64,000 bases of DNA, from positions 101,108 through 165,107 of the forward strand of contig JACRMH010000022.1 of the NCBI GenBank assembly GCA_016219545.1, written 5' to 3'. Source of the stretch: Chloroflexota bacterium. Its GTDB lineage: Bacteria; Chloroflexota; Anaerolineae; Anaerolineales; Villigracilaceae. Positions 1-64,000 of the stretch are shown here, one piece after another. Positions within the stretch are counted from its first letter, which is position 1, and every line of letters starts with the position of its first letter. The notes under the pieces are model-generated. The model was not told the origin of the DNA and ran no database searches. It worked only from the letters and a program-made list of their open reading frames with translations. Both the position numbers and the translations under genes were made by a program.

Positions 1-256
1 TGAGGATCTCGTTGTGTGCGGAAATTTTTGCGCCCCTCATTTTTTTTCCGCTGACATCATGGGCGAGTATAAAGGCCTTCGTCAACAAATTCCTTGAGCC
101 TTTATTTAACTTCTCCCCGCCTTCGCCTGTCACGTGATATGTGATTCGGTCAGCTGATTCAAAAGAGACTTCATTCCAAATATTCAAAGCCAGCCCGAGA
201 CAATCAAAACCTGGACCTAAATTTGCAGATGTAGCTGGGACTCGGATTTTTATCAT
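1..256 (-). CDS. thrB: homoserine kinase, N-terminal part (cut by window edge)
   Basis: This gene is not in the ORF track because it runs off the left edge. Read on the minus strand from the ATG at 256, the product starts with a GHMP-kinase signature, RVPATSANLGPGFDCLGLAL, which is the typical opening of homoserine kinase. The enzyme phosphorylates L-homoserine with ATP, giving the substrate of threonine synthase, whose gene lies divergently next door. About 85 codons are visible. In-frame ATGs exist a little upstream, but the family normally begins 3-4 residues before RVPAT, so 256 is preferred. There is no ribosome-binding site; a TATAAT lies 6 nt before the ATG, suggesting a leaderless transcript. 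Confidence 0.9.
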   Translation of the reverse strand, partial: MIKIRVPATSANLGPGFDCLGLALNIWNEVSFESADRITYHVTGEGGEKLNKGSRNLLTKAFILAHDVSGKKMRGAKISAHNEIL

Positions 257-274
257 GCCGACATTATAATCGGC
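257..274. promoter_or_regulatory. palindromic -10 region between thrB and thrC
   Basis: The sequence ATTATAAT is its own reverse complement and sits inside an inverted repeat (GCCGA / TCGGC). It gives a perfect TATAAT on both strands. On the minus strand the -10 is at 268-263, 6 nt before the thrB ATG. On the plus strand TATAAT at 265-270 could serve thrC, with a leader of about 100 nt. The -35 matches are weak on both sides. Shared divergent use is inferred. Confidence 0.55.
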
Positions 275-374
275 GAAATTCATCGTCATTGCGAGGAGGG
301 TGGTTTTCCCGACGACACTTGCGCCGTGCGCCAGTGCGGTGAGCAATCTCTTTACAATGACAAACAGGAGATTC

Positions 375-1406
375 ATGTCTTACCAAGGATTGATCCACCG
401 CTACGGGCATCTGCTTGACCTGCCCTCCCATACACAAAATATTTCCCTGCTCGAAGGGAATACGCCTCTCATCCCCATGCCGCGTTTGGGGAAGGAGTTC
501 GGCTGTGAGTTATTCGTCAAGTTTGAAGGGTTGAATCCCACCGGCTCCTTCAAGGACCGCGGCATGACGGCCGCCATCAGTGAAGCCGTAGGTCGCGGCG
601 CACAGACCGTCATCTGTGCTTCTACGGGCAACACAGCGGCCTCTGCCGCGGCGTATGCATCGCGGGCGGGTCTGCGTTCCATTGTGCTGATTCCCGAAGG
701 TAAGGTCGCCGCAGGCAAACTTGCGGGAGCAATCGCTTATGGTGCGGAAGTGATCCAAATCCAGGGCTCATTCGATGATGCGCTTTCGCTGGTCGTGGAG
801 ATCACGCAAAAGACGCCGATAGCATTGGTCAACTCGATCAATCCATATCGCGTTGAGGGACAAAAAACTGCCGCGTTTGAAATTTGCGATGTGCTCGAAA
901 GCGCGCCGGATTGGTTATGTCTGCCCGTTGGCAATGCGGGCAACATCACTTCATATTGGGCTGGCTTTAAGCAATATCAAAAGGGACTGCCGCAAGTATT
1001 AGGCGTGCAGGCCGCAGGGTCCGCTCCGCTTGTGCTGGGCCATCCCGTGGATAAGCCAGAGACGATTGCCACCGCCATCCGCATTGGCCGCCCGGCGCGT
1101 GGGGAACAGGCTCTTGAAGCCGCGCAGCAATCCAATGGACGGATCATCGCAGTATCCGATGCGGAAATTTTATCGGCGCAGAAAATCCTTGCAAGCGAAG
1201 GCGTTTGGGTCGAGCCTGCCTCAGCGGCGGGGTTGGCCGGTTTGATTGCTGAGTCAACTCTCGGCAAGTTTGATGCGCGCGGAAAAAGGATCGTCGTCGT
1301 TTGCACAGGTCACGGCTTGAAAGACCCGTCCATCATCACCGAGTCATTCACGTCACCAAAAATAATCCCATCTCAATATGATGCCCTGATCGAAGTGATA
1401 GGATAA
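375..1406 (+). CDS. thrC: threonine synthase
   Basis: PLP-dependent enzyme that converts O-phospho-L-homoserine to L-threonine and phosphate in the cytoplasm. The ORF track begins at 300, but the ATG at 375 has AGGAG five bases upstream and gives a normal N-terminus (MSYQGLIHRYG), so the product is 343 residues. The PLP lysine is K60 in NPTGSFKDRG, followed by the TGNTAASAAAYA loop that binds the cofactor phosphate and by a C-terminal EPASAAGLAG segment, as in fold-type II enzymes. It lies divergent from thrB. The SAM hydrolase gene starts two bases after its stop, so the two are probably co-transcribed. Confidence 0.93.
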   Translation: MSYQGLIHRYGHLLDLPSHTQNISLLEGNTPLIPMPRLGKEFGCELFVKFEGLNPTGSFKDRGMTAAISEAVGRGAQTVICASTGNTAASAAAYASRAGLRSIVLIPEGKVAAGKLAGAIAYGAEVIQIQGSFDDALSLVVEITQKTPIALVNSINPYRVEGQKTAAFEICDVLESAPDWLCLPVGNAGNITSYWAGFKQYQKGLPQVLGVQAAGSAPLVLGHPVDKPETIATAIRIGRPARGEQALEAAQQSNGRIIAVSDAEILSAQKILASEGVWVEPASAAGLAGLIAESTLGKFDARGKRIVVVCTGHGLKDPSIITESFTSPKIIPSQYDALIEVIG

Positions 1407-1408
1407 AT

Positions 1409-2203
1409 ATGCCGACGATTTCTCTGACCACCGATTTTGGAACCCGCAATGGATTTGCGGGTGTGATGAAGGGCGTGATCTATAAAATTTCGCCCAATGC
1501 GAAAATTGTGGATATCAGCCACACCATCGCGCCGCAGGATATTCGCGAAGGCGCGTTCGCATTGTGGCGTGCCTATTCGTTCTTCCCGAAAGGCACGGTG
1601 CATCTTTATGTGGTGGACCCCGGCGTTGGCACGAAGCGCCGTCCGCTGGCCGCGCGGATCGGCGATCATTATTTTGTCGGACCCGATAACGGGCTGCTGA
1701 CTCCCATCCTCGAAGATGCCGAACACAAATTTGAAAAGATAGAATTTTTTGAATTGAGCAACCCCAAATATTTTTTGCCGAAGGTCAGCCGAACCTTTCA
1801 CGGGCGCGATATTTTTTCGCCCATTGCCGCGCATCTTGCCAATGGCATTTCGTTAAATGAATTTGGTCCTTCATTCTTTGACCCTGTCCGCATGAAAATG
1901 ACTCATCCTGAGAAAACATCGAATGGATTTACCGCCCATGTGACATTGATCGACATCTTTGGGAATATCTCCACCGATCTGTCCGCGTCTGCGCTTCAAG
2001 GTCAGACCGATGTGCTGTTTCGCCTGCGAGGAGCAGAAGTGAACGGGTTGGTTGAGACTTACGGGCATCGTTCTGCCGGTGACCTTGTAGCCGTTGTAGA
2101 TAGTGAAGAGTTCGTTGAGATTGCCGTAGTCAATGGGAATGCGGCGCAAAGACTCAGCGCTGAGGTCGGTGATGTGGTGGATGTGGTTTTCAGTGTAAAA
2201 TAA
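1409..2203 (+). CDS. S-adenosyl-L-methionine hydrolase (adenosine-forming), DUF62 family
   Basis: A 264-residue member of the SAM hydroxide adenosyltransferase (DUF62) family, which uses water to split SAM into adenosine and methionine. Family hallmarks are the N-terminal TTDFG, DISHTIAPQDIREGA, VVDPGVGT and VGPDNGLL. The relatives that use halide (SalL, fluorinase) share the fold, but the hydrolase is far more common. It follows thrC by two bases and overlaps the ECF ATPase gene by one base (TAATG), so it is translationally coupled to a transporter operon. The physiological role of this family is unclear; linkage to an importer suggests control or salvage of SAM-derived compounds, which is inference. 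Confidence 0.88.
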   Translation: MPTISLTTDFGTRNGFAGVMKGVIYKISPNAKIVDISHTIAPQDIREGAFALWRAYSFFPKGTVHLYVVDPGVGTKRRPLAARIGDHYFVGPDNGLLTPILEDAEHKFEKIEFFELSNPKYFLPKVSRTFHGRDIFSPIAAHLANGISLNEFGPSFFDPVRMKMTHPEKTSNGFTAHVTLIDIFGNISTDLSASALQGQTDVLFRLRGAEVNGLVETYGHRSAGDLVAVVDSEEFVEIAVVNGNAAQRLSAEVGDVVDVVFSVK

Positions 2204-3828
2204 TGACGATGTCACATCTTCCCCTCGTTGTTGAAAACTTATCATTCCGCTACCGCCGCCGCGAAGAGTTGGCTATTCAGAATATCAATTTTGAATTGCA
2301 TCCGGGGCAGGTGATGTTGATTGCCGGCGCAAGCGGATGCGGCAAGACCACCTTAATGCGCTGTATCAATGGACTGATACCGAATACTTACAACGGCGAG
2401 ATGACAGGCGACATTCGACTATTCGGCAAATCAGTTAAAGAAATGGCGATGGTTGAGATTTCGCAGACAGTGGGGACTTTACTGCAAGACCCTGAACGTC
2501 AGATCCTTGGAAGTTATGTTTTGAATGAAGTGGCATTTGGCTTGGAAAGTCTCGGCGTCCCGCGCGGCGACATAATCCCGCGCGTGGAGAAGGCGCTGAG
2601 TCGTCTCGGCATTTTGCATTTGCGTGACCGCGAAACCTTTGGCACATCCGGCGGTGAGAAACAAAAGATCGCCCTTGCCGGTGTGCTCGCCATGGAACCA
2701 AAGATCCTCTTGCTTGATGAACCTCTCGCCAGCCTTGATCCTGCATCCGCGCATGAGGCTTTGGATGCCTTCCGCGTTTTGGCCGATGAAGGCTATTCCG
2801 TGATGGTCGTTGAACATCGTGTGGAAGATGTGCTTGCCATTCATCCTGAAGTGGTCATGTACATGGATGAAGGCAAGGTCGAATACTTCGGCGGCGTGGA
2901 AGGTCTGATGCAGGTCGTGGATTATCATCGCATCAAACTTCCCGCGCAGGTGGTGATGGATCGCGCGCACGGCCAAAAGCAGGAAAAAACTTTCGAAGCA
3001 ACGATCAGGCCGCAGGTCGGGAATGAAGCGGAACTGGTCCACTTTGATAATGTCCGCTTTCAGTACCATGAAGATTCGCGCGAGATCCTCAAAGGCATAG
3101 ACTTCAAGATCAATAAAGGCGATGTGATCGCGATCCTCGGACATAATGGTTCGGGCAAGACCACGCTTATGAAGCATACGCTGGGATTGTTAAAGCCCAC
3201 CCAGGGGCGGGTGTTGCTTGAAGGAAAGAATACGCGCCAGATCAGTGTTGCGCAAGCCGCGCATACGGTCGGTTATGTTTTTCAAAGCCCAACCCAAATG
3301 TTGTTCGCGCCGACGGTCAAGGAAGAACTTGCCTTCGGCCCGAAGAATTTGAAAATGTCTGAAGACGTGATCGAAAAAAATATTCAATGGGCAATTGAAA
3401 CCGTGCACCTGCCGGAAGAATTGCAAACGCCGCCGCTCGCGCTTTCGTTCGGCCAGCAAAAAAGGATCTCCATTGCATCCGTGCTTGCCATGCGCTCGCG
3501 TATTTTGATGATGGATGAACCCACCGCCGGGCAGGACTATTGGAATTACACCGCCTTCATGGACAGCATTTTGCAGATGCCCGGCTTTGATGCCATTCTT
3601 TTCATCACGCATGATGTTGACCTTGCCGTCGTTTATGCCAACCGCATCCTGCTTGTATATGATGGGCAGTTGATGGCAGATGGGACTCCTTATGATGTCT
3701 TGAGGGATGAGGCGCTTTTACGAAGATGCCGCGTCCTGCCGACCTCTTTGCTGCGTGCCAACATTGAGCATTATCCGCGCCTTGGGCAATTCCACCGCGC
3801 CGAAACCTTATCGCAATTCGTGAGTTAA
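2203..3828 (+). CDS. ECF transporter energy-coupling ATPase, fused A1-A2
   Basis: A 541-residue cytoplasmic protein with two ABC ATPase domains in tandem, at about residues 7-235 and 278-515. Each has a Walker A (GASGCGKTT at 42-50 and GHNGSGKTT), a Walker B (LLLDEPLASLDP and MMDEPTAGQD), and ECF-type Q-loops (LLQDPERQI; VFQSPTQMLF). ECF importers normally use two separate ATPases, EcfA and EcfA'; here one polypeptide supplies both. The start overlaps the stop of the SAM hydrolase by one base; ATG 2209 is an alternative. The S and T components follow directly, so this operon encodes a complete ECF transporter. Confidence 0.92.
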   Translation: MTMSHLPLVVENLSFRYRRREELAIQNINFELHPGQVMLIAGASGCGKTTLMRCINGLIPNTYNGEMTGDIRLFGKSVKEMAMVEISQTVGTLLQDPERQILGSYVLNEVAFGLESLGVPRGDIIPRVEKALSRLGILHLRDRETFGTSGGEKQKIALAGVLAMEPKILLLDEPLASLDPASAHEALDAFRVLADEGYSVMVVEHRVEDVLAIHPEVVMYMDEGKVEYFGGVEGLMQVVDYHRIKLPAQVVMDRAHGQKQEKTFEATIRPQVGNEAELVHFDNVRFQYHEDSREILKGIDFKINKGDVIAILGHNGSGKTTLMKHTLGLLKPTQGRVLLEGKNTRQISVAQAAHTVGYVFQSPTQMLFAPTVKEELAFGPKNLKMSEDVIEKNIQWAIETVHLPEELQTPPLALSFGQQKRISIASVLAMRSRILMMDEPTAGQDYWNYTAFMDSILQMPGFDAILFITHDVDLAVVYANRILLVYDGQLMADGTPYDVLRDEALLRRCRVLPTSLLRANIEHYPRLGQFHRAETLSQFVS

Positions 3829-3895
3829 TATTTGTGATGTGTTCTTTCGGACTGGCAGAATGCCGTCCGCCAAAATTATTCTTATGGAGGAAGAA

Positions 3896-4444
3896 ATGCA
3901 AAACAAATCACTTTGGAAGTTTGGAACCCGCGAGGTAGTTTATTCAGCGATTGGCGCGGCTTTGTATGCCGTGCTTGGTATCGCCACGAACTTCCTGCAA
4001 TTGCCCAGCGCGGGCAATGTGTCATTCCGCCCCGCCGTCGCGATCCCCATGTTCTTCGGCATTGCCTTTGGACCCGTCGTCGGGTTCATCGCCGGCTTCC
4101 TCGGCAACATCATCGCCGACCTTGTCTCCGGTTATGGATTCTGGGTTTGGTGGGATCTTGGCAATGGTCTCATGGGTCTCGTGGCCGGTTTGATGGCCTT
4201 CTCCTTTGTCGGTTTCAAGACCCAGGGGACTTTGCTCAAGGCTGAGCTCTTTGTCATCCTGGGCGTAGTCGTTGGTATGGGTGTGGCCTCCCTCTCTGAA
4301 ATGTGGGTTTCCGGCGCTGATATCAATACAGTGATCTTCGGCAACTTCATTCCCGCCGCAGTTGCAAACCTTGTCAATGGATTGATCCTCGTACCGATCC
4401 TGATGATCGCGTATGACGCGGTCGTATCCCGTTCTGGAAAATAA
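3896..4444 (+). CDS. ECF transporter S component (substrate unknown)
   Basis: A 182-residue integral membrane protein with about six hydrophobic segments and the S-component pattern FGIAFGPVVGFIAGFLGNI followed by WDLGNGLMGLVAGL. S components bind the substrate and dock on the EcfT/EcfA module. The track ORF starts at 3839, but ATG 3896 has a strong GGAGG five bases upstream and gives a normal N-terminus, so 3896 was chosen. The substrate cannot be read from the sequence; S components of this general type carry vitamins or vitamin precursors. No riboswitch was recognised upstream. The adjacent SAM hydrolase may hint at a nucleoside- or methionine-related ligand, which is only a guess. Confidence 0.82.
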   Translation: MQNKSLWKFGTREVVYSAIGAALYAVLGIATNFLQLPSAGNVSFRPAVAIPMFFGIAFGPVVGFIAGFLGNIIADLVSGYGFWVWWDLGNGLMGLVAGLMAFSFVGFKTQGTLLKAELFVILGVVVGMGVASLSEMWVSGADINTVIFGNFIPAAVANLVNGLILVPILMIAYDAVVSRSGK

Positions 4445-4451
4445 ATTAACA

Positions 4452-4486
4452 TGTTTGAGCGCAGGTCTCAGACCTGCGCTCAAACA
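4452..4486. repeat. perfect 17-bp-arm palindrome between ecfS and ecfT
   Basis: The arms TGTTTGAGCGCAGGTCT and its exact reverse complement are separated by one base. No run of T follows, so it is not a classic terminator. It may stabilise the mRNA or partly uncouple ecfT expression. It resembles the other short GC-rich palindromes of this window (16078, 18121, 55161), suggesting a dispersed repeat. Confidence 0.75.
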
Positions 4487-4496
4487 CTGATACCTT

Positions 4497-5375
4497 ATGC
4501 TGGTTACCTGGGCTTATCGCGTCCGTAAAAGTTTAATGGGGAGTTTTGATCCGCGTGCGCGCTGGATTTTTTCGTTCGCCTTTCTTATTTCCGCAACTCA
4601 ATTCTGGGATGCGCGTTTTCTCGTTGTATTATTTGTCCTTGCCTTTCTTTGGTATTTTTCCGCACGTGTGCCGTTCAAAGAAACGCGCCGCGCGTGGACC
4701 TTTGTCTGGTTCCTGCTCTTGATCATGATCGTGGTCAACACGATTCTCACTGGCGGCGGTGCGGGGGGCGTTGTCCCTGAGGGCGGGCATGTGGTCTGGC
4801 CGAACGGAATTCCGATCCCATTAACCGCGTGGCATTTTCATTTCGGTCTGACTTATGAACGTCTTTGGTTCGCGCTCTGCCAGATTTTGCGTATTGGCGG
4901 AATTTCTGCTGTCTTCGTGATCATCCCCTTTTCAATGGACCCGCGTTCATACGGCGTGACCTTTCGCGGGCTGGGCTTCCCCGACAAATTTGCTTATTCC
5001 ATGGAACTCGCATTTCGCTATGTTCCAACTATTGCGCGTGATTTCGGCGTGACAGTGGATGCACAGCGCGCACGCGGATATGAAGTGGAAGGTTCAGGCG
5101 GCGGCATCTTCAAGCAAATTTTGCGGACAGCACCTTTGATCGTTCCGGTGACTATGAACTCCATTCTTACAGGCGAAGATGTGGCCAATGCCATGGATCT
5201 GCGCTGCTTTGGACGTGGTCCGCGCACATGGCTGTATAAACTTGAATATCACTGGCAGGATTATTTGCTGATCGCATTCAGCATACTTTTATTGCTTGCA
5301 AGCTTGGCAATTGTCTATGGGCTAAAGTTGGGAGATTTCTGGGTGCCTGAATTTTTGATCCGGATGATTTCGTAA
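4497..5375 (+). CDS. ecfT: ECF transporter transmembrane component EcfT
   Basis: A 292-residue membrane protein of the EcfT/CbiQ family, the scaffold that couples ATP hydrolysis to movement of the S component. It opens with the typical FDPRARWIFSFAFL segment, has several hydrophobic helices, and carries the coupling-helix motifs DAQRARGYEVEG and MDLRCFGRG, which contain the conserved Ala-Arg-Gly and related signature. The start is uncertain: ATG 4497 has no evident ribosome-binding site, and ATG 4536 (MGSFDPRAR) is a credible alternative. It closes the ECF operon and is followed by a strong bidirectional terminator. Confidence 0.88.
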   Translation: MLVTWAYRVRKSLMGSFDPRARWIFSFAFLISATQFWDARFLVVLFVLAFLWYFSARVPFKETRRAWTFVWFLLLIMIVVNTILTGGGAGGVVPEGGHVVWPNGIPIPLTAWHFHFGLTYERLWFALCQILRIGGISAVFVIIPFSMDPRSYGVTFRGLGFPDKFAYSMELAFRYVPTIARDFGVTVDAQRARGYEVEGSGGGIFKQILRTAPLIVPVTMNSILTGEDVANAMDLRCFGRGPRTWLYKLEYHWQDYLLIAFSILLLLASLAIVYGLKLGDFWVPEFLIRMIS

Positions 5376-5421
5376 ACAGGTTGCTTCACCAAAATGCGGC
5401 TCGCAACGACATGTAAAATAA

Positions 5422-5450
5422 AAAATCCGCCGTTCATCGCGGCGGATTTT
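5422..5450. terminator. bidirectional terminator between ecfT and the DUF1684 gene
   Basis: Hairpin with arms AAAATCCGCCG and CGGCGGATTTT and a 7-nt loop. It is flanked by A and T runs, so it can act on both strands between two convergent genes. Confidence 0.88.
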
Positions 5451-5453
5451 AGT

Positions 5454-6272
5454 TTAATGATGCTGGTAGGTTTCCCCGGCTGTCACTTTGAAATCGAGCC
5501 GGTTTTGTTCGGGGGCGAAAACGCAGGTGGCAAAATCTGTGAAGGCGCAGGGCGGGCAATAGGCTTTGTTGAAGTCTATGAAAATCTTTCCATCGGCTTC
5601 CACCTCGGCTACAAGATAGCGGCCGGTGGGGTAAGTCTCGTCCTGGCTGGTGGGGTCTGAGAAGCGGATGAAGAATGTGCCGTCATCTTCCTTGTTAATA
5701 TCCAGTTGATAATCTTTATTGTTGAATTGGAATGAAAGATAACCGTCAACTGGGAATTCTGATTTCTCACCGGTGACACCCGGAAAGTAGGACATCTTTG
5801 GGCGGTCGTAGGGAGTGTATGTGGCAGGGAGGCGAAAATCTTCATTGATGTCGAACCAGGTACGGGCGGGGAAAGACTGTCGCTCTTTGCGCTGGTTATC
5901 CCAAAGGCGGACACCGAATTTATTTCCGCGTTGAATGACAACGAGTTGGACATCCTCTAACTGGATGTAGCTTGGGTCGTCTGACGTGTCAGGCTGTAGG
6001 ATGGCGAAGTCGGTTTCCGTGCTGTTCACTTTTATTTTTTTTGCGGGGTCTGTGCGCAGGGAGACCGACCTGCCATTATATTCAAGGTGGCCGATGTTGG
6101 CAGGGAGACGCTCCGGCAGCAAAATTTCAGACTTAGGGTCGGAGCCAAGCAGGTTCTTGCCAAGTTTCAACCAATAAAGACCTGCGAGTGCGAGCCATCC
6201 ATTTTCCTTGCGGATGGTTTCATTGCGCTCTTTGCGCCATTCATTGATGGTTTGCTGATACGTGTTTGTCAT
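5454..6272 (-). CDS. DUF1684 family protein
   Basis: A 272-residue soluble protein that I recognise as DUF1684 from its N-terminal NEWRKERNETIRKENGWLAL and especially from the C-terminal FIDFNKAYCPPCAFTDFATC block, the most conserved part of the family. The biochemical function is not known. There is no signal peptide or membrane segment. The ATG at 6272 has no ribosome-binding site; a perfect TATAAT lies 6 nt before it, so the mRNA is predicted to be leaderless. The gene is monocistronic: a terminator separates it from ecfT, and the upstream gene on the same strand ends in its own hairpin. Confidence 0.8.
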   Translation of the reverse strand: MTNTYQQTINEWRKERNETIRKENGWLALAGLYWLKLGKNLLGSDPKSEILLPERLPANIGHLEYNGRSVSLRTDPAKKIKVNSTETDFAILQPDTSDDPSYIQLEDVQLVVIQRGNKFGVRLWDNQRKERQSFPARTWFDINEDFRLPATYTPYDRPKMSYFPGVTGEKSEFPVDGYLSFQFNNKDYQLDINKEDDGTFFIRFSDPTSQDETYPTGRYLVAEVEADGKIFIDFNKAYCPPCAFTDFATCVFAPEQNRLDFKVTAGETYQHH

Positions 6273-6278
6273 GCTGGC

Positions 6279-6284
6279 ATTATA
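6279..6284 (-). promoter_or_regulatory. -10 box (TATAAT) 6 nt before the DUF1684 ATG
   Basis: On the minus strand TATAAT is followed by GCCAGC and then the ATG. A normal start point would fall at the A of the start codon. No clear -35 is seen. The same spacing occurs at thrB, the CcrM-like gene and the 54.2 kb divergent pair. Confidence 0.65.
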
Positions 6285-6315
6285 CCTGTACTAAAAAGAC
6301 TTCGGAAGATTTGTT

Positions 6316-6347
6316 GAAAAAGACGCCCCACCTGTAAAGGTGGGACG
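6316..6347 (-). terminator. terminator of the 6361-6954 gene
   Basis: Read on the minus strand: stem ACGTCCCACCT / AGGTGGGGCGT (one mismatch), loop TTAC, followed by CTTTTT. It lies just after the stop of the small membrane-protein gene. Confidence 0.8.
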
Positions 6348-6360
6348 TTGTGATTTGTGT

Positions 6361-6954
6361 TTAGATCGAGATAGCCGGAACCGAGAAATAAATAATTAAC
6401 CCAATTACAAAGATGATGACCGATAGCAGGGAGAAGAAGGGTCGTAACTTGCCATCCTCTTTGTTTAGGGAGGCCCATGCTGCGAACGCAAGACCGATTG
6501 CCATGATCGTTAGAATGAGTTGAAGTTGATCGCCGAGTTCATCATATTGTGAACCGATCTCAAAATTAGCATCGGATTCTTCAAAGTAGCCGTCAGACTC
6601 GGCATACATATCTTCGTAATATTGATCGTCCCAAACAGTTTCAGGGTCGCGTTCAATTGCCGCGTTGAGCTGTTCAGAAAAACTTGACTGGTAATATTCG
6701 GCAATTTCGGGACGTTCATCCGCGTTCAGGTACCAATTGTCGAAGTAATTGTAATCCTGGGTAATATCTTGATTCGTGCGTAAGTATTCTGCGTTGCCGT
6801 CGTTCAGGGATTGCATACCCTTTAATTCATATTTGTTTTGTTCTGAATCAGCCATTGCGCCCTGATAACTGGCCGCGGCGGTAAAAATGCTCAATAATGC
6901 GATCATTGCGCCAAGGAAAATATCATTGCCTAAAATACTAAAAAACTTCTTCAT
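6361..6954 (-). CDS. small membrane protein of unknown function
   Basis: A 197-residue protein that I cannot assign to a family. It has an N-terminal membrane segment (about residues 10-30), a very acidic and tyrosine-rich central region of about 110 residues, and two hydrophobic segments near the C-terminus (about 143-162 and 172-194). The central region contains repeated DE/DY/YFE clusters and would lie on one side of the membrane. A GAGGAG ribosome-binding site precedes the ATG by about 10 bases. It is flanked by its own terminator and a divergent dcd gene, so it is probably monocistronic. Confidence 0.75.
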   Translation of the reverse strand: MKKFFSILGNDIFLGAMIALLSIFTAAASYQGAMADSEQNKYELKGMQSLNDGNAEYLRTNQDITQDYNYFDNWYLNADERPEIAEYYQSSFSEQLNAAIERDPETVWDDQYYEDMYAESDGYFEESDANFEIGSQYDELGDQLQLILTIMAIGLAFAAWASLNKEDGKLRPFFSLLSVIIFVIGLIIYFSVPAISI

Positions 6955-7104
6955 TTATTTTTTCTCTCCTCTTGGATGTGGATTGGACTACAGACCGTGA
7001 AGCCGGCGATAGTTTACCAGAATTTGGGGATTGAATGTTTACAGTTTTGTTATAAAATGGTGACGCTTTGAAGAACCAAAATCCATTCCACCAAGGAGAG
7101 AATT

Positions 7105-7659
7105 ATGGGATTAAAACCCGACCACTGGATCCGCAAGATGGCACACGAACAGAAGATGATCGAACCCTTTGTTGAGAATCAAGTCCGTGAGGGAGTGATC
7201 TCCTATGGCGTTTCATCATACGGATATGATGTGCGTGTTGCAAATGAGTTTAAGATTTTTACCAATGTCTATTCCGCGACCGTTGACCCCAAGAACTTTG
7301 ACGTTAAATCCATGGTGGATTTTGTGGGGGATGTGTGTATCGTCCCGCCGAACTCGTTTGCCTTGGCGCGCACCATAGAATATTTCCGTATTCCGCGCAA
7401 GGTGTTGACGGTTTGTTTGGGGAAGTCTACATACGCGAGATGCGGCATCATTGTCAATGTGACTCCGTTCGAGCCGGAGTGGGAGGGATTTGTCACATTG
7501 GAAATTTCCAATACCACGCCATTGCCCGCAAAGATCTATGCCAACGAAGGGCTGGCGCAGGTCCTATTCTTTGAGGCGGATGAAGAGTGCGATATTTCCT
7601 ACGCGGATAAAAAAGGGAAATATCAAAAACAGCAATCCATTGTTTTGCCCAAGTTGTAA
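7105..7659 (+). CDS. dcd: dCTP deaminase
   Basis: A 184-residue trimeric dUTPase-fold enzyme that deaminates dCTP to dUTP in thymidylate synthesis. Recognised by [43 protein letters not shown] and the region with the likely catalytic glutamate, [17 protein letters not shown] member that also hydrolyses dUTP to dUMP cannot be excluded from sequence alone. An AAGGAGAG ribosome-binding site lies just before the ATG. A long palindromic repeat and an IS element follow the stop codon. Confidence 0.93.
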
Positions 7660-7669
7660 AAGAGTTTCG

Positions 7670-7737
7670 CCACAGAGCGCACTGAGATCACTGAGAAAAC
7701 CTTTTTAAAATCTCTGCGTGCTCCGTGATCTCAGTGG
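7670..7737. repeat. long imperfect palindrome of the CCACAGAG...CTCTGTGG type
   Basis: Two 27-nt arms (7670-7696 and 7711-7737) form an imperfect hairpin, with a perfect core CACTGAGATCAC / GTGATCTCAGTG at 7680-7691 and 7725-7736. This kind of CACAGAG-rich intergenic palindrome is common in environmental genomes. It follows dcd, and the left end of the IS element is directly next to it. Confidence 0.75.
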
Positions 7738-7748
7738 TAAAAGTTTTT

Positions 7749-8729
7749 GGCTCATATGTAAAGGATGTGCAGAGAGATGATAAACTTTGGAAATGGAATT
7801 TCCAATCACAGAACTGCTTGACTATGAAAATAGCACTGAGTGGATACTCAAGCATTTTCATCCAAAGGGACTACAGTGTCCCAAGTGTAAAAAGACTGTT
7901 AAACAATCACGTAAGTTCAGACGCACCCAAACCAGCGAATTGGTTGTACATCGGTGTTACAACTGTGACACAATCTACAACTTATATACAGGCACTATCT
8001 TTCAAGGAAGCCAGTGGAGCGTGAAGCAAGTGGTACTCCTGATGCGAGGCATTTGCAAAAAAGGTGAGACGACACGGGAACTGGCAGCCGAACTTGGCTT
8101 GAGCTACAAAACTGTATTGGTCATGCGGCATAAGGTGCAAGACAACGCAGAACTTGAACAACCGAATACACCACTCCCTGACAGCCATTCGGAAACAGAC
8201 GAAATGTTTCAAAATGCGGGGGAAAAAAGGTGTACTTCATCCCGATCCTGAGGATCCACCACGAAAACGAGCGAATAAACAACGTGGACACGGGACCTAT
8301 GATAATGACCGACCTCCCATCGTTGGAACAGTAGGACGCGAAAGTGACCAAGTGCGTTTACGGGTAGTTCATAATACAAATCGAAAAACCCTCGAAGCTC
8401 ATGTCCATCAGTTTACGAACAAAGAAGCAACCTGTTACACCGATGATTGGCAAGCCTACAATCACATCATTCGAGAACATCTCACTGTTTGTCACGCCGA
8501 TCATGAATGGGCTCGCGACGATAATGGCGATGGTATTCGAGAAGTTCATACAAACACTATTGAAGGAATGTGGACAGATGTCCGAAACTATCTACGTCCT
8601 TTCAAAGGTGTCCATAAAGACTATCTGAGCGGTTATGTGGCAATGACTGAGTTTCGTAGAAACCTCAAACGCATTTCACCTGAGTTCATTGCCGCTCTCG
8701 TTACTCTGCACACCGATGACACATGAGCC
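7749..8729 (+). mobile_element. IS1595-like insertion sequence, about 1 kb, transposase frameshifted
   Basis: The transposase genes are bracketed by near-identical inverted ends: GGCTCATATGT at 7749-7759 and the reverse complement of ACACATGAGCC at 8719-8729, which is GGCTCATGTGT (one mismatch). The similarity may extend outwards by about 10-15 bases (TAAAAGTTTTT against AAAAAACTT), so the true ends may lie near 7737 and 8743. The transposase stop codon lies inside the right repeat, as is usual for an IS. I could not identify a convincing target duplication. Confidence 0.7.
7787..8726 (+). pseudogene. IS1595-family transposase split by a +1 frameshift
   Basis: The two track ORFs (7787..8251 and 8154..8726) are halves of one transposase. 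The first half carries the zinc ribbon (CPKC...HRCYNC), the TIYNLYTGTIFQGS motif and an HTH region; the second half carries the ISXO2-like DDE domain, with TDDWQAYNHI as one acidic site and NTIEGMWTDVRNYLRPFKGV as the C-terminal glutamate region. The reading frame breaks near 8217-8228 in a GGGGGAAAAAA tract; one extra base restores EMFQNAGEKKG into VLHP. This may be a real inactivating mutation, a homopolymer sequencing error, or, less likely, programmed frameshifting. Confidence 0.82.
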
Positions 8730-8748
8730 AAGTTTTTTCCTGCCACAT

Positions 8749-8782
8749 AAAAAGAACTGCTCCTTGCGAAGCAGTTCTTTTT
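8749..8782. terminator. bidirectional terminator between the IS and the NAT gene
   Basis: Arms AAAAAGAACTGCT and AGCAGTTCTTTTT around an 8-nt loop, with U-tracts possible on both strands. Its right edge touches the stop codon of the arylamine N-acetyltransferase gene. Confidence 0.88.
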
Positions 8783-9542
8783 ATAAAATCACATTGAAGT
8801 ATTTCTTGAGAATTGATCCCCGGTCATCTTCTTTGACTTCCTGTGTGGTGCGGTTCCCGTTTGATGTGACGATCAACTTGTCATTATCCAATGAAACGCG
8901 GCCATCTTCCGTGAGCCGCGAGATGATCCGCTTTCTTGTGAATATGGATTGCGGTGACGACTGGTGATAAAGACAGGCATCCAGGTATTCATCCGGGAAC
9001 CTATGCGGGATGATGTCGAAAAAGTATTGACGTTCGTGTGAGCCGTCATAATCACGCTGCCAGAGTTGGTATCCGTTATTAAATTGTTCCAACCAGTAAC
9101 CCCGTGCGCCCTGGACCTGTTCATTGGGATCGTCCAAATTTAATGGTTCTGTGAAGGAGTCGCCCCAGCCAACATCCACCAGCCAGCGCGTGGGATCTTT
9201 TGGGATATGTACCATGAGTGTGAGGTGATCAAAGTCAATGCCGAAGGTATCGTCCTTCTCATGGTAATCACGTGCGTTGAGATAGGTGACCTCGTAGCCG
9301 ATCTCTTTCAACAGCCAGGCAAAGAGTCCGTTTAGCTCATAACAAAATCCGCCGCGTTGACGGGTAATGAGTTTGTCCCATAGCGATTTCTCGTCAAGCA
9401 GAATGGGACGATCGAGCCCAATATCCAAATTTTCAAACGGGACGCTAAGCATGTGCGCAAATTGAAGTCCGCGCAGGGTTTCAAGATTTGCCTTCACGTC
9501 AGGCGCGTAGCCAATTCGGTGTAAGTATTCCTGTAACTTCAT
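8781..9542 (-). CDS. nat: arylamine N-acetyltransferase
   Basis: A 253-residue cytoplasmic enzyme of the NAT family, which moves acetyl groups from acetyl-CoA to arylamines, hydrazines or related amines. The catalytic triad is complete: C67 in RGGFCYELN, H106 in FDHLTL and D123 in VDVGWGD. The N-terminal VPFENLDIG motif is also typical. Its start overlaps the stop of the upstream membrane-protein gene by four bases (ATGA), so the two form an operon. Some NATs act on polyketide or secondary-metabolite intermediates; nothing here shows that. Confidence 0.92.
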   Translation of the reverse strand: MKLQEYLHRIGYAPDVKANLETLRGLQFAHMLSVPFENLDIGLDRPILLDEKSLWDKLITRQRGGFCYELNGLFAWLLKEIGYEVTYLNARDYHEKDDTFGIDFDHLTLMVHIPKDPTRWLVDVGWGDSFTEPLNLDDPNEQVQGARGYWLEQFNNGYQLWQRDYDGSHERQYFFDIIPHRFPDEYLDACLYHQSSPQSIFTRKRIISRLTEDGRVSLDNDKLIVTSNGNRTTQEVKEDDRGSILKKYFNVIL

Positions 9543-10408
9543 TGGTTCTTATAAATTGGTTTGGATACTTTTACAAAGATATGTTGAATGGATGGTTTGT
9601 GTAAAATGAATGCAAGGATGAGCATGGATAATGCGATCCATAATAAAGCGGGCGGATCAAGGATAACGCCAGAGACCAACCCTGCAACCAACAAGTAAAA
9701 ATGGGTAAGGAACGGGACCCAAAAAGCCAGCGGGTCAACAGGCGTTTGGTAAAAGCGCGGGCGTGATACAACCACAATAAAAAGAGCGCTGATCAATACC
9801 GGGGCAATGGTGAGTGTGTGATAGTCAAATGGAATGATGAAAGTGATGAAGGCATTGGTGAACATCACACAGACCAACCCGATGAGGATTCCAAGGAATG
9901 GCGAAAACCATTTGCCGATCCAGTCCGTGCGTTGAGATAAGAGGCGATAGCCGAAAGAGAACGATGAAACCACCCAGAACCATGCCCAAAAATTAGCATA
10001 AGGCACACCGAAATATTGAAAGTTCAAACCTTGTCCCCAATCCCAGAAGCCGAGGCGGATGGCGACAGTGTCCAGCGCGAGGTCAATATTCAGGGCAAGC
10101 AGTCCATCGAGAATTGGGCGAGTCCAGTAGGGCAGGGAGCTTCCGTCCGAGAATTCCATCAGGGCGTAAATGATGCAACTCCAGGCCACACCGATGCACA
10201 GGGGCACATCCAGAATCATGATGAGGAACCGGCCGTACTCATATGCGTTCAATTGGCGGATGGTGGCGAGCTCAAGCAAAACCCCGAATAATATGCCTGT
10301 AAATAATTTCAATAGATTCGCCGTGCCGTGCTTTAAAGCATGGCGAAGGCAAATTGCAAACTGGATGTATATGGTGAGTTCAAAAAGGATAAAGTAGGTG
10401 TTTGGCAT
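9539..10408 (-). CDS. carotenoid biosynthesis-like membrane protein (DUF422 / CruF-like)
   Basis: A 289-residue polytopic membrane protein with about eight hydrophobic helices. The segment LALDTVAIRLGFWDWG followed by YFGVPYANFWAWFWV is the hallmark of the carotenoid biosynthesis protein family (DUF422), whose members include C50 carotenoid and 1',2'-hydratase enzymes. No other carotenoid gene is present, so the substrate is open. The ATG has a possible -10 box (TAGAAT) 8 nt upstream and no obvious ribosome-binding site. It is coupled to the NAT gene by a 4-base overlap; a joint role is possible but not shown. Confidence 0.72.
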   Translation of the reverse strand: MPNTYFILFELTIYIQFAICLRHALKHGTANLLKLFTGILFGVLLELATIRQLNAYEYGRFLIMILDVPLCIGVAWSCIIYALMEFSDGSSLPYWTRPILDGLLALNIDLALDTVAIRLGFWDWGQGLNFQYFGVPYANFWAWFWVVSSFSFGYRLLSQRTDWIGKWFSPFLGILIGLVCVMFTNAFITFIIPFDYHTLTIAPVLISALFIVVVSRPRFYQTPVDPLAFWVPFLTHFYLLVAGLVSGVILDPPALLWIALSMLILAFILHKPSIQHIFVKVSKPIYKNQ

Positions 10409-10456
10409 GAATACTCATTCTATTTGCGCAAGTCGCCCGTTATTTTGCCAACCCTG

Positions 10457-13102
10457 TTAATTGCCTTGATTAATTTCTATTATTTGGTAACTTTCGGATG
10501 GCAATTCTCTTAGAAAAATTGATGGAGTCATAGCAGTTTGTTTTTCTTTATTGTAATCAGCTGTTAATTTGGGATATGTGATATGCAGTAGTTCTTTAGC
10601 ACGTGTAATTGCTACATGAAATAATCGTCTTTCTTCCTCAACATCTGCCGCTTTATTACTCGGCATCCAGCTTTCTACCATCCCAATGATGAAAACACAT
10701 CTCCATTGCAATCCTTTGGCGGCATGTATGCTTGAAAGCATAATTTTTTCGCCAGTTTCAAAATTTGACGATGAAGTATTGTTTTTGACTTCAATACGTT
10801 CAAGCGTCATTTCTGTTAACAAGTTTTCAATGGTATTGTAGTGCCCAGCTAAATCTTGGAACACTTGTATGTCCTCTTGTTTAGATTCCCAGTCATTTGG
10901 ATAAGCTTTCTGTAAGTACGATAAGTAACGTTCATCTAGTAGAAATTGGATTAAATCTGGGATATTACTGTTTTGATGACGTTTTTGTAAACGCGATATT
11001 GTTTGAATTATTCCTTCCAAAGACTTTTTCGATAACAGTTCTAACTGACTATATTTTTTTTGAACTAAGTCCCAAAATTTAATATCTTGATTTTCGGATT
11101 CTTCTTCCAACGTTTGGAATATTTTAAAAACATTGCTTGATTGTTGTCTAAAAACATTTCCAAGGCTGATTGTGTCGTTTGGATTTATAACTAAACGTAA
11201 CCAAGCAATTATGTCTTTGATGTGGGACTCCCCGAAAAATGACTTTGCCCCTGTGATTTCATATGGAATATCAGCCTGAATCAATGCAAGTTCAATCTGT
11301 GCTTTTTGAAACCCAGATCGGAAAAGAACAGAAATATCTCCCAATTTGTATCCCATTTGATTTAGTTCCAGTATACGGGTAACAATAAACGATGCTTCCA
11401 TAGCTTGATTTTTGGCAATACAGACCCATGGCGTTTCTGCTTGATCTGATGAGCGGTTGGTAAATAAGGTTTTTTGTTTGCGTTGTTTATTATTTGAAAT
11501 ATTCTCGTTTGCAAGCTTTAAAATTTGTGGTGTGTTACGATAATTTTCCTCAAGGCGTAGCTCCTTTGCTCCATGAAAAACCGTTTCAAAATTTAGTATA
11601 TTTTCTATTCTAGCTGCACGAAATCCATATATTGCTTGGGCGTCATCGCCGACTACTGTGACATTATTTTTGTTCGCGAGTAGCTTAAGCAGGTGCGCTT
11701 GAATTGGAGACGTATCTTGGTATTCATCCACTAATATATATTTGAATTGCTCTTGGTATTTTTTGCGAACAGCAACATGTTTCTCCAGCAATGAGACTGT
11801 GTTTGTAAGGAGATCATCAAAATCCATTCTGTCACTTCGCTTCAGCCTTCGTTGATATGCATTAAATATTTTTTCTGCTAAATCTTCTTTAATATTGATG
11901 TTGTCAGATGAAGGTGCGTTTTTCCAATTCTCCATGGAATTTCGTGAGAAGCTATAAATACTTTGCAAGTCTCTTGTGTTTACATATATGTTATTTGGGA
12001 TACATCTCTTAAATATCTCTTCGCTTTCGTATTGATCTACAATAGCAAATTCCGGAGAGTACCCCAATAGTGATGCATTTTCAACCAATATTCGACGACA
12101 AATACTATGAAATGTCCCTATCCAAAGCTGATCAATATTGTTTCGTGTTACCCTGGAAAGTCTTTGGTACATTTCGTGAGCGGCTTTATTGGTAAAAGTC
12201 ATAAGTAATATTTCAGATGGCTGGCATTTTTCCAATAAGTAGGCCGCCCTTAAAATTAGAGTATCTGTTTTCCCTGTTCCAGCCCCTGCAAGTATAAGCA
12301 AATGGCTGTCTGAGTGAAGAACAGCTAACCTCTGCTGCTCATTTAATTCTTCTAAGTAACCGGGTAGTTTGTTAATTGTTTTTGGGAGGGATGTGGTGAA
12401 TTTAAAACCCACAGTATATTTACGGGTAGTTAAAGCTGGCAACTCGTTTATTGATTTGAATATCTCTTTATTTGATGCTTCGTTATCTAGATTTATATTC
12501 GTGTTTAATTCAATACATCCTAAAACGTCTTTGATTAATTTGCGAATTTCATCGTTTTGCAAACGAATTTTTGTGCTTCGTATTTGTTTTATTATTTCTG
12601 CTAATTCAGGCAGCCCGACTATGTGAAACCATCTGTGCTTTCCGAAGTCAAAATCGAATTTAGAATTTATGTTCTTTTTTGGGGAAAAAGCGACTATGCC
12701 TGAAACATGTTCGAATGTGCTCTGGTCGGCTTTTTGTTTTGAGAGAAAAGACTCTCTGTGGTCTTTTAGGTAACCCATTAATGAATATCTATTTTTTCTT
12801 ACTTGTTGAAAAGGATTGTCTGTGTTTCCTCCTTTTAATGACTTTTCTGTGTTTTCAATTATCCAGTTTCCATTTTCTTTGCCAATAACAGGCGCTTCGC
12901 AATCTTTTAATTCCACTACAATAATTGCGTCTGATTTAAATATAGCAAGGTCTAGGTCCTCTCCGCAGTGGAAGTCGAAAGCAACAGAGATTAAGTGGCT
13001 TTCGGAAGCAAATTCTTTTTGAAATAATTTTATTATCTGCTCACGTGCTTGCATTTCATGAGTTGTATCAGGTTCTTTTCCCATCCAAAATTCAACTGTC
13101 AT
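10457..13102 (-). CDS. UvrD/Rep-type DNA helicase with N-terminal NERD nuclease domain
   Basis: An 881-residue protein. Residues 1-130 resemble a nuclease-related domain (NERD), with DLDLAIFKSDAIIVVELKD holding the D and E-x-K pattern of PD-D/ExK-like nucleases. The rest is an SF1A helicase: Q-motif NEQQRLAV, Walker A ILAGAGTGKTDT near residue 270, FTNKAAHEM, DEYQDTSPIQ, GDDAQAIYGFR, and the C-terminal SSIHAAKGLQW and VAITRAKELL. The gene is clearly richer in AT (many AAA, ATT, TTA codons) than all neighbours, which suggests transfer. An AGGAG site precedes the ATG. Such proteins act in repair or in phage defence; no known defence partner is adjacent. Confidence 0.88.
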   Translation of the reverse strand: MTVEFWMGKEPDTTHEMQAREQIIKLFQKEFASESHLISVAFDFHCGEDLDLAIFKSDAIIVVELKDCEAPVIGKENGNWIIENTEKSLKGGNTDNPFQQVRKNRYSLMGYLKDHRESFLSKQKADQSTFEHVSGIVAFSPKKNINSKFDFDFGKHRWFHIVGLPELAEIIKQIRSTKIRLQNDEIRKLIKDVLGCIELNTNINLDNEASNKEIFKSINELPALTTRKYTVGFKFTTSLPKTINKLPGYLEELNEQQRLAVLHSDSHLLILAGAGTGKTDTLILRAAYLLEKCQPSEILLMTFTNKAAHEMYQRLSRVTRNNIDQLWIGTFHSICRRILVENASLLGYSPEFAIVDQYESEEIFKRCIPNNIYVNTRDLQSIYSFSRNSMENWKNAPSSDNINIKEDLAEKIFNAYQRRLKRSDRMDFDDLLTNTVSLLEKHVAVRKKYQEQFKYILVDEYQDTSPIQAHLLKLLANKNNVTVVGDDAQAIYGFRAARIENILNFETVFHGAKELRLEENYRNTPQILKLANENISNNKQRKQKTLFTNRSSDQAETPWVCIAKNQAMEASFIVTRILELNQMGYKLGDISVLFRSGFQKAQIELALIQADIPYEITGAKSFFGESHIKDIIAWLRLVINPNDTISLGNVFRQQSSNVFKIFQTLEEESENQDIKFWDLVQKKYSQLELLSKKSLEGIIQTISRLQKRHQNSNIPDLIQFLLDERYLSYLQKAYPNDWESKQEDIQVFQDLAGHYNTIENLLTEMTLERIEVKNNTSSSNFETGEKIMLSSIHAAKGLQWRCVFIIGMVESWMPSNKAADVEEERRLFHVAITRAKELLHITYPKLTADYNKEKQTAMTPSIFLRELPSESYQIIEINQGN

Positions 13103-13166
13103 ATTTTCTCCTGATAATATTTATGAGGTGATCTTCAACATATTTTCTCTTGGATAATTTGATAAA

Positions 13167-15965
13167 TTATACTCCCAGCCATTTCTCAGTTTCGTGTGGC
13201 AATTGACTGATCGTGCCATGAAATACGGTACATTGGGGTAGTGATTCCAAAAACATCCGCCCATATTGTTTGGTGAGCACACGCCGATCCAAAATGACCA
13301 CAATGCCACGGTCGGAGGCAGTACGAATGAGGCGTCCAAATCCCTGTTTGAATTTTAGAACTGCCTCAGGTAGGTAATATTGGTTGAACGAGTCTTCGTA
13401 CAGTTCGGAGCGCGCCGCAATTATCGGGTCGGAGGGTACACCGAAGGGAAGCTTGGTAATGACCACTACAGATAGCGCGTCGCCAGGCACATCTACGCCT
13501 TCCCAGAAGGAACGAGTGCCAAGCAGGACAGCACGTTCGGTGGTTTTGAATGATTCAAGTAAGGCATTGGGCGATGCGCCTTCGCCCTGTTCATAGACGA
13601 AAATATCTTCACGTCCTAGCGGACCGGTGATAGCCTGTGCTGTTTTCTTGAGCGCCGCATAGGATGTAAATAATACCAACATTCGTCCGCCCGTGGCTTT
13701 GGCGGTGGAGATGATGGCTCGCTCAAGTTCCTTCTGGTAGTTTTGTGCGTTTGGTTCAGGTATGTCATTGGCAATATAGAGCAAGGCGCTTGATTCGTAA
13801 TCAAAAGGTGAGCCAAGCGCCAAGGTATCCACTTCATCAGCGGAAAGCGTATTACGTAAATAGCTAAACTCACCGTACGATGTTGTGAGTGTGGCAGACG
13901 CCATGATGACGCAGTTTTTTGTATACCATAAAGTTTTTTGCACCAACGGACCCACCCGCAGCGGCGCGGCATTCAACGATAACCTCTCGCCGCGCGGATT
14001 AACCTCGACCCAATAGATCAGTTCGTTGGACGGTTTGGTCATCATGCCGGAAGATGCGGCTTCGGCTTCTGTCATCCGGCGGATCAGACTGCTCAGTATC
14101 CCCATTACATCCTGTACGTTTTCGTGACCTTCGGCGTAAACATCACTTAATGCTTTGTAAATTTCATCTAAGGTTTTCAAGAGCAAGCCCATCGTCTCGC
14201 TGAGCTGGTCCCACATGATCTCCACATCGCTCCAGCCGGGCATGGTGCGTGTGGCAGGGATAATACGCATTTGCCACGAGTAATTGCTGGGAGGCTGTCC
14301 CTCGCGTTGAATGGCGATGAAGTCGCCGAGCACGTTGAAAAATTCGCGCGTGATCTGTTCGAGGCGGAAGGCCTGGTCAGTGGCGCGTTTTGATTTTTGC
14401 TGGAGCAGTCCAAAGTCAGAGGGACGAAGCGCGTCGTGAGTTTCGGTCAGCAATCTGCCGAGCACGCCTGCAGACGATCCGCCCAATTCCTTGAGCATCC
14501 GTTCCAGGTCGCTTTGAGTCATGCGGAACGAGAGCGCACCGGTCACGGCATTTTCCATGTGATGCGCTTCATCCACGATCACATAATCATATTCAGGCAG
14601 AACCTTGCTTCCGGTGGAAACATCTGAAAGCAGGAGCGCATGATTGACGATGAGCAAATGCGAATTGATCGCGGCTTGCTTGGCGCGATGGAATGCACAC
14701 GTGCCGCTCATTCGCCCGAGGCAGGTCTCTGTGGTGCAGGCATCATCTTCCGCTGAGAGTCTGCTCCACACTTCGCGTTCGATGGGACCCGTGAGATTTA
14801 ATTCATTCCTGTCGCCGCTGTCGTTTTCCAATTTCCAGACAATAATTTTCGCCAGCACACGCATTTCGTTTGCGTCTTTCGGTCCGTGTTGGCGCATGAA
14901 TTGAAGCCTGCGCGGACAAAGATAATTTGCGCGGCCTTTCAACACTGCCGCGCGCACATCCAAATTCAGCGCGGCTTGCAGGTCGGGAATATCTTTTTTG
15001 ATGAGTTGGTCTTGCAGGTTGATGGTGTTGGTGGATACGACGACCCGTGTGTTGTTCTGGAATGCGAACATGGCCGCCGGGACGAGATAGGCGAACGATT
15101 TACCAACACCGGTTCCAGCCTCGACCAGTAAATGGTTGCCGGTTGAAAGGGCATTGGTCACCGCTTTGAGCATATCCACCTGCTCGGGACGGTGCTCATA
15201 AGATTCGAAATACTGTGAGAATGGTCCGCCATACTCCAGCACGGACGCGATTTCTTCGGGGTCAAGCGGAGTGGGTTCTTCGTTCTTCTCAACCGGAGAA
15301 TAATCTTTTTTGGCTGAATCAAATTTCGGCTTGGGAATTGAAACGCTTCGAGTCGACTTAGCCTTGATTCCTTCTTTCGCTTTCGCCTGCAATGCCTGTT
15401 CAAACGCCCAGCCTGCATCCCAATCTACAAAGTTGCCAAGCTCAACGATCTCCTGCAAAGTTTCAAAGGGAAGTTCGCGGGCCATGTCGAGCAGGCGCAC
15501 ATAAGCGGCTTGGGTGACGCGCGCATCATCCAGAGCGCGATGGGTGGCGGGCAGGGGAATGTTTAGCTGTTGACCGAGCGAGCCGAGGTTGTAGCGGCTG
15601 GCGGTTGGCATGAGCACCGATGCGAGTTCGTAGGTATCGAGGGTTTGACTATTAATAAACAATCCTGCTTTGCGCAGGAAGCCAATATCGAATTTGACGT
15701 TGTGTCCGAGAATGGGAGAGTCGCCGACGAAGTCGGTGAGTTCCTGCATGATGTCGCGCAGACGCGGAGCCTGGCGCACCATGGCATTATCAATGCCGGT
15801 TAACCCCGTGATGAAATCAGGGATGGCTTTGCCCGGATTGATGAGGGTGGAAAATTCATCTTCCACGCGGCGACCGTTGAATTTAACCGCGCCGATCTCG
15901 ATGATGGCTTCGCGGTTTTCGTCGAGCCCGGTGGTTTCTATGTCTAGTGAAACAATGGATGTCAT
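13167..15965 (-). CDS. DinG-family helicase fused to a DEDDh 3'-5' exonuclease
   Basis: A 932-residue protein. Residues 1-165 form a DnaQ-like exonuclease with all acidic residues: D8 and E10 in SLDIETTG, D93 in HNVKFDIGFL, H142 and D147 in THRALDDARV. From about residue 240 there is an XPD/DinG SF2 helicase: VEAGTGVGKS, a four-cysteine region (NYLCPRR ... CTTETC ... CAF) likely binding [4Fe-4S], DEAHHMENA, ASATL, GTRSFWEGVDVPG and QGFGRLIRT. The same architecture is known in Firmicutes DinG. It probably unwinds or trims DNA during repair. It is separated by 64 bp from the downstream NERD helicase; a joint transcript is possible. Confidence 0.92.
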   Translation of the reverse strand: MTSIVSLDIETTGLDENREAIIEIGAVKFNGRRVEDEFSTLINPGKAIPDFITGLTGIDNAMVRQAPRLRDIMQELTDFVGDSPILGHNVKFDIGFLRKAGLFINSQTLDTYELASVLMPTASRYNLGSLGQQLNIPLPATHRALDDARVTQAAYVRLLDMARELPFETLQEIVELGNFVDWDAGWAFEQALQAKAKEGIKAKSTRSVSIPKPKFDSAKKDYSPVEKNEEPTPLDPEEIASVLEYGGPFSQYFESYEHRPEQVDMLKAVTNALSTGNHLLVEAGTGVGKSFAYLVPAAMFAFQNNTRVVVSTNTINLQDQLIKKDIPDLQAALNLDVRAAVLKGRANYLCPRRLQFMRQHGPKDANEMRVLAKIIVWKLENDSGDRNELNLTGPIEREVWSRLSAEDDACTTETCLGRMSGTCAFHRAKQAAINSHLLIVNHALLLSDVSTGSKVLPEYDYVIVDEAHHMENAVTGALSFRMTQSDLERMLKELGGSSAGVLGRLLTETHDALRPSDFGLLQQKSKRATDQAFRLEQITREFFNVLGDFIAIQREGQPPSNYSWQMRIIPATRTMPGWSDVEIMWDQLSETMGLLLKTLDEIYKALSDVYAEGHENVQDVMGILSSLIRRMTEAEAASSGMMTKPSNELIYWVEVNPRGERLSLNAAPLRVGPLVQKTLWYTKNCVIMASATLTTSYGEFSYLRNTLSADEVDTLALGSPFDYESSALLYIANDIPEPNAQNYQKELERAIISTAKATGGRMLVLFTSYAALKKTAQAITGPLGREDIFVYEQGEGASPNALLESFKTTERAVLLGTRSFWEGVDVPGDALSVVVITKLPFGVPSDPIIAARSELYEDSFNQYYLPEAVLKFKQGFGRLIRTASDRGIVVILDRRVLTKQYGRMFLESLPQCTVFHGTISQLPHETEKWLGV

Positions 15966-16077
15966 ATTACAGAAGTTCTCGCACTTGCTAAATTTTGAAT
16001 TTAATTTTCTTGATCGTTGGTGATTTCAAAGATAGAACAAGTGTACCATGAAAAGAAATAGCGGCAAAAAATGTTGA

Positions 16078-16104
16078 GTAGGGGCGGGGTCACCCCGCCT
16101 CTAC
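16078..16104. repeat. short GC-rich palindrome (GTAGGGGCGGGG type)
   Basis: Arms GTAGGGGCGGGG and CCCCGCCTCTAC pair with one mismatch around TCA. This belongs to the same class as the GTAGCGCGAC palindromes at 18121 and 55161. Confidence 0.7.
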
Positions 16105-16116
16105 ATCTAAATAATA

Positions 16117-16152
16117 AATCCATCATTGCAAGCAGCCTTGCAATGATGGATT
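16117..16152 (-). terminator. terminator after the NERD-like membrane protein gene
   Basis: A perfect 16-bp stem (AATCCATCATTGCAAG) with a 4-nt loop. On the minus strand it is followed by a T-rich stretch (TTATTATTT), just beyond the stop codon at 16175. Confidence 0.8.
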
Positions 16153-16174
16153 ATCTTACCGGATATTTTCGTAT

Positions 16175-16870
16175 TTATTCCTGATCGAACAAACTTGTGA
16201 TCTTTTGGATCTGATCGGGGGTAAGCGCCCGGTTCTTTGAACCCTGACGCATGAACTCCTTGAGTTGTTTCAATTTCATCGCAGGGATGGGGGAGTCGCC
16301 GCTTTCCAATTCAACATCATCGCTGGTGAAAACCAAAATGGGTTTGATCTCGGGGATGCTGTTCTCATCCATTTTCTTTGCGAAGAATTTTCTGAGCGTG
16401 ATGATCTCATTTTCTGCATCCAGATCAGGGCGGCCGATGCTTTCCTGCCCGAAGATGCGCATATAAGATTGCATGAATCCTCCTCCGCTCATCTTCCAGC
16501 GGTTCTTGGTGAATTCAACTTTTCCTTTTTGGTGATATGTGATCAATGCCCACAATCCCGATGGTCCGATCAGCAAATGGGAGATGGGCGATGTGTAGTG
16601 ATACATATTGAATTCGCCGGGCAGACCTTTAAGTCCGGCATCGAGTTTTTCATCGGGGCGCGGGGAACGTCCCCAGCGGTTGCCCATGTACATACCGACT
16701 TGCGTCATGATGAAGCCGATCAACAGGCACACGATAGAGTATGTAAAAAGTTCCGGTTTTGCGAACGAGATGTACATACCGAGTCCAAGCACAACCAAGG
16801 CGCCGAGACTTGTCCACTGGCCGATCTTGCTGTTGCGGGAAATAATCTTTTCATTCTTGATGATTTTCAT
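16175..16870 (-). CDS. membrane protein with a degenerate NERD-like domain
   Basis: A 231-residue protein with two membrane helices (about residues 20-38 and 42-62), followed by a cytoplasmic region. The stretch SHLLIGPSGLWALITYHQKG matches the NERD pattern (DHVLIGPSGV...E-x-K), but the acidic and lysine catalytic positions are replaced (S for D, ITY for E-x-K). It therefore probably keeps the fold without nuclease activity. This assignment is tentative. It lies downstream of plsX with a gap of 43 bases, so it may share its transcript, and it ends in its own terminator. Confidence 0.65.
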   Translation of the reverse strand: MKIIKNEKIISRNSKIGQWTSLGALVVLGLGMYISFAKPELFTYSIVCLLIGFIMTQVGMYMGNRWGRSPRPDEKLDAGLKGLPGEFNMYHYTSPISHLLIGPSGLWALITYHQKGKVEFTKNRWKMSGGGFMQSYMRIFGQESIGRPDLDAENEIITLRKFFAKKMDENSIPEIKPILVFTSDDVELESGDSPIPAMKLKQLKEFMRQGSKNRALTPDQIQKITSLFDQE

Positions 16871-16913
16871 GTTAATCCTTATTTTATGTAGTGCGTCGCA
16901 CAGATTATGTAGG

Positions 16914-17930
16914 TTAGTTCTTCAAGCTCTCTTCTATTGCGACTTTTATTGCATCCAAAACTTTCACGTCTACAGCTTGTTTCGCCACGCGGACAGCGTT
17001 CTTAATGGCGAAGGCATCCGAGCGCCCATGACCGATGAAGACCAGTCCGTTCACGCCAAGCAGGGGAGCCGCTCCCTGTTCGCTTGGGTCAAGCAGTTTT
17101 TTGATCTCACCCAGCGCAGGCTTCACCAGCAGTCCGCCGATCTTGGTGAGAATGCTGCCATTCTTGATGATCTCTTTGATCCTATCGGTGATCAGTTTGG
17201 CAACCGCCTCCGATGACTTGAGCATAATGTTGCCGGTAAAGCCGTCCGTGACGGCTACATCCACTTTACCACCGATCAATTCCTTGCCTTCTATGTTTCC
17301 GAAGTAATTCAACTTTGAGGACTTCAACAAAGGCGTGGCGCCTTTCACCAATTCATTGCCCTTGCCTTCCTCTTCTCCGTTCGAGAGCAAGCCTACTTTT
17401 GGATTCTTTACCCCGCGTACTTTCTCGGCATAGATGCTTCCCATGATCCCGAACTGCATCAGGTTTTCCGGCTTGCAATCGGGGTTTGCTCCAATGTCGA
17501 GCACGACACAGGTCCCTGTGGCGGTGGGGAAGATGGGAGCCAGCGCGGGTCGGTCCACGCCGCGAATGCGGCCAAGCCGGAACAAAGCTGTGACCATGCC
17601 TGCGCCAGTATTTCCGGCGGTGACAAATGCGTCCGCTTCGCCGTTCTTGACCAGGTCAACGCCGACTGCCATTGAATTCCTGGCATCTTTACTGCGCGCC
17701 TTCAAGACCAGCTTCTCGCCTTTGTCTTCCATCGAGAGCATTTCAGGCGCATCCACAATGCGGATGCTTAATCCCTGCGTGTTTTGTTTATCGAGCACCG
17801 GTTTGATGATGGACTCGTCCCCGACCAAAATGATCTCCACGCCATAATCACGCGCGGCTTGTACTGCTCCCTCCACATCCGGGGTTGGAAAATTATCACT
17901 TCCCATTGCATCTACAACGATTCGTGCCAT
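16914..17930 (-). CDS. plsX: phosphate acyltransferase PlsX
   Basis: A 338-residue peripheral enzyme that converts acyl-ACP to acyl-phosphate, the acyl donor for PlsY in phospholipid synthesis. It starts with the signature RIVVDAMGSDNFP and contains AGNTGAGMV, LDIGANPDC, LLSNGEEEGKG and VTDGFTGNI, all diagnostic of PlsX. A GGAGGAG ribosome-binding site precedes the ATG. The usual neighbours rpmF and fabH are absent. It is divergent from the tRNA-Leu gene. Confidence 0.95.
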   Translation of the reverse strand: MARIVVDAMGSDNFPTPDVEGAVQAARDYGVEIILVGDESIIKPVLDKQNTQGLSIRIVDAPEMLSMEDKGEKLVLKARSKDARNSMAVGVDLVKNGEADAFVTAGNTGAGMVTALFRLGRIRGVDRPALAPIFPTATGTCVVLDIGANPDCKPENLMQFGIMGSIYAEKVRGVKNPKVGLLSNGEEEGKGNELVKGATPLLKSSKLNYFGNIEGKELIGGKVDVAVTDGFTGNIMLKSSEAVAKLITDRIKEIIKNGSILTKIGGLLVKPALGEIKKLLDPSEQGAAPLLGVNGLVFIGHGRSDAFAIKNAVRVAKQAVDVKVLDAIKVAIEESLKN

Positions 17931-17955
17931 AAACTGTCTCCTCCGATTTATGTGC

Positions 17956-17983
17956 TTGACAACAAAAGCAAGCCGATTATAAT
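17956..17983 (+). promoter_or_regulatory. near-consensus promoter of tRNA-Leu
   Basis: TTGACA at 17956-17961 and TATAAT at 17978-17983, with a 16-bp spacer. A start point about 7 bases downstream would fall just before the tRNA at 17995. This is the best sigma-70-type promoter in the window. Confidence 0.85.
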
Positions 17984-17994
17984 ACGCCCTGCTT

Positions 17995-18076
17995 GCGCTA
18001 GTGCTGGAATAGGCAGACAGGCACGTTTGAGGTGCGTGTGCCGCAAGGCGTGGAGGTTCAAGTCCTCTCTAGCGCA
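17995..18076 (+). tRNA. tRNA-Leu, anticodon GAG
   Basis: An 82-nt class II tRNA. The acceptor stem pairs GCGCTAG with CTAGCGC. The D-arm has the Leu-type TGCTGGAATAGGCAGACAGG. The anticodon stem CACGT/GCGTG encloses TTGAGGT, placing GAG at 18029-18031. There is a long variable arm and a T-arm with GGTTCAAGTCC. The CCA end is not encoded. It reads CUC and CUU codons. Confidence 0.95.
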
Positions 18077-18086
18077 CAAGCAATGA

Positions 18087-18120
18087 AAATCCCCGATCTT
18101 TTTTCGGGGATTTTTCTTTT
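18087..18120 (+). terminator. terminator of the tRNA-Leu gene
   Basis: Arms AAAATCCCCGA and TCGGGGATTTT followed by a T-rich tail (TTTTTCTTTT). It begins 10 bases after the tRNA. Confidence 0.9.
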
Positions 18121-18146
18121 GTAGCGCGACATTAATGTCGCGTTAC
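18121..18146. repeat. palindrome GTAGCGCGACAT / ATGTCGCGTTAC
   Basis: A 26-bp near-perfect palindrome (one G-T pair) placed between the tRNA terminator and the stop codon of the DDAH gene. A second copy of the same half-sites occurs at 55161-55213, so it is a dispersed element that may also act at the 3' end of the DDAH operon. Confidence 0.8.
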
Positions 18147-18147
18147 A

Positions 18148-18909
18148 TTATGAAATGATCAAACTGCAACAGGTGACCGCGCCTTCGGCCTTTGCGAGTT
18201 CATCCACAGTTACTGCTTGAATTTTATATCCACGTGCTTCGAGTTTTGTGCGTGTCTTTGGGAAGGACGTGGGGTAAATGATCTGTCCATTCACCGGAAG
18301 GCAATTCGCCGCAAAAGGTTCGGACGGATCAACTTCGATCAAGTCATATTCTGCGAAATAAGACGGCGACACCCAATTCTTGTTGATGAGCAGGGTCTTG
18401 TCATCTACGTGTGTGACGGCTGTCTTTAGGTGCAGGCAGTCTGTCATTTCAGCGCCGATGACGTTATAGCCATATTTGCTCAATAAGTTTTGCATTTGTT
18501 CGATGGCGGCCGAATTACTGCGCGTGGATAAGCCAACGTAAATGTTCTTTCCCAAAACAAGCACATCGCCGCCATCCACTGTGGCGGGGGCAGTGACATG
18601 TATCAGCGTGCGATGGGGAGTTAATGCCCGGATGATGGAGTCTGTTTCTGGTTTTCGGGAATCAGCCCCAGGTCGGGTGATGACCGCGACTTCATCCAAA
18701 ATAAATGCAATATCCTCCACAAAAACCGAGTCGGGCAGATCCTTTTCCTCGGGCAATTCAATTACTTCGCATCCAACTTTTACCAATGCGCTAACGTATT
18801 CACGATGTTGAGCACGCGCCACTTCCAGGTTGATCGGCGTGCGTTCGATGTGAGTCAGTTCGCATTCATTGAAGCGCGAACTGACTTCACGTGTAATTGC
18901 AAGGGTCAT
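18148..18909 (-). CDS. ddaH: dimethylarginine dimethylaminohydrolase-like amidinotransferase-fold enzyme
   Basis: A 253-residue protein of the DDAH branch of the guanidino-group modifying superfamily; known members hydrolyse N-methylated arginines to citrulline and methylamines. Catalytic residues are visible: the E65/D66 pair in FVEDIAF, D112 in VDGGDVL, H160 in CLHLKTAV and the nucleophile among C247/C248 in AVTCCSLI near the C-terminus. The N-terminal half has PDSVFVEDI and VITRPGA, typical of the family. Its ATG abuts the stop of the ABC ATPase gene, so it is the last gene of an amino-acid importer operon. The substrate could also be another guanidine compound. Confidence 0.88.
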   Translation of the reverse strand: MTLAITREVSSRFNECELTHIERTPINLEVARAQHREYVSALVKVGCEVIELPEEKDLPDSVFVEDIAFILDEVAVITRPGADSRKPETDSIIRALTPHRTLIHVTAPATVDGGDVLVLGKNIYVGLSTRSNSAAIEQMQNLLSKYGYNVIGAEMTDCLHLKTAVTHVDDKTLLINKNWVSPSYFAEYDLIEVDPSEPFAANCLPVNGQIIYPTSFPKTRTKLEARGYKIQAVTVDELAKAEGAVTCCSLIIS

Positions 18910-19671
18910 TTATTGTTCACCGGAGCGATAACGTTCGATCAAAGCTTTGGTGCGCGGGTCTTTCGGATTGGTGAATAGATCGCTGGGCTTGGCGTCTTCG
19001 ATGATCTCACCATCGCCCATCACGAGCACACGGTCGGCTACATCTTTTGCAAAACCCATTTCGTGAGTGACCACGAGCATGGTCATGCCGTCGAGGGCGA
19101 GCTTCTTCATGACGTTTAACACTTCGCCGATGAGTTCAGGGTCAAGCGCGGAAGTGGGCTCATCAAAGAGCATGACCTTTGGTTCCATGGTGAGCGCACG
19201 GGCAATGGCAACGCGCTGCTTTTGTCCGCCGGAGAGCCGCATGGGATATTCATCTTTTTTCCAAAGCATATCAACATGATTCAGATTCTTCTCGGCCAAT
19301 GCAATGGCTTTATCGCGATCCATGCCTTTGACCTGTACCGGTCCTTCGATGACATTTTCCAGCACGCTCATGTGAGGGAATAAATTGAATTCCTGAAAGA
19401 CCATGCCGGTTCTCAAACGCACTTCATGGACAAGGTCGCGATTGATCTTTCCTTTTTCACCGCCCTCCACTTTGACGCCGTCCACTTCAATGGTTCCATG
19501 TGAAGGTACTTCAAGGAAGTTGATGCAGCGCAACAAAGTGCTTTTGCCCGAACCACTGCGCCCGATGAGACATACCACCTCACGCGGCATGACCTCAAGG
19601 CTGATGTCCTTCAAGACATGCAGGCGTCCGAAATATTTATCGAGGTTGGAGATTTTTACAATGGGAACCAT
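18910..19671 (-). CDS. polar amino-acid ABC transporter, ATP-binding protein (GlnQ/HisP type)
   Basis: A 253-residue ABC ATPase with Walker [10 protein letters not shown], the Q-loop region [18 protein letters not shown], the signature [15 protein letters not shown], Walker [15 protein letters not shown] and the switch histidine in VVTHEMGFA. These are the standard marks of the GlnQ/HisP/ArtP subfamily. It powers the permease encoded just upstream. Gaps to both neighbours are zero to one base, so it is translationally coupled. Confidence 0.93.
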
Positions 19672-19672
19672 G

Positions 19673-20512
19673 TTATCGGTCTCCTTTGGATAAACGGGCT
19701 TCGATGCGGCTTTGCAGGTAACTCAGGAGCAAGGTCATGGCCCAATAGAACATGGCGGCCATGATGAGCGCTTCAAGGTTATGGAATTGAGCACGACCTA
19801 CTTTCGTAGAGCGCCACATCAGTTCGTGGACGAAGCCGGTAACTGAGACGAGGGCCGAGTCTTTGGTCATGGCGATGAATTCGTTGCCCGTGGGTGGTAT
19901 GGCGAAGCGCAGGGCCTGCGGCAGGATGACGCGTTTCATGGTCTGGCCGGGTGTCATGCCGAGGGCGATGGCGGCTTCACGCTGACCCTTGCCAACCGAG
20001 CTTAAACCGGCGCGGAAGATCTCAGACATATAGGCCCCATAATTTAAGCCGAGGGCGATCACACCGGCCCATAATCCGGGAAGAATGATCCCCAATTGAG
20101 GCAGGGCAAGGAAGAAGAAAAAGATTTGAAGATAGAGCGGAGTCCCGCGAATGAGTGAAACGTAAAAAGTGCTTAGTGCATAAATGGGTGGGAAAGTGGA
20201 AAGACGCCCGAGGGCAGCTAGTAGTGCAAGGATCGTGGCCAATACGATCGAAAGCAGGGAGATTTTTATGGTTTGACCAAGTCCGCCCGCAATGAAGACC
20301 AGATTATCCTTAATGAAAGTAGTATCCAGTTGGATGGTTTTAATGCCGAGAATATTTTGCCCGCTAAAGAGGAAGATCAGGATGAGGATCAGCACCATCC
20401 ATGAGAGTGCAACGTTGGCCTTGAATTGTAGTTCCTTACGTTGATTGGCTTCAAAGATCAAGTCCGCTTGTGATTTCGGCGCGTTAGGTTCATTTTTTGC
20501 GAAAAGGTTCAT
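19673..20512 (-). CDS. polar amino-acid ABC transporter permease
   Basis: A 279-residue membrane protein of the HisM/GlnP family. After a cytoplasmic N-terminus of about 35 residues comes a first helix, a long loop, and the core of four to five helices, with the sequence [16 protein letters not shown] and the EAA loop [22 protein letters not shown] that docks on the ATPase. Only one permease gene is present, so it probably acts as a homodimer. A strong hairpin separates it from the binding-protein gene upstream. Confidence 0.92.
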
Positions 20513-20538
20513 TGCGAGTTTTTCCTTTTGTGCAAGAA

Positions 20539-20575
20539 AATAAAGGGAAGCGGCATTTAGCCGCTTCCCTTTATT
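20539..20575 (-). terminator. intercistronic hairpin between binding protein and permease genes
   Basis: A perfect 16-bp stem (AATAAAGGGAAGCGGC) with a 5-nt loop, in the middle of the importer operon. A hairpin here typically stops part of the transcription or protects the upstream mRNA, so that the binding protein is made in excess over the membrane parts. That role is inferred from position. Confidence 0.75.
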
Positions 20576-20588
20576 GAATTCACCAATT

Positions 20589-21488
20589 TTATTTTATGAG
20601 GCCTTGAGTCAAATCCTTGCCAAACCACTGTGTAGAAAGTCCACTAAGGGTACCATCTGCGTGCAGGGCTGTCAGGATCTTATCCACTTCGGCGAGCAAG
20701 GTGGCTGAGCTGAGGGTTGAGGATTTGTCAAAAGCGGCGGCTAAAACTTCGTTATAGACGGCGTCCCCAAGTTGTTTCACAGGCATTCCAGCCGCAATGT
20801 TAGCATCAACAACAGTCACTGCGGTGACATAGCCTACAAAATCTTCACGTCCGGCTGCCAAAGATTGGGCACATTCCTGGTCGGTTTCAAGCGGTACAGC
20901 GACCACACCAGCAGGTGCTTTGGAATAAATTAAGATTCCAGGTCCCAAATCTCCGCCATTAAGCCAGGTTTCGTAAGTGGTGGAAGTGCCTGCGCATAAT
21001 GCCTTGCCGGCCAGCTCATCCAGTGAAGCAAATGTGGAATCTGCTTTTACTGCGACGACAGCGGGTGTACCGTAATATGGCACACTAAAATCCAATACTT
21101 TCTGGCGATCGGGCAAAATGGTCATTGAGCCGACGCTGACATCCCACTTATCAGACCAGTTACCAGCGGTGATGATATCCCAGGCGGGGGTGGCGAAGCA
21201 GGTTTCGACGCCCAGTCCATCACCGATCTTGTGAGCTACATCTACATCAAAGCCTTGTAATTCGGCGGTGGTCAGTGCATCTGCGGGGCATTTGGTGTCA
21301 GCCGGGCGTTTGCCGTTCGTGTTGAGGAAGGACTGGGGTTCGTAGTTCGGGTCGGTTGAGACCATAATGTAACCACGTTCCTTGATCGCGCCAAGCAGAT
21401 CAGAAGCGGTTGACTTCCCACCACCACATGCAGAAAGCACGAGGGAGGCCAGAACGAGCAGGCTGGCCAGTGTAAACAGTTTTTTCAT
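20589..21488 (-). CDS. amino-acid ABC transporter substrate-binding lipoprotein
   Basis: A 299-residue solute-binding protein of family 3. The track ORF begins at 21521, but ATG 21488 has GGAGGAG upstream and gives a proper lipoprotein signal: MKKLFTLASLLVLASLVLSAC, with the lipid-modified cysteine in LSAC. The mature part contains YIMVSTDPNYEPQSF, GFDVDVAHKIGD and VGSMTILPDRQKVLDFS, typical for polar amino-acid binding. With the DDAH-type enzyme at the end of the operon, arginine or methylated arginine is a plausible ligand, but the sequence does not prove it. Confidence 0.9.
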   Translation of the reverse strand: MKKLFTLASLLVLASLVLSACGGGKSTASDLLGAIKERGYIMVSTDPNYEPQSFLNTNGKRPADTKCPADALTTAELQGFDVDVAHKIGDGLGVETCFATPAWDIITAGNWSDKWDVSVGSMTILPDRQKVLDFSVPYYGTPAVVAVKADSTFASLDELAGKALCAGTSTTYETWLNGGDLGPGILIYSKAPAGVVAVPLETDQECAQSLAAGREDFVGYVTAVTVVDANIAAGMPVKQLGDAVYNEVLAAAFDKSSTLSSATLLAEVDKILTALHADGTLSGLSTQWFGKDLTQGLIK

Positions 21489-21515
21489 TTGCTCCTCCAA
21501 GAGAAATAAAATGAT

Positions 21516-21554
21516 TGGCAACTTTTAAATTGCCACGGGATGATGTTCATCCCG
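21516..21554. promoter_or_regulatory. two adjacent small hairpins in the leader of the amino-acid importer operon
   Basis: TGGCAA / TTGCCA (21516-21535) and CGGGATGA / TCATCCCG with a 3-nt loop (21536-21554) lie side by side upstream of the ribosome-binding site. They could form tandem RNA hairpins or be operator dyads. No known riboswitch pattern is recognised. Confidence 0.45.
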
Positions 21555-21653
21555 CAGTCCTAAGCATAGACCATTTTTTTCATTTGTGCAAGGATTTTTC
21601 TCTCATAATTTCGTAATGGTACAATTACCCAAAAACCTGTCTGGAGGCGACCC

Positions 21654-22064
21654 ATGTCCGCGATCTTTCCGAGTAAAGAATGGCTCAATGAGTTGGAAGT
21701 GAAACTTAATTCAGATCCAAAATATGCCGATGTTGCCAAAAATTGGGAAGGCGACATATTCATTGTGATCGAACCCAAGGGTAATTTGAAGGAACCCCTC
21801 TCGGTCTATCTGGACCTGTGGCATGGGAAGTGCAAAAAAGTGGAATACAACCCTGCGGCAGGGACCTACCCAAAACCAACCTTTACGCTGACGGCCAACT
21901 ATGACGATATTAAAGACATCGCCACCGGAAAATTAAACCCCATGACAGCCATGATGACCATGAAATTAAAAGTAAAAGGCAACATGGGTTACATGATGCG
22001 AAACGTCCCCACCGTATTGGACTTTGTCCGCTGTTTGCAGGAAGTAACAACGGAAATTCTTTAG
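21654..22064 (+). CDS. SCP2 sterol-binding-domain protein
   Basis: A 136-residue soluble protein with the SCP-2 sterol-transfer fold: a helix-rich N-terminus, the strand region GDIFIVIEPKG...SVYLDLWHGKCKKV, and the characteristic C-terminal FTLTANYDDIKDIATGKLNPMTAMM with MKLKVKGNMG. Bacterial members bind fatty acids, lipids or similar hydrophobic ligands. The ATG has GGAGG upstream, and TACAAT about 30 bases before it may be the -10 box. The aldehyde:ferredoxin oxidoreductase gene follows after 69 bp, so the two may work together on a hydrophobic aldehyde; this is inference. Confidence 0.82.
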   Translation: MSAIFPSKEWLNELEVKLNSDPKYADVAKNWEGDIFIVIEPKGNLKEPLSVYLDLWHGKCKKVEYNPAAGTYPKPTFTLTANYDDIKDIATGKLNPMTAMMTMKLKVKGNMGYMMRNVPTVLDFVRCLQEVTTEIL

Positions 22065-22072
22065 GCGTTGAA

Positions 22073-22130
22073 AGTTGAAGGTTACAGGTTGAAAGTCAAA
22101 CTTGTAACCTTCAACTTGTAACCTTCAACT
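22073..22130. repeat. TTGAAGGTTACA-type inverted and direct repeats
   Basis: AGTTGAAGGTTACA at 22073-22086 is followed by two tandem copies of its exact reverse complement, TGTAACCTTCAACT (22103-22116 and 22117-22130). The last copy ends a few bases before the AOR start codon. A related element with the same AACCTTCAA core lies at 33581-33625. Confidence 0.8.
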
Positions 22131-22133
22131 CAA

Positions 22134-23951
22134 ATGCAACCCATCCTCAAAATAAATCTCACCACCAACGCAACCGAAGAATTTGTCATCCCAAAAGAGT
22201 GGGTGAACGAATTTCTCGGCGGAGCATCCCTTGCCGCACGGATTCTGTATCCGTATCTCACCAAGGAACTTGACCCGTTATCAGCAGAATCACCGTTGCT
22301 CTTTATCACCGGTCCGCTTACAGGGACGAATGGCCCGACCACTGGTCGCTTTGTGATCTGTGGGAAAGGTCCCGCCACGAACTTGTGGGCTGAATCCAAC
22401 ATCGGCGGCTTCTGGGGACCAGAACTGCGCGCGGCGGGTTACGATGGATTATGGATCACAGGGAAATCTCAAAGCCCGGTCTATCTTTGGATCGAAGACG
22501 GCAGGCTTGAGGTCAGGAATGCGGCGAGTGTTTGGGGTAAGGATATTTATCAGACTCAGGAAATGATCAAAGAAGAAGTCGGAGTCAAAGGCGCGCATGT
22601 CGCCGTGATCGGAGAAGGCGGGGAGAACGGCGTCTTGTATGCATCCATTGCGTGTGACCATGGACGCTTTGCCGGGCGCACTGGACTCGGCGCGGTGATG
22701 GGCTCGAAGAATCTCAAAGCCGTTGCGGTGCATGGTACGAAGAAAATTGCAGTTGCGGACTTTGAACGTTATTCCGCGTTGCGTTCCGAAGCTAACCGCA
22801 CGCTTAAGCAGGATAATGAAACGAAAATTTTTCACGAACTCGGCACGGCAGGCGGAGCAAATTTCGCGGAATATCTCGGGCAAATGCCTTCGAAATATTA
22901 TCATCAAGGTTCCTTTGAAGGCGTGGACAATGTCTCCGGCTCGAAGATGGCCGAAAGTATTCTAGTTGGGACGAGCGCCTGTCAGGGTTGTGTCATCGCT
23001 TGTGGACGTGTGGTGAATCTCGGCGACGGAAAAAAACGCAAGGGTCCTGAGTACGAAACCATTGTCGGCTTTGGACCGAACCTTTTAATTGATGACCTCG
23101 CTGAAACCGTGCGGCTCGGTGAACTGTGTGACCTGTATGGCATGGATGTTATCAGCACGGCCAACACGATTGGGTTGGCTTTTTATTTGTATGAATTGGG
23201 CAGGTTGACTAAAGAAGATACCGGCGGTATTGAACTGACTTGGGGAAATTTCATGGCAGTGCGTCAGCTAATCCCCATGATCGCACATCGTGAAGGGATC
23301 GGCGAATTGCTTGCGCGCGGGTCACGTCAATTCGGCGCAGCATTCAATGCGGAAGATGAAGCCGTGCAGGTGAATGGACTCGAGGTGGCATACCACGATC
23401 CGCGTGGTGTTTCTGGCATGGCTCTGACCTATGCCACCAGTCCGCGCGGCGCTTGCCATAACCAGTCAGATTATTTCTTTGTGGATTGGGGACATACCAA
23501 CGAACAGATCGGCATTGAATTCTTTGAACGTCATGTGCAGTCAGAGAAGGCGGCGAACGTGGCGCGCCATCAAAATTGGCGGACCGTCTTCAACTCGGCG
23601 GTGATGTGTATCTTTGCGAATGTGGAACCCAAAATGCAGGTGGACCTGGTCAATGCGGCCTGCGGCCTGGATTGGACTCTCGCCGATATGATGAAGTCCG
23701 GCGAGCGCGCCTGGAATCTCAAACGCGCCATCAATAACCGCATGGGGTTGACCCGAGCGAATGATAAATTACCCAAGGCATTTCTCGAACCCTACAAAGA
23801 AGGCGGAGCGGCTGGATTTGTCCCTGATTTGCCTGCCATGCTTAACGCCTACTATGAAGCGCGGGGTTGGGATAAGGAAAGCGGGAAGCCCTCTGAAGAG
23901 AAGTTGATCGAGTTGGGGCTGGGGGATGTGGCGAAGGAGTTGTGGGATTAA
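22134..23951 (+). CDS. aor: aldehyde:ferredoxin oxidoreductase (tungsten/molybdopterin)
   Basis: A 605-residue protein of the AOR family, which oxidises aldehydes to carboxylates with ferredoxin, using a tungsto-bispterin and one [4Fe-4S] cluster. The cluster cysteines are C283, C286 and C290 in CQGCVIACG and C492 in AVMCIFAN. Other family marks are GGASLAARILY at the N-terminus, SNIGGFWGPELRAAGYDG and GRFAGRTGLGAVMGSKNLKA. The start codon has no ribosome-binding site; the repeat immediately upstream ends four bases before it, so translation may depend on the SCP2 gene. Presence of the enzyme suggests an anaerobic lifestyle. Confidence 0.93.
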   Translation: MQPILKINLTTNATEEFVIPKEWVNEFLGGASLAARILYPYLTKELDPLSAESPLLFITGPLTGTNGPTTGRFVICGKGPATNLWAESNIGGFWGPELRAAGYDGLWITGKSQSPVYLWIEDGRLEVRNAASVWGKDIYQTQEMIKEEVGVKGAHVAVIGEGGENGVLYASIACDHGRFAGRTGLGAVMGSKNLKAVAVHGTKKIAVADFERYSALRSEANRTLKQDNETKIFHELGTAGGANFAEYLGQMPSKYYHQGSFEGVDNVSGSKMAESILVGTSACQGCVIACGRVVNLGDGKKRKGPEYETIVGFGPNLLIDDLAETVRLGELCDLYGMDVISTANTIGLAFYLYELGRLTKEDTGGIELTWGNFMAVRQLIPMIAHREGIGELLARGSRQFGAAFNAEDEAVQVNGLEVAYHDPRGVSGMALTYATSPRGACHNQSDYFFVDWGHTNEQIGIEFFERHVQSEKAANVARHQNWRTVFNSAVMCIFANVEPKMQVDLVNAACGLDWTLADMMKSGERAWNLKRAINNRMGLTRANDKLPKAFLEPYKEGGAAGFVPDLPAMLNAYYEARGWDKESGKPSEEKLIELGLGDVAKELWD

Positions 23952-23959
23952 TTGATTCA

Positions 23960-23996
23960 GACCTGACAGGTTTCCAAAACCTGTCAGGTCTTTTTT
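23960..23996. terminator. terminator after aor (GACCTGACAGGTTT hairpin)
   Basis: A perfect 14-bp stem GACCTGACAGGTTT / AAACCTGTCAGGTC with a 3-nt loop, followed by TTTTTT on the plus strand. It lies between convergent genes. Its sequence style is the same as the hairpin at 27938. Confidence 0.88.
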
Positions 23997-26900
23997 ATTT
24001 CCCAGTCAAAATCAAAAAAGCTTTGACTACTTCGGGATCAAAATGTTTTCCCGACTCGGCGCGAATATGCTGGAATACTTTCTCTTTTGGCCAGCCGGGA
24101 CGATAAGAACGATTTGAAAGCAAGGCATCCCAAACATCCACTACAGCAAAAATCCGTGCAACCAGCGGGATTTGTACCCCTTTAAGTCCACGCGGGTAGC
24201 CCGTTCCATCCCATTTTTCATGATGGCAGTAGGGAATATCCAATGCTGATTTTAAATATTCAATTGATGAAAGCATATTATATGCATGGACAGGATGCTG
24301 GCGCATAATTATCCACTCCTCATCTGTAAGCTTGCCTGGTTTGAGTAGAATTGAATCAGGGATTCCTAATTTGCCAATATCGTGCAGGAGCGCCCCACGA
24401 TGGACGTGAACTTGTTCCGTTTCTGATATGCCTATTAGATTTGCGAGTCGCAAAGCCATTTCGGTTACCCGCAAAGTATGCCCTTCAGTCTCATGATCGC
24501 GCAGATCCATAGCGCGAGACCATCCTTCGATGGTTGCATCATAAGCTTGAAGGAGTTCCTTGTTCGAATTTTGCAGGTTATCAAAAAGCCGGGCATTACT
24601 TATGGCTACAGCAGCCTGTCCAGCTAAAGCATTCAAGAAATCGAGCCATTCCTGATCGCGTTTAACAATTGACCGTTGGTAGACCTCCAACACGCCGATT
24701 ACTTCCCCCTTGATTATTAAGGGTATACCAAAATAGCTGACAAATTTCTCATCTTTTAGGAAGCTGGTGAGAAATAAATCCCCAGACTCATCTTTTGGAT
24801 TAGGAAATTTCACAATTCGCTTTTCAATCGCTGCCCTGCCAGCATAACTCTCGCCTAATTTAACATGGGCCGTTTTGACGGCATCTGTCTGAAAACCATC
24901 TCCGGCAGCAAATTCAAGCGCATTCGTGTTGAAATTAATCAGTAGGACCGCAGCCGCATCTACTGCAAGCAGAGAGACGGCCTTTGCGATCAGGGCATTC
25001 AGACTGGGCTGCATGTCAAAATCAGATGCGATTGTACGGTCAATATCCTGCAGGGCAGTCAAATAATTAATCTGGCGGTGAATCTTTTCCTCCGCCTGCT
25101 TGCGCGCGGTGATGTCTGTAAAAACAGCCATTGTGCCATTAAAGCGCCCGTTTTCAAAGAGTGGACTGCCGCTTACCAACATGTTAACCCGTTTCCCGCT
25201 TTTGTGCAGAAAATCTATTTCATATTGTGAAGCCTGCCCAGTCGCACGCCGACTATCAGATTCATTAATAATTTCATGTTGATCGGCCGGGATGAATTTT
25301 GTCCAATGCAAGCCGAGGAACTCCTCAGGAAGGTATCCGGTAATGGCTGTGACGGCCGGGTTTATATAGCTAAAATTACCCTCATTGTTTTGGACCACGA
25401 TTCCTTCCGCCATATTGTTGATCAGATTCTCATCAAAATCTTTCAAGCGCCTGATCTCATCTTCAGCCTGTTTGCGCTCAGTGATGTCGCGCACGATGGC
25501 AGTATACAGGTTTCGCCCGCCAAGTTCAAGTTTTGAGATGGAGACTTCGCTCGGAAATTCCTCACCATCAGCTCGCAGAGAGATAAACGTTAATGCCGGG
25601 TTATTCATTGAGCGTCTGGTTAGATTGGATTCCCCAAAAGAGCGTACCGATGCCTTATGCCGGTCGCGATAATAATCAGCGATAAAGCGATCAAGGCTTC
25701 CTCCGATGGCCTCACTGGCTGTGCATCTAAACATCTTCTCGGCTGCGGGATTGAAAATGACTATTTTCTGATCTTCATCAATCGTGATAATGGCGTCCAT
25801 CGTTGTATTAAATATGCCTTCCAATTGCATTTGGCTACCCCGAAGCGAATCTTCGGCTATTTTGCGTTCAGTGATGTCGCGCGCCATACCGCGCACAATG
25901 GGAACAGTCCTGCCTTCAGCCCGCAAAGTATTGTTGTATTCCCAGATGCGGGTTTCGCCTGTGGCTGTCTGTATTTGCATGAGGCCGCGCGCATGGCCTG
26001 CAGTTTGCATCTTTTTCAAATATGCGCTGAAAAAGCGGCGCGTCTGGGGTGTGAGCAGGTCAGCCAGGTTCATTTGTAACAACTCTACGCGCGAATATCC
26101 GGTCAGCAGGATCGCTGCTTCATTCGCCGAGAGGAGCTTCCCTTCGAGGTCGTGCGTGCAAATCAAATCCTGGCTGTTCTCCACCAGGTCACGATAACGG
26201 TCTTCGCTCTCTTGGAACTTCTCTTCCGCTTGTTTGCGCTCGGTGATATCGCGATTCACACTGACATATCCCGTGATCTGCCCTCGATCATCATGCAACA
26301 CGATGGAAGAAACCTCCACATTGATCCTGATACCGTCCTTTCGTGCCTGAGTCGCTTCGCCGCTCCAGCGCCCCAATGCTGCGATCTCACTCCTCATCTT
26401 TTCTGCATCTGCTTCGGGCCATTGGGTCTGGACGATTTCCAGCCCGTTACGCCCGATGGCTTCCTCAGCCTTCCAGCCATACATGGATTCTGCCGCCGCA
26501 TTCCAGGCTGTGATTCGAAAATTCGAGTCGGAGGCAACAATGGCGTCGTTCACATTGCTTAGGAGTCTCGCATGATAGGAAAGTTCGGCCTCCGCCCGTT
26601 TGCTCTCGGTAATATCAATCGCCGATGTGAGCATGCACGGTGAGCCGTTAATCATGATAACTTCACCGGAAAATAGGGAAGTTCGTTCGCGGTTATCTTT
26701 TAGATGTACAACCACCTCGATATTTTCAAAACGACCCTGATCACGCATCCTCTGAGCGAAGCGGGCATGGTCTTCCGGGGAAATGATTCCCAATTCCAGC
26801 GCTGTTTTGCCAATGATCTGGTCGCGGGTAAGCCCGATGTTGGCGATGTATCTGTTATTAACATCAATTAGCCTTCCATCTTCGATGGCGCTCAAGCCCA

Positions 26901-27813
26901 TCGGAATGGGGGCGTGTTTAAAGACCTCGGAGAATTTTGCTTCGCTCTCGTGCAGGGCTTCTTGCAGAAGACTGTGCTCGGTCACATCGCGGATGATTGC
27001 GGCATACAACTTGCGACCTATAATCTCAAGACGTGAAATTGAAATTTCGGCAGGGAATGCATCGCCGTTTGCCCGTAAACAGGTTAACGTCAAAGGCGGT
27101 GATTTCATCGAACGCTTTGTGACTCCCGACTCGCCAAAAGCGCGTACAAGTTCCCTATGCTTCGCTCGGGCATCTGGAGGCATGAAACGATCCAGGGTTT
27201 GCCCGATGACTTCGCCGGTTGAAATTCTAAACACCAGTTCTGCGGCGGGGTTGAAAATGACAATTTGCTGATTCTCGTCGATGACAATGATCGCATCCAT
27301 GGTTGAGTTGAAAATACTTTCCAACAGGCGCTGGTGAACCTGAAGCGGATGTTCATCCACTACGGCGAGGTTCGCAGTAGCTGTTTTTTTCTTGCGTGTG
27401 ATCTTTTTCATTTTATTTCCTGAAGTCTGTTCTTCACTGCGGTTTCTAAAAAGGGATTCAAGAATCGGCATCAACTCTTTGTGCATCTGAGATTTGTTGA
27501 TAAACGCGTGCGCGCCAGCCTGCAATGCGGCGGCGCGATACGATTCCGACTCCATGATGGTGAGCACGATAATCTTTGCATTGGGCAAGTGCTCATTGAA
27601 AAGTGGAATCAGGTCCAGCCCCGACCGTTCGCCGAGGTTGATATCCAGCAGGATCACCTGCGGATTCAACGCGACAGACTTTGCCAGGGCATCTTCTGCG
27701 TGGATTGCGAAGCCAACTACTTCGATGGAGTCTTGAATTTGTAAATAGTCCTGCGCCGCTTCCAGAAAATACGGGCTGTCGTCCACGAGCAGGGTGCGGA
27801 TGGGGTTAAACAT
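23995..27813 (-). CDS. response regulator with six PAS domains, GAF and HD-GYP output
   Basis: A 1272-residue cytoplasmic signalling protein. Order: REC domain (1-125; phospho-acceptor D57 in ILLDINL, T85, K107), six PAS domains (starting near residues 165, 290, 415, 540, 660 and 790), a GAF domain (about 930-1080) and a C-terminal HD-GYP domain with LLHDIGKLGIP and [16 protein letters not shown] domains hydrolyse cyclic-di-GMP. PAS 1 and PAS 5 are near copies (MDAII-IDE-Q-IVIFNPAAE), evidence of internal duplication. A GAGG site precedes the ATG. No transmembrane segment is visible, so input comes by phosphorelay and small ligands. Confidence 0.9.
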   Translation of the reverse strand: MFNPIRTLLVDDSPYFLEAAQDYLQIQDSIEVVGFAIHAEDALAKSVALNPQVILLDINLGERSGLDLIPLFNEHLPNAKIIVLTIMESESYRAAALQAGAHAFINKSQMHKELMPILESLFRNRSEEQTSGNKMKKITRKKKTATANLAVVDEHPLQVHQRLLESIFNSTMDAIIVIDENQQIVIFNPAAELVFRISTGEVIGQTLDRFMPPDARAKHRELVRAFGESGVTKRSMKSPPLTLTCLRANGDAFPAEISISRLEIIGRKLYAAIIRDVTEHSLLQEALHESEAKFSEVFKHAPIPMGLSAIEDGRLIDVNNRYIANIGLTRDQIIGKTALELGIISPEDHARFAQRMRDQGRFENIEVVVHLKDNRERTSLFSGEVIMINGSPCMLTSAIDITESKRAEAELSYHARLLSNVNDAIVASDSNFRITAWNAAAESMYGWKAEEAIGRNGLEIVQTQWPEADAEKMRSEIAALGRWSGEATQARKDGIRINVEVSSIVLHDDRGQITGYVSVNRDITERKQAEEKFQESEDRYRDLVENSQDLICTHDLEGKLLSANEAAILLTGYSRVELLQMNLADLLTPQTRRFFSAYLKKMQTAGHARGLMQIQTATGETRIWEYNNTLRAEGRTVPIVRGMARDITERKIAEDSLRGSQMQLEGIFNTTMDAIITIDEDQKIVIFNPAAEKMFRCTASEAIGGSLDRFIADYYRDRHKASVRSFGESNLTRRSMNNPALTFISLRADGEEFPSEVSISKLELGGRNLYTAIVRDITERKQAEDEIRRLKDFDENLINNMAEGIVVQNNEGNFSYINPAVTAITGYLPEEFLGLHWTKFIPADQHEIINESDSRRATGQASQYEIDFLHKSGKRVNMLVSGSPLFENGRFNGTMAVFTDITARKQAEEKIHRQINYLTALQDIDRTIASDFDMQPSLNALIAKAVSLLAVDAAAVLLINFNTNALEFAAGDGFQTDAVKTAHVKLGESYAGRAAIEKRIVKFPNPKDESGDLFLTSFLKDEKFVSYFGIPLIIKGEVIGVLEVYQRSIVKRDQEWLDFLNALAGQAAVAISNARLFDNLQNSNKELLQAYDATIEGWSRAMDLRDHETEGHTLRVTEMALRLANLIGISETEQVHVHRGALLHDIGKLGIPDSILLKPGKLTDEEWIIMRQHPVHAYNMLSSIEYLKSALDIPYCHHEKWDGTGYPRGLKGVQIPLVARIFAVVDVWDALLSNRSYRPGWPKEKVFQHIRAESGKHFDPEVVKAFLILTGK

Positions 27814-27937
27814 AAGTGCCTCTGGTGTCGTAAAAGTTATTCATTCACTTCTACGATACCAGAGGCGCTGTCAAGAGGCTATTCGAGTGTGTACGGTAAT
27901 TGAAGGGACTTTGCCCCGTATTGTTTCACCCATTGAA

Positions 27938-27970
27938 AAACCCTAAAGGTTTTGAAAACCTTTAGGGTTT
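27938..27970 (-). terminator. terminator of the kinase-regulator operon
   Basis: A perfect 15-bp stem AAACCCTAAAGGTTT with a 3-nt loop, followed on the minus strand by a T-run. It lies just after the stop of the NarL-type regulator. Confidence 0.88.
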
Positions 27971-27977
27971 GCCTTTT

Positions 27978-28622
27978 TCATTCCACCATGCCCTTTTTCA
28001 CGGCATACTTCACTAGCTCGGTCTGCGATTTTAAACCGAGTTTTTTCATCAAATTTCCGCGGTGCATTTCGACGGTGCGCGCACTGAGCGAGAGCCGCTC
28101 GGCGATGTGCGGGTTGCTCAAGCCTTCAGCGGCGAGTTGAAAGATTTCGCGTTCGCGCTGGGTGAGCGTATCGTAGGGGTCTTCGGCGCGTGAATCCTGG
28201 GCGCGCTGGATGTAGGCTTGAAGGGCGCGTTCGTTGAGCGACGGGCTGAGATATAAATTCCCAGCCAGCGCTTCGCGGATGGCGTGGATCAAATCACTGG
28301 AGGAACTCTTCTTGAGCACGTACCCCGCCACACCTGCCGCCAACGCCTCGACCACATAGGACTCGGCGTCGTGCATCGAGAGCACGATCACTCTCGTAGC
28401 TGGGGAAATGCCCTTCGCGCGCCGCGCAACTTCCAGCCCCGAAAGACCCGGCATCATCATATCCACGATCAACATATCAGGCTTGTGCTTTTCAAGCAAT
28501 TGAAGCGCATCCAAGCCATCGCTTGTTTCAGCGATCACGTGGAAATCGGGTTGTGTTTCGAGCAGAAGGTGCAGGGCTTCGCGCACGATTTGATGGTCAT
28601 CGGCAAGGAGGATTGTGGTCAT
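27978..28622 (-). CDS. NarL/FixJ-type response regulator
   Basis: A 214-residue two-component regulator. The receiver has D8/D9 in LLADDH, the phospho-acceptor D54 in LIVDMMMPG, and the conserved switch and lysine (YVLKK). The C-terminal LuxR-type HTH is TLTQREREIFQLAAEGLSN followed by IAERLSLSARTVEMHRGNLM. It overlaps the histidine kinase gene by four bases, so the two are translationally coupled and form a cognate pair. Its DNA targets are unknown. Confidence 0.94.
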   Translation of the reverse strand: MTTILLADDHQIVREALHLLLETQPDFHVIAETSDGLDALQLLEKHKPDMLIVDMMMPGLSGLEVARRAKGISPATRVIVLSMHDAESYVVEALAAGVAGYVLKKSSSSDLIHAIREALAGNLYLSPSLNERALQAYIQRAQDSRAEDPYDTLTQREREIFQLAAEGLSNPHIAERLSLSARTVEMHRGNLMKKLGLKSQTELVKYAVKKGMVE

Positions 28623-31600
28623 AAAATTTCCTTTGGAAGGGGTATTTGGATGATTTTTTTTGTCCCCTTACCGGGTTGTGACTCAATTTGGAATGTTCCA
28701 TCTACAAGGCTCGCGCGCTCACGAATTCCTCTCAGGCCGCTGGAGCGATGCTTTGCCATCTCAACCTGCGGATCAAAGCCTTTTCCGTTATCTTCGATCT
28801 GGACGTTCAACATGCCGTTCGCTGCGCGGACCTCAAGCTCGGTGCGTGTTGCTTCGGCATGACGCGCCACGTTGGTGAGCGCTTCCTGCACAGCGCGGTA
28901 GGCAGTAGTTTCGATCTCGCTGGAAAAACGAACTCCTTCCACGCCGCTGTGTTTGAAATCCACTTCGATGCCCGTTTGTCCCTGAAAACGGTTGACGTGC
29001 CAGGTGAGCGCAGGAATCAATCCAAGATCATCGAGCATCGGCGGGCGCAGTTCGAGCGAGAGGGCGCTGACACGGCTGAGCAGATCGTTCACCAATTCGC
29101 CTGACTGCGCCATTTTTTTAGCCGCCAGTTCAGGCGGAAGCTGCGGCATGATCTCCATTGTCAATTTCAAAGCGGTCAGCATCTGTCCGATCTGGTCGTG
29201 CAGTTCGCGCCCGATGGCGCGCTGTACCGTCTCGTGGGTTTCAAGGAGTCGGCGCGAGAGTTCCCCCAATCGGTCACGGCTGAGACGGAGTTCCTCTTCT
29301 GCGCGTTTGCGCTCGGTGATGTCCTGCATAGTGTTGAGGATGAATTTCTGATCGCCGACATCCACCAAATCAATGTTCACAGAGAAGTTGCGCTTCTCGC
29401 CGGACTTGGTGTGCAAGGGCAGTTCCGCATTGCGTACGGAACCGTTTGCGTTCAGAAGGGCAAGGATGCGGGCGCGGCCCTCGGCATCGGGGTTGAATCC
29501 CAGTTCCTGCGAGGTCTTGCCGATCGCTTCCTCCCTTGTAAACCCGATGGTTTTTTCGAAGGCTTCATTGACATTGACCAGAACGCCCTCGGGCAGTTTC
29601 GACAGCGCGGCGACAAAAGCGGATTTCTCGAACAGGACGGAAAACTTTTGCTCGCTTTCGCGCAGCCGCGTGTGAATCCGGGCGCGCCCGATCGCGGGGC
29701 TGATGTCTTGAATCAAGACCATTATCAGTTTCAAGTCCGACTCTGTCAGCCTCGTCTCTTGCGCGTTTTCCACGCTGAAAATTCCGATGACCTTGCCCTC
29801 ATCGAAGATAGGCACGCAGATCTCAGAGACGATGCCCTCGATGGCTGTAAAATACGCCGGGTCACTGCGGGTATCCTTGAGGAAAACAGGCTCGCCCGTC
29901 CGCGCCACGCGGCCCGCAATACCTTGGGTGAGCGGAATCTCCTCGAGGACCTGTGCATAACCGACCTGATGCTGCAGAACCAGCGCTTCGCCCGACAGCA
30001 AATACAGGCTGACATGGCTGTAGCTAAAGGTTTCCTTTGTGCTTTCCACGACGCGCCTCAGAATCGTCCCCAAGTCCAGTTCATTTTCGACAATGCCGCG
30101 CACGCGATCCAGCAAGTCGCGTTCCCGCTCGGCGCGCTTGCTCTCGGTGATGTCTGTGCTCATCGCAAGGATAAACTGCGATTCGCCAATCGTAATGATC
30201 TGGGCATTGACCAGGAAATCCCTGATCTCGCCATCCTTGCGGCGCAAGCGGTATTCACGATCCCGAACATTGCCCTGTTCCGTGAGTTCCTTTGCCAACA
30301 GTTCTCGAACCGGCGAGGCTGGCCTCATTCCCAACTCTACCGCGTCATGCCCGATCATTTCTTCGCGGGTAAACCCCAAATTCTTCGCATGAGTCTGGTT
30401 GACTTCTGTGAACACGCCTTGCGCCAAGTCCGAGATGGACATTCCAATGGGCGCTTCATGGAATGCCTTGAAGAATCGTTCTTCACTCTCGCGCAGTTCT
30501 TTCTCCGCGCGCCTGCGCTCGGTGATGTCCAATATTGCGCCATAAACCGTCTTTGTTTTTCCATCTATTATCTCCGCGTTTGCTATCGCGCGCACATTTT
30601 TATGATTGCCTTTTCCTGTTACCATTTCCAAATCTAAATCATACGGCTTGCCAAACTTGACGGCGTCTTCAACCGCTTTCCTAAGGATGGGTTCATCCTT
30701 TGGAATGAAACGACTGATTTCCTTCTCTACGTTGGGATCATAGGTGTTTTTATCAACTTCATGAATGCTATACGTTTCGTCGCTCCACTTTTGTTTCATC
30801 GTCAGAACGTCGAGTTTCCACGCGCCAACCCTGGCAAGATATCCCATCTGATTGAGCAATTTATTCTGAAGCGCCATTTCCTCCTCCGCCTGTTTGCGCT
30901 CGGTGATGACCTCCGAAAAAAGGATGACTCCGCCAATTTCACCGTTTGCTTCGGACCACGGACGAATTTCCCAGCGGATCCAATCCATCTTTCCGCTGAG
31001 GCGCGGGAAGGGGTCTTCATCTGCTTTTTCGATCGCACCCGCCAGACAGCGGCGGTGGATTTCCTTCCAGTGTTCGGGGATTTCGGGGAAGATTTCGTAA
31101 TGCGAACGCCCGATCACATTCTGATTTCCCAGATCATAATCAACCAGATAACGCCGGCTGGCGACAATGTAATTCATATCACGGTCGAACATGGCGATGG
31201 CGGCGGGCGAGTGTTCGACGAACAGGCGCAGGACTTGTTCATTCCTTTGCAATGCCTCCTCCGCCCGCTTGCGGTCAGTGATGTCGTGAAAGAAGATCGA
31301 AAGCCCATCTTTGGATGGATAGATGCGGTTCTCGAACCAGCGGTCAAACGGTTCGTAATAATCTTCGATTTCAAGCGGGGCCTGCTCTTTGAGCGCGCGA
31401 AGGTACGCATTGGCGAAGGTTGAGCCTTTCGCTTCGGGATATTCAGTCCAATAGTTTTTGCCGATCAGGTCCGCCGGTTTGCGTCCGAGCATTTCCCCGC
31501 CGCGCGTGTTGACATACGTGTAGTTCATATCCGCGTCGAAAGCCACGAAGCCGTCGCTTACGCGCTCGAGGATATTTTCGATTTGCGGGCTGGCAGTCCG

Positions 31601-31717
31601 CTTATGATTGCGAACGATCTTTTTTAATATGGGTTTTGACGCAGAGGGCTTGCGCGTCCCCTGTGTTTTTGATTTCGCCCCGTTATTTTGTTTTGTTACC
31701 CTGCGGTTTGCTTCCAT
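28619..31717 (-). CDS. multi-PAS/GAF sensor histidine kinase (NarX-type HisKA_3)
   Basis: A 1032-residue soluble histidine kinase. After a basic N-terminus come about four PAS domains (starting near residues 45, 160, 290 and 415), a GAF domain (about 545-700) and a fifth PAS (about 705-825). The HisKA_3 dimerisation domain holds the phospho-histidine H840 in GRELHDQIGQ, followed by an HATPase with QEALTNVARHA, EDNGKGFD and SSGLRGIRERA. No transmembrane helix is seen, so it senses internal signals. GAGGAG precedes the ATG. It phosphorylates the NarL-type regulator encoded by the overlapping next gene. Confidence 0.92.
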   Translation of the reverse strand: MEANRRVTKQNNGAKSKTQGTRKPSASKPILKKIVRNHKRTASPQIENILERVSDGFVAFDADMNYTYVNTRGGEMLGRKPADLIGKNYWTEYPEAKGSTFANAYLRALKEQAPLEIEDYYEPFDRWFENRIYPSKDGLSIFFHDITDRKRAEEALQRNEQVLRLFVEHSPAAIAMFDRDMNYIVASRRYLVDYDLGNQNVIGRSHYEIFPEIPEHWKEIHRRCLAGAIEKADEDPFPRLSGKMDWIRWEIRPWSEANGEIGGVILFSEVITERKQAEEEMALQNKLLNQMGYLARVGAWKLDVLTMKQKWSDETYSIHEVDKNTYDPNVEKEISRFIPKDEPILRKAVEDAVKFGKPYDLDLEMVTGKGNHKNVRAIANAEIIDGKTKTVYGAILDITERRRAEKELRESEERFFKAFHEAPIGMSISDLAQGVFTEVNQTHAKNLGFTREEMIGHDAVELGMRPASPVRELLAKELTEQGNVRDREYRLRRKDGEIRDFLVNAQIITIGESQFILAMSTDITESKRAERERDLLDRVRGIVENELDLGTILRRVVESTKETFSYSHVSLYLLSGEALVLQHQVGYAQVLEEIPLTQGIAGRVARTGEPVFLKDTRSDPAYFTAIEGIVSEICVPIFDEGKVIGIFSVENAQETRLTESDLKLIMVLIQDISPAIGRARIHTRLRESEQKFSVLFEKSAFVAALSKLPEGVLVNVNEAFEKTIGFTREEAIGKTSQELGFNPDAEGRARILALLNANGSVRNAELPLHTKSGEKRNFSVNIDLVDVGDQKFILNTMQDITERKRAEEELRLSRDRLGELSRRLLETHETVQRAIGRELHDQIGQMLTALKLTMEIMPQLPPELAAKKMAQSGELVNDLLSRVSALSLELRPPMLDDLGLIPALTWHVNRFQGQTGIEVDFKHSGVEGVRFSSEIETTAYRAVQEALTNVARHAEATRTELEVRAANGMLNVQIEDNGKGFDPQVEMAKHRSSGLRGIRERASLVDGTFQIESQPGKGTKKIIQIPLPKEIL

Positions 31718-31870
31718 GTCTGCTCCTCAAAATAATAAAAATGAGAGCGCGTTATAAGATGTAAGAGCCAGTATAGCACCAATCATGTTTCCAGCTAACC
31801 CGCATATCGGGAAAATTCTCAAAGAGCCTATTTGTTGTTTAGTTACCGTTCATTTAGGAGGTAATAGACG

Positions 31871-31876
31871 TATAAT
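31871..31876 (+). promoter_or_regulatory. -10 box upstream of nnr
   Basis: A perfect TATAAT 62 bases before the nnr ATG; the -35 region is weak. The resulting leader of about 55 bases contains the ribosome-binding site TTGGAG. The 220-bp region also has to hold the promoter of the divergent histidine kinase gene. Confidence 0.55.
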
Positions 31877-31938
31877 TTCTGTAAGGTTTTTGCGCGAACT
31901 AAAACGCTGAATTTCCACACCTTAAACTTGGAGAAAAA

Positions 31939-33555
31939 ATGAAACTCGTAACTGTCGCGCAGATGCGCGAGATTGAAAAAGAAGCAGACGCAAACGGACT
32001 CGCCTATGCCGAGATGATGGAAAACGCAGGGCACGGGCTTGCGGAAATCATCAATGAAATTACATTTGACGATGAAGGCGGAGACGCACTTGGGTTGGTC
32101 GGTCCCGGCAACAATGGCGGTGATACTCTTGTTGCATTGACTCATCTTGCCGAAGACGGCTGGCATGTCCGCGCTTATGTGGTTAAACGCAAGCAGGATG
32201 ATTTTATTGCGCGTCTTATCGCAGCCGGTGGGGAAGTGTCCTTTGCGGAAAGCGATAATGATTTTTCTGCGTTGGGCATGTGTTTTGAATCCGCGGATAT
32301 TTTATTGGATGGTCTGCTTGGCACAGGTATCAAACTTCCGCTCAAAGATGAAATTTCCGCTGTGTTGGAGCAATCCCTTTTCATTATGGACGAGCTGGAT
32401 GAGCCGCCATTTATCATTGCGGTGGATTGTCCCTCTGGTATTGATTGCGATACAGGCGAGGCGGCGCTCGAGTGTTTGCCCGCAGATCTCACCGTCACCA
32501 TGGCGGCGGTCAAACGCGGAATGTTGAAACTGCCTGCCTTTGAATTTGTCGGTGACATCGCGCTTGTAGACATTGGCTTGCCGGATGATCTCGCATCGTT
32601 TCATGATTTGAAGACCGAAGTGGCGGATCATGAACTGGTGGCGGGTCTCCTGCCCGAACGCGCTCTCGATTCTCACAAAGGGACATTTGGTACTGCACTG
32701 ATAGTTGCGGGGTCCATCAATTACACTGGCGCGGCCTTCCTCGCTGGCATGGCGGCCTATCGTTCAGGCGCGGGATTCGTAACGATGGCTGTGCCGGGTC
32801 CATTACATGCTGTGCTGGCAGGCCAACTCCCCGAAGCCACGTGGATTTTGCTCCCAAATGACATGGGCAGCATCGCCGGCACTGCCTCAGCATTGACCAA
32901 ATCCCTTGAAAGCGCATCAGCTTTATTGGTCGGGCCGGGATTCGGACTCGAAGCCAAGACAAAAGAATTTTTGGAAGGATTGCTCGCAGGTAAGTCCAAT
33001 GCCAAAAAGCAGACATCCCAAATAGGTTTTGTTCATAAAGATGCAGAGAATCAAGATGCATCTGTGACTTTGCCTCCCATGGTTGTGGATGCGGACGGTT
33101 TGAAACTGCTTGCGCAAATCCCCGACTGGCACAAAAAACTTCCGCCTTTGAGCGTGCTTACTCCGCACCCGGGCGAGATGTCTGTATTGACGAATTTAGC
33201 GAAGGATGAAATTCAAAGTGACCGCGAAGCCATTGCAAGCAAATACGCGAAGGAGTGGGGACATGTCGTTGTGTTGAAAGGCGCATTCACCGTGATCGCC
33301 GCACCCAACGGCCAGTTGACCGTGATCCCCGTTGCATCGCCTGCATTGGCGCGCGCCGGTACTGGCGATGTGTTGGCAGGCTTGATCGTTGGCTTGCGCG
33401 CACAGGGACTGGATGCTTACGATGCCGCAGTCGCTGGCGCATACATTCATGCGGAAGCAGGTCTGCTCGCCGCTGAAGACCTTGGCACGACTGCATCCGT
33501 TTTAGCGAGTGATATTTTGAATAGCATTGTGGATGTGATCAGCGAATTGGAATAA
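31939..33555 (+). CDS. nnr: bifunctional NAD(P)HX epimerase / ADP-dependent dehydratase
   Basis: A 538-residue repair enzyme for hydrated NADH and NADPH. The N-terminal domain (1-215) is the YjeF/NnrE epimerase, with GPGNNGGDTLV and VDCPSGIDCDTGE. The C-terminal domain (about 230-535) is the NnrD dehydratase, with HKGTFGTALIVAGS, LTPHPGEMS, VVLKGAFTVI and the phosphate-binding AGTGDVLAGLIVGL. A segment around residues 350-380 (LAGKSNAKKQTSQ...) is longer than usual for NnrD. A GGAG site precedes the ATG. The gene appears monocistronic. Confidence 0.93.
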   Translation: MKLVTVAQMREIEKEADANGLAYAEMMENAGHGLAEIINEITFDDEGGDALGLVGPGNNGGDTLVALTHLAEDGWHVRAYVVKRKQDDFIARLIAAGGEVSFAESDNDFSALGMCFESADILLDGLLGTGIKLPLKDEISAVLEQSLFIMDELDEPPFIIAVDCPSGIDCDTGEAALECLPADLTVTMAAVKRGMLKLPAFEFVGDIALVDIGLPDDLASFHDLKTEVADHELVAGLLPERALDSHKGTFGTALIVAGSINYTGAAFLAGMAAYRSGAGFVTMAVPGPLHAVLAGQLPEATWILLPNDMGSIAGTASALTKSLESASALLVGPGFGLEAKTKEFLEGLLAGKSNAKKQTSQIGFVHKDAENQDASVTLPPMVVDADGLKLLAQIPDWHKKLPPLSVLTPHPGEMSVLTNLAKDEIQSDREAIASKYAKEWGHVVVLKGAFTVIAAPNGQLTVIPVASPALARAGTGDVLAGLIVGLRAQGLDAYDAAVAGAYIHAEAGLLAAEDLGTTASVLASDILNSIVDVISELE

Positions 33556-33560
33556 GAATC

Positions 33561-33625
33561 GTTACAGGTTTGTAGGTTCACAAGTTTGAAGGTTCAACCT
33601 GCCAACTTTCAAACCTTCAAACTTG
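33561..33625. repeat. CAAGTTTGAAGGTT palindromic repeat
   Basis: CAAGTTTGAAGGTT (33581-33594) and its perfect reverse complement (33612-33625), with GTTACAGGTTTGTAGGTT before them. The same core sequence occurs in front of aor (22073-22130), so this is a second dispersed palindrome family. Confidence 0.8.
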
Positions 33626-33643
33626 AAAACACAAAACAAACAA

Positions 33644-33675
33644 AAAGAGGATGCCCATAAACGAGCATCCTCTTT
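33644..33675. terminator. bidirectional terminator between nnr and the SPFH gene
   Basis: Arms AAAGAGGATGC and GCATCCTCTTT around a 10-nt loop, with flanking A and T runs on both sides. It separates convergent genes. Confidence 0.85.
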
Positions 33676-33694
33676 CTTCTTTTATCTTTCCTGC

Positions 33695-34738
33695 CTAACT
33701 ATTCATGAACGTTTCAAGGTTATCCTTGCTGATGCGGAACGCCTTGCCGACTTTCTTTGCTTTCAAAGTTCCGTCCGTGATGGCCGCCATGATGTCATCT
33801 TCGGCAACTTTCATGAACTTGGCCGCTTCAGCAGGGGTCATGATGTCTGGCATCGCGCCGCCAGCTGCGGGAGCCCCGCCCTGTGAACTATTCTGCATTC
33901 CACCTTGCAAGGCCTGTCCCATCAAATTGCCGATGCCCATGCCTGCGCCAATGCCAGCGGTGAGACCAGCGCCGCCGCTTTGGTTCTGAGCCGCATCGCG
34001 CATGGCATCCGCGGCTTGCAGTTGGGTGTAGGTTCCCATGTCAAGCATGCCCATGTCACGAAGTTCCTGAGCCGATTTTTCAGAAGGCTTCAGGTTGCCA
34101 ACGTAGAAGGTCTTCAACATTAAACCAATGGCTTCAAATTCTTCCTTGGCCTTCGCGCGGACCGCTGCGCCGATCTCCTCGGTGAGTCCGATCATTTCAG
34201 GCACGGAATTCTTCGCGGCGGTTTCGCCGAGTACATCCTGTAATTTTGAGAGCAGCATGGTGCGCAGGCGTTCTTCAATTTCAGAACTGCGGTAGGTGCC
34301 TGTCGTGCCGACGATCTGGGTCACGAATTGCTGCGGGTCTTTAACCTGGAAGGAGTAAGTACCAAAGCCTTGCAGCAAGGCCACGCCCAAGCCCATGTTC
34401 GGGTTGCGGACAATGATCGGCTGCGGCGTGCCCCACTTCTTGCTCGCAAATTCCTTCATCGAAACGAAATAAACTTCCGCAGGGAAGGGCGTGCGGTCAT
34501 TGAAGGCCTTGCCGATGAAATCGATCACCTTCGGAATGTTCGCTGTGGCAATGGTGTGGCGCCCCGCCTTGAAAACATCCAGCGCATTGCCGTCACGGAA
34601 GAACACTGCCGCCTGGCTCTCGCGCACGATCACCTGTGAACCGATGCGATAGTCACCGATCCCAATCTCCGGGAAGCGATGCACGATCTCATCATTCATT
34701 TCATTTGCATATTCGATGACATCAAAAATTCTAGCCAT
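33695..34738 (-). CDS. SPFH-domain protein with C-terminal excisionase-type HTH
   Basis: A 347-residue protein. Residues 1-240 are an SPFH/band-7 domain of the YdjI-like type (VRESQAAVFFRDGNALDVFKAGRH, IGTTGTYRSSEIEERLR, FEAIGLMLKTFYVGNLKPS). A glycine/alanine/glutamine-rich linker (about 250-300) follows. The last 50 residues, MTPAEAAKFMKVAEDDIMAA with KVGKAFRISKDNLETFM, form a MerR/excisionase-like helix-turn-helix. Relatives often end in a zinc ribbon instead. TATAAT and an AAGGAG site precede the ATG, so it has its own promoter. The zinc-ribbon gene upstream on the same strand may supply the missing zinc domain. Confidence 0.83.
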   Translation of the reverse strand: MARIFDVIEYANEMNDEIVHRFPEIGIGDYRIGSQVIVRESQAAVFFRDGNALDVFKAGRHTIATANIPKVIDFIGKAFNDRTPFPAEVYFVSMKEFASKKWGTPQPIIVRNPNMGLGVALLQGFGTYSFQVKDPQQFVTQIVGTTGTYRSSEIEERLRTMLLSKLQDVLGETAAKNSVPEMIGLTEEIGAAVRAKAKEEFEAIGLMLKTFYVGNLKPSEKSAQELRDMGMLDMGTYTQLQAADAMRDAAQNQSGGAGLTAGIGAGMGIGNLMGQALQGGMQNSSQGGAPAAGGAMPDIMTPAEAAKFMKVAEDDIMAAITDGTLKAKKVGKAFRISKDNLETFMNS

Positions 34739-34849
34739 GTTTTCTCTCCTTTTGAAATTATCAATTTGATTATAGCCGAATGGACTTGCTGATACAAGAA
34801 CCGTTTGTCTTATTCCTCTACGGATTTTTACTCAAATCGTTTCGCTCTT

Positions 34850-34882
34850 AGCTGATAACTGTTCACTGCTCACTGACAACTG
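34850..34882. repeat. CAGTGAGCAGTGAACAGTTATC-type repeat
   Basis: Reads TGATAACTGTTCACTGCTCACTGACAACTGAC on the plus strand, a run of degenerate 7-8-bp units (ACTG-CACTG). This type of short intergenic repeat is familiar from many environmental genomes. It sits between the zinc-ribbon gene and the SPFH gene. Confidence 0.65.
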
Positions 34883-34883
34883 A

Positions 34884-35480
34884 CTACCCCTCCACCAACC
34901 TCGTCCCGCACGCCTGACAGAACAACGCATCTGAGGTATGTCCGCGTTTGCATTTCGGACAAATGCGTGGCAGGTCTGTGGGCAGCGCGCCTCCGCAAGA
35001 ACTGCACAATTCAAGTTCAGGGTCATTGGCTGTGTTGCAATACGGACATACTTTCGGGTTACCCGGCGCATTCTTTTCCCCAGCCAACGAACGCGTCAGC
35101 GCGCAAAGATCATTGATGGCATTCCAAATTTGTGGAGCGATATTTTCCTGCTTCAATTCCCCGACAATATCCGGGATCATCGCCAGCAATGAAAGTGGAC
35201 TACTCGCAGCACGTTCCATCATTTCACTGGCGTCTGCAGTTCTATCCAGCCAGTCGCGGTCACGGCTCATGGTGACCAGTACGCCGCCCTCTGTATCTGC
35301 AATATGAGCGGTGATGGGCGTTCCGTGCTTCGATCCAATCTGCACCAGCGAGGTATCTCCATGAGATTCAACTTTTGTACGATGCTGACGGTCATTGAAT
35401 CTGGCGGCAAGTTGTTCCGCCAGGGCTACGGCGCGAATCCCGCCATGGAACATGCGTTGATTGGGCGGCAATGTGTTCAT
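34884..35480 (-). CDS. double zinc-ribbon protein
   Basis: A 198-residue protein with an uncharacterised N-terminal domain (about 1-140) and two zinc ribbons at the C-terminus: CPYCNTANDPELELCSSCGG and CPKCKRGHTSDALFCQACG. The N-terminal part contains HIADTEGGVLVTMSRDRDW and no catalytic motif I recognise. It starts one base after the XdhC stop codon, which provides the GAAGGA ribosome-binding site, so the two are co-translated. It precedes the SPFH gene; in other bacteria SPFH proteins of this kind work with zinc-ribbon partners, so a link is plausible. Confidence 0.8.
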   Translation of the reverse strand: MNTLPPNQRMFHGGIRAVALAEQLAARFNDRQHRTKVESHGDTSLVQIGSKHGTPITAHIADTEGGVLVTMSRDRDWLDRTADASEMMERAASSPLSLLAMIPDIVGELKQENIAPQIWNAINDLCALTRSLAGEKNAPGNPKVCPYCNTANDPELELCSSCGGALPTDLPRICPKCKRGHTSDALFCQACGTRLVEG

Positions 35481-35481
35481 G

Positions 35482-36273
35482 TTATTCCTTCATTGATTTC
35501 CCCGTCCCCTTATCGCGCAGCATTAATATCTCAGACATGATGCTGACTGCGATCTCTTCAGGGGTTTCGGCTTGCAATTCCAACCCAATGGGCGAGTGGA
35601 CTTTTGCGATCTTTTCTGCGCTGATGCCTTTTTTCTTCAATGCTTTGACAGTGGTTGCCCATCTTCTTTTTGAGCCGATGATGCCAATGTACGCGGCAGC
35701 GGAGTCAAGCAGCGGGGCAAGTCCGGCCGCATCGACGGCTGATCCTCTTGTGGTTAAGATGAGGACCGTTCGTTTATCAATTTTGATGTGTTTGGGAAGT
35801 TCATCCATCGTCACCGGATAATACGCATCTGCCTCCGGCGTTGACTCAGGCGTGCAAAATTCGGCCCGGTCATCGCTGACAGCGACTCGATACCCCAGCC
35901 ATTTTGCGAGATGGACAACTGCCTTGCCCACGTGCCCTGCGCCGATGACGACGAGCAGTGGGGCGGGGAGAATGGGTTCCACAAATACCTCCACCTGACC
36001 TCCGCATACGCCGGGGTCGCCGCGTGACGGATCGGCCATGTTGTAATGCAATTTGCGCGGTTGACCGTCACTGATGGACATCCAGGCTTCATCAAGCACG
36101 CGATGCTCCAGGTCGCCGCCGCCAACCGTGCCAATGAAATGTCCGTTGGAATAGACGAGCATCTTACTGCCCACATGGCGCGGTGTGGAGCCTTCACTGC
36201 TCGTCACTGTACACAACGCGGCAGTTTCATTATTCTTTTCAAGTTCAGCCAGGGCTTGGTAGATGGATTTCAT
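35482..36273 (-). CDS. xdhC: XdhC/CoxI family molybdenum-hydroxylase accessory protein
   Basis: A 263-residue protein with the N-terminal XdhC/CoxI domain (TVTSSEGSTPRHVGSKML, GTVGGGDLEH) and a C-terminal Rossmann domain (VIGAGHVGKAVVHLAKWLG, LTTRGSAVDAAGL, YIGIIGSKRR). Such proteins bind the molybdopterin cofactor and add its terminal sulfido ligand before insertion into xanthine dehydrogenase-type enzymes. Likely clients are the XdhD-like subunit at 42959-45970 and its FAD partner at 49198-49953. It is co-translated with the zinc-ribbon gene. Confidence 0.9.
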   Translation of the reverse strand: MKSIYQALAELEKNNETAALCTVTSSEGSTPRHVGSKMLVYSNGHFIGTVGGGDLEHRVLDEAWMSISDGQPRKLHYNMADPSRGDPGVCGGQVEVFVEPILPAPLLVVIGAGHVGKAVVHLAKWLGYRVAVSDDRAEFCTPESTPEADAYYPVTMDELPKHIKIDKRTVLILTTRGSAVDAAGLAPLLDSAAAYIGIIGSKRRWATTVKALKKKGISAEKIAKVHSPIGLELQAETPEEIAVSIMSEILMLRDKGTGKSMKE

Positions 36274-36319
36274 AATTTATAACTCTGGAGTCAGACAGCA
36301 AACCCGATCCAGAAACAAA

Positions 36320-36652
36320 TTATCCGGTCTGTTTGGCAGCCACGCGTACGCGGATCGCTTCCACTAGAATGTGAACATACTCCATGCCTTTTTTGGATGG
36401 GGTCTTTTCGTAATGCTTCCAGCGCCGTGATTCAAAGAACAAACAAGTCCGCAGGTCGGTCAGCGATTGGGTCAGTTGCTTTTGTTCGCGATACAGCTTG
36501 ACGCCTTCTTCGGCGACTTCGCGGCATCTTTTAAAGGAGCCCCAATGTTTGTAGCCGTCAAAGGTCAACGCGAAAGGTTCGATCTTTTTCCAGCTTGCGC
36601 GGTGATTGGGGATGTCGTTTTCGATCAGTTGTGAATTTGGGATTTTGTCCAT
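36320..36652 (-). CDS. hypothetical protein, 110 residues
   Basis: A small, basic, mostly helical soluble protein that I do not recognise. It has several aromatic and charged clusters (FALTFDGYKHWGSF, CLFFESRRWKHYEK) and no signal peptide or cysteine motif. A weak AAGAG site precedes the ATG. The coding potential is supported by codon use like its neighbours and by lack of a competing frame. It stands alone between the XdhC gene and the HepT-like gene. Confidence 0.6.
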   Translation of the reverse strand: MDKIPNSQLIENDIPNHRASWKKIEPFALTFDGYKHWGSFKRCREVAEEGVKLYREQKQLTQSLTDLRTCLFFESRRWKHYEKTPSKKGMEYVHILVEAIRVRVAAKQTG

Positions 36653-36737
36653 GATACTCTTTTGGCTTTTACGCGCATAAGATGCGTAATAGCATGGCGC
36701 AACAGAGATTCAAAGCTGCGTGTCCAGATAAAATTCT

Positions 36738-37067
36738 CTACAAAAATTTCTTGATGGCGTGTTTGTGGAGCGGGAGGTCATCCTGAACGGCATTCCAAAC
36801 GCTGGCAAGGTTGACGCTGAAATTTTCGGGGATGATCTTTTTGCAGATGCCGGTCATGTTGGACCAGGGCAGGGTGGGGTGGTCGCTTTGGAATTCGGCC
36901 GAAATGCAGTTTGCCGCGGCGCCGATGATCTCGATCTGACGCACAACGGCATCCTGCACCATGGCGCGGGAGAGGAATTCGTTCTCAGACATGCCCCTTG
37001 TATAGCGGTCTATCTGTTCTATTGCAGCGAAGATGTGATGCAAATAGACGGCGTCCTGATTACTCAT
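36738..37067 (-). CDS. HepT-like HEPN protein (DUF86) with degenerate active site
   Basis: A 109-residue helical protein of the HepT/DUF86 family (LHHIFAAIEQIDRYT, AVVRQIEIIGAAANCIS, FSVNLASVWNAVQDDLP). In active HepT toxins the R-x4-H-x-Y motif lies in the segment R-N-K-L-I-H-E-Y-F. Here the aligned segment is CKKIIPENF, so R, H and Y are C75, P80 and N82. The usual MntA nucleotidyltransferase antitoxin is not adjacent. It is therefore probably an inactive, orphan remnant or a repurposed HEPN protein. An AGGCGG site precedes the ATG. Confidence 0.8.
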   Translation of the reverse strand: MSNQDAVYLHHIFAAIEQIDRYTRGMSENEFLSRAMVQDAVVRQIEIIGAAANCISAEFQSDHPTLPWSNMTGICKKIIPENFSVNLASVWNAVQDDLPLHKHAIKKFL

Positions 37068-37185
37068 AAATTGCCGCCTTGTCCTGATTCAAATGTTTTT
37101 TGCGTACTTTTCATATATCCATTGTACCGTAATAAATGTTTCGTGACGGACGAGTGAATGTACAAATGTGAAACGTTTGTATGTT

Positions 37186-38529
37186 CTAGCGTTCCAATAG
37201 CCCCAGTATCGCGGGCAATAATTGTTTTTTTCTTGAAACCACACCTTGCGCGTCGAGAGTCCCATCAGCGAGAGGCGGGTAGGGGAGATCATCTAAAATA
37301 CCGGGGGCATTCGATGTAAGAATTAAGCGGCTCGTACTGCGCACAACATCAGTGACGAGGAGCATCGCGAAGTCAAGTCCGCGTTTATCACTGAGGTCAT
37401 TGAGCGCGTTTTGTAGCGGTTCAAGATGATCGGTGAGTTGCAGGATGTCGGTCACTTCGGCTTGAGCCACGGCGAATTTATATCCGCCCGCTTCAAAGGG
37501 TTTTATGTCTGTGCTGACCACATCTTTGGGTTCGCGGTTGGAGAGCCCTGCTCCTGCGCTGAGTACGGCCTTGCCATAGGAGTCTATCGTCTCGCCTTTG
37601 AGCGGACTTCCACCTGCGAAGGCCCAGCGGGATAACCTGTCTGCGGCGGTCTTGTCACGCGGCGTGGTGGTGGGAGATGTCAGGATAAGCGTATCAGCCA
37701 ACAGTCCGGCAAGAAGCGTGCCTGCCAGCGGCGGCGGCATGGAGAGTCCCGCTTCGGCGGTTAGTTCAGTCACCAGCGTGGATGTTGACCCAACGATGTC
37801 CACAGTAAAGCGAATGGGTTGATGCGTGTACGGATTCCCAAGCCTGTGATGATCGAGGATCTCAAGCAGTTCGGCTTCTTCGAGCGCGGTGATGGCCTGA
37901 CGGGTTTCGTTATGATCCACCAAAATGATCTTGAGACGCGGCGGGTTGAGCACTTCGCGCTGGCTGGCAATGCCAACATAATGTCCATTTTCATCCACGA
38001 CCCAATAATCATCATATTCATCACGCAGAATTTTATTGAGCGAATCGCGGATGTGCGCGTTGGCCGCATATTTGGGGACGTTCGTGTCGGCTGCATGTTT
38101 GGATTGCGCCGACATCATCTCGCGCACGGTTGTATCGCCGGGGCGTGGACCCAATGTGTCGGTGAAATATTTGAAGAGGCTCATGCCATTGATGATGCCG
38201 TAAGGTCTGCCATCTTCACTTACGACTGGTGCGATGCCGCCGGTTTTGCTGGCAAGAGTCCACGCCGCGCCGAGTTGTGAATCGGGACGAATGGTATCGA
38301 GCCGGCGCATGACAGATTCAAAGCGCGGCGATGCATCCGTGAGGAGGAAGGGTGCTTCCAGTCCGAGAGTTTTCAACACCCAGGATGTTTGCGGGTTGAG
38401 AGCGCCCGCGCGCGCAGCGACGGTGTTGCTGCCGTCACGTTCGCGCAGGAGCCACGCATATCCCATTGCTGAGGCGATGGAATCAGTATCCGGGTTGACA
38501 TGTCCGATAACATAGATTTGATCGTGCAT
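37186..38529 (-). CDS. ppaC: manganese-dependent inorganic pyrophosphatase with CBS domains
   Basis: A 447-residue DHH-family (family II) pyrophosphatase. The N-terminal metal site is VIGHVNPDTDS (H10, D14, D16), followed by two CBS domains (about 70-185), then the rest of the DHH domain (LVDHNE, EILDHHRLG) and the C-terminal DHHA2 domain with the SRKKQLLPAI substrate motif. CBS-pyrophosphatases are regulated by adenine nucleotides. The enzyme pulls biosynthetic reactions by hydrolysing PPi. No DRTGG insert is evident between the CBS domains. Confidence 0.93.
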   Translation of the reverse strand: MHDQIYVIGHVNPDTDSIASAMGYAWLLRERDGSNTVAARAGALNPQTSWVLKTLGLEAPFLLTDASPRFESVMRRLDTIRPDSQLGAAWTLASKTGGIAPVVSEDGRPYGIINGMSLFKYFTDTLGPRPGDTTVREMMSAQSKHAADTNVPKYAANAHIRDSLNKILRDEYDDYWVVDENGHYVGIASQREVLNPPRLKIILVDHNETRQAITALEEAELLEILDHHRLGNPYTHQPIRFTVDIVGSTSTLVTELTAEAGLSMPPPLAGTLLAGLLADTLILTSPTTTPRDKTAADRLSRWAFAGGSPLKGETIDSYGKAVLSAGAGLSNREPKDVVSTDIKPFEAGGYKFAVAQAEVTDILQLTDHLEPLQNALNDLSDKRGLDFAMLLVTDVVRSTSRLILTSNAPGILDDLPYPPLADGTLDAQGVVSRKKQLLPAILGLLER

Positions 38530-38577
38530 TATATTTTCCCGTGAGTGTTGAAATTTTGGTAAATAATAATGATCGAA

Positions 38578-41500
38578 TTATATCTGACCTTTTTCGATCA
38601 GACCTAAAAATATAACTACAATGTGCGGGTCAAAGTACTTGCCCGATTGTTCTTTTACATATTCTATGACTTTGTTGCGCGGCCATGCACCATTATAAGG
38701 ACGTTCCGAACTGACGGCGTCCCATACATCTGCTATCGCAAATATGCGTGCCGGGAGTGGAATCTCTTCTTTCTTTAAGCCTTGCGGATAACCCGTCCCG
38801 TCCCATTTTTCGTGGTGACAATAAGGTATATCCAAAGCAGGTTTGAGATATTCTATGCGCGAGAGCATGTCGCGTGCGTAGATGGGATGCTTCCGCATGA
38901 TGATCCATTCTTCATCGGTAAGTTTATCGGGCTTGAGCAAAATGGAGTCTGGAATACCCATTTTGCCCATGTCATGGAGGAGCGCACCGCGTTTCACATG
39001 GACTAATTCTTCATCGGTCATTCCGACAGAACGTGCCAGCAGCATGGTCATTTCAGTAACGCGCCGGGTGTGACCTTCGGTTTCCTTGTCGCGCAGGTCC
39101 ATGGCATGTGACCAGCCTTCCAGTGTGTTGTCGTACGCAAGCTGAAGTTCCTTGGCCATCTTTGCATTCAGCGCGGATTCTTCGAATAAAGCTTCTTCGG
39201 CTTGTTTTCGTTCCATCTCGCTGTTGATGGAATCGAGGGCATAAGAAATATCCCGCCCAATTTCATCGAGCAGGTTTTTATCATCTTCATCAAAGGCATG
39301 AGGTTCAGCTGCGTAAACGGTCAATGCGCCAACGATATGTCCGTGTTCATGGAATGGCACTGCGGCTGACGAACGATATCCGCGCTTAAGAGCCTGCTCG
39401 CGCCAGGGGATCATGGACGGGTCGGTGGCAATATCCTGGCAGATCACACAGCGGTCTTCCCGGACCGCCGTGCCGGTCGGTCCACGACCAAGTATTTCAT
39501 CGCGATAATCAAATTTGATATTTGCCAGGTAACCCTGCTCTTCGCCGGCGAACTCAACCGGTGTGATCATCTGGTCAGATGCACCGATCATGCCGATCCA
39601 GGCGAAGCGGAATTGACCGTGCTCAATTGCCACGCGGCATAACTCCCTGAACAGGGTTTCCCGATCCCGCTCATGCACGATCGTCTGGTTGATCTGACTA
39701 ATGGTGATATACAAACGGTTGAGCCGCAGGATCTGATGCTCTCTTTCCTTGCGCTTGGTAATATCCTTGATCGAGATCAGGATCCGTCCCCATGATTCCT
39801 CATAGCCCGGTACGATGATCCCATTGACGATCAAATGAATGGGTTTATCATCTTGACTCTGGCGCGAGACTGCAAGTTCATACTGGTTTCCGCCTTGCAT
39901 AAGCATGAGCAGTTCCTCAATAAAACCTTCGTATTCTTTCAGGTTTAACACCTGTCCCAGATTTTTAAAGTAATCTGCTTTGCTCTTCATGCCGTACCAA
40001 TTCAATATCGCCTTGTTCACATCCACGATGCGTACCATATTCGCACAGCGCTTTGCCTCTTCCGGGTGGGTTTGGAAATATTCCTTGAAATCTTTGACTC
40101 CGTTTTTCTTCAGGTCATCAATATGTTTTTTGATATCAGAAAAATCCTCTTCCAAAAGCGGGACAGGCGAATCTTCAAAGAGCGTGCGATATCGTTCTTC
40201 GCTTTCTTTTAGTCTTTCCTCCACCTTTTTCCGTTCAGTGATGTCTTGTAAAAACCCTTGAATAAACATGACCTGACCGTTTTCATCGCAGATCGGTATG
40301 GAAGTGTCACGCACCCAGATCTCGCTTCCGTCTTTTTTGATCATGCGGTATTCATCCATGGCACCGTTATTCGTAAGTGTCTGGTCAATGGTGGTTTGGG
40401 CGCGTTGATAATCGAATGGATGGACGATCTGATGCCAGAGTTTTGGGTTTTGAGCAAAGTCGGCTGGTGTGTAACCGAGCAGTCTTTCAACCTGTTCGCT
40501 GATGTATATATTGCTGCTAAATTCGTCCACGCTGTCTAAATAAATCACCTCAGGTGCATTTTCAACAAGGGCCCTGTATTTGGTCTCCGCTTCGCGCAGG
40601 ATGTTTTCTGCGCGCTTGCGTTCGGTAATATCGCGGACAATGGCCTGAATGTAGACTTCATCGTCCATGTTCAGGAGATTCAAACTTACTTCTGCATCGA
40701 ACAAGGTCCCATCCAACCGGCAATGTTTCCATTCGAAAAATTGTGGATTCCCACCTAATGAAGCGTTGATTTTTTCAAGCGCTTTTTCCTCTGACCGACG
40801 ACCGTCCTCCTGGAATTCAGGTGAAAACTTAATGGGAGTTTCCCCAACGATCTGTTCGCGCCGACAACCGAACATTTTCAATGTATAGGAGTTGCAGTCT
40901 GTAAAAAGATTTCCCTTCATAAGGAAAATGCTATCGTTAGCCGTTTCAAATAATAGACGATGTTTTTTCTCGCTTTTGAGGAGGGATGTTTCAGCGCGTT
41001 TGCGTTCGGTGATCTCCGTGGTGATGCCGCACATGCCCCTTACTTCGCCGCTTTCATTCCGCAAGGGAAATTTCACCGAAAGGAAATACTTCCTGCCTTG
41101 TGGGTTATCAAGAATTTCTTCTTTTTCGATGGCTTTACCCGCTTCCATTACTTCAACATCGTTTGCGCGGAATTGTTTACCGATCAACCCGGGGAAGAGT
41201 TCTTCGTCGGTGCGCCCGATGACGCTTTCCCGCTTTAGTCCTGTAACCTCCTCCCACTTGCGGTTGATCAACTCATAGTGCCCGGCATGGTCTTTTACAT
41301 AGATAAGCGCTTCCCCATATTCGATCAAGTCGGCAAGGAATTTTTGGTTTTCACGCAGGGTGTTTTCGATCTGTTTGCGTTCCGTGATCTCCGCAAAGGA
41401 GGCCAGCCATAAATTCCCAACCGCGCGCATGATGATCTCGGCATCATGTGCCCTTCCATCCTTGCCAGTGATTCTGTATTCGCGCACAGGAGTGGATACC

Positions 41501-42669
41501 TGTTCACGGGTGGCTTCCTCTACATCACTATCCCATTGGGCGATAACTCTTTCACGATACTCAGGTTCGGGGTAGGCCTTCAGCATCCATTCAGAAACAG
41601 TGGAGATATCCTCTGTGGAATAACCATACTGCTCCTTGAATGTGCGATTGAATTCAAGGATATTTCCCTCATTATCAGCGACACCAATGGGGATGGGCAG
41701 AAACTCTATCATTTCCCGAAAGCGGGTTTCCGAAGTCCTCAGGCTGGATAGTGCCTTTTCCAGTTCATGTGTACGGGTCTGTACACGTTTCCGCAATTCC
41801 CTATTGAAGACAAGAAGAATGGAGATAAATAAAGCGACAGCGGTTATACCAATCCCGAGGTAGGGTACGAATCGCATTATGCTGGAGTATGGGGTTGTCC
41901 CAAACCAGCGGTCATTGATCTTTTGATATTCGGCTGTGCTTATATTTGCAAACCCGATGTTGACCACATCTAGCAGAATAGTATTTCCTTTTTTGACCGC
42001 ACGGTGGAATTGTCCGCCTTCCAAGGGTTCGGAGAAATGGAACTGATCCTGGATACCGTATTTGTATAGGAAATATAGGGCGGGCGGTTCGTCAATGACA
42101 AAGATGGTCTCTTTTTTCTCTGAGGCCGCCTTGATGATCTCCTCATAACTGTTGTAATAAACCAGATCGTTTATACCATTCTGGAGGAGATACTCGGCAT
42201 TTGCATCGCCCGCCTTGACCGCCACGCGGAATCCCTGCAAGCTTTTAACATCTGCGATCCCCGAAACATTATTCGGAAAGAAAATGCGAATATCAATATT
42301 GGCATAGGGTTTGGTGTAATCAAAAATTTTCTCGCGTTCGTCGGTGTAGAAGATCGTGTCAATAACATCGTACTCGCCGTTCTTCATTCCCCCCAGCGCT
42401 TGGTCCCAGGGCAAGCCGATGATATCAACTTTTATGCCTGTGCGTTCCTCCCATAATTTCCACTGGTCAACGAGAATGCCTTGCATCTCGCCGCGTTCAT
42501 TAATAAATGCATAAGGTGGATAATTATTATCCATCACTACGCGGATTTTAGTGAAGGGCGGAATGACTTGTGCGACCGGCGCAATTGAGCAGGATGCAAG
42601 AATCCCCAGAAGCAAGATCAATAACGCCTTGAAATATCGCTGCGAGTGTTGGGGAACATATAACTTCAT
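38578..42669 (-). CDS. lipoprotein sensor: solute-binding domain, PAS repeats, GAF, HD-GYP
   Basis: A 1363-residue membrane sensor. The chosen ATG (42669, not 42696) gives a lipoprotein-like leader [12 protein letters not shown]. Then come a family-3 solute-binding domain (about 40-270: [26 protein letters not shown]), one transmembrane helix (about 275-300), five PAS domains (about 325-960), a GAF domain (about 990-1140) and an HD-GYP domain with [11 protein letters not shown] and [11 protein letters not shown]. It should bind an amino-acid-like ligand outside and change cyclic-di-GMP hydrolysis inside. Its HD-GYP domain is a close paralogue of that at 23995-27813. Confidence 0.9.
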
Positions 42670-42820
42670 GATGGATTCCGGTCTTGCTTCATACACATAA
42701 TAGGCTTACTTTGGTTGTATGAACGATTTGTATTGTACCAATTTTAGAGTCATTCTTGATGAGAGTTAAATAGGCTCATTAGGAATCGCCTTGATAGACC
42801 AGCACATCTGGCGGTTCGGC

Positions 42821-42874
42821 GTAAGTCGGACACTTACGCCGCGACGCCAGTGCGGTGTTGCCAATCCGACTTAC
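42821..42874. repeat. GTAAGTCGGA palindrome
   Basis: GTAAGTCGGA (42821-42830) and TCCGACTTAC (42865-42874) form a perfect 10-bp dyad around GC-rich sequence, with an inner small dyad GTAAGT / ACTTAC (42821-42837). It lies in the 289-bp gap between the sensor start and the XdhD-like gene; otherwise that gap holds only the terminator at 42920. Confidence 0.65.
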
Positions 42875-42919
42875 ATGGGGTGGCGCTCCACGGCAACTCT
42901 CAGAGAGCCGTTAAATAAA

Positions 42920-42955
42920 AAACTGACAGCCACTTTCAAAGGTGACTGTCAGTTT
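42920..42955 (-). terminator. terminator of the XdhD-like gene
   Basis: Arms AAACTGACAG and CTGTCAGTTT with an inner paired part (CACCTTTGAAAGTG). On the minus strand it is followed by TTTTTTA. Confidence 0.88.
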
Positions 42956-42958
42956 CGG

Positions 42959-45900
42959 TTAGCGGTTCTTGAGTGCTCTCCAAATCTTTTCTGGCGTGAC
43001 CGGGTTGTCGTCCACGTTGACGCCGATGGCATCGAGGATGGCGTTGCCGACTGCTGGCGCGACTCCGTCCATCGGAATTTCAGCCACAGCTTTGACTCCA
43101 AATGGATGACTCGGCTCGAACGTCTCAACGAAGATGGTTTCGAGTTCCGGCATTTCATCTGCGCGGAAGATGTGATAACGGTCAAAGTCCCGTTCGATGG
43201 CTTGACCCTTTTCGTCGTAACGCATTTCTTCGCAGACGGCATAACCAAGCGCCTGGGTCATCCCGCCTTCGATTTGCCCGGAGGCTGTCTGCGGGTTGAT
43301 GATGACTCCCGAGTCAACAGCCATCACAAGCCGGTCAACAGTGACGGCGCCTGTTTCTGTGTCCACTGTCACTTCGGCGAATTGGGCGGCGAAGGGCGGC
43401 GGCGATACCGGCGAGACATAACTCGCCACGCCCATGATCTGTTCCTGATTGTTCTTGTGCAAACTATCGAGAGCAATATCTGCCATTGAAACAGACCTGC
43501 CATCTGGAGCGATTGCCATGCGATTGACAAGTCGAATGTCAGCAGGTCGAAGGTTTTCACTCTGACTTTCGACTTTTGACTTTTGATTAATCATGTTTGC
43601 CGCTCTTATTCTGATCCTCTCCGCTACGATCTTGGCCGCATTGACTGCCGCTGTTCCGGAAATATAAGTTGTGGATGAAGCGTATGCGCCTTTATCGAAC
43701 GGTGTGAAATCTGTGTCGGATGAATAGGTGATCATATCTTCAACTGGCACGCCCAAAATTTCCGCTGCCATTTGCGCGAGGACAGTATCAGAGCCGGTAC
43801 CCAGATCTGTAGCACCAACCAAAAGGTTGAAAGAGCCGTCATCATTCATCTTGATGGATGCGCCGCCCATATCCAAATAAGGAATTGCTGTTCCTTGCAT
43901 GACCATCGCGATGCCAATACCTTTACGTAACGTTGAACGTTTAACGTTCAACGTTGAATGCCATTCCTCATTCCCAAACTTGTCATCCCACCCGATCGCG
44001 GCGCGGCCTTGCGCTACGCACTGTTCCAAGCCGACGGTGTTGATGATCTCTGGGCGCGGCTCGCGGCCTTCATTCCATGCTGTTGAGAACGGATGATATT
44101 CTCCGGCATGGATTGCATTCTTCAAACGGAAGTCAATGGGGTCAAGCCCCAACGCGCGCGCGATCTTTTCCATGTGACGGTCGAGCGGCCAATATCCTTG
44201 CGGCACGCCGTATCCGCGGAAAGCTCCTGCGGGCGGCGTGTTGGTGTAAACCACATCGGCATAAAAGCGAATATTCGGCGCTTTGCGATACTCGCCGTTA
44301 CCGACATACAATGCCATTGCCTTGTGACCCGTGTTTCCGGTCACGGTCAACGCATGGCAGCCATACGCGCCTGTATCCGATAATGCATACATCGAGTTGG
44401 CTGTGATCGTGCCATCTTTCTTCACACCGGTTTTCATCTGCACGCGCATAGGATGACGCGAACGCGCCGCGATAAATTCCTCTTCGCGCGTGTATTCATA
44501 GATCACAGGTTGTTTGGTCGCAATCGTCAAATGCGCGGCCACATCTTCGATCAACACTTCCTGCTTGCCGCCGAATCCTCCGCCAATGCGCGGCTTGATG
44601 ACTCGGATTCTTTTTACAGGCAATCCCAAAACCGGAGCCATCATTCTGCGCACATGAAATGGCACTTGCGTGGACGTGCGGATCACAAGGCGGTCATCTT
44701 CGTCCCAATAGGTCACCACCACATGCGGCTCGATGTGCGCCTGCTGAACTTTCGGCACTTCGTAATTCGCTTCAAAGATCACATCGGCTTCCGCGAATCC
44801 TTTTTCGACATTACCAATGTCAATGCGGATTTCTGCCGCAAGATTATTCTGCGGATCGGAATCTGCGAAGTTGACATATTCCTCTTCATCGTGAATACGG
44901 ATCGGACTCCCCATAGCCTGTCTCGCATCAAGGATCGGAGTCAGCGCCTCGTATTCGACCTCGATCAACGCGAGCGCCTTTTCAGCAATCTCGGCTGTTT
45001 CCGCCGCGACGAATGCCACGCGGTCCCCAACGAAGCGGACTTTCTTGTCGAGCGAAAACGCATCCAACGGCCCGGGGATCGGGTCGCTTTGTCCCGCAGT
45101 GGAATACACAACACGCGGCAGATCCTTCCACGTCAAGACAGCCGCGACTCCGTCCAATGCCTTGGCTTTAGTAGTGTCAATGTTTTTTATCAAAGCATGT
45201 GCGTATGGCGAATGTAAAACCTTGGCATGGAGCATTCCACGTTTTTCAAAATCTGCGGTGAAGGCAGGTTTGCCCTGCGCCAATTTGACCGCATCCAATT
45301 TGATTTCAGGCTTGCCGACGGTTTGGTATTTCTCTGTTTCAGGGGTGAGAATGATCCTTTGTTTTGTGAGCAGGTTACCTGTTGTATCGGGAGTCGGAAA
45401 TTGGGAGTCGGTTGAAGGTGGTTTTCCGATTCCCCGCGAAGCGTCCCAATTCCCAATTCCCGATTCCCGATTATCAATTCCCGACTCTCCCCTCAACATG
45501 GCCGCTGCCTTTAACACCGCCTGCACTGGCTTCAGATACCCTGTGCAGCGGCACAACACACCGGAGATCGCCTCGCGGATTTCAGCTTCGGTTGGGTTTG
45601 GATTTTTATCCAGCAGGGATTTCGCCGCGAGGATTTGTGCGGGTGTGCAATAACCGCATTGGACCGCGCCGGTTTCAATAAATGCTTTTTGCAGTGGATG
45701 CAGTCCTTCGGTCTTGTTCCAGCCTTGATCCGGATGCTCGCCCAATGCTTCGATGGTTGCGACTTTGTGACCCTCCGCCTGTGCCGCCAGCAAAGACCCC
45801 GCGTTGACAGGTTTGCCATTTAATAAGACTGTATCCGAACCACTCAAGCCGCCTTCATCGCCAAACTTGACTCCATGAAAGCCAAGTCCGCGCAGGGCGG

Positions 45901-45970
45901 AGAATAATGTTGTGGATGGAGTAAGGTCAAGGTTGTGGTCAGTACCGTTAATGTGAAGTGTGATGTTCAT
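42959..45970 (-). CDS. xdhD: XdhD-like molybdenum hydroxylase, fused Fe-S and molybdopterin subunits
   Basis: A 1003-residue xanthine-dehydrogenase-type protein. The N-terminal ferredoxin-like domain (1-75) has lost the plant-type [2Fe-2S] cysteines (GDEGGLSGSDTVLLNGK), as in E. coli XdhD. The second [2Fe-2S] domain is intact: C105, C108, C140, C142. The molybdopterin part (about 215-1003) has FVGDRVAFVAAE, GGFGGKQEVLIEDV, GAFRGYGVPQG, LGTGSDT and KAVAEIPMDG. I see three in-frame inserts that look like dispersed repeats: residues 161-199, about 672-681 and about 793-804. AGGAG precedes the ATG. Closest named relatives are putative selenium-linked hydroxylases; the substrate is unknown. Confidence 0.85.
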   Translation of the reverse strand: MNITLHINGTDHNLDLTPSTTLFSALRGLGFHGVKFGDEGGLSGSDTVLLNGKPVNAGSLLAAQAEGHKVATIEALGEHPDQGWNKTEGLHPLQKAFIETGAVQCGYCTPAQILAAKSLLDKNPNPTEAEIREAISGVLCRCTGYLKPVQAVLKAAAMLRGESGIDNRESGIGNWDASRGIGKPPSTDSQFPTPDTTGNLLTKQRIILTPETEKYQTVGKPEIKLDAVKLAQGKPAFTADFEKRGMLHAKVLHSPYAHALIKNIDTTKAKALDGVAAVLTWKDLPRVVYSTAGQSDPIPGPLDAFSLDKKVRFVGDRVAFVAAETAEIAEKALALIEVEYEALTPILDARQAMGSPIRIHDEEEYVNFADSDPQNNLAAEIRIDIGNVEKGFAEADVIFEANYEVPKVQQAHIEPHVVVTYWDEDDRLVIRTSTQVPFHVRRMMAPVLGLPVKRIRVIKPRIGGGFGGKQEVLIEDVAAHLTIATKQPVIYEYTREEEFIAARSRHPMRVQMKTGVKKDGTITANSMYALSDTGAYGCHALTVTGNTGHKAMALYVGNGEYRKAPNIRFYADVVYTNTPPAGAFRGYGVPQGYWPLDRHMEKIARALGLDPIDFRLKNAIHAGEYHPFSTAWNEGREPRPEIINTVGLEQCVAQGRAAIGWDDKFGNEEWHSTLNVKRSTLRKGIGIAMVMQGTAIPYLDMGGASIKMNDDGSFNLLVGATDLGTGSDTVLAQMAAEILGVPVEDMITYSSDTDFTPFDKGAYASSTTYISGTAAVNAAKIVAERIRIRAANMINQKSKVESQSENLRPADIRLVNRMAIAPDGRSVSMADIALDSLHKNNQEQIMGVASYVSPVSPPPFAAQFAEVTVDTETGAVTVDRLVMAVDSGVIINPQTASGQIEGGMTQALGYAVCEEMRYDEKGQAIERDFDRYHIFRADEMPELETIFVETFEPSHPFGVKAVAEIPMDGVAPAVGNAILDAIGVNVDDNPVTPEKIWRALKNR
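43561..43592. repeat. GACTTTTGACTTT-type repeat inside the XdhD-like gene
   Basis: Degenerate tandem units (GACTTTC, GACTTTT, GACTTTT) encode NQKSKVESQSEN in frame. The stretch lies between two conserved parts of the molybdopterin domain (AANMI and LRPADIRL). Confidence 0.6.
43929..43955. repeat. AACGTTGAACGTT palindrome inside the XdhD-like gene
   Basis: AACGTTGAACGTT, one base, then its reverse complement. It encodes STLNVKRSTL in frame between EEWH and RKGIGIAMVMQ, where related enzymes run directly from the tryptophan-histidine region into the GxGIA motif. Confidence 0.7.
45376..45490. repeat. GGGAATTGGGAGTCGG-type repeat inside the XdhD-like gene
   Basis: About 115 bp of degenerate GGGAnT-GGGA units in inverted halves. 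It encodes ESGIDNRESGIGNWDASRG and a further 20 residues in frame, exactly in the linker between the [2Fe-2S] and molybdopterin domains. Confidence 0.7.
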
Positions 45971-45992
45971 GTGAACTCCTGTGGCTGCTGCT

Positions 45993-46505
45993 TTATTTCA
46001 ATCGTGATTTTAACTCTTGCAGATGAGCAAGTATGTCTGGGTGCAAATCAAATTTGCCAGCTTTGGATATAGCGCTATTTGTAATTTGCTCTAATTCTTT
46101 GAGCGTTATGTAATCGTTTTTAATTAGAAAGATAATGTCGTCAAAATCAGTGAACAGACCACGATCTAATTTACTGAGCGCAATGCTGTACGGGTCAATC
46201 ACATAGATTTCAAGATTCGCAAATTGACCAATGTATATACTGCGTTGTTCATTTCCTTCCGGCAGGGGAACAAAGCGGTCAATAGGAACAATGTCAACCT
46301 GCAATTTCATTTCTTTGGCTTTCGCCATAATTGCGCGATGTAATTCATTTGGATGAACATCATCGCCGACGAAATCAATATCAAGAGATGGGCGCGGGCT
46401 TCCGAGCAGAGTCAATGCGCTGCCACCGACCAGGAATAAGCGAGAAGCAGGCGGGACTTGCTCTCCCAAAATTGTCAAGATGGATTGAAGTTTGGATTTA
46501 TCCAT
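45993..46505 (-). CDS. nucleotidyltransferase-fold protein (DUF6036/AbiEii-like)
   Basis: A 170-residue protein with a polymerase-beta-type nucleotidyltransferase core: LVGGSALTLLGSPRPSLDIDFV, containing the GG-S and D-x-D motif. The track ORF starts at 46541, overlapping the upstream gene by 34 bases; ATG 46505, two bases after the upstream stop, gives a simple coupled start and was chosen. It is the last of three coupled genes (methyltransferase, unknown 160-residue protein, this gene). Such proteins can be antitoxins, abortive-infection factors or RNA modifiers; which one applies is not known. Confidence 0.78.
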   Translation of the reverse strand: MDKSKLQSILTILGEQVPPASRLFLVGGSALTLLGSPRPSLDIDFVGDDVHPNELHRAIMAKAKEMKLQVDIVPIDRFVPLPEGNEQRSIYIGQFANLEIYVIDPYSIALSKLDRGLFTDFDDIIFLIKNDYITLKELEQITNSAISKAGKFDLHPDILAHLQELKSRLK

Positions 46506-46507
46506 AA

Positions 46508-48111
<1,604 letters not shown>

Positions 48112-48136
48112 GCTGTTTGTGTCCATGCTGTCTGAT

Positions 48137-49030
48137 TTATGCATCCACCTTGATCGCTGTGAAAGAGAACCGCGGCGGATAAAACAGAAATTTCCGCCCC
48201 CAGAAATCCAATAACTGCTGGGTGTTCATCCTGGATATTTTCGGTGTGACAGGTTTCTGCTTATCGCTTGGCCAGGGATCGGCCGGGTTGAGGATCAGCC
48301 AATCTCCGCCGTCGTAGCCGACCAAAACCATCGTGTGCGGCATTCCGCCCAGCCAGGTCAGCAGCGGGTTATAGCGATGTTTTTTGTCGCTGCGGTCAAA
48401 CGTTGTCTGCCAGGCGCCGTGAATGAGGAGAATATGACCTTCCTGAAGTTCTTCGATAAGATCGTTTAAATCCCGGCGGACATTGAGTTCTACTTTGAAA
48501 GATTTCCCGTATTTTTTTGCGAGGTTTTTTGCAAAATCTTTCAATGCGATGATCGCCTGCCAAGGGGTCATCATGCCCGGCAGCGGACTTCTGGTGGAGA
48601 AGCGGTACTTCCAGCCTTTCAAGCCGCGTGAATCGAGGTCGCGGGTATATTCTTCTATGGTCATATCTGCTTCGAGGTGATGACCTTGATACAGGGCCGC
48701 CCAATCCTTGAGCATGTTCATGCTTATCAAGGCAGAGGTTGTAACGCATTCATTCGCGGTTGGCCCGTAACCCTGGCTTTGAAAATAATGCAGAAAATAT
48801 GATTCCTTTTGTGATGAGTCTGATACCCACGGGAAAGGCAGCGAGATGGACGGCATTCCCCAAATTTTTCCAATGACTCCGCTGGGGGGATTTTCCTCCC
48901 TGCGGTTGCGATAGAGTCCGTCTAAAAAAGCATCCAGCCATTTGGTGAACGATCCTGCCTGGCCTTGAGTTGATTCCTCTGAAGTCAATTCGCCCGCCGT
49001 TTTGGTTTCTTCCTCTTTTAGGTTGGACAT
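48137..49030 (-). CDS. C39-like papain-fold protein
   Basis: A 297-residue protein. Residues 1-60 are acidic and low in complexity, without a signal peptide. The core resembles the peptidase C39-like domain: a cysteine in GPTANECVTTSALISM, and a histidine and aspartate in GGMPHTMVLVGYDGGDWLILNPADPW. Whether it is a protease is uncertain; such domains also occur in transferases and in bacteriocin processing. No ABC transporter or peptide precursor is adjacent. A GGAGG site precedes the ATG. Confidence 0.7.
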   Translation of the reverse strand: MSNLKEEETKTAGELTSEESTQGQAGSFTKWLDAFLDGLYRNRREENPPSGVIGKIWGMPSISLPFPWVSDSSQKESYFLHYFQSQGYGPTANECVTTSALISMNMLKDWAALYQGHHLEADMTIEEYTRDLDSRGLKGWKYRFSTRSPLPGMMTPWQAIIALKDFAKNLAKKYGKSFKVELNVRRDLNDLIEELQEGHILLIHGAWQTTFDRSDKKHRYNPLLTWLGGMPHTMVLVGYDGGDWLILNPADPWPSDKQKPVTPKISRMNTQQLLDFWGRKFLFYPPRFSFTAIKVDA

Positions 49031-49168
49031 AAAGCCTCCATAAAATTAACGATAAGAAACACCATTGAACATCAAGCAATAATGATTATACCCAGCGGAT
49101 GTGAAAATATAATTCACCCGTTTTTTGAGTCGGATGCCCCATTGGTACCGCAGCGTTTAAATAAAAAA

Positions 49169-49189
49169 CCGCCCGATGAGCACGGGCGG
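49169..49189. terminator. terminator after the FAD-subunit gene
   Basis: CCGCCCG / CGGGCGG with a 7-nt loop; the minus strand continues with TTTTTTA. It lies 9 bases after the stop at 49198. Confidence 0.85.
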
Positions 49190-49197
49190 ATCAGTTT

Positions 49198-49953
49198 TTA
49201 TAAGGCTTCCAAACATCTCTTCGCCAGTACGGACGCGACATCCATTCTGTATTCCGCGCTTGCCCATTCATCTGTCGCTTCGTGATAAGCGTTGCGCGCC
49301 GCGGACTCCAACCCTTCGGCTTCGGTGCCGTCCATGGCCAGCATGGGACTCTTGTCATAGCCGCCGAGTGCAAGGCGCGTGCGGCCGGAGTTCCATTGGG
49401 TCAAAGCGGCGCAGATGATGGGTTTATCTGCAGGCGTGCGGGAAACGAATTCAAAGGCGAATTTGGTGTTGAGGGGAAGAGTGATCAAGGTAATGAGTCC
49501 GCGTGGGCGGAGGGGGAGAAAATCTCCCAGACCATAGACAGTGGACGATGGACCGTCTACTGTCTTCGGTCCACGGTCTATGCTCAATTTTGCATCCATG
49601 GATAGTAATGCTGTTGCAAATGGGGATCGTCCGTCGCTTGCAACAAGAGTCCCTGCGATGGTGGCCATATTGCGGATGTTAATCGGCGCTTCGAGTTTGA
49701 TGGCAGATCTTAAGGCTTCGGGACAATGTTCGGATTCAAGTAATGACTGTAAAGTACAGGTCGCGCCGATCTCGAGTTCATTCCCTTTGACGCGGAGCGT
49801 ATCCAGTCCGAGGTGTTGCAAGTCCACAACGGAAACAGAGTCAACTGTCGGGTGAGAGAGAAGCGTGCCTCCTCCGAGTGGAAAAGTGTTCGGTTGAGAT
49901 AAAAGAGTCAGGGCTTCATCCAATGTTTGCGGACGGTGGTATGTCGTGATCAT
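49198..49953 (-). CDS. FAD-binding subunit of a molybdenum hydroxylase (XdhB/CoxM-like)
   Basis: A 251-residue protein with the FAD motifs PLGGGTLL and NIRNMATIAGTLVASDGRSPF. It is somewhat shorter than usual for the family (about 280), particularly at the C-terminus. In the middle (residues about 123-141) the sequence DRGPKTVDGPSSTVYG is encoded by a palindromic repeat and looks like an insertion. It probably passes electrons from the XdhD-like subunit at 42959-45970 to NAD or another acceptor. TATAAT and a GGAGG site lie upstream. Confidence 0.85.
   Translation of the reverse strand: MITTYHRPQTLDEALTLLSQPNTFPLGGGTLLSHPTVDSVSVVDLQHLGLDTLRVKGNELEIGATCTLQSLLESEHCPEALRSAIKLEAPINIRNMATIAGTLVASDGRSPFATALLSMDAKLSIDRGPKTVDGPSSTVYGLGDFLPLRPRGLITLITLPLNTKFAFEFVSRTPADKPIICAALTQWNSGRTRLALGGYDKSPMLAMDGTEAEGLESAARNAYHEATDEWASAEYRMDVASVLAKRCLEAL
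49527..49586. repeat. GGTCCACGGTCTATG-type palindrome inside the FAD-subunit gene
   Basis: CATAGAC-GTGGAC and GTCCAC-GTCTATG are inverted arms separated by about 20 bases. It encodes about 18 residues in frame. The sequence style is that of widely dispersed intergenic repeats. Confidence 0.7.
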
Positions 49954-49990
49954 GTTGTGCCTCCGGAAAATTCTCTTGTATTATACGTTA

Positions 49991-50026
49991 AAAAAATATC
50001 GCCATCTTGCGATGACGATATTTTTT
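49991..50026 (-). terminator. terminator of the sigma/anti-sigma operon
   Basis: Arms AAAAAATATCG and CGATATTTTTT with an inner CATC / GATG pair and loop TTGC. It follows the stop at 50030. Confidence 0.85.
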
Positions 50027-50029
50027 TAT

Positions 50030-52294
50030 TTAGCCCGGAGGAGTATATGGGGCAAGTTCGGGATATAGGAATTCATCCTTCAGTGCTTGAATGAGAATTT
50101 CAAATTCATCTCCGTTGCTGTAGTGACCATAGAAGCGCCACACGGGTTGAAGGTATTGCGCGTCGTCTCCTGCCTTCGGATCGGTCATTGATTGGAGCGG
50201 ATTTCTGATGAAGTAGACCAACTCTATTGTCTCGATGACGGCTGTGGGTGGCAGGTTACTTTGCGCTGACGGCGGCGCTGCTTCCACAACTGCAAGTTGA
50301 TCCGCGGTGACGGATAATTCGCCGGGTTGGCCTGTCTTGGTGTTGATCGCCAGAATGCCTGCGAAAACCCGCAAGGATGGGTAGCCGCCGAAGGATTCAT
50401 CAGGCAATATCAGAACTTCCAGCAAAACTTCTTTTTTTGGTTCTGCCGGATCTCCCCAAACAGCACTAAAGACTTCACCCCAGGGATTTCTTTCAGAGAA
50501 ATTTTTTCCATCCTCAGTTGTGAACAGGGTTACATCCTGACCATCTATGGTTACAACTTTCTGTGAACCTTTGACGATTTGGAAGTCCGCATTGGGATAT
50601 GGGTCTTCAAATCTTTCGAGATTAATGACAGGGTTGAAATTCTGGTCGAGATGATCGAAGGTTCCCCAAACTTTGAGGACGCGGTTTTGATAAGCTTGCA
50701 GGTCTGCGCCTTCCAGAACAGAGAATTGAAATGAACCATCGTCTTTTTGATAGATGAACGCATACTCGATCCGTTGTGTGCCATCCGCGTTTTTATAGAT
50801 GCTGACAGAAACCGTTCCGCGCAATCCATCCACGCGTTGACCGATGAGTTCGGCGGCCAGAGGGGTGGGAATTTCTACGTTTGGGTTGGGCGTGGGGAAG
50901 GGCACAGGGATTCCGCTCAGGTTGACTTTATAAAAGCTTCCGCCTCCGCCACCACCGCCATGACCTCGGGACATTTCCATTATGCCAGACTGCTGGTTTG
51001 GATTCAGTACTTTTTGGAATGCTTCGTCCGCTAGGAGAATACCAAATTTACCAAGAGATTCGAAGTTGATAGCATATCCCGAAAGGATGATATTTTTCAG
51101 ATCAGCGCTCAACGATACCTCGTATCGCAAAGGCATCATCGCATCCAAACGCATTTCGAATCCATCTGGTGTGAGCGGCAGGATATAGTATTGCTGGTTG
51201 ACTGCTGCCGATTTGTTGTCAGCACGAAACTCGAAATCGAATCCATGCTGTTTGAGAAATTCGTCAATGATGGGCATGGCTTGTTCGGCGGGAACTGTTC
51301 CCAAAGTGAAATTTTCAAAATCCGAATAAAAGGTGAAGAAGTGATCTGAACGGACAGTCAACTTTTGTTTGCCATCAATCAGAAGATAATCAAAATTGCC
51401 GGGGATTTCTCCCGGGGTTTCCGTCACTTCACCAACAAGCCCGAATTGCTGTGCAAGTGCTTGGGCTTCATCCATCGTTGCGGGTTGACTTAGTTTGAGC
51501 GAATAAACATTCGCTTCCGCAGGCGACTCGGGCAATGATCCTGCAAGAGTTAATGTTGTGCCGCGCCAGTCGTAGCCTTCATTATTTGGAACGGATGTCA
51601 TCGCGACTGTTGGAGCAGGCGTTGAAATTTCCTGCATTGATTCAGGGGTTGGCGTTGCCTCGCCAAAAACAACTTCGGTCACAAAGGTCAGCGATGCATC
51701 GCCGACTCGTCCGGTCACTTCCCAACAGCCTGTGGTAGGGAAGATCAAAGCGGAGATTTGGAGTCCTGTATCGCCGTAGCCATCTGGGATGTCAGCGCGC
51801 AGGGGCGGTGCTTCCTTATCCAGCCGGTGACCTTCAATCGTGAGCGGACCTGTTACAGCGCGCACCCAGCCCCACTTCATGCTGAAGGCTCCGTCAGATT
51901 CCTTGTTGATCAAATCCATATAGATCTTGCCGTCCGGCCATAAAGCTGTCCACAATTGGCCATTGCCGAGGTAGTACTTGGATTCAACCGTTTCTCCGGG
52001 CGGCAGGCTTCCGTTCGGTTCTGTCACCGGGCAACTGAAGCCATCACTGGATGCTGGATTGCTGGATAGGATCGAGTGAGCGCTCCAGTTCAAAATAAGC
52101 ACCAGAGCCGCCAAGGCAATTGACCAACCTAAAGTGGGCAGAATATTTTTTCGCAAAGAGGAAAATAGATCACGCTTTGGTTTGTGCGCGGCGGTCAGAC
52201 GTTTTTGAAGTTCAACTTCAAAAACCGAATTGAGTTTGAGCCCCTGCGCGGTATTTTCAAGTATTTCAATCGTTTTTTTATCTTCGGGATTCAT
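50030..52294 (-). CDS. putative anti-sigma factor with large extracytoplasmic domain
   Basis: A 754-residue single-pass membrane protein. The first 50 residues are cytoplasmic and helical (EDKKTIEILENTAQGL), one helix spans about residues 53-72, and the rest lies outside. The outside region has a threonine/proline stretch (TPTPESMQEISTPAPT), a glycine run (GHGGGGGGGSF) and segments that I do not recognise. Its start overlaps the stop of the sigma-factor gene by four bases, the classical layout of a sigma/anti-sigma pair. The short cytoplasmic part lacks the HxxxCxxC zinc motif. Confidence 0.72.
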   Translation of the reverse strand: MNPEDKKTIEILENTAQGLKLNSVFEVELQKRLTAAHKPKRDLFSSLRKNILPTLGWSIALAALVLILNWSAHSILSSNPASSDGFSCPVTEPNGSLPPGETVESKYYLGNGQLWTALWPDGKIYMDLINKESDGAFSMKWGWVRAVTGPLTIEGHRLDKEAPPLRADIPDGYGDTGLQISALIFPTTGCWEVTGRVGDASLTFVTEVVFGEATPTPESMQEISTPAPTVAMTSVPNNEGYDWRGTTLTLAGSLPESPAEANVYSLKLSQPATMDEAQALAQQFGLVGEVTETPGEIPGNFDYLLIDGKQKLTVRSDHFFTFYSDFENFTLGTVPAEQAMPIIDEFLKQHGFDFEFRADNKSAAVNQQYYILPLTPDGFEMRLDAMMPLRYEVSLSADLKNIILSGYAINFESLGKFGILLADEAFQKVLNPNQQSGIMEMSRGHGGGGGGGSFYKVNLSGIPVPFPTPNPNVEIPTPLAAELIGQRVDGLRGTVSVSIYKNADGTQRIEYAFIYQKDDGSFQFSVLEGADLQAYQNRVLKVWGTFDHLDQNFNPVINLERFEDPYPNADFQIVKGSQKVVTIDGQDVTLFTTEDGKNFSERNPWGEVFSAVWGDPAEPKKEVLLEVLILPDESFGGYPSLRVFAGILAINTKTGQPGELSVTADQLAVVEAAPPSAQSNLPPTAVIETIELVYFIRNPLQSMTDPKAGDDAQYLQPVWRFYGHYSNGDEFEILIQALKDEFLYPELAPYTPPG

Positions 52295-52869
52295 TGTTCC
52301 ACCTCCAAAGCCAGAGAGGTTCTTTCGCGCAGGTCTTGCAGTCCGCGCGCGATCAGCATTTTTACGGCCGCCTCGCTTTTATTAAGCACGCGGCTGATCT
52401 CAGCCATACTCAACTCGCCAAAGAAACGCAGGATCAACGCTTCGGCCCGGTCAGCGCTGATCTGTTTCAGGGCTCGGGATATGGATTCGATTCTCAGACG
52501 AGCGAATGCCGCTTTATCAGTCGGCAGGCTTGGGCTGGGGATTTGAAGCGCCGCCTCTATCTGGACCTCGGGCCTGCGTCCCCTAAAAAAGAGGAATCTT
52601 TTCTTTGAGGCGATCCCCATCAACCAGGCCGCGAAAGGCGCGTCCCCGCGAAACGAGCGGATGCCTTCCAGCGCGGCCATGAAAGTTTGCGAGGTGAGGT
52701 CTTCAGCATCTTTCACATTGCCCGTATGCGCCGCGTGATAACGATAGACGCGCGTCACATGCCGGCGATATAGCTCCGCGAAAGCATCCGCATTGACCGC
52801 GGCTTCGCGCACAAGGCTGGCTTCGTCAACGGGCGTACTTTGAGTTTTTTCGGTCATGAGGGTAATCAT
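52291..52869 (-). CDS. ECF-type RNA polymerase sigma factor
   Basis: A 192-residue sigma-70-family factor with region 2 (AFAELYRRHVTRVYRYHAAHTG, NVKDAEDLTSQTFMAALEGI) and region 4 (LKQISADRAEALILRFFGELSMAEISRVL with NKSEAAVKMLIARGLQDLRE). The track start (52944) lacks a ribosome-binding site; ATG 52869 has AGGAGG three bases upstream and was chosen; ATG 52857 is possible. The Shine-Dalgarno lies in an 8-bp hairpin arm. It is coupled to the putative anti-sigma gene. Confidence 0.9.
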   Translation of the reverse strand: MITLMTEKTQSTPVDEASLVREAAVNADAFAELYRRHVTRVYRYHAAHTGNVKDAEDLTSQTFMAALEGIRSFRGDAPFAAWLMGIASKKRFLFFRGRRPEVQIEAALQIPSPSLPTDKAAFARLRIESISRALKQISADRAEALILRFFGELSMAEISRVLNKSEAAVKMLIARGLQDLRERTSLALEVEQ

Positions 52870-52871
52870 AA

Positions 52872-52901
52872 GCCTCCTGTTGTTAATATGTTGCAGGAGG
52901 C
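52872..52901 (-). promoter_or_regulatory. hairpin sequestering the sigma-factor ribosome-binding site
   Basis: In the minus-strand mRNA, GCCTCCTG pairs perfectly with CAGGAGGC across a 14-nt loop. The second arm contains the AGGAGG of the sigma-factor gene, so folding would hide it. This could limit or thermally control translation. Confidence 0.6.
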
Positions 52902-52928
52902 GGTCAAAAGGTAACAGGGAAAAATTCC

Positions 52929-53702
52929 CTACTGGTATCCCCAAACTTCAGAAAGTGCATTTTGGAAAATATTGTCCAGTGTTTCAAAAGGCACCGACTT
53001 GTTTTCAAGAGAAATCTGGGTTTTCTCAAGTCGCGCCATTTCTGTTTCGATATAAGTATTAATGGAAGGAATGTTTGGCTGGCGATCCTTCTCTGTTCCG
53101 CTTTCCTTTACTTTGACCAATTCCAGAATTTCCGCCTTGAGTGTGGGTGAAGTAACCAAACGCTCAAGCAGGATTGCAAACTCAGTGGGAACCACTCCAT
53201 ATCCAGCATTGATCCATTGAGCGGCCAGGAGTGTGCGCAAGGTATAAAAATACCATTTTAGTTTTATCCCATTCTCCGATAGCGCATCGCGATAATGCCC
53301 ACGTGCTGCGCTAAGGTAGTGATGGAAACAAGAGATCGGCGAGTAGTACATTTTTGCCAGGTCGCGCAGTTGAGACCTGATGGAGTATTTTTCCAGATAT
53401 ACAATGGGTGAACCTAGCCATTCCAGCAGAGGCGGATTTGATTTGCGAAACAACTGCAAAGCTTTTTTTAAATCCCAGCCGTTGATATCAAGCTGATCGT
53501 TGATTGGAACTTCAATTACATCTCGTTTTTCTTCCACCGAGAGATACCACTTTACAGGTCGAAGGTAAATGAACCGTACATCGTAATCGCTGTCTGCAGA
53601 AGGAAAGCCCCAAGCGCGGCTTCCGCTTTCACACGCATACAGAATGACCACATCGTGATTTTTTTCGATCTCGTTCAGTTGTGCAAGGATGTTTTTTTTC
53701 AT
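52929..53702 (-). CDS. predicted nucleotidyltransferase (COG3541/YcgL-like)
   Basis: A 257-residue protein with the nucleotidyltransferase motif YACESGSRAWGFPSADSDYDVRF (G-S-R-x-W-G and D-x-D), followed by conserved YLSVEEKRDVIEVPI, WDLKKALQLFRKSNPPLLEWL and a helical C-terminal half. These are marks of COG3541, a family of unknown function. ATG 53702, two bases after the stop of the thioesterase gene, was preferred to the track start 53726, which would overlap it. Confidence 0.85.
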   Translation of the reverse strand: MKKNILAQLNEIEKNHDVVILYACESGSRAWGFPSADSDYDVRFIYLRPVKWYLSVEEKRDVIEVPINDQLDINGWDLKKALQLFRKSNPPLLEWLGSPIVYLEKYSIRSQLRDLAKMYYSPISCFHHYLSAARGHYRDALSENGIKLKWYFYTLRTLLAAQWINAGYGVVPTEFAILLERLVTSPTLKAEILELVKVKESGTEKDRQPNIPSINTYIETEMARLEKTQISLENKSVPFETLDNIFQNALSEVWGYQ

Positions 53703-53704
53703 GG

Positions 53705-54175
53705 TCAATCCGGATAAACCTTCCAACCCAATTCATCCAACTTCGACATATCCAATTTATCCTGCGGCACGTTGATGTGAATTGCATTTGCCTCGGCCAG
53801 CAGTTCACCGCTTTCATCATAGATGCCTGCCCAAGCCTCGACGAATTTTTTGCGGTCCTTGCCCGCCTTGCCGATGATCTTCAACGGCTGCCCGATCGGC
53901 ACATTCTTGCGATACTTTACCTCGAGTTTTCCGGTGAACATAAAACGCGGCGAGTCGGCATCGCCCATGTGTGCGCGCCCGCTGACTTCATCCAAGATCG
54001 CCGCGACAATTCCGCCATGCAGAACGCCGGGATACCCTTGAAAATGGTCCGGCGCAGTGTATGCAGTTTCAACCACACCGGGTTCAATTTCATAAATATG
54101 CAAATGCAAGCCGACCGGATTTTCCAATCCGCAAATAAAACAGTGACGTGAGTTGGGTTGTTTGATTTTGGACAT
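53705..54175 (-). CDS. PaaI-type hotdog-fold thioesterase
   Basis: A 156-residue protein with the hotdog signature GYPGVLHGGIVAAILDEVSG, typical of PaaI/YbgC-like thioesterases that hydrolyse acyl-CoA. The N-terminal CFICGLENPVGLHL is shared by a subgroup of this family. The track ORF is longer (54436), but the true start is ATG 54175: upstream codons belong to the divergent gene, and TATAAT sits 7 nt before this ATG. No ribosome-binding site is present. It is followed by the nucleotidyltransferase gene after two bases. Confidence 0.87.
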   Translation of the reverse strand: MSKIKQPNSRHCFICGLENPVGLHLHIYEIEPGVVETAYTAPDHFQGYPGVLHGGIVAAILDEVSGRAHMGDADSPRFMFTGKLEVKYRKNVPIGQPLKIIGKAGKDRKKFVEAWAGIYDESGELLAEANAIHINVPQDKLDMSKLDELGWKVYPD

Positions 54176-54190
54176 GCGCGGGATTATACT
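54162..54190. promoter_or_regulatory. overlapping divergent leaderless promoters
   Basis: Plus strand: TTGATT (54162-54167), 17-bp spacer, TATACT (54185-54190), then 6 nt to the ATG at 54197. Minus strand: TATAAT (54188-54183), then 7 nt to the ATG at 54175. The two -10 boxes overlap and the two start codons are separated by only 21 bp. Confidence 0.75.
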
Positions 54191-54196
54191 CCGCGC

Positions 54197-55159
54197 ATGA
54201 AAATATTCGTCACCCACCTCATCCCCGACCGGGGGCTGATTCTCGTCAAAGAACATTTTCCCGGCTGTGACATTTGGTCTGCCGAGATGCCGCCATTGCG
54301 CAGTGAGCTTCTTCAGCGCGTATACGGCGTGGACGGTTTGCTCTGCCTGCTCACAGAAAAAATTGACTCTGAACTCATGGACGCGGCCGGACCTCAACTG
54401 AAGGTCATCAGCAGCATGTCCGTGGGTGTGGACCATATTGACGTAGCCGCCGCCACCGCGCGCGGGATTCCCGTCGGCAACACGCCCGGCGTATTGACAG
54501 ACGCCACAGCCGACATGGCCTTTGCCTTGTTATTCGCATCCGCGCGGCGTGTGGTGGAAGGCGAGAAGTACGTCCGTTCGGGAGATTGGAAAACATGGAA
54601 TCCCAAACTCCTGCTCGGCGCGGACTTTGTCGGTGCGACATTGGGCATTGTCGGCTTCGGGAGAATTGGTCAGGCCGTGGCGAAGCGCGCGCAGGGCTTT
54701 GATATGCAAGTCATTTTTTATGATCCATCATCACAACCAGCCTACGGCGCACGATCCGTTGACTTGAACACCCTCTTGCGTGAATCAGATTTTGTTTCCA
54801 TCCATGTGCCGCTGATGCAACAAACCAGACACATGGTCAATGCCGGGTTTCTTGCCAAGATGAAACCCAACTCGATCCTGGTCAATACCTCACGCGGCGG
54901 GGTGGTGGATCAGTCTGCGTTGTATGATGCACTCAAAGCAAAAAGAATCTTCGCCGCCGCCTTGGATGTGACCGACCCTGAGCCTTTGCCAACGGATAAT
55001 CCATTGCTTGAATTGGAAAATTGTCTCATCGTCCCGCATCTGGGGAGCGCCAGTCAGCACACCCGCGATATGATGTCTCTGCTTGCCGCTGAGAATTTGA
55101 TCGCAGGCTTAAAAGGGGAGCATTTACCGAATTGCGTCAAACCCGAAGTTTATAAATAG
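54197..55159 (+). CDS. 2-hydroxyacid dehydrogenase (glyoxylate/hydroxypyruvate reductase type)
   Basis: A 320-residue NAD(P)-dependent D-2-hydroxyacid dehydrogenase. The nucleotide-binding motif is GIVGFGRIGQAVAKRA; the catalytic residues are R in NTSRGGVVDQ, E in TDPEPLPTDNPL and H in VPHLGSAS. The SVGVDHIDVAAATARGIPVGNTPGV stretch is typical of glyoxylate/hydroxypyruvate reductases (GRHPR). The track begins with a TTG at 54158; ATG 54197 matches the normal N-terminus and lies 6 nt after TATACT, so a leaderless transcript is predicted. Confidence 0.9.
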   Translation: MKIFVTHLIPDRGLILVKEHFPGCDIWSAEMPPLRSELLQRVYGVDGLLCLLTEKIDSELMDAAGPQLKVISSMSVGVDHIDVAAATARGIPVGNTPGVLTDATADMAFALLFASARRVVEGEKYVRSGDWKTWNPKLLLGADFVGATLGIVGFGRIGQAVAKRAQGFDMQVIFYDPSSQPAYGARSVDLNTLLRESDFVSIHVPLMQQTRHMVNAGFLAKMKPNSILVNTSRGGVVDQSALYDALKAKRIFAAALDVTDPEPLPTDNPLLELENCLIVPHLGSASQHTRDMMSLLAAENLIAGLKGEHLPNCVKPEVYK

Positions 55160-55160
55160 T

Positions 55161-55213
55161 GTAGCGCGAGATTTATCTCGTGCATGGTTGTGGCGACATA
55201 AATGTCGCGCTAC
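55161..55213. repeat. double palindrome of the GTAGCGCGA family
   Basis: GTAGCGCGA (55161-55169) and TCGCGCTAC (55205-55213) form the outer dyad. Inside are AGCGCGAGATTTATCTCGTG and CGACATAAATGTCG, each a smaller hairpin. The half-sites match the palindrome at 18121-18146. Confidence 0.78.
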
Positions 55214-55233
55214 GGTTTATTTATAGGAGCAGA

Positions 55234-56484
55234 ATGTTTAATAAATTACGAGATACTTATAACCAGTTTCCACAGACCTTTTGGGTGGTGGCAGGGACGC
55301 ATTTTATTGATGTGATCGGCAACACATTACTCATGCCGTTCTTTGCCTTATATGTGACCCAAAAATTTCACGTCGGCATGACTGAGGCCGGAATTCTTCT
55401 AGCTACGAATTCGGTTGCAGGCATGGTCGGCAGTACCATCGGCGGAGCCATGGCAGACCGCTTTGGCCGGCGCGGCATCATTTTGTTTGGATTGATCGTC
55501 AGCGCCTTGAGCGGACTTACCCTCGGCTTTGTAAATAAATTTTACTTTTTCTACGGACTGTCGGTTTTCGTCGGCTTGCTTAGCAGTGCTGCATACCCTG
55601 CTCATAACGCGATGATCGCCGATATTCTGCCCCCCGAAAAACGCGCGGAAGGATTTGGGATGATGCGAGTGATCTCCAATTTCGCCTGGATCATCGGTCC
55701 CACCATTGGCGGATTCCTCGCAGCTTACAACTTCCTCTACCTCTTTTTGAGCGATGCAGTCATCAGCACCATTACAGCGTTACTTGTGTTTCGCCTACTC
55801 CCTGAGACCAAGCCAAAGCCTAAAGAGAAAACTGAGCATGAGACACTTTTGCAGACTATCAGCGGTTACCGTGTTGCATTGATGGATCGTCCCTATCTGG
55901 CATTCATCTTTGCATCCATTTTGATGATCCTTGTCTATCAGCAAATGTACAGTTCGCTGTCTGTATATCTGCGTGATGTGCATCAAGTGGACCCGCAATA
56001 TTACGGCATGATCATGTCCACCAGCGCGGTGACGGTGGTGCTCTTTCAATTTTGGGTGACGGGCATCATCAAGAAATATCCTCCGTTCCTGATGATGGCG
56101 GTCGCTTCCTTCTTTTATATGATCGGCTTCACCATGTACGGGTTTGTGTCCACCGTTCCGTTGTTCATGTTCGCGATGGTCATCATTACAGTAGGCGAAA
56201 TGATCGGGATGCCCACCAGCAATGTCCTTGCCGCATCTTTTGCGCCCGAGGATATGCGCGCGCGTTACATGGCAGTCTTCGGGCTGACATGGACCGTCCC
56301 TTCGATGATCGGTCCCTGGGCGGCGGGCTTGGTGTTCGATAATCTCGACCCGAATTATGTCTGGTACATTGGCGGAGTCTTGTGCATCGTTGCGATCCTC
56401 GCGTTCTATGCTTTACATGTCAAATTAGGCGCAAGGGAAAAATTCCAGCGCGCGGAAACAAATCAGGAAACTGCGTCGGCCTGA
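55234..56484 (+). CDS. major facilitator superfamily transporter
   Basis: A 416-residue membrane protein with about 12 helices. The loop 2-3 motif GGAMADRFGRRGIILFG is characteristic of the MFS, and the N-terminal half resembles drug/sugar efflux pumps (AYPAHNAMIADILPPEKRAEGFG). The track ORF begins at 55180 inside the repeat; ATG 55234 has AGGAG upstream and gives a normal cytoplasmic start. The substrate is unknown. It follows the dehydrogenase gene after a 74-bp gap filled by a palindromic repeat. Confidence 0.88.
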   Translation: MFNKLRDTYNQFPQTFWVVAGTHFIDVIGNTLLMPFFALYVTQKFHVGMTEAGILLATNSVAGMVGSTIGGAMADRFGRRGIILFGLIVSALSGLTLGFVNKFYFFYGLSVFVGLLSSAAYPAHNAMIADILPPEKRAEGFGMMRVISNFAWIIGPTIGGFLAAYNFLYLFLSDAVISTITALLVFRLLPETKPKPKEKTEHETLLQTISGYRVALMDRPYLAFIFASILMILVYQQMYSSLSVYLRDVHQVDPQYYGMIMSTSAVTVVLFQFWVTGIIKKYPPFLMMAVASFFYMIGFTMYGFVSTVPLFMFAMVIITVGEMIGMPTSNVLAASFAPEDMRARYMAVFGLTWTVPSMIGPWAAGLVFDNLDPNYVWYIGGVLCIVAILAFYALHVKLGAREKFQRAETNQETASA

Positions 56485-56544
56485 AACGTTGGCAGGTTTT
56501 GGAACGATACTGGAATTTTCAGTTGGCGCCGGGTTGCTTTACTG

Positions 56545-57336
56545 TCAAGGCGCGGATGGCGTGACTTGGGCTGCATCCAGGCAGACTTGAGGGAATGTAA
56601 TCGTGAGCGGCTGGTTAATATCATTTACTTCAAAAATTGTTTCCATGTGAATGATGTTGGTATTTGGGTCCATAACGGTTTCAGCAACCAGCGAATATTT
56701 GACGAGGTATTGACCATCCACTGCCAGCCAATAATCCCCTTGGTTAATGGTTACATTCGCCCCGGATTTTACTCCCAAGCCTTTGACTTTAAACGAAAAG
56801 TGATTGACGGGAATCCCATTGACTGTTTCCTGGGCCACAAAGACTGAATTATCGGTTGTGGGTGTAAAACCAAACATGCTCATGACCATATCCATCATTT
56901 CGGCCCGGTTGGGCTCCATGATCTCATAGCTCCAATCTTCGCCGGATCCCGAGCATTGATCATTGCCGATACGATAGATCTCAGAATTGTTGTCGCCTTC
57001 CCCAGGTTGGCCATTCTGGATCGATGTGGAGGTTATATGTGTAAATTGGGCATTGCTGTCGTTGGAACGCTTGGTCTCGAACGAAAGCATTGTTGAATTC
57101 TTTGGATCGGGCCCTGAAGAGTTTATGGTTAGGATCGTGCGATAGCTGTTGAGACTTGCCAATCCTTCAGAGATACTAACTGGTTGGGAGTCCGGTGTCG
57201 CAACCGGCAATGGAGTGGTCTGTATTTCTGGCGTTTCGCCCGGTGCCTGACCTGTGGGCAGCCCTGGTTTCATCAGGCTGCAGGCTAACGTGGTTAGTAT
57301 CAGCACGAAAAGGGAAATTACGGTTTTATTTTTCAT
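56545..57336 (-). CDS. LppX/LolA-like lipoprotein
   Basis: A 263-residue secreted lipoprotein. The signal is MKNKTVISLFVLILTTLAC, with the lipobox LTTLAC. A threonine/proline linker (TPEIQTTPLPVATPDSQP) follows, then a beta-rich domain of about 200 residues with VNHFSFKVKGLG and YWLAVDGQYLVKYSL, reminiscent of the LolA/LppX fold that carries lipids; this is a weak recognition. AGGAG precedes the ATG. It lies near a MacB/LolCDE-type ABC operon on the same strand, so a shared role in envelope lipid or protein traffic is possible. Confidence 0.7.
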   Translation of the reverse strand: MKNKTVISLFVLILTTLACSLMKPGLPTGQAPGETPEIQTTPLPVATPDSQPVSISEGLASLNSYRTILTINSSGPDPKNSTMLSFETKRSNDSNAQFTHITSTSIQNGQPGEGDNNSEIYRIGNDQCSGSGEDWSYEIMEPNRAEMMDMVMSMFGFTPTTDNSVFVAQETVNGIPVNHFSFKVKGLGVKSGANVTINQGDYWLAVDGQYLVKYSLVAETVMDPNTNIIHMETIFEVNDINQPLTITFPQVCLDAAQVTPSAP

Positions 57337-57374
57337 TCGGTCTCCTGTTTTATTTCTTCAGAATGGAAATACGA

Positions 57375-59105
57375 TCATGGAGGACCTGTCAACATACTAA
57401 AAGGGTATTGATCTTTCAAAGAGATAAGGTTCTGCAAATTATAAACCGCAAAGCCTTCATTTTCGTAGACAACTGGAAAGGGTTGTAAATGAGGTTTTTC
57501 GATCACGAGATAAGACGCCTGATATTTTTGGGCAATGCGTAGATAATCTTCAGGCTTGAGGGAATAGAATGCCTCTTTGGTAAAAGTAAAGGTGTCGAAG
57601 TAATTCCCATTAAATTGATTGATCGCTCCGGGAGCCAATGCTTCAAATCTTTCCTGCCATGATGGGAAATAATCAGGGTGCGGAAACTCGAAAATTTCAA
57701 CCAGGGTTGCCAGTGTGCCCCGTTCCGAGAAGGTGCACCAATCAGGTATATAGTGGGAAAGGATTTCTGGCGGGGTAATGAACATGGCATCACGCGGTGT
57801 ATTATTTCGAGCCCAATCCTGAGTTTGTGTCCACGGTGTTTTCGGTTCGAATAAATAAAAACCGGGCGACCAGATGCCGGAAACGAGTGCGCCAGAAATT
57901 GTGGCGATTGAGATCAGGATAAATATGATCGTGCTGATCCACTGCCTCCATCGATATTGACCCAGCCAGCGGTTGAGCACCAGAAAAAGGATCGGAAGCA
58001 ATGGCGAAGGATAGGCAATGAAGCTGATGGTCACGAGCCTGCCAGAGAGACCGCTCAGACTACTTTGCTGGAGACGACTGGCAAGGTAGCCCGCAAAATA
58101 GATGTAACCGAAAATCAGCAGGAAAACACCAATGCGCAGAATCTGCAACTGTAGGATAAAGGTGATCGGAAACCAGTATGTGGTTATGATTTGAATCGCC
58201 AACACGGCCCCGATTGCCCAGACAAAATTGGTCATTGTACGGTCATGTGTTGAAAGACCGAGACGCCTTCCGAATAAGAAAAATACAAGTGTGGCGATGC
58301 CGTGTAAGGTGCCGATTAATATCTGTGGCGAAGGAAGGAAGAGATAATAAACGCCGGCTAACAAGGCGGAAGAAATCAGTTTCAGAACATCCGGGCGGAC
58401 CTGCAGGTCAATGGGAGTACTGCCGGATCGCCACAACAAAACGGGCAATGCGCCAATGATAAAAAGGGCAACTCCTTTCAAAAGATTATTCCATCCAACT
58501 TCAGGAAGTCGAAGGAAAAGATCGAAGAGGATCATCGTCATGGCAAAGCCGACATATATGACATGCAGATTGAACATGATGCCCAACAACAAAAAAGCCG
58601 ACACATAACGCCGGCCTAAATAGAGGATGATCGCGCCTAGTATAAAGGACAGGACGAAGGTTCGATTTAGCAGGCTGAATTCAACGATCTGAAAACCGGG
58701 CATACCCATGTGCGGAAAAACCAGCATAAGGACGCTCAACAGGTTGGCTAGGTTATTATGGAATAAAGTATCGGTTAATTTCCAAAACATCCAGACCAGT
58801 CCATAGGTGGACATAACATGAACTGCAAACATCACCGGCTCAAGGAGTCCTGCACGATAGGCGGGGATGAACATCAACCAAAAGAATGAATAATGTTCAC
58901 GGCGCAGATCGAGAAAGGGGTCGGTTGGGTAAAGGCTTGGGTCAGCAAGTTTCTTCAGGAAGGGGATATGGATCACCTGGTCAAAGGTGCCAAAATGATA
59001 GCCACTGATCCAGATCGTCAACAGGGCAATTGCCAGAAAGCTGATATGTCGCAGCAGGTCGTTTTTTGTGAGACGATCTGCAAGCAGACTTAAAGCAGAG
59101 ACCAT
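57375..59105 (-). CDS. polytopic membrane protein with C-terminal extracytoplasmic domain
   Basis: A 576-residue protein with about 12 membrane helices in the first 410 residues and a soluble C-terminal domain (about 420-576: WARNNTPRDAMFITPP, NYFDTFTFTKEAFYSL). The layout is like GT-C-type glycosyltransferases or DUF6798 proteins, but I see no decisive acidic motif. The segment TPRDAMFITPP is typical of this kind of C-terminal domain. The ATG abuts the stop of the ABC permease gene, so it is the last gene of the ABC operon. The function is open. Confidence 0.68.
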   Translation of the reverse strand: MVSALSLLADRLTKNDLLRHISFLAIALLTIWISGYHFGTFDQVIHIPFLKKLADPSLYPTDPFLDLRREHYSFFWLMFIPAYRAGLLEPVMFAVHVMSTYGLVWMFWKLTDTLFHNNLANLLSVLMLVFPHMGMPGFQIVEFSLLNRTFVLSFILGAIILYLGRRYVSAFLLLGIMFNLHVIYVGFAMTMILFDLFLRLPEVGWNNLLKGVALFIIGALPVLLWRSGSTPIDLQVRPDVLKLISSALLAGVYYLFLPSPQILIGTLHGIATLVFFLFGRRLGLSTHDRTMTNFVWAIGAVLAIQIITTYWFPITFILQLQILRIGVFLLIFGYIYFAGYLASRLQQSSLSGLSGRLVTISFIAYPSPLLPILFLVLNRWLGQYRWRQWISTIIFILISIATISGALVSGIWSPGFYLFEPKTPWTQTQDWARNNTPRDAMFITPPEILSHYIPDWCTFSERGTLATLVEIFEFPHPDYFPSWQERFEALAPGAINQFNGNYFDTFTFTKEAFYSLKPEDYLRIAQKYQASYLVIEKPHLQPFPVVYENEGFAVYNLQNLISLKDQYPFSMLTGPP

Positions 59106-60206
59106 TCAATCTCTCCCCAGTAATTCCGGGGTCGTCATTGTATTGATTCTTCTTGCAGGGATAGCGACGCCGATCCCTGCAATCAGGAAAGTGATCATCA
59201 AGATCGAACCAATCGTAGACAGATCCCAGATTGGTGTGATGGCAATTCCAAAGGCGGAAAAATCCTGAATTCGGGAAATCACAAGAAGAACTGCAAAAGA
59301 ACCGCCCACGAAGGCTCCGAGAAGTACGATCAGGCTCGCTTGAGTCAGCAAATAGATCACAACTGAATTCCTGCCGAAACCCAGGGTACGCGCGATGCCA
59401 AATTCGCGGCGATGAAGCCAGGCTAAACGCCACAGAAGATTGGTAAGCGTGACGCTGGTTGCGACTCCGGCAAAGCTGCCGATCAAACCGAGATAGCGAA
59501 AGAAGCTCATGATCTCCTTGCCAAAGGTGTTACCAGCCTCGCCTCTTCGACCGATTGAAATCCCCTTTGCCAGATTAAATCCTTCGTGAAGCGACCCTCC
59601 GTCAGGAATGTAATAGATCGAAACATCCGAACCATAATCCAACAATTTTTGGGCGTCAGACAGTGAAATCCAAGCCTGGCTGTCTTCATAAGAACCGGTC
59701 TTGAAAACTCCGATCACTGAAAATTCTCGCCCCCGTAATTGGAGCGTGTCTCCCACGTTGATCTTGAGTCGGTTGGCAAGACCGATGCCGACCATTGTAA
59801 GCCGGGGGGGATCGGTGGGAATGAGATTGCGGCCAGCCATCAGTTTGAAAGGGCTGACTTTTAACAGATCTTCGGGACGCACACCGCGCATCATGATGCC
59901 GTTCGATATCGAGGTCCCCACCACTTGGTGAATTTCCGGGATGGGTTGATAGCCATACTCCCTCATGAGTTGTTCTATTTCAGGCTTTAGACGGCTGCCG
60001 TGAATTTCACCGCTGCCAAAACTGACCTGTGTCACCAGCCAGTTGGTCTCAAGTGAAAAGTAGGTCATGGATAGGGATTTCTGATAAGTTATCAAGGCGA
60101 GGTAGGTTGCAAATGTGATGCTAAAAAGCAATGCCATCACCAGCGCAAGTATCCAGCGCTGTTTTAGATCTTTTAATGCGATCCAAATGATTGCAAGCAT
60201 ATTCAC
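59106..60206 (-). CDS. ABC transporter permease (MacB/FtsX type), second subunit
   Basis: A 366-residue permease. It has an N-terminal helix (about 15-38), a periplasmic domain of about 200 residues (MMRGVRPEDLLKVSPFKLMAG, GDTLQLRGREFSVIGVFKTG), and three C-terminal helices forming the FtsX domain, ending in ARRINTMTTPELLGRD. This arrangement is that of MacB/LolE proteins, which move lipoproteins or peptides by mechanotransmission rather than by a channel. It pairs with the permease encoded immediately upstream and the ATPase at 61324. Confidence 0.88.
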   Translation of the reverse strand: MNMLAIIWIALKDLKQRWILALVMALLFSITFATYLALITYQKSLSMTYFSLETNWLVTQVSFGSGEIHGSRLKPEIEQLMREYGYQPIPEIHQVVGTSISNGIMMRGVRPEDLLKVSPFKLMAGRNLIPTDPPRLTMVGIGLANRLKINVGDTLQLRGREFSVIGVFKTGSYEDSQAWISLSDAQKLLDYGSDVSIYYIPDGGSLHEGFNLAKGISIGRRGEAGNTFGKEIMSFFRYLGLIGSFAGVATSVTLTNLLWRLAWLHRREFGIARTLGFGRNSVVIYLLTQASLIVLLGAFVGGSFAVLLVISRIQDFSAFGIAITPIWDLSTIGSILMITFLIAGIGVAIPARRINTMTTPELLGRD

Positions 60207-61340
60207 CTATTTATGCATCAAACTTGCGATGCTTCGGTTGCGTAAGTGACGCGTGGGGATCCAAATGCCTGCCCACCCAAAACATAAGGAAAGAATAAAG
60301 CCGATCCATAAGGCTTTTGCCGAAATTGAAACCGGCAACGGGATCGAATGAAGGGTTAATGGGTTGATGCGGTTAAACCAATTCAATAGGAGAGAGGTGA
60401 CCCCCCAACTCAAAATGTATCCAATACTGACTTGCAACAATGTTCTAAATGTGACCAATGCACGGATGGTGCCGGACTGGACTCCAATGGCTCGCAAAAT
60501 CGTAATATCCCGGCTGCGTTCGGAGAGGATCAGAAAAATATTGCAATAAGTTCCCAGCATGACCGCCGATAAAGCCAGGATGACAAGCAAGCTGCTCACG
60601 CCTTGCATGTCTGAGACTGCTTTTGTGTACTCCTGATAAAGGTTATCAGCAAAATAAACTTCGAAGCGATCAAACAAGCGCGGGTCATTTTGCAGTTTGG
60701 AACGAACAGCCTCAGAATCCACGGCGGACTGCAATTGGATCCATCCAAATTGATAAATGCCTTTTAGATCAAACAGTGTGGCTGCGGTGTCCAGGGTCAT
60801 CCAAAGTGAACTGAATTTCGTACCCGGGGCTCTGATCAACCCGGAGATAATGAAATCATTTCCATAGACATGGATCGTGTCGCCTATCTTCCAGTTCATC
60901 ATGGTGGCAGCGCCTTCGCCCATGACAACTTCGCTTTCTCCCATAGGCCAACTCCCGCCGATGAGTTGTAAGGAATGCACCGTTTGCATATCTTCCAGCT
61001 TCGCAGCCCTGAGCTGGATCAGATTGCCATTGACGTTGACGATCTTAAAAATGAGCGGGGAGACACTCTTTACATATTCCGGAATTAATTCTTCAGCGGG
61101 CAGAAATTCGCGATCCGTAACCATGCTTTCGGATGGATCGAATACGTTTCGAGAAATGATCAGGAGTGCTGACTGATCGGTTGGCTGATTGCCGAAATTG
61201 TAAGCAGCTTCGGCCAGTGCTACCAGGGCAAAATAACTACAGAGAAAAACCAATAGATTGACAATGGTGATGGTGGTGCGCCAGCCATCACTGATGAGGT
61301 CCTTGATCACAAAGCGAAAGACATCACCCAGTTTTGTCAT
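60207..61340 (-). CDS. ABC transporter permease (MacB/FtsX type), first subunit
   Basis: A 377-residue permease with the same four-helix FtsX layout: helix at about 25-48, a periplasmic domain (VTDREFLPAEELIPEY, GDTIHVYGNDFIISGLI) and three C-terminal helices with RSRDITILRAIGVQSGTIRAL. The track start (61427) lies deep in the ATPase gene; ATG 61340 gives a normal short cytoplasmic N-terminus and overlaps the ATPase gene by only 17 bases. ATG 61364 is an alternative. Confidence 0.87.
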   Translation of the reverse strand: MTKLGDVFRFVIKDLISDGWRTTITIVNLLVFLCSYFALVALAEAAYNFGNQPTDQSALLIISRNVFDPSESMVTDREFLPAEELIPEYVKSVSPLIFKIVNVNGNLIQLRAAKLEDMQTVHSLQLIGGSWPMGESEVVMGEGAATMMNWKIGDTIHVYGNDFIISGLIRAPGTKFSSLWMTLDTAATLFDLKGIYQFGWIQLQSAVDSEAVRSKLQNDPRLFDRFEVYFADNLYQEYTKAVSDMQGVSSLLVILALSAVMLGTYCNIFLILSERSRDITILRAIGVQSGTIRALVTFRTLLQVSIGYILSWGVTSLLLNWFNRINPLTLHSIPLPVSISAKALWIGFILSLCFGWAGIWIPTRHLRNRSIASLMHK

Positions 61341-62010
61341 TATGGTTGGGTTGAATTTTTCCATCCCGGAGTTCAAAGACACGGTCTGCATTTTCAGCCA
61401 GCCGCAGATTATGAGTGGCGACCACAAAAGTGAGGCCCATTTGTTGGTTCAATTCATGCATCAGGGTAATAATCTCTTCAGCGGTCCGTGAATCGAGATC
61501 GCCTGTGGGTTCATCGGCCAGGATCAACTCAGGTGCGGCAATGATCGAACGGGCGATGGCGACCCGCTGTTGTTCTCCTCCTGAAAGTTCCGAGGGAAGG
61601 TGTTTCAACCGCTGTTCAAGTCCCACTCTTGTCAAGATCTGAATCGCTTTTAGGTTGGCTTGCTTGAAGGATACGCCTTTGGCCATCAAGGGCAGGGAAA
61701 CGTTTTCAACGGCATTCAATGCAGACAGCAGGTTGTAAAACTGGAAGACAAAACCGATGTGATCCCGGCGGAAGCGGGTGAGGCTTTCTTCACTGGCTTT
61801 CTCCAGTGCAAAGCCATTTATGGTGACCGTTCCTGAAGTTGGGCGGTCGATCCCGCCGATCAAATTAAGCAATGTGGATTTGCCCCCTCCGCTCGGACCC
61901 AGGATGACCACAAATTCACCTCTTTGGATCTCAAGGTCAATTCCACTTACGGCTTCCACAGATTCGGTGCCGCGATGATAGGTCTTATAGAGTTGATGGA
62001 TTGAGATCAT
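61324..62010 (-). CDS. ABC transporter ATP-binding protein (LolD/MacB type)
   Basis: A 228-residue ATPase of the MacB/LolD group, with Walker [14 protein letters not shown]-loop [17 protein letters not shown], signature [15 protein letters not shown] and Walker [15 protein letters not shown]. The Tyr/Asn residues after the Q-loop are typical for LolD-like proteins. It is the first gene of the operon with two permeases and the membrane protein at 57375. The ribosome-binding site is weak (AAAGAAAAA). Confidence 0.92.
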
Positions 62011-62120
62011 TGGATTTTTCTTTGTAAACTCAGGGCTGCATGTTCGTATATGATTTTAGCATGGAAAGGAATAATAAAATTCCAAGGGAATCTCATCATG
62101 TGCAGGCAACATCTTTCCTG

Positions 62121-62126
62121 TATAAT
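62121..62126 (+). promoter_or_regulatory. -10 box upstream of the acyl-CoA ligase gene
   Basis: A perfect TATAAT preceded by CTG, about 94 bases before the ATG. The 209-bp gap to the divergent ATPase gene shows no other structure that I can identify. Confidence 0.5.
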
Positions 62127-62219
62127 GCGGACATCGCATACGTTTTTAATTGAATATTGATCCACTACTCGTTGTCGAATACGCTTTTCCGAATCTTTTA
62201 TTTCACCCAGGAGGCTTAT

Positions 62220-63848
62220 ATGCAAGGACAAATGATGGATTACCAATTGACGCTTACCCCGCTGTTGGAGCGCGCGCGTCGACTCTTCCCGAAGAAGGAG
62301 ATCGTCACGAAGGCAGGACCCACCCTTGAGCGTTACACCTACGCCGAGATGGTCGAGCGTGTGGGGCGGCTTGCGAATGCGCTGGAAAAACTCGGCGTCA
62401 AGCGTGGTGACCGGGTTGCGACGTTTGCGTGGAACAACGCCCGTCACCTTGAAATCTATTTCGCCGTGCCGTGCATGGGCGCGGTCTTGCACCCGATCAA
62501 TTTACGCCTGCCCGGTGAGCAGATCGCTTTCATTCTGAACCACGCTGAAGATCAGGTTTTATTCGTTGACCCAAGCCTGCTTCCGGCTGTTGAAAAACTT
62601 TCCCCTTATTTAAAAAATGTAAAACATTATGTTGTGATGGGTGACAAAGTCCCTGATGGCACAACATTGAGTCCTGTTCATGCTTATGAAGATCTTCTAA
62701 AGAGTGTCAGTCCGAATTATCCGTGGCCGAACCTCGATGAAAATGATGCGGCGGCCATGTGTTATACATCCGGCACCACAGGCAACCCGAAAGGCGTGGT
62801 GTATTCGCATCGCGCGATCTACCTGCACAGTTTAGGATTAAGCATGACGGATTCGTTCGGACTCTCCGAGCGCGATATTTTTATGCCGGTCGTGCCGATG
62901 TTCCATGTTCTGGCGTGGGGGACTCCCTTCGCTACGATCATGCTTGGGACCAGTCTCGTGTTCCCCGGTCCGCATATGACGCCGCGTGACCTCGCCGAGT
63001 TGATCCAGGCAGAGAAGGTGACTCTCACAGCGGGAGTCCCAACCTTGTGGATGGGAATCCTGAACCTGCTTGAGAATGAACGCTATGATCTAAGCAGTCT
63101 GCGCGGAATGATCGTGGGCGGTGCGGCCGCTCCACAATCCATGATCGAGGCTTTTGAAAAGAAGCATGGACTGACCGTGATGCACGCGTGGGGTATGACG
63201 GAGATGACCCCGCTCGGAACGGTCAGCCGACTCAAGAGTTATCAACTGGATTTGCCCGAAGCCGAGAAGTTTGCGATCCGCGCCAAGCAGGGGACTTCGG
63301 TGCCGGGCGTGGAACTGCGCGCCATAGATGAAAGCGGAGGAGAAATCGCATGGGACGGAAAAGCCTTCGGTGAGTTGCAGGTGCGCGGACCGTGGATCAT
63401 CAGCAGTTACTACAACGATGAGCGTTCGGCTGATTCATTCCAGGATGGCTGGTTCCGCACCGGTGACGTGGTGACGATTGACCCCGAAGGCTTTGTGCAG
63501 ATCGTGGACCGCTCCAAGGATGTGATCAAGAGCGGCGGTGAATGGATCTCGAGTCAGGACTTGGAAAACGCGATCATGTCTCATCCCAAAGTCTTGGAAG
63601 CCGCGGTTATTGCCATTGCACATCCGAAGTGGCAGGAACGTCCGCTGGCTTGTGTGGTTCCCAAACCTGATTACAAAGATTCACTGACGAAACAGGAGAT
63701 CCTTGACCACCTGAAACCCAAGTTCGACAAGATGTATCTGCCCGATGACGTGGTGTTCATCGAAGCTGTGCCGAAGACCAGCGTGGGAAAATTCGATAAG
63801 AAGGTCTTGCGGGTTCAGTTCAAGGATTACGTTCTGCCGACGATATAA
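62220..63848 (+). CDS. medium/long-chain acyl-CoA ligase (AMP-binding)
   Basis: A 542-residue adenylate-forming enzyme. The P-loop is [17 protein letters not shown]; further marks are [15 protein letters not shown], the hinge [26 protein letters not shown] and the C-terminal lysine in [11 protein letters not shown]. The pattern fits FadD3/AlkK-like medium- to long-chain fatty acyl-CoA ligases. The track ORF begins at 62157; ATG 62220 has AGGAGG seven bases upstream and was chosen. The gene has its own promoter and ends before the IS element at the right edge. Confidence 0.92.
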
Positions 63849-63860
63849 GATTAATAAAGA

Positions 63861-63890
63861 GAGGGGCTGTCCAAAAAGAGGGCAGCCCTT
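63861..63890. repeat. left end of an IS element doubling as a hairpin
   Basis: GGGGCTGTCCAAAAAG is a typical terminal repeat of IS1182-like elements, and here it pairs with GGGCAGCCC to form a hairpin followed by TTTT. It probably marks the IS left end and may also terminate transcription of the acyl-CoA ligase gene. Confidence 0.6.
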
Positions 63891-63923
63891 TTCGATTTAA
63901 AAAGAATTTAATACAATAGAGGG

Positions 63924-64000
63924 ATGAACAACGGAAAAGTCATCTTCAAAGAATACACAATGAAACAAGCGCAACTGTTGCCGCCGAGTTTAGAGGAATT
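63924..64000 (+). CDS. IS1182-like transposase, first 25 codons
   Basis: The visible N-terminus reads MNNGKVIFKEYTMKQAQLLP and continues with PSLEE. The block QxxLLPPSLEE is characteristic of IS1182-type transposases. The gene runs past the right edge of the window. TACAAT lies 6 nt before the ATG, with GAGGG in between, so either a leaderless or a normal start is possible. The assignment rests on a short segment and on the terminal repeat at 63861. Confidence 0.6.
   Translation, partial: MNNGKVIFKEYTMKQAQLLPPSLEE

Follow-up and report, generated by a model that had tools for sequence, protein, structure and literature searches.

A horizontally transferred NERD-UvrD nuclease-helicase gene behind a probably exchanged dinG 3' end in a Chloroflexota bacterium

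Introduction

How does a single AT-rich gene come to lie between two resident genes, and what might its product do there? The question is raised by a 64,000-nucleotide stretch of Chloroflexota DNA (the window), in which a gene joining a NERD nuclease domain to a UvrD-type helicase stands between dinG and a CruF-like carotenoid-synthesis gene. Defence genes are known to land between fixed core genes, and 29–47% of such sites contain no mobile gene (PMC10250203). One way to gain DNA is homology-facilitated illegitimate recombination, described for naturally competent bacteria and for E. coli conjugation, in which one end is homologous and the other illegitimate (PMC3240628). NERD domains are named in Mokosh type I, in Nhi-like systems and in PglW of BREX type 2, and are thought to be DNA-cutting effectors (PMC10952713, PMC12839542); the UvrD-like GajB of Gabija senses DNA ends (PMC10952713).

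Results

Pfam places a NERD domain ahead of a complete UvrD-type SF1A helicase (residues 253–843) in one 881-aa chain, directly downstream of a DinG-type exonuclease-helicase (Table 1). Both the fusion and the position had been proposed from the letters of the sequence in an earlier note on this DNA, and both stand. The NERD match scores 28.0 bits against a curated cut-off of 22.1, while the UvrD-helicase and UvrD_C matches reach 261 and 165 bits. SF1 motifs can be read by eye in the translation, and in an alignment of six relatives the putative NERD catalytic residues D51 and K66 are invariant, with E64 kept in five of the six. An AGGAGA motif lies upstream of the ATG, within the spacer that separates the gene from dinG. 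According to the ORF list, this is the sole gene of the insert, which holds no integrase or transposase. Promoter and terminator scans gave results near chance, and a structure prediction from the single sequence (mean pLDDT 35) was left out of the evidence.

Table 1. Coordinates of the NERD-UvrD gene, its domains and the flanking features in the window
Feature	Position	Strand	Basis and remarks
NERD-UvrD nuclease-helicase gene	10457..13102	-	ORF call; 881 aa, ATG start, GC 35.7%
NERD domain, residues 27-139	12686..13024	-	Pfam; putative catalytic residues D51, E64, K66
UvrD/REP helicase N-terminal domain, residues 253-509	11576..12346	-	Pfam; GAGTGKT and DEYQD motifs in translation
UvrD C-terminal helicase domain (UvrD_C), residues 516-843	10574..11557	-	Pfam
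AT-rich spacer, dinG stop to new gene	13103..13166	-	Sequence; without counterpart at the empty site; part of the insert
Resident dinG (exonuclease-helicase), 3' end probably exchanged	13167..15965	-	Pfam; present in 58/61 relatives
Probable foreign dinG 3' end	13167..13406	-	Mismatch to L067; boundary approximate, clearest over the final 22 codons (13167-13235)
Decayed stretch, probably left from the recipient's own dinG 3' end	10409..10456	-	13-nt identity and weaker match to L069
Resident CruF-like carotenoid-synthesis gene	9539..10408	-	Pfam; synteny; adjoins dinG at the empty site

To place the gene's composition, we compared it with 253 ORFs drawn from 325 kb of its own genome (4.15 Mb). 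Its GC content (0.357) and GC3 (0.305) lie far from the means of these ORFs (GC 0.499, sd 0.043; GC3 0.539, sd 0.081), and it ranks second lowest in GC and sixth lowest in codon-usage fit. Neighbouring genes range from 0.47 to 0.53 in GC, and the limits of the AT-rich block (~10.4 to 13.2 kb) coincide with the gene and its 5' spacer. The striking AT-richness claimed earlier is therefore real, and a normal composition is excluded.

Independent of composition, several lines of evidence identify the gene as transferred from another species, as the earlier note had proposed. In the two closest relatives, dinG abuts the next gene and the site is empty: the gap between dinG and the CruF-like gene is 68 bp in G019 (L067) and about 8 bp in G008 (L069). 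The former has the order plsX, a gene for a 231-aa protein, dinG (90% identical), the CruF-like gene and an N-acetyltransferase gene. A whole-protein search of 60 relatives (36 from the same genus) matched the helicase part alone, with PcrA-like proteins at 31–39% identity. The first 250 residues are absent from the other same-genus genomes, about 43 of which were among the 400 searched for the order; a set of 400 from the phylum was also covered. A tree of 43 helicases excludes the window protein from the order's PcrA clade with a support of 100, whereas it places the resident PcrA of the same genome inside that clade among its genus; the tree thus does not follow the species. The branch is long (1.91), making the exact placement of the window helicase unsure, although its exclusion from the PcrA clade is well supported. 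Since the gene sits within a 165-kb contig and is flanked on both sides by genus-typical genes, a contig-end or binning artefact can be excluded. Vertical inheritance, with loss in all relatives and an unusual composition kept for functional reasons, gains a little from the incomplete sampling of species in the genus; arrival is favoured by the tree, by the empty sites of the nearest species and by the dinG tail exchange described below, and we regard this alternative as very improbable.

The source of the gene was sought more widely. Full-length relatives of the 881-aa protein were absent from every collection searched, and a genome-wide scan returned helicase matches at the PcrA/UvrD level only, none of them covering the NERD part. 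No relatives were found among phages, nor in three scans of viral contigs that started from the full-length protein, from its NERD part and from an alignment of NERD sequences. Plasmid matches were limited to NERD proteins of 23–25% identity that lack the helicase fusion. The gene is on no identified mobile element, and no donor emerged from the searches, whether judged by the dinG tail or by the fused protein.

It had also been suggested that this spot gathers DNA-processing enzymes. The comparison speaks against that: dinG is a conserved resident gene (Table 1) beside which the helicase gene was dropped, so that the apparent cluster is a by-product of the insertion. We likewise reject dinG and the helicase as a functional pair, because nearly all relatives have dinG but not the helicase.

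The footprint of the event is probably larger than the gene itself (10457–13102), comprising a foreign dinG tail on one side and a remnant behind the new gene on the other. Over its last 240 nt, the window dinG differs from that of L067 at 31.0% of positions, compared to 15.5% in the body of the gene (Fisher P = 1.2e-8); in the control pair, L069 and L067, the corresponding values are 15.0% and 14.4%. On this measure the foreign stretch spans the last ~220–240 nt. The window dinG ends in CTVFHGTISQLPHETEKWLGV, a tail unique among the same-genus dinG genes read, the others of which end in tails like CTARQGAAAGLAKMAGDWLGV. The last 22 residues average 54% identity to other genera of the family versus 37% to the own genus, the reverse of the dinG body (68% versus 84%). 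Taken together, the excess of mismatches and the closeness of the tail to other genera indicate that the dinG end was most likely exchanged rather than merely mutated. The best match to the tail among 400 genomes of the order reaches just 74% over the last 47 aa, and hence we identified no donor.

On the other side, 48 nt separate the stop codon of the NERD-UvrD gene from the start of the CruF-like gene. This stretch begins with CAGGGTTGGCAAA; its first 13 nt are identical to the dinG end of L069, with a weaker match beyond, and the distance to the CruF-like start is nearly equal in the two genomes (48 nt versus 46 nt). Shuffling gave P = 2e-4 for the alignment to L069 and 0.0015–0.0044 for those to two other relatives. 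One caveat here is that the score is equalled at about six other points of the 64 kb, and position therefore forms part of the argument. Judged by sequence and position together, these 48 nt are probably the short, decayed end of the recipient's own dinG. No direct or inverted repeats stand out at the bounds of the insert.

A foreign tail and a remnant together suggest that the incoming DNA most likely carried a donor dinG end and the nuclease-helicase gene, without an integrase. The donor dinG 3' end would have come first, followed by the NERD-UvrD gene. On one side, shared dinG sequence would have allowed recombination into the recipient dinG; on the far side, a non-homologous or weakly homologous join would have fallen within the last ~40 nt of the recipient gene. 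Such a route, with one homologous and one illegitimate end, would yield the order seen in the window: dinG with a donor tail, the new gene, a scrap of the recipient dinG end and the resident CruF-like gene. The simplest reading is homology-facilitated illegitimate recombination, which has the same pair of unlike ends (PMC3240628). The locus also resembles the core-gene-flanked defence hotspots (PMC10250203), in that a candidate defence gene has landed between core genes. It differs from both precedents in that the insert is a single gene and the swapped 3' end of a core gene remains as a readable scar.

Could the insert instead be what is left of a site-specific integrative element, which entered at the dinG 3' end and restored the gene with its own copy of that end, its integrase since lost or supplied in trans? 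Elements of this kind do leave a restored gene end and a displaced original one, and in two genomes of the family, L184 and L209, displaced dinG ends of 120–156 nt begin at similar positions; it is these duplicated ends that keep a lost or in-trans integrase under consideration. Against this, the insert contains no integrase and is bounded by no fixed repeat, the remnant in the window is far shorter (48 nt), and the cargo in L184 and L209 is unrelated. We consider an integrative element possible but rather unlikely, and continue to prefer recombination through the dinG end.

We surveyed 80 loci (551 kb downstream of dinG) for extra copies of the dinG end. Clear copies were confined to L184 and L209, where they accompany toxin-antitoxin-like or unidentified genes, plus a lone tail in genome G682; the remnant in the window is too short to be detected by the model used. 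In L184 (4627–7584), dinG is followed by two insertions in succession, and behind each of them stands an additional dinG 3' end; the two duplications surround a PIN-toxin gene and a gene for a 601-aa protein that matches nothing in Pfam or PADLOC. L209 has one duplicated end, behind a DUF7718/DUF5647 gene pair. The tail in G682 (L185) spans 52 codons and lies ahead of a DegV-like gene. It is probably not a further insertion: no dinG body was found in the assembly, so a deletion remnant or missing sequence is the likelier explanation.

Among the occupants of the position just after dinG in other genomes are PDC-S06 (812 bits; L211), PDC-S11 (393 bits; L241), PIN-toxin genes (L200 and, as above, L184) and a number of AT-rich singletons; in many genomes, ordinary core genes fill the slot. 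Duplicated dinG ends and candidate defence genes in one slot raise the possibility of a recurrent landing site, and as evidence for a hotspot they are no more than suggestive. A stronger form of the idea is that, throughout the family, the dinG 3' end serves as a recurrent, integrase-free landing site for single defence or toxin-antitoxin genes. These would enter by recombining through that end and would swap or duplicate it each time, with its last ~120–240 nt acting as the transfer handle. We put this forward tentatively and think it doubtful as it stands.

What might the protein do? The earlier note had linked NERD-SF1 fusions to defence, and an architecture of this kind is indeed listed among defence genes: the PADLOC candidate C3a187 ('NERD+UvrD') likewise joins a leading NERD to a UvrD-type SF1 helicase in a single chain. 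Its model is 559 aa long, however, and the match to the window protein is weak and partial (102 bits, residues 255–621). In PADLOC, the NERD part matches PDC-M16A, then MkoA of Mokosh and, marginally, PglW. The PDC-M16A match (99.5 bits) covers profile positions 1–185 of 892. With PDC-M16A and the BREX-associated NERD-BrxD proteins (40–45% identity), the window protein shares a NERD subfamily over the first ~190 residues, but its C-terminal part is unrelated, a UvrD helicase replacing the BrxD ATPase or the remainder of PDC-M16A. Within the order, the closest relatives of the NERD part are of two kinds. Some are fused to a BrxD-type ATPase (466 bits), with a PglZ-like gene adjoining, an arrangement that occurs in two genomes (L150/L126 and L151/L127). 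Others are fused to proteins that resemble NB-ARC/STAND NTPases when read by eye.

For the helicase part, the best PADLOC matches (among the best 25 of 50) are Gabija GajB (298 bits) and a DRT-associated helicase (285 bits), which share with it a UvrD-type helicase in a defence setting. Unlike those systems, the window gene adjoins neither a reverse transcriptase nor GajA, the OLD-family nuclease of Gabija (its neighbours are dinG and the CruF-like gene), and its nuclease is fused in the same chain. PcrA, at 470 bits, is a closer match to the core than GajB, and so a role in repair would fit as well. Nhi and Nhi-like proteins, for which NERD is also given (PMC10952713), similarly combine a nuclease and an SF1-type helicase in a single protein, and Nhi is modelled to act on replication complexes with phage SSB (PMC10732053). 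By description, the window protein differs from Nhi in having a helicase of the UvrD/PcrA type, and no Nhi model appears among the matches to its N-terminal part (for the whole protein, among the best 25 of 50).

The conserved NERD residues and the presence of the SF1 motifs, together with the defence-related NERD relatives and the published defence roles of NERD, make a motor-plus-nuclease acting on replicating or broken foreign DNA our best guess. The UvrD-type motor would load where DNA is broken or single-stranded, as in replicating phage DNA, and move 3' to 5', while the NERD domain would cut. We infer that the protein is most likely a stand-alone nuclease-helicase defence enzyme, directed against phages or plasmids. 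No defence genes adjoin it, its neighbours being dinG and the CruF-like gene, and we found no phage-linked relative; defence is accordingly read from family resemblance only.

An alternative is that the transferred gene serves DNA repair or recombination, as an accessory PcrA/UvrD helicase with a nuclease domain. The PcrA-like core, the stand-alone setting and the occurrence of NERD outside defence are all consistent with this. Weighing against it are the sporadic, single-genome presence and foreign AT-rich composition of the gene, the presence of its nearest NERD relatives in STAND-like proteins and at a BREX-like locus, and a resident PcrA already present in the genome. The window helicase itself lies outside the lineage's housekeeping PcrA/UvrD clade (support 100). 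We judge a repair role the less probable use of the gene, and unlikely overall.

Discussion

Taking arrival and function together, we lean, by a modest degree, towards a single-gene nuclease-helicase that was gained by horizontal transfer through dinG-end recombination and most likely acts as a stand-alone anti-phage or anti-plasmid enzyme. Genes of the NERD-helicase type are already known; the unusual part is the readable scar of acquisition. The arrival route of a lone defence-like gene can be followed here from the exchanged tail of a core gene and from what is probably a stranded remnant, with no mobile-element machinery. Were the slot behind dinG truly recurrent, it would account in part for the movement of single defence genes from one species to another in the absence of integrases. 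The comparison also reveals one NERD module with different partners in the same order, a helicase in the window and a BREX-type ATPase or STAND-like proteins elsewhere.

Three further features of the genome were observed. An AT-rich operon of three genes (L057:10982–17157, C49) combines a reverse transcriptase of defence type (RT_UG21 as best PADLOC model, 304 bits) with a UvrD helicase and with a 754-aa protein whose NERD match is weak; the two domain types of the window gene thus occur there as separate genes. The resident PcrA (L056:11074–14445, C46) has an intein-like insert at motif III (GDPDQ|CFPAG...VVHN|SIYAWRG) that matches Pfam Intein_splicing and Hint. Finally, an IS1595-type transposase that is absent between the N-acetyltransferase gene and dcd in the closest relative (L148) is present in the window at 7747–8731, where it is encoded in overlapping frames (7787–8251 and 8154–8726) between 28-nt inverted repeats.

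Follow-up and report, generated by a model that had tools for sequence, protein, structure and literature searches.

Most known palindromes that encode protein come from Rickettsia and Wolbachia, with intragenic REPs as occasional further cases. The Rickettsia palindromic elements (RPEs; also present in Wolbachia) form palindromic families of which some members lie in frame in conserved genes without damaging them and others are intergenic (PMC2229807). REPs carrying a GTAG or CGTC tag also occur inside genes, including those for DNA ligase, excinucleases and tRNA synthetases, and a bias of the intragenic REPs to DNA repair genes has been reported (PMC3733652). Two repeats with a 7-bp unit have been described as well. 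GGGNATC heptamers form 70-75 convergent inverted pairs per genome in Xanthomonas and are 89-93% intergenic there and 68% intergenic in Nostoc (PMC4692102), and the TAACTGA direct repeats of Beggiatoaceae, cyanobacteria and Bacteroidetes are intergenic and lie near start codons (PMC4679880). Finally, nematomorph mitochondrial genes contain coding palindromes, perfect repeats that encode conserved residues (PMC6649704).

The DNA described here, a window of 64,000 nucleotides (the whole stretch that was analysed), comes from the Anaerolineales (Chloroflexota); Candidatus Villigracilaceae is the name attached to one ortholog locus. The assembly of the window genome consists of 68 contigs and is 87.7% complete. 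In this free-living lineage a different class of palindrome, built from 7-bp units, lies in frame in many housekeeping enzymes. Coding heptamer palindromes in Chloroflexota were not described in the literature consulted, which is weak evidence given its thin coverage of subscription sources.

The linker element of the XdhD-like gene

The element reported in the earlier note falls within a fused molybdenum hydroxylase subunit, with the following features.

42959..45970, minus strand: XdhD-like fused [2Fe-2S]/molybdopterin hydroxylase subunit, 1003 aa, frame intact (open reading frame; Pfam Fer2_2, Ald_Xan_dh_C, MoCoBD_1 and MoCoBD_2)
45376..45490, unstranded: reported element, a degenerate GGGANTN heptamer array with palindrome, encoding linker residues 161-199 (period-7 and self-complement scoring; related copies in orthologs)
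45386..45411, plus strand: left arm of the palindrome, 26 bp, ATCGGGAGTCGGAAATTGGGAGTCGG (best self-complement alignment)
45446..45471, minus strand: right arm of the palindrome, 26 bp, reading CCAATTCCCAATTCCCGATTCCCGAT on the plus strand (best self-complement alignment)

The 115 bp at 45376-45490 lie entirely within the 1003-aa open reading frame and comprise tandem GGGAATT/GGGAATC heptamers with a period of 7, plus a second, inverted stretch; the resulting palindrome, with its two 26-bp arms, is imperfect. Its period-7 (lag-7) score is 20/21 and its inverted-repeat score 18, compared with best shuffled scores of 14 and 12, respectively. Neither value was reached by any of 1000 mononucleotide shuffles, ruling out a chance repeat. 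An inverted-repeat finder run with its default seed detected no palindrome, because the palindromes are degenerate, and our own scoring was used in its place. The DNA folding energy of the hairpin is only mildly unusual (z = -1.83). When the 115 bp were used as a query against their own genome, eight further partial matches of 26-46 bp were found at 85-96% identity, and a strict pattern of three GGGANTN units matched 31 times in the window genome and not once in a backwards-read control.

By Pfam, Fer2_2 ends at residue 152 and Ald_Xan_dh_C starts at 232, with residues 161-199 lying in between. The FeS chains of solved homologs align to residues ~1-163 of the query and the Mo chains start at ~209-219, so the linker corresponds to the fusion joint. 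The earlier note had proposed that a degenerate GGGAnT-type inverted repeat encodes this linker and that the repeat is dispersed; the open reading frame, the Pfam limits and the shuffles agree with the first proposal, and the eight partial copies provide the recurrence elsewhere in the genome that the second called for.

The same note expected residues 161-199 to be absent from relatives, and this was not the case. Orthologs of the XdhD-like gene were found in 150 of 152 same-family genomes, and the anchored linker segment, which measures 55 aa in the window protein, spans 46-57 aa in nearly all of 61 distinct orthologs, the exceptions being five distant Anaerolineaceae (27-30 aa) and one outgroup (L134, 73 aa). 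Taken literally, relatives thus carry the linker of equal length that the note had named as evidence against its claim, though the content of that linker differs. These lengths rule out a clean 39-aa insertion missing from relatives. Since linkers of similar length are so widespread, the repeat DNA appears to have rewritten an existing linker, with a net gain of about 6 aa, and not to have added one from nothing.

The content of the linker changes from species to species. Most relatives have unique linker sequence around "NWDFG". Fresh GGGANTN arrays, with a lag-7 score of 0.95 and inverted-repeat scores of 17-18, are present in the window (L010) and in L015, and from these a decay series leads through the partly decayed linkers of L016, L018 and L132 to the more decayed ones of L014 and L095. 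The linkers of L039 and L030 hold other heptamer families, and L037 and L106 have a further repeat-like linker. Here and at the two other sites discussed below, repeat families were assigned by eye.

Three further loops of the same enzyme

Two more inserts in the XdhD-like gene and one in its FAD partner had been claimed, and all three proved to be palindromic heptamer arrays.

43926..43961, unstranded: site 2 element, an AACGTTN heptamer palindrome encoding HSTLNVKRSTLR (period-7 and palindrome scoring)
about 43530..43594, unstranded: site 3 element, a GTCNAAA heptamer array with a partial inverted arm, encoding about NQKSKVESQSENLRPADI (period-7 and palindrome scoring)
49198..49953, minus strand: FAD-binding partner subunit, 251 aa (open reading frame; Pfam FAD_binding_5)
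about 49530..49585, unstranded: FAD-subunit element, palindromic GACNGTG heptamers, RGPKTVDGPSSTVYG (ortholog comparison, palindrome scoring)

In relatives, the loop of the FAD subunit is shorter or is occupied by other families. The enzyme operon is interrupted, because the stretch that separates the Mo subunit from the FAD partner (window 45993-48075, minus strand) holds three other genes: one nucleotidyltransferase-like, one small and overlapping, and one DNA methyltransferase-like.

Apart from the N-terminal region, the ortholog alignment of the XdhD-like protein varies in length only at the linker, at site 2 (~residues 674-679) and at site 3 (~797-809). Lag-7 scores at these three positions are 0.7-0.95 in many species, compared with at most 0.57 in all 1891 background windows taken from the same genes outside the loops. 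The frames are intact across the 61 orthologs, and the copies persist in frame. The alignments place the encoded peptides in apparent loops, and the intact frames suggest that the elements are translated and that the protein tolerates them. An AlphaFold model of the enzyme (30-row alignment) reached a mean pLDDT of 45.5 and a pTM of 0.33, too poor for loop positions; judging from homolog alignments, interdomain joints and loops would be the places that tolerate foreign peptide. Nicotinate dehydrogenase naturally consists of two separate chains here, one aligning to 214-623 and the other to 684-1001, on either side of site 2.

Site 2 is a loop of 8-10 aa without a repeat in outgroups and holds about ten unrelated palindrome families across the 61 orthologs. 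Its heptamers include AACGTTN, GTCNAAA, CCGTCNA, CAGGTNT, CGTAATA, AAAAATC and others, depending on the species, and in L016, L020, L024, L069, L092 and L109 it is occupied by REP-like palindromes that start with GTAG and are not built from heptamers. The GTAG-like (GTAG/GTAA/GTAC) palindromes of these six and of L027 and L033 all start right after the first codon of the loop, a common start that points to a single old insertion or to a preferred target. In L019 and L037, a second palindromic repeat (of the GCCCTGAGC...GTCGAAGGG type) is apparently nested, in frame, in the GTCNAAA element of site 2, and a similar nested palindromic copy is present at site 3 of L031.

On a tree built by a quick method without the loops, and with states assigned by eye, at least 16 changes of family state are needed for the linker, at least 27 for site 2 and at least 15 for site 3. 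At site 2, the families differ between the sister rows L069 and L108. At sites 2 and 3, orthologs that hold the same family have flanks with raised third-position identity (permutation p about 0.01), L074/L108 being an example, so part of the turnover there reflects recombination between species and not new insertion. At the linker, flank third-position identity was not raised among same-family carriers (permutation p 0.92).

Period-7 arrays across the genome and in other core enzymes

The scan for period-7 arrays covered 464 kb of the window genome (the window itself and 400 kb taken from two contigs) and yielded 20 lag-7 arrays (at least 17/21), compared with 0-2 arrays for each of the lags 5, 6 and 8-13 and 0-1 lag-7 arrays in first-order Markov simulations; lag 14, the double unit, gave nine. 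Fifteen of the 20 lie within open reading frames of at least 150 aa, where about ten are clearly gene-internal by family models and the rest are near N-termini or in uncertain reading frames. A looser threshold returned 38 arrays, of which 30 are in open reading frames and 13 have a strong inverted partner close by. Of the 27 GGGANTN/AACGTTN loci that lie outside the sampled contigs, 22 fall in open reading frames of at least 100 aa. Two complete single-contig genomes of the genus also have arrays in open reading frames (three of four, and one of three), so the arrays are not a binning artefact. No period-7 arrays were found in 124 kb of outgroup loci, which are few and gene-centred.

A pattern of three AACGTTN units matched 40 times at 12 separate loci of the window genome (backwards-read control, 0), with 20 matches on each strand because the unit is palindromic. 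Arrays of this family were detected in 7 of 151 genomes of the order, the window genome included, and most copies are in the window genome. This rules out a lineage-wide family and makes family abundance species-specific; AACGTTN seems to have multiplied in the window species. Intergenic palindromes of AACCTTC/AACTTGT-type units, another family of similar style, were observed at window positions 22060-22135 and 33560-33632, and the period-7 scan of the window also located the following array.

34848..34887, unstranded: intergenic TAACTGA-type heptamer array

The earlier note had treated the phenomenon as centred on the XdhD-like enzyme, with four repeat families hitting one protein. The families were indeed found, but they are not special to this enzyme, as the pattern is genome-wide: many core genes of the window genome are affected, and elements are found again at the same loops throughout the bacterial family. 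Genes bearing elements and scoring above curated family-model cut-offs are those for MutL, PurL, PyrF, GlyRS beta, AcnA, QueA, RecJ, LigA and ArgRS; a DEAH helicase, a SpoU methyltransferase, an E2 acyltransferase, RlmI and homoserine dehydrogenase are below the cut-off but clear. Among these element-bearing genes, MutL is at L145:13126-14922, RecJ at L253:1935-4298 and LigA at L246:2011-4131.

The PyrF loop is short in several relatives (e.g. LQDVPLANNDLLYEH) and holds heptamer palindromes of differing families in at least seven genomes, that of the window included. The MutL linker, which joins the ATPase part to the C-terminal dimerisation domain (Pfam places their limits at 338 and 412), contains heptamers of various families in nearly all of the 30 relatives examined. 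In relatives, TAACTGA lies within coding sequence of the DEAH helicase, PurL and MutL linkers. The LigA palindrome corresponds to a 17-residue gap against E. coli LigA (2owo), and the AACGTTN segment of AcnA to a poorly aligned stretch against 2b3x. Interdomain positions are also seen for the GlyRS element, which precedes the beta part, and for the E2 element, which precedes the catalytic part.

Origin of the elements and relation to known systems

The reading that best explains these observations, to which we assign a probability of roughly two in three, is that dispersed palindromic repeat DNA is tolerated in open-frame loops and then decays or is swapped. A limited set of heptamer-built palindromic repeats (GGGANTN, AACGTTN, GTCNAAA, CGTCNAT, CAGGTNT, TAACTGA and others) would presumably spread in trans within genomes and thereby reach many sites. 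Copies landing in genes would persist where the frame stays open and the peptide forms a loop or an interdomain linker. Once settled, a copy could decay by substitution into unique linker sequence, be replaced by another family, or be exchanged between species through recombination that carries the flanks along. Decay and differences in family are visible, as far as alignments can tell, among the orthologs, and there is support for recombination at sites 2 and 3 and none at the linker. In this family of Anaerolineales, repeat DNA would thus repeatedly reshape protein loops, with the sites of relatives holding different palindromes. The idea in the earlier note of a dispersed palindromic repeat lying in frame in a tolerant linker is partly supported, being right at its core.

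Neither a transposition event with clean flanks nor a target duplication was seen among the loci compared, in which close relatives differ by replacement and insertion. Of the hallmarks of a MITE, terminal inverted repeats with a target-site duplication, palindromic arms are present; at PyrF and site 2, filled sites differ from empty ones by replacement as well as insertion, so no target duplication can be read there. Y1 transposases, the superfamily that includes RAYTs and IS200 transposases, give eight Y1_Tnp matches in the window genome, in a count that takes RAYTs and IS200 together. Each of the 21 genomes tested has such matches, and this presence throughout means that they do not explain the distribution of the elements. 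The GTAG-type elements of site 2 fit a REP/RAYT system, and the heptamer elements have no such tag.

Nothing need move if the arrays arise in place, through replication slippage and hairpin template switching at free loops, with selection keeping the in-frame outcomes. The units are degenerate and vary in number, 7-nt units of bacterial repeats have been proposed to be prone to slippage (reviewed in PMC4679880), and no mobile agent was identified, all of which would suit such an origin. We nevertheless consider it unlikely, as the same few families stand at unrelated loci and unrelated families stand at one site in sister species, as slippage alone makes no inverted second arm and swaps no families, and as GTAG-tagged palindromes without heptamers occupy the same site 2. 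That the repeats are kept for a function, either of hairpins or G-rich repeats in mRNA or DNA (structure, G-quadruplex, regulation) or of the peptides as linkers, is improbable. Family, orientation and palindrome are unconserved between orthologs at every site, many relatives lack a repeat at the sites, decayed versions are common and the folding energy of the reported element is only mildly unusual, even though GGGNATC repeats of other bacteria form G-quadruplexes (PMC4692102) and linker length is roughly conserved.

The raised flank identity at sites 2 and 3 would be expected if homologous recombination had carried these loops, as ordinary variable ones, from species to species, with the repeats as old passengers. 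The linker gives no such signal, however, and recombination spreads alleles but does not create many families per site, nor does it put the same families into dozens of unrelated genes of one genome, which leaves this account with very little probability. Least credible, and already contradicted, is the view that a normal linker resembles a repeat by chance, or that the assembly produced it: relatives have linkers of similar length and the window genome is fragmented and incomplete, but no shuffle attains either score, copies exist elsewhere with none in the control, and the same class recurs in independent assemblies and the two single-contig genomes.

A stronger form of the reading of dispersed, tolerated repeat DNA can be put forward only tentatively. 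A dedicated mechanism might keep copying heptamer palindromes into the genomes of this bacterial family, providing core enzymes with a standing source of loop and linker sequence; elements would arrive in frame, be translated, decay and be replaced, and a sizeable share of interdomain linkers would be repeat-derived. In dozens of related genomes, filled and empty sites can be seen next to swapped and decaying ones, and the old question of whether selfish repeats are a source of protein sequence, and of how heptamers spread, thereby becomes testable through comparison of close strains. There is also a warning, in that repeats may be the source of loop and linker sequence in such genomes, and of the N-termini that gene finders call there.

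Among the described systems, the elements share with RPEs their in-frame persistence in conserved genes, here in 61 orthologs of the XdhD-like gene and in MutL, LigA, PurL, PyrF and others. The likeness to Rickettsia drawn in the earlier note therefore stands for in-frame palindromic behaviour and fails for the repeat itself, which is a heptamer array of about 36-115 bp and not, in size or structure, a stem-loop of 105-146 bp free of tandem units; in addition, the lineage is a free-living one of Chloroflexota, and many families occupy one loop. Short intragenic palindromes are common to these genomes and to REPs, and some site 2 elements of relatives begin with GTAG. REPs, however, are 20-40 bp long, bear a tetranucleotide tag at the terminus and, in the GTAG type, have a RAYT transposase, whereas the heptamer elements, including the reported 115-bp array, are tandem arrays without a terminal tag, which only one class of site 2 elements in relatives possesses. 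The GGGNATC repeats of Xanthomonas and Nostoc have the same unit as GGGANTN, with the same degenerate positions, and are likewise tandem, dispersed and often arranged in inverted pairs, but here most arrays are in open reading frames and many other heptamer families behave alike. The TAACTGA heptamer is identical to one family found here, intergenic at 34848-34887 and coding in relatives, and coding or palindromic use is absent from its description in PMC4679880. Nematomorph mitochondrial genes also have inverted repeats in functional coding sequence, but not dispersed repeat families in loops. As the size and structure of RPEs and the terminal tag of REPs do not apply, and as the GGGNATC and TAACTGA units described before are mostly intergenic, we class the elements as a heptamer-built variant of protein-coding palindromic repeats, similar to RPEs and intragenic REPs and set apart from the former by size and structure and from the latter by the terminal tag.
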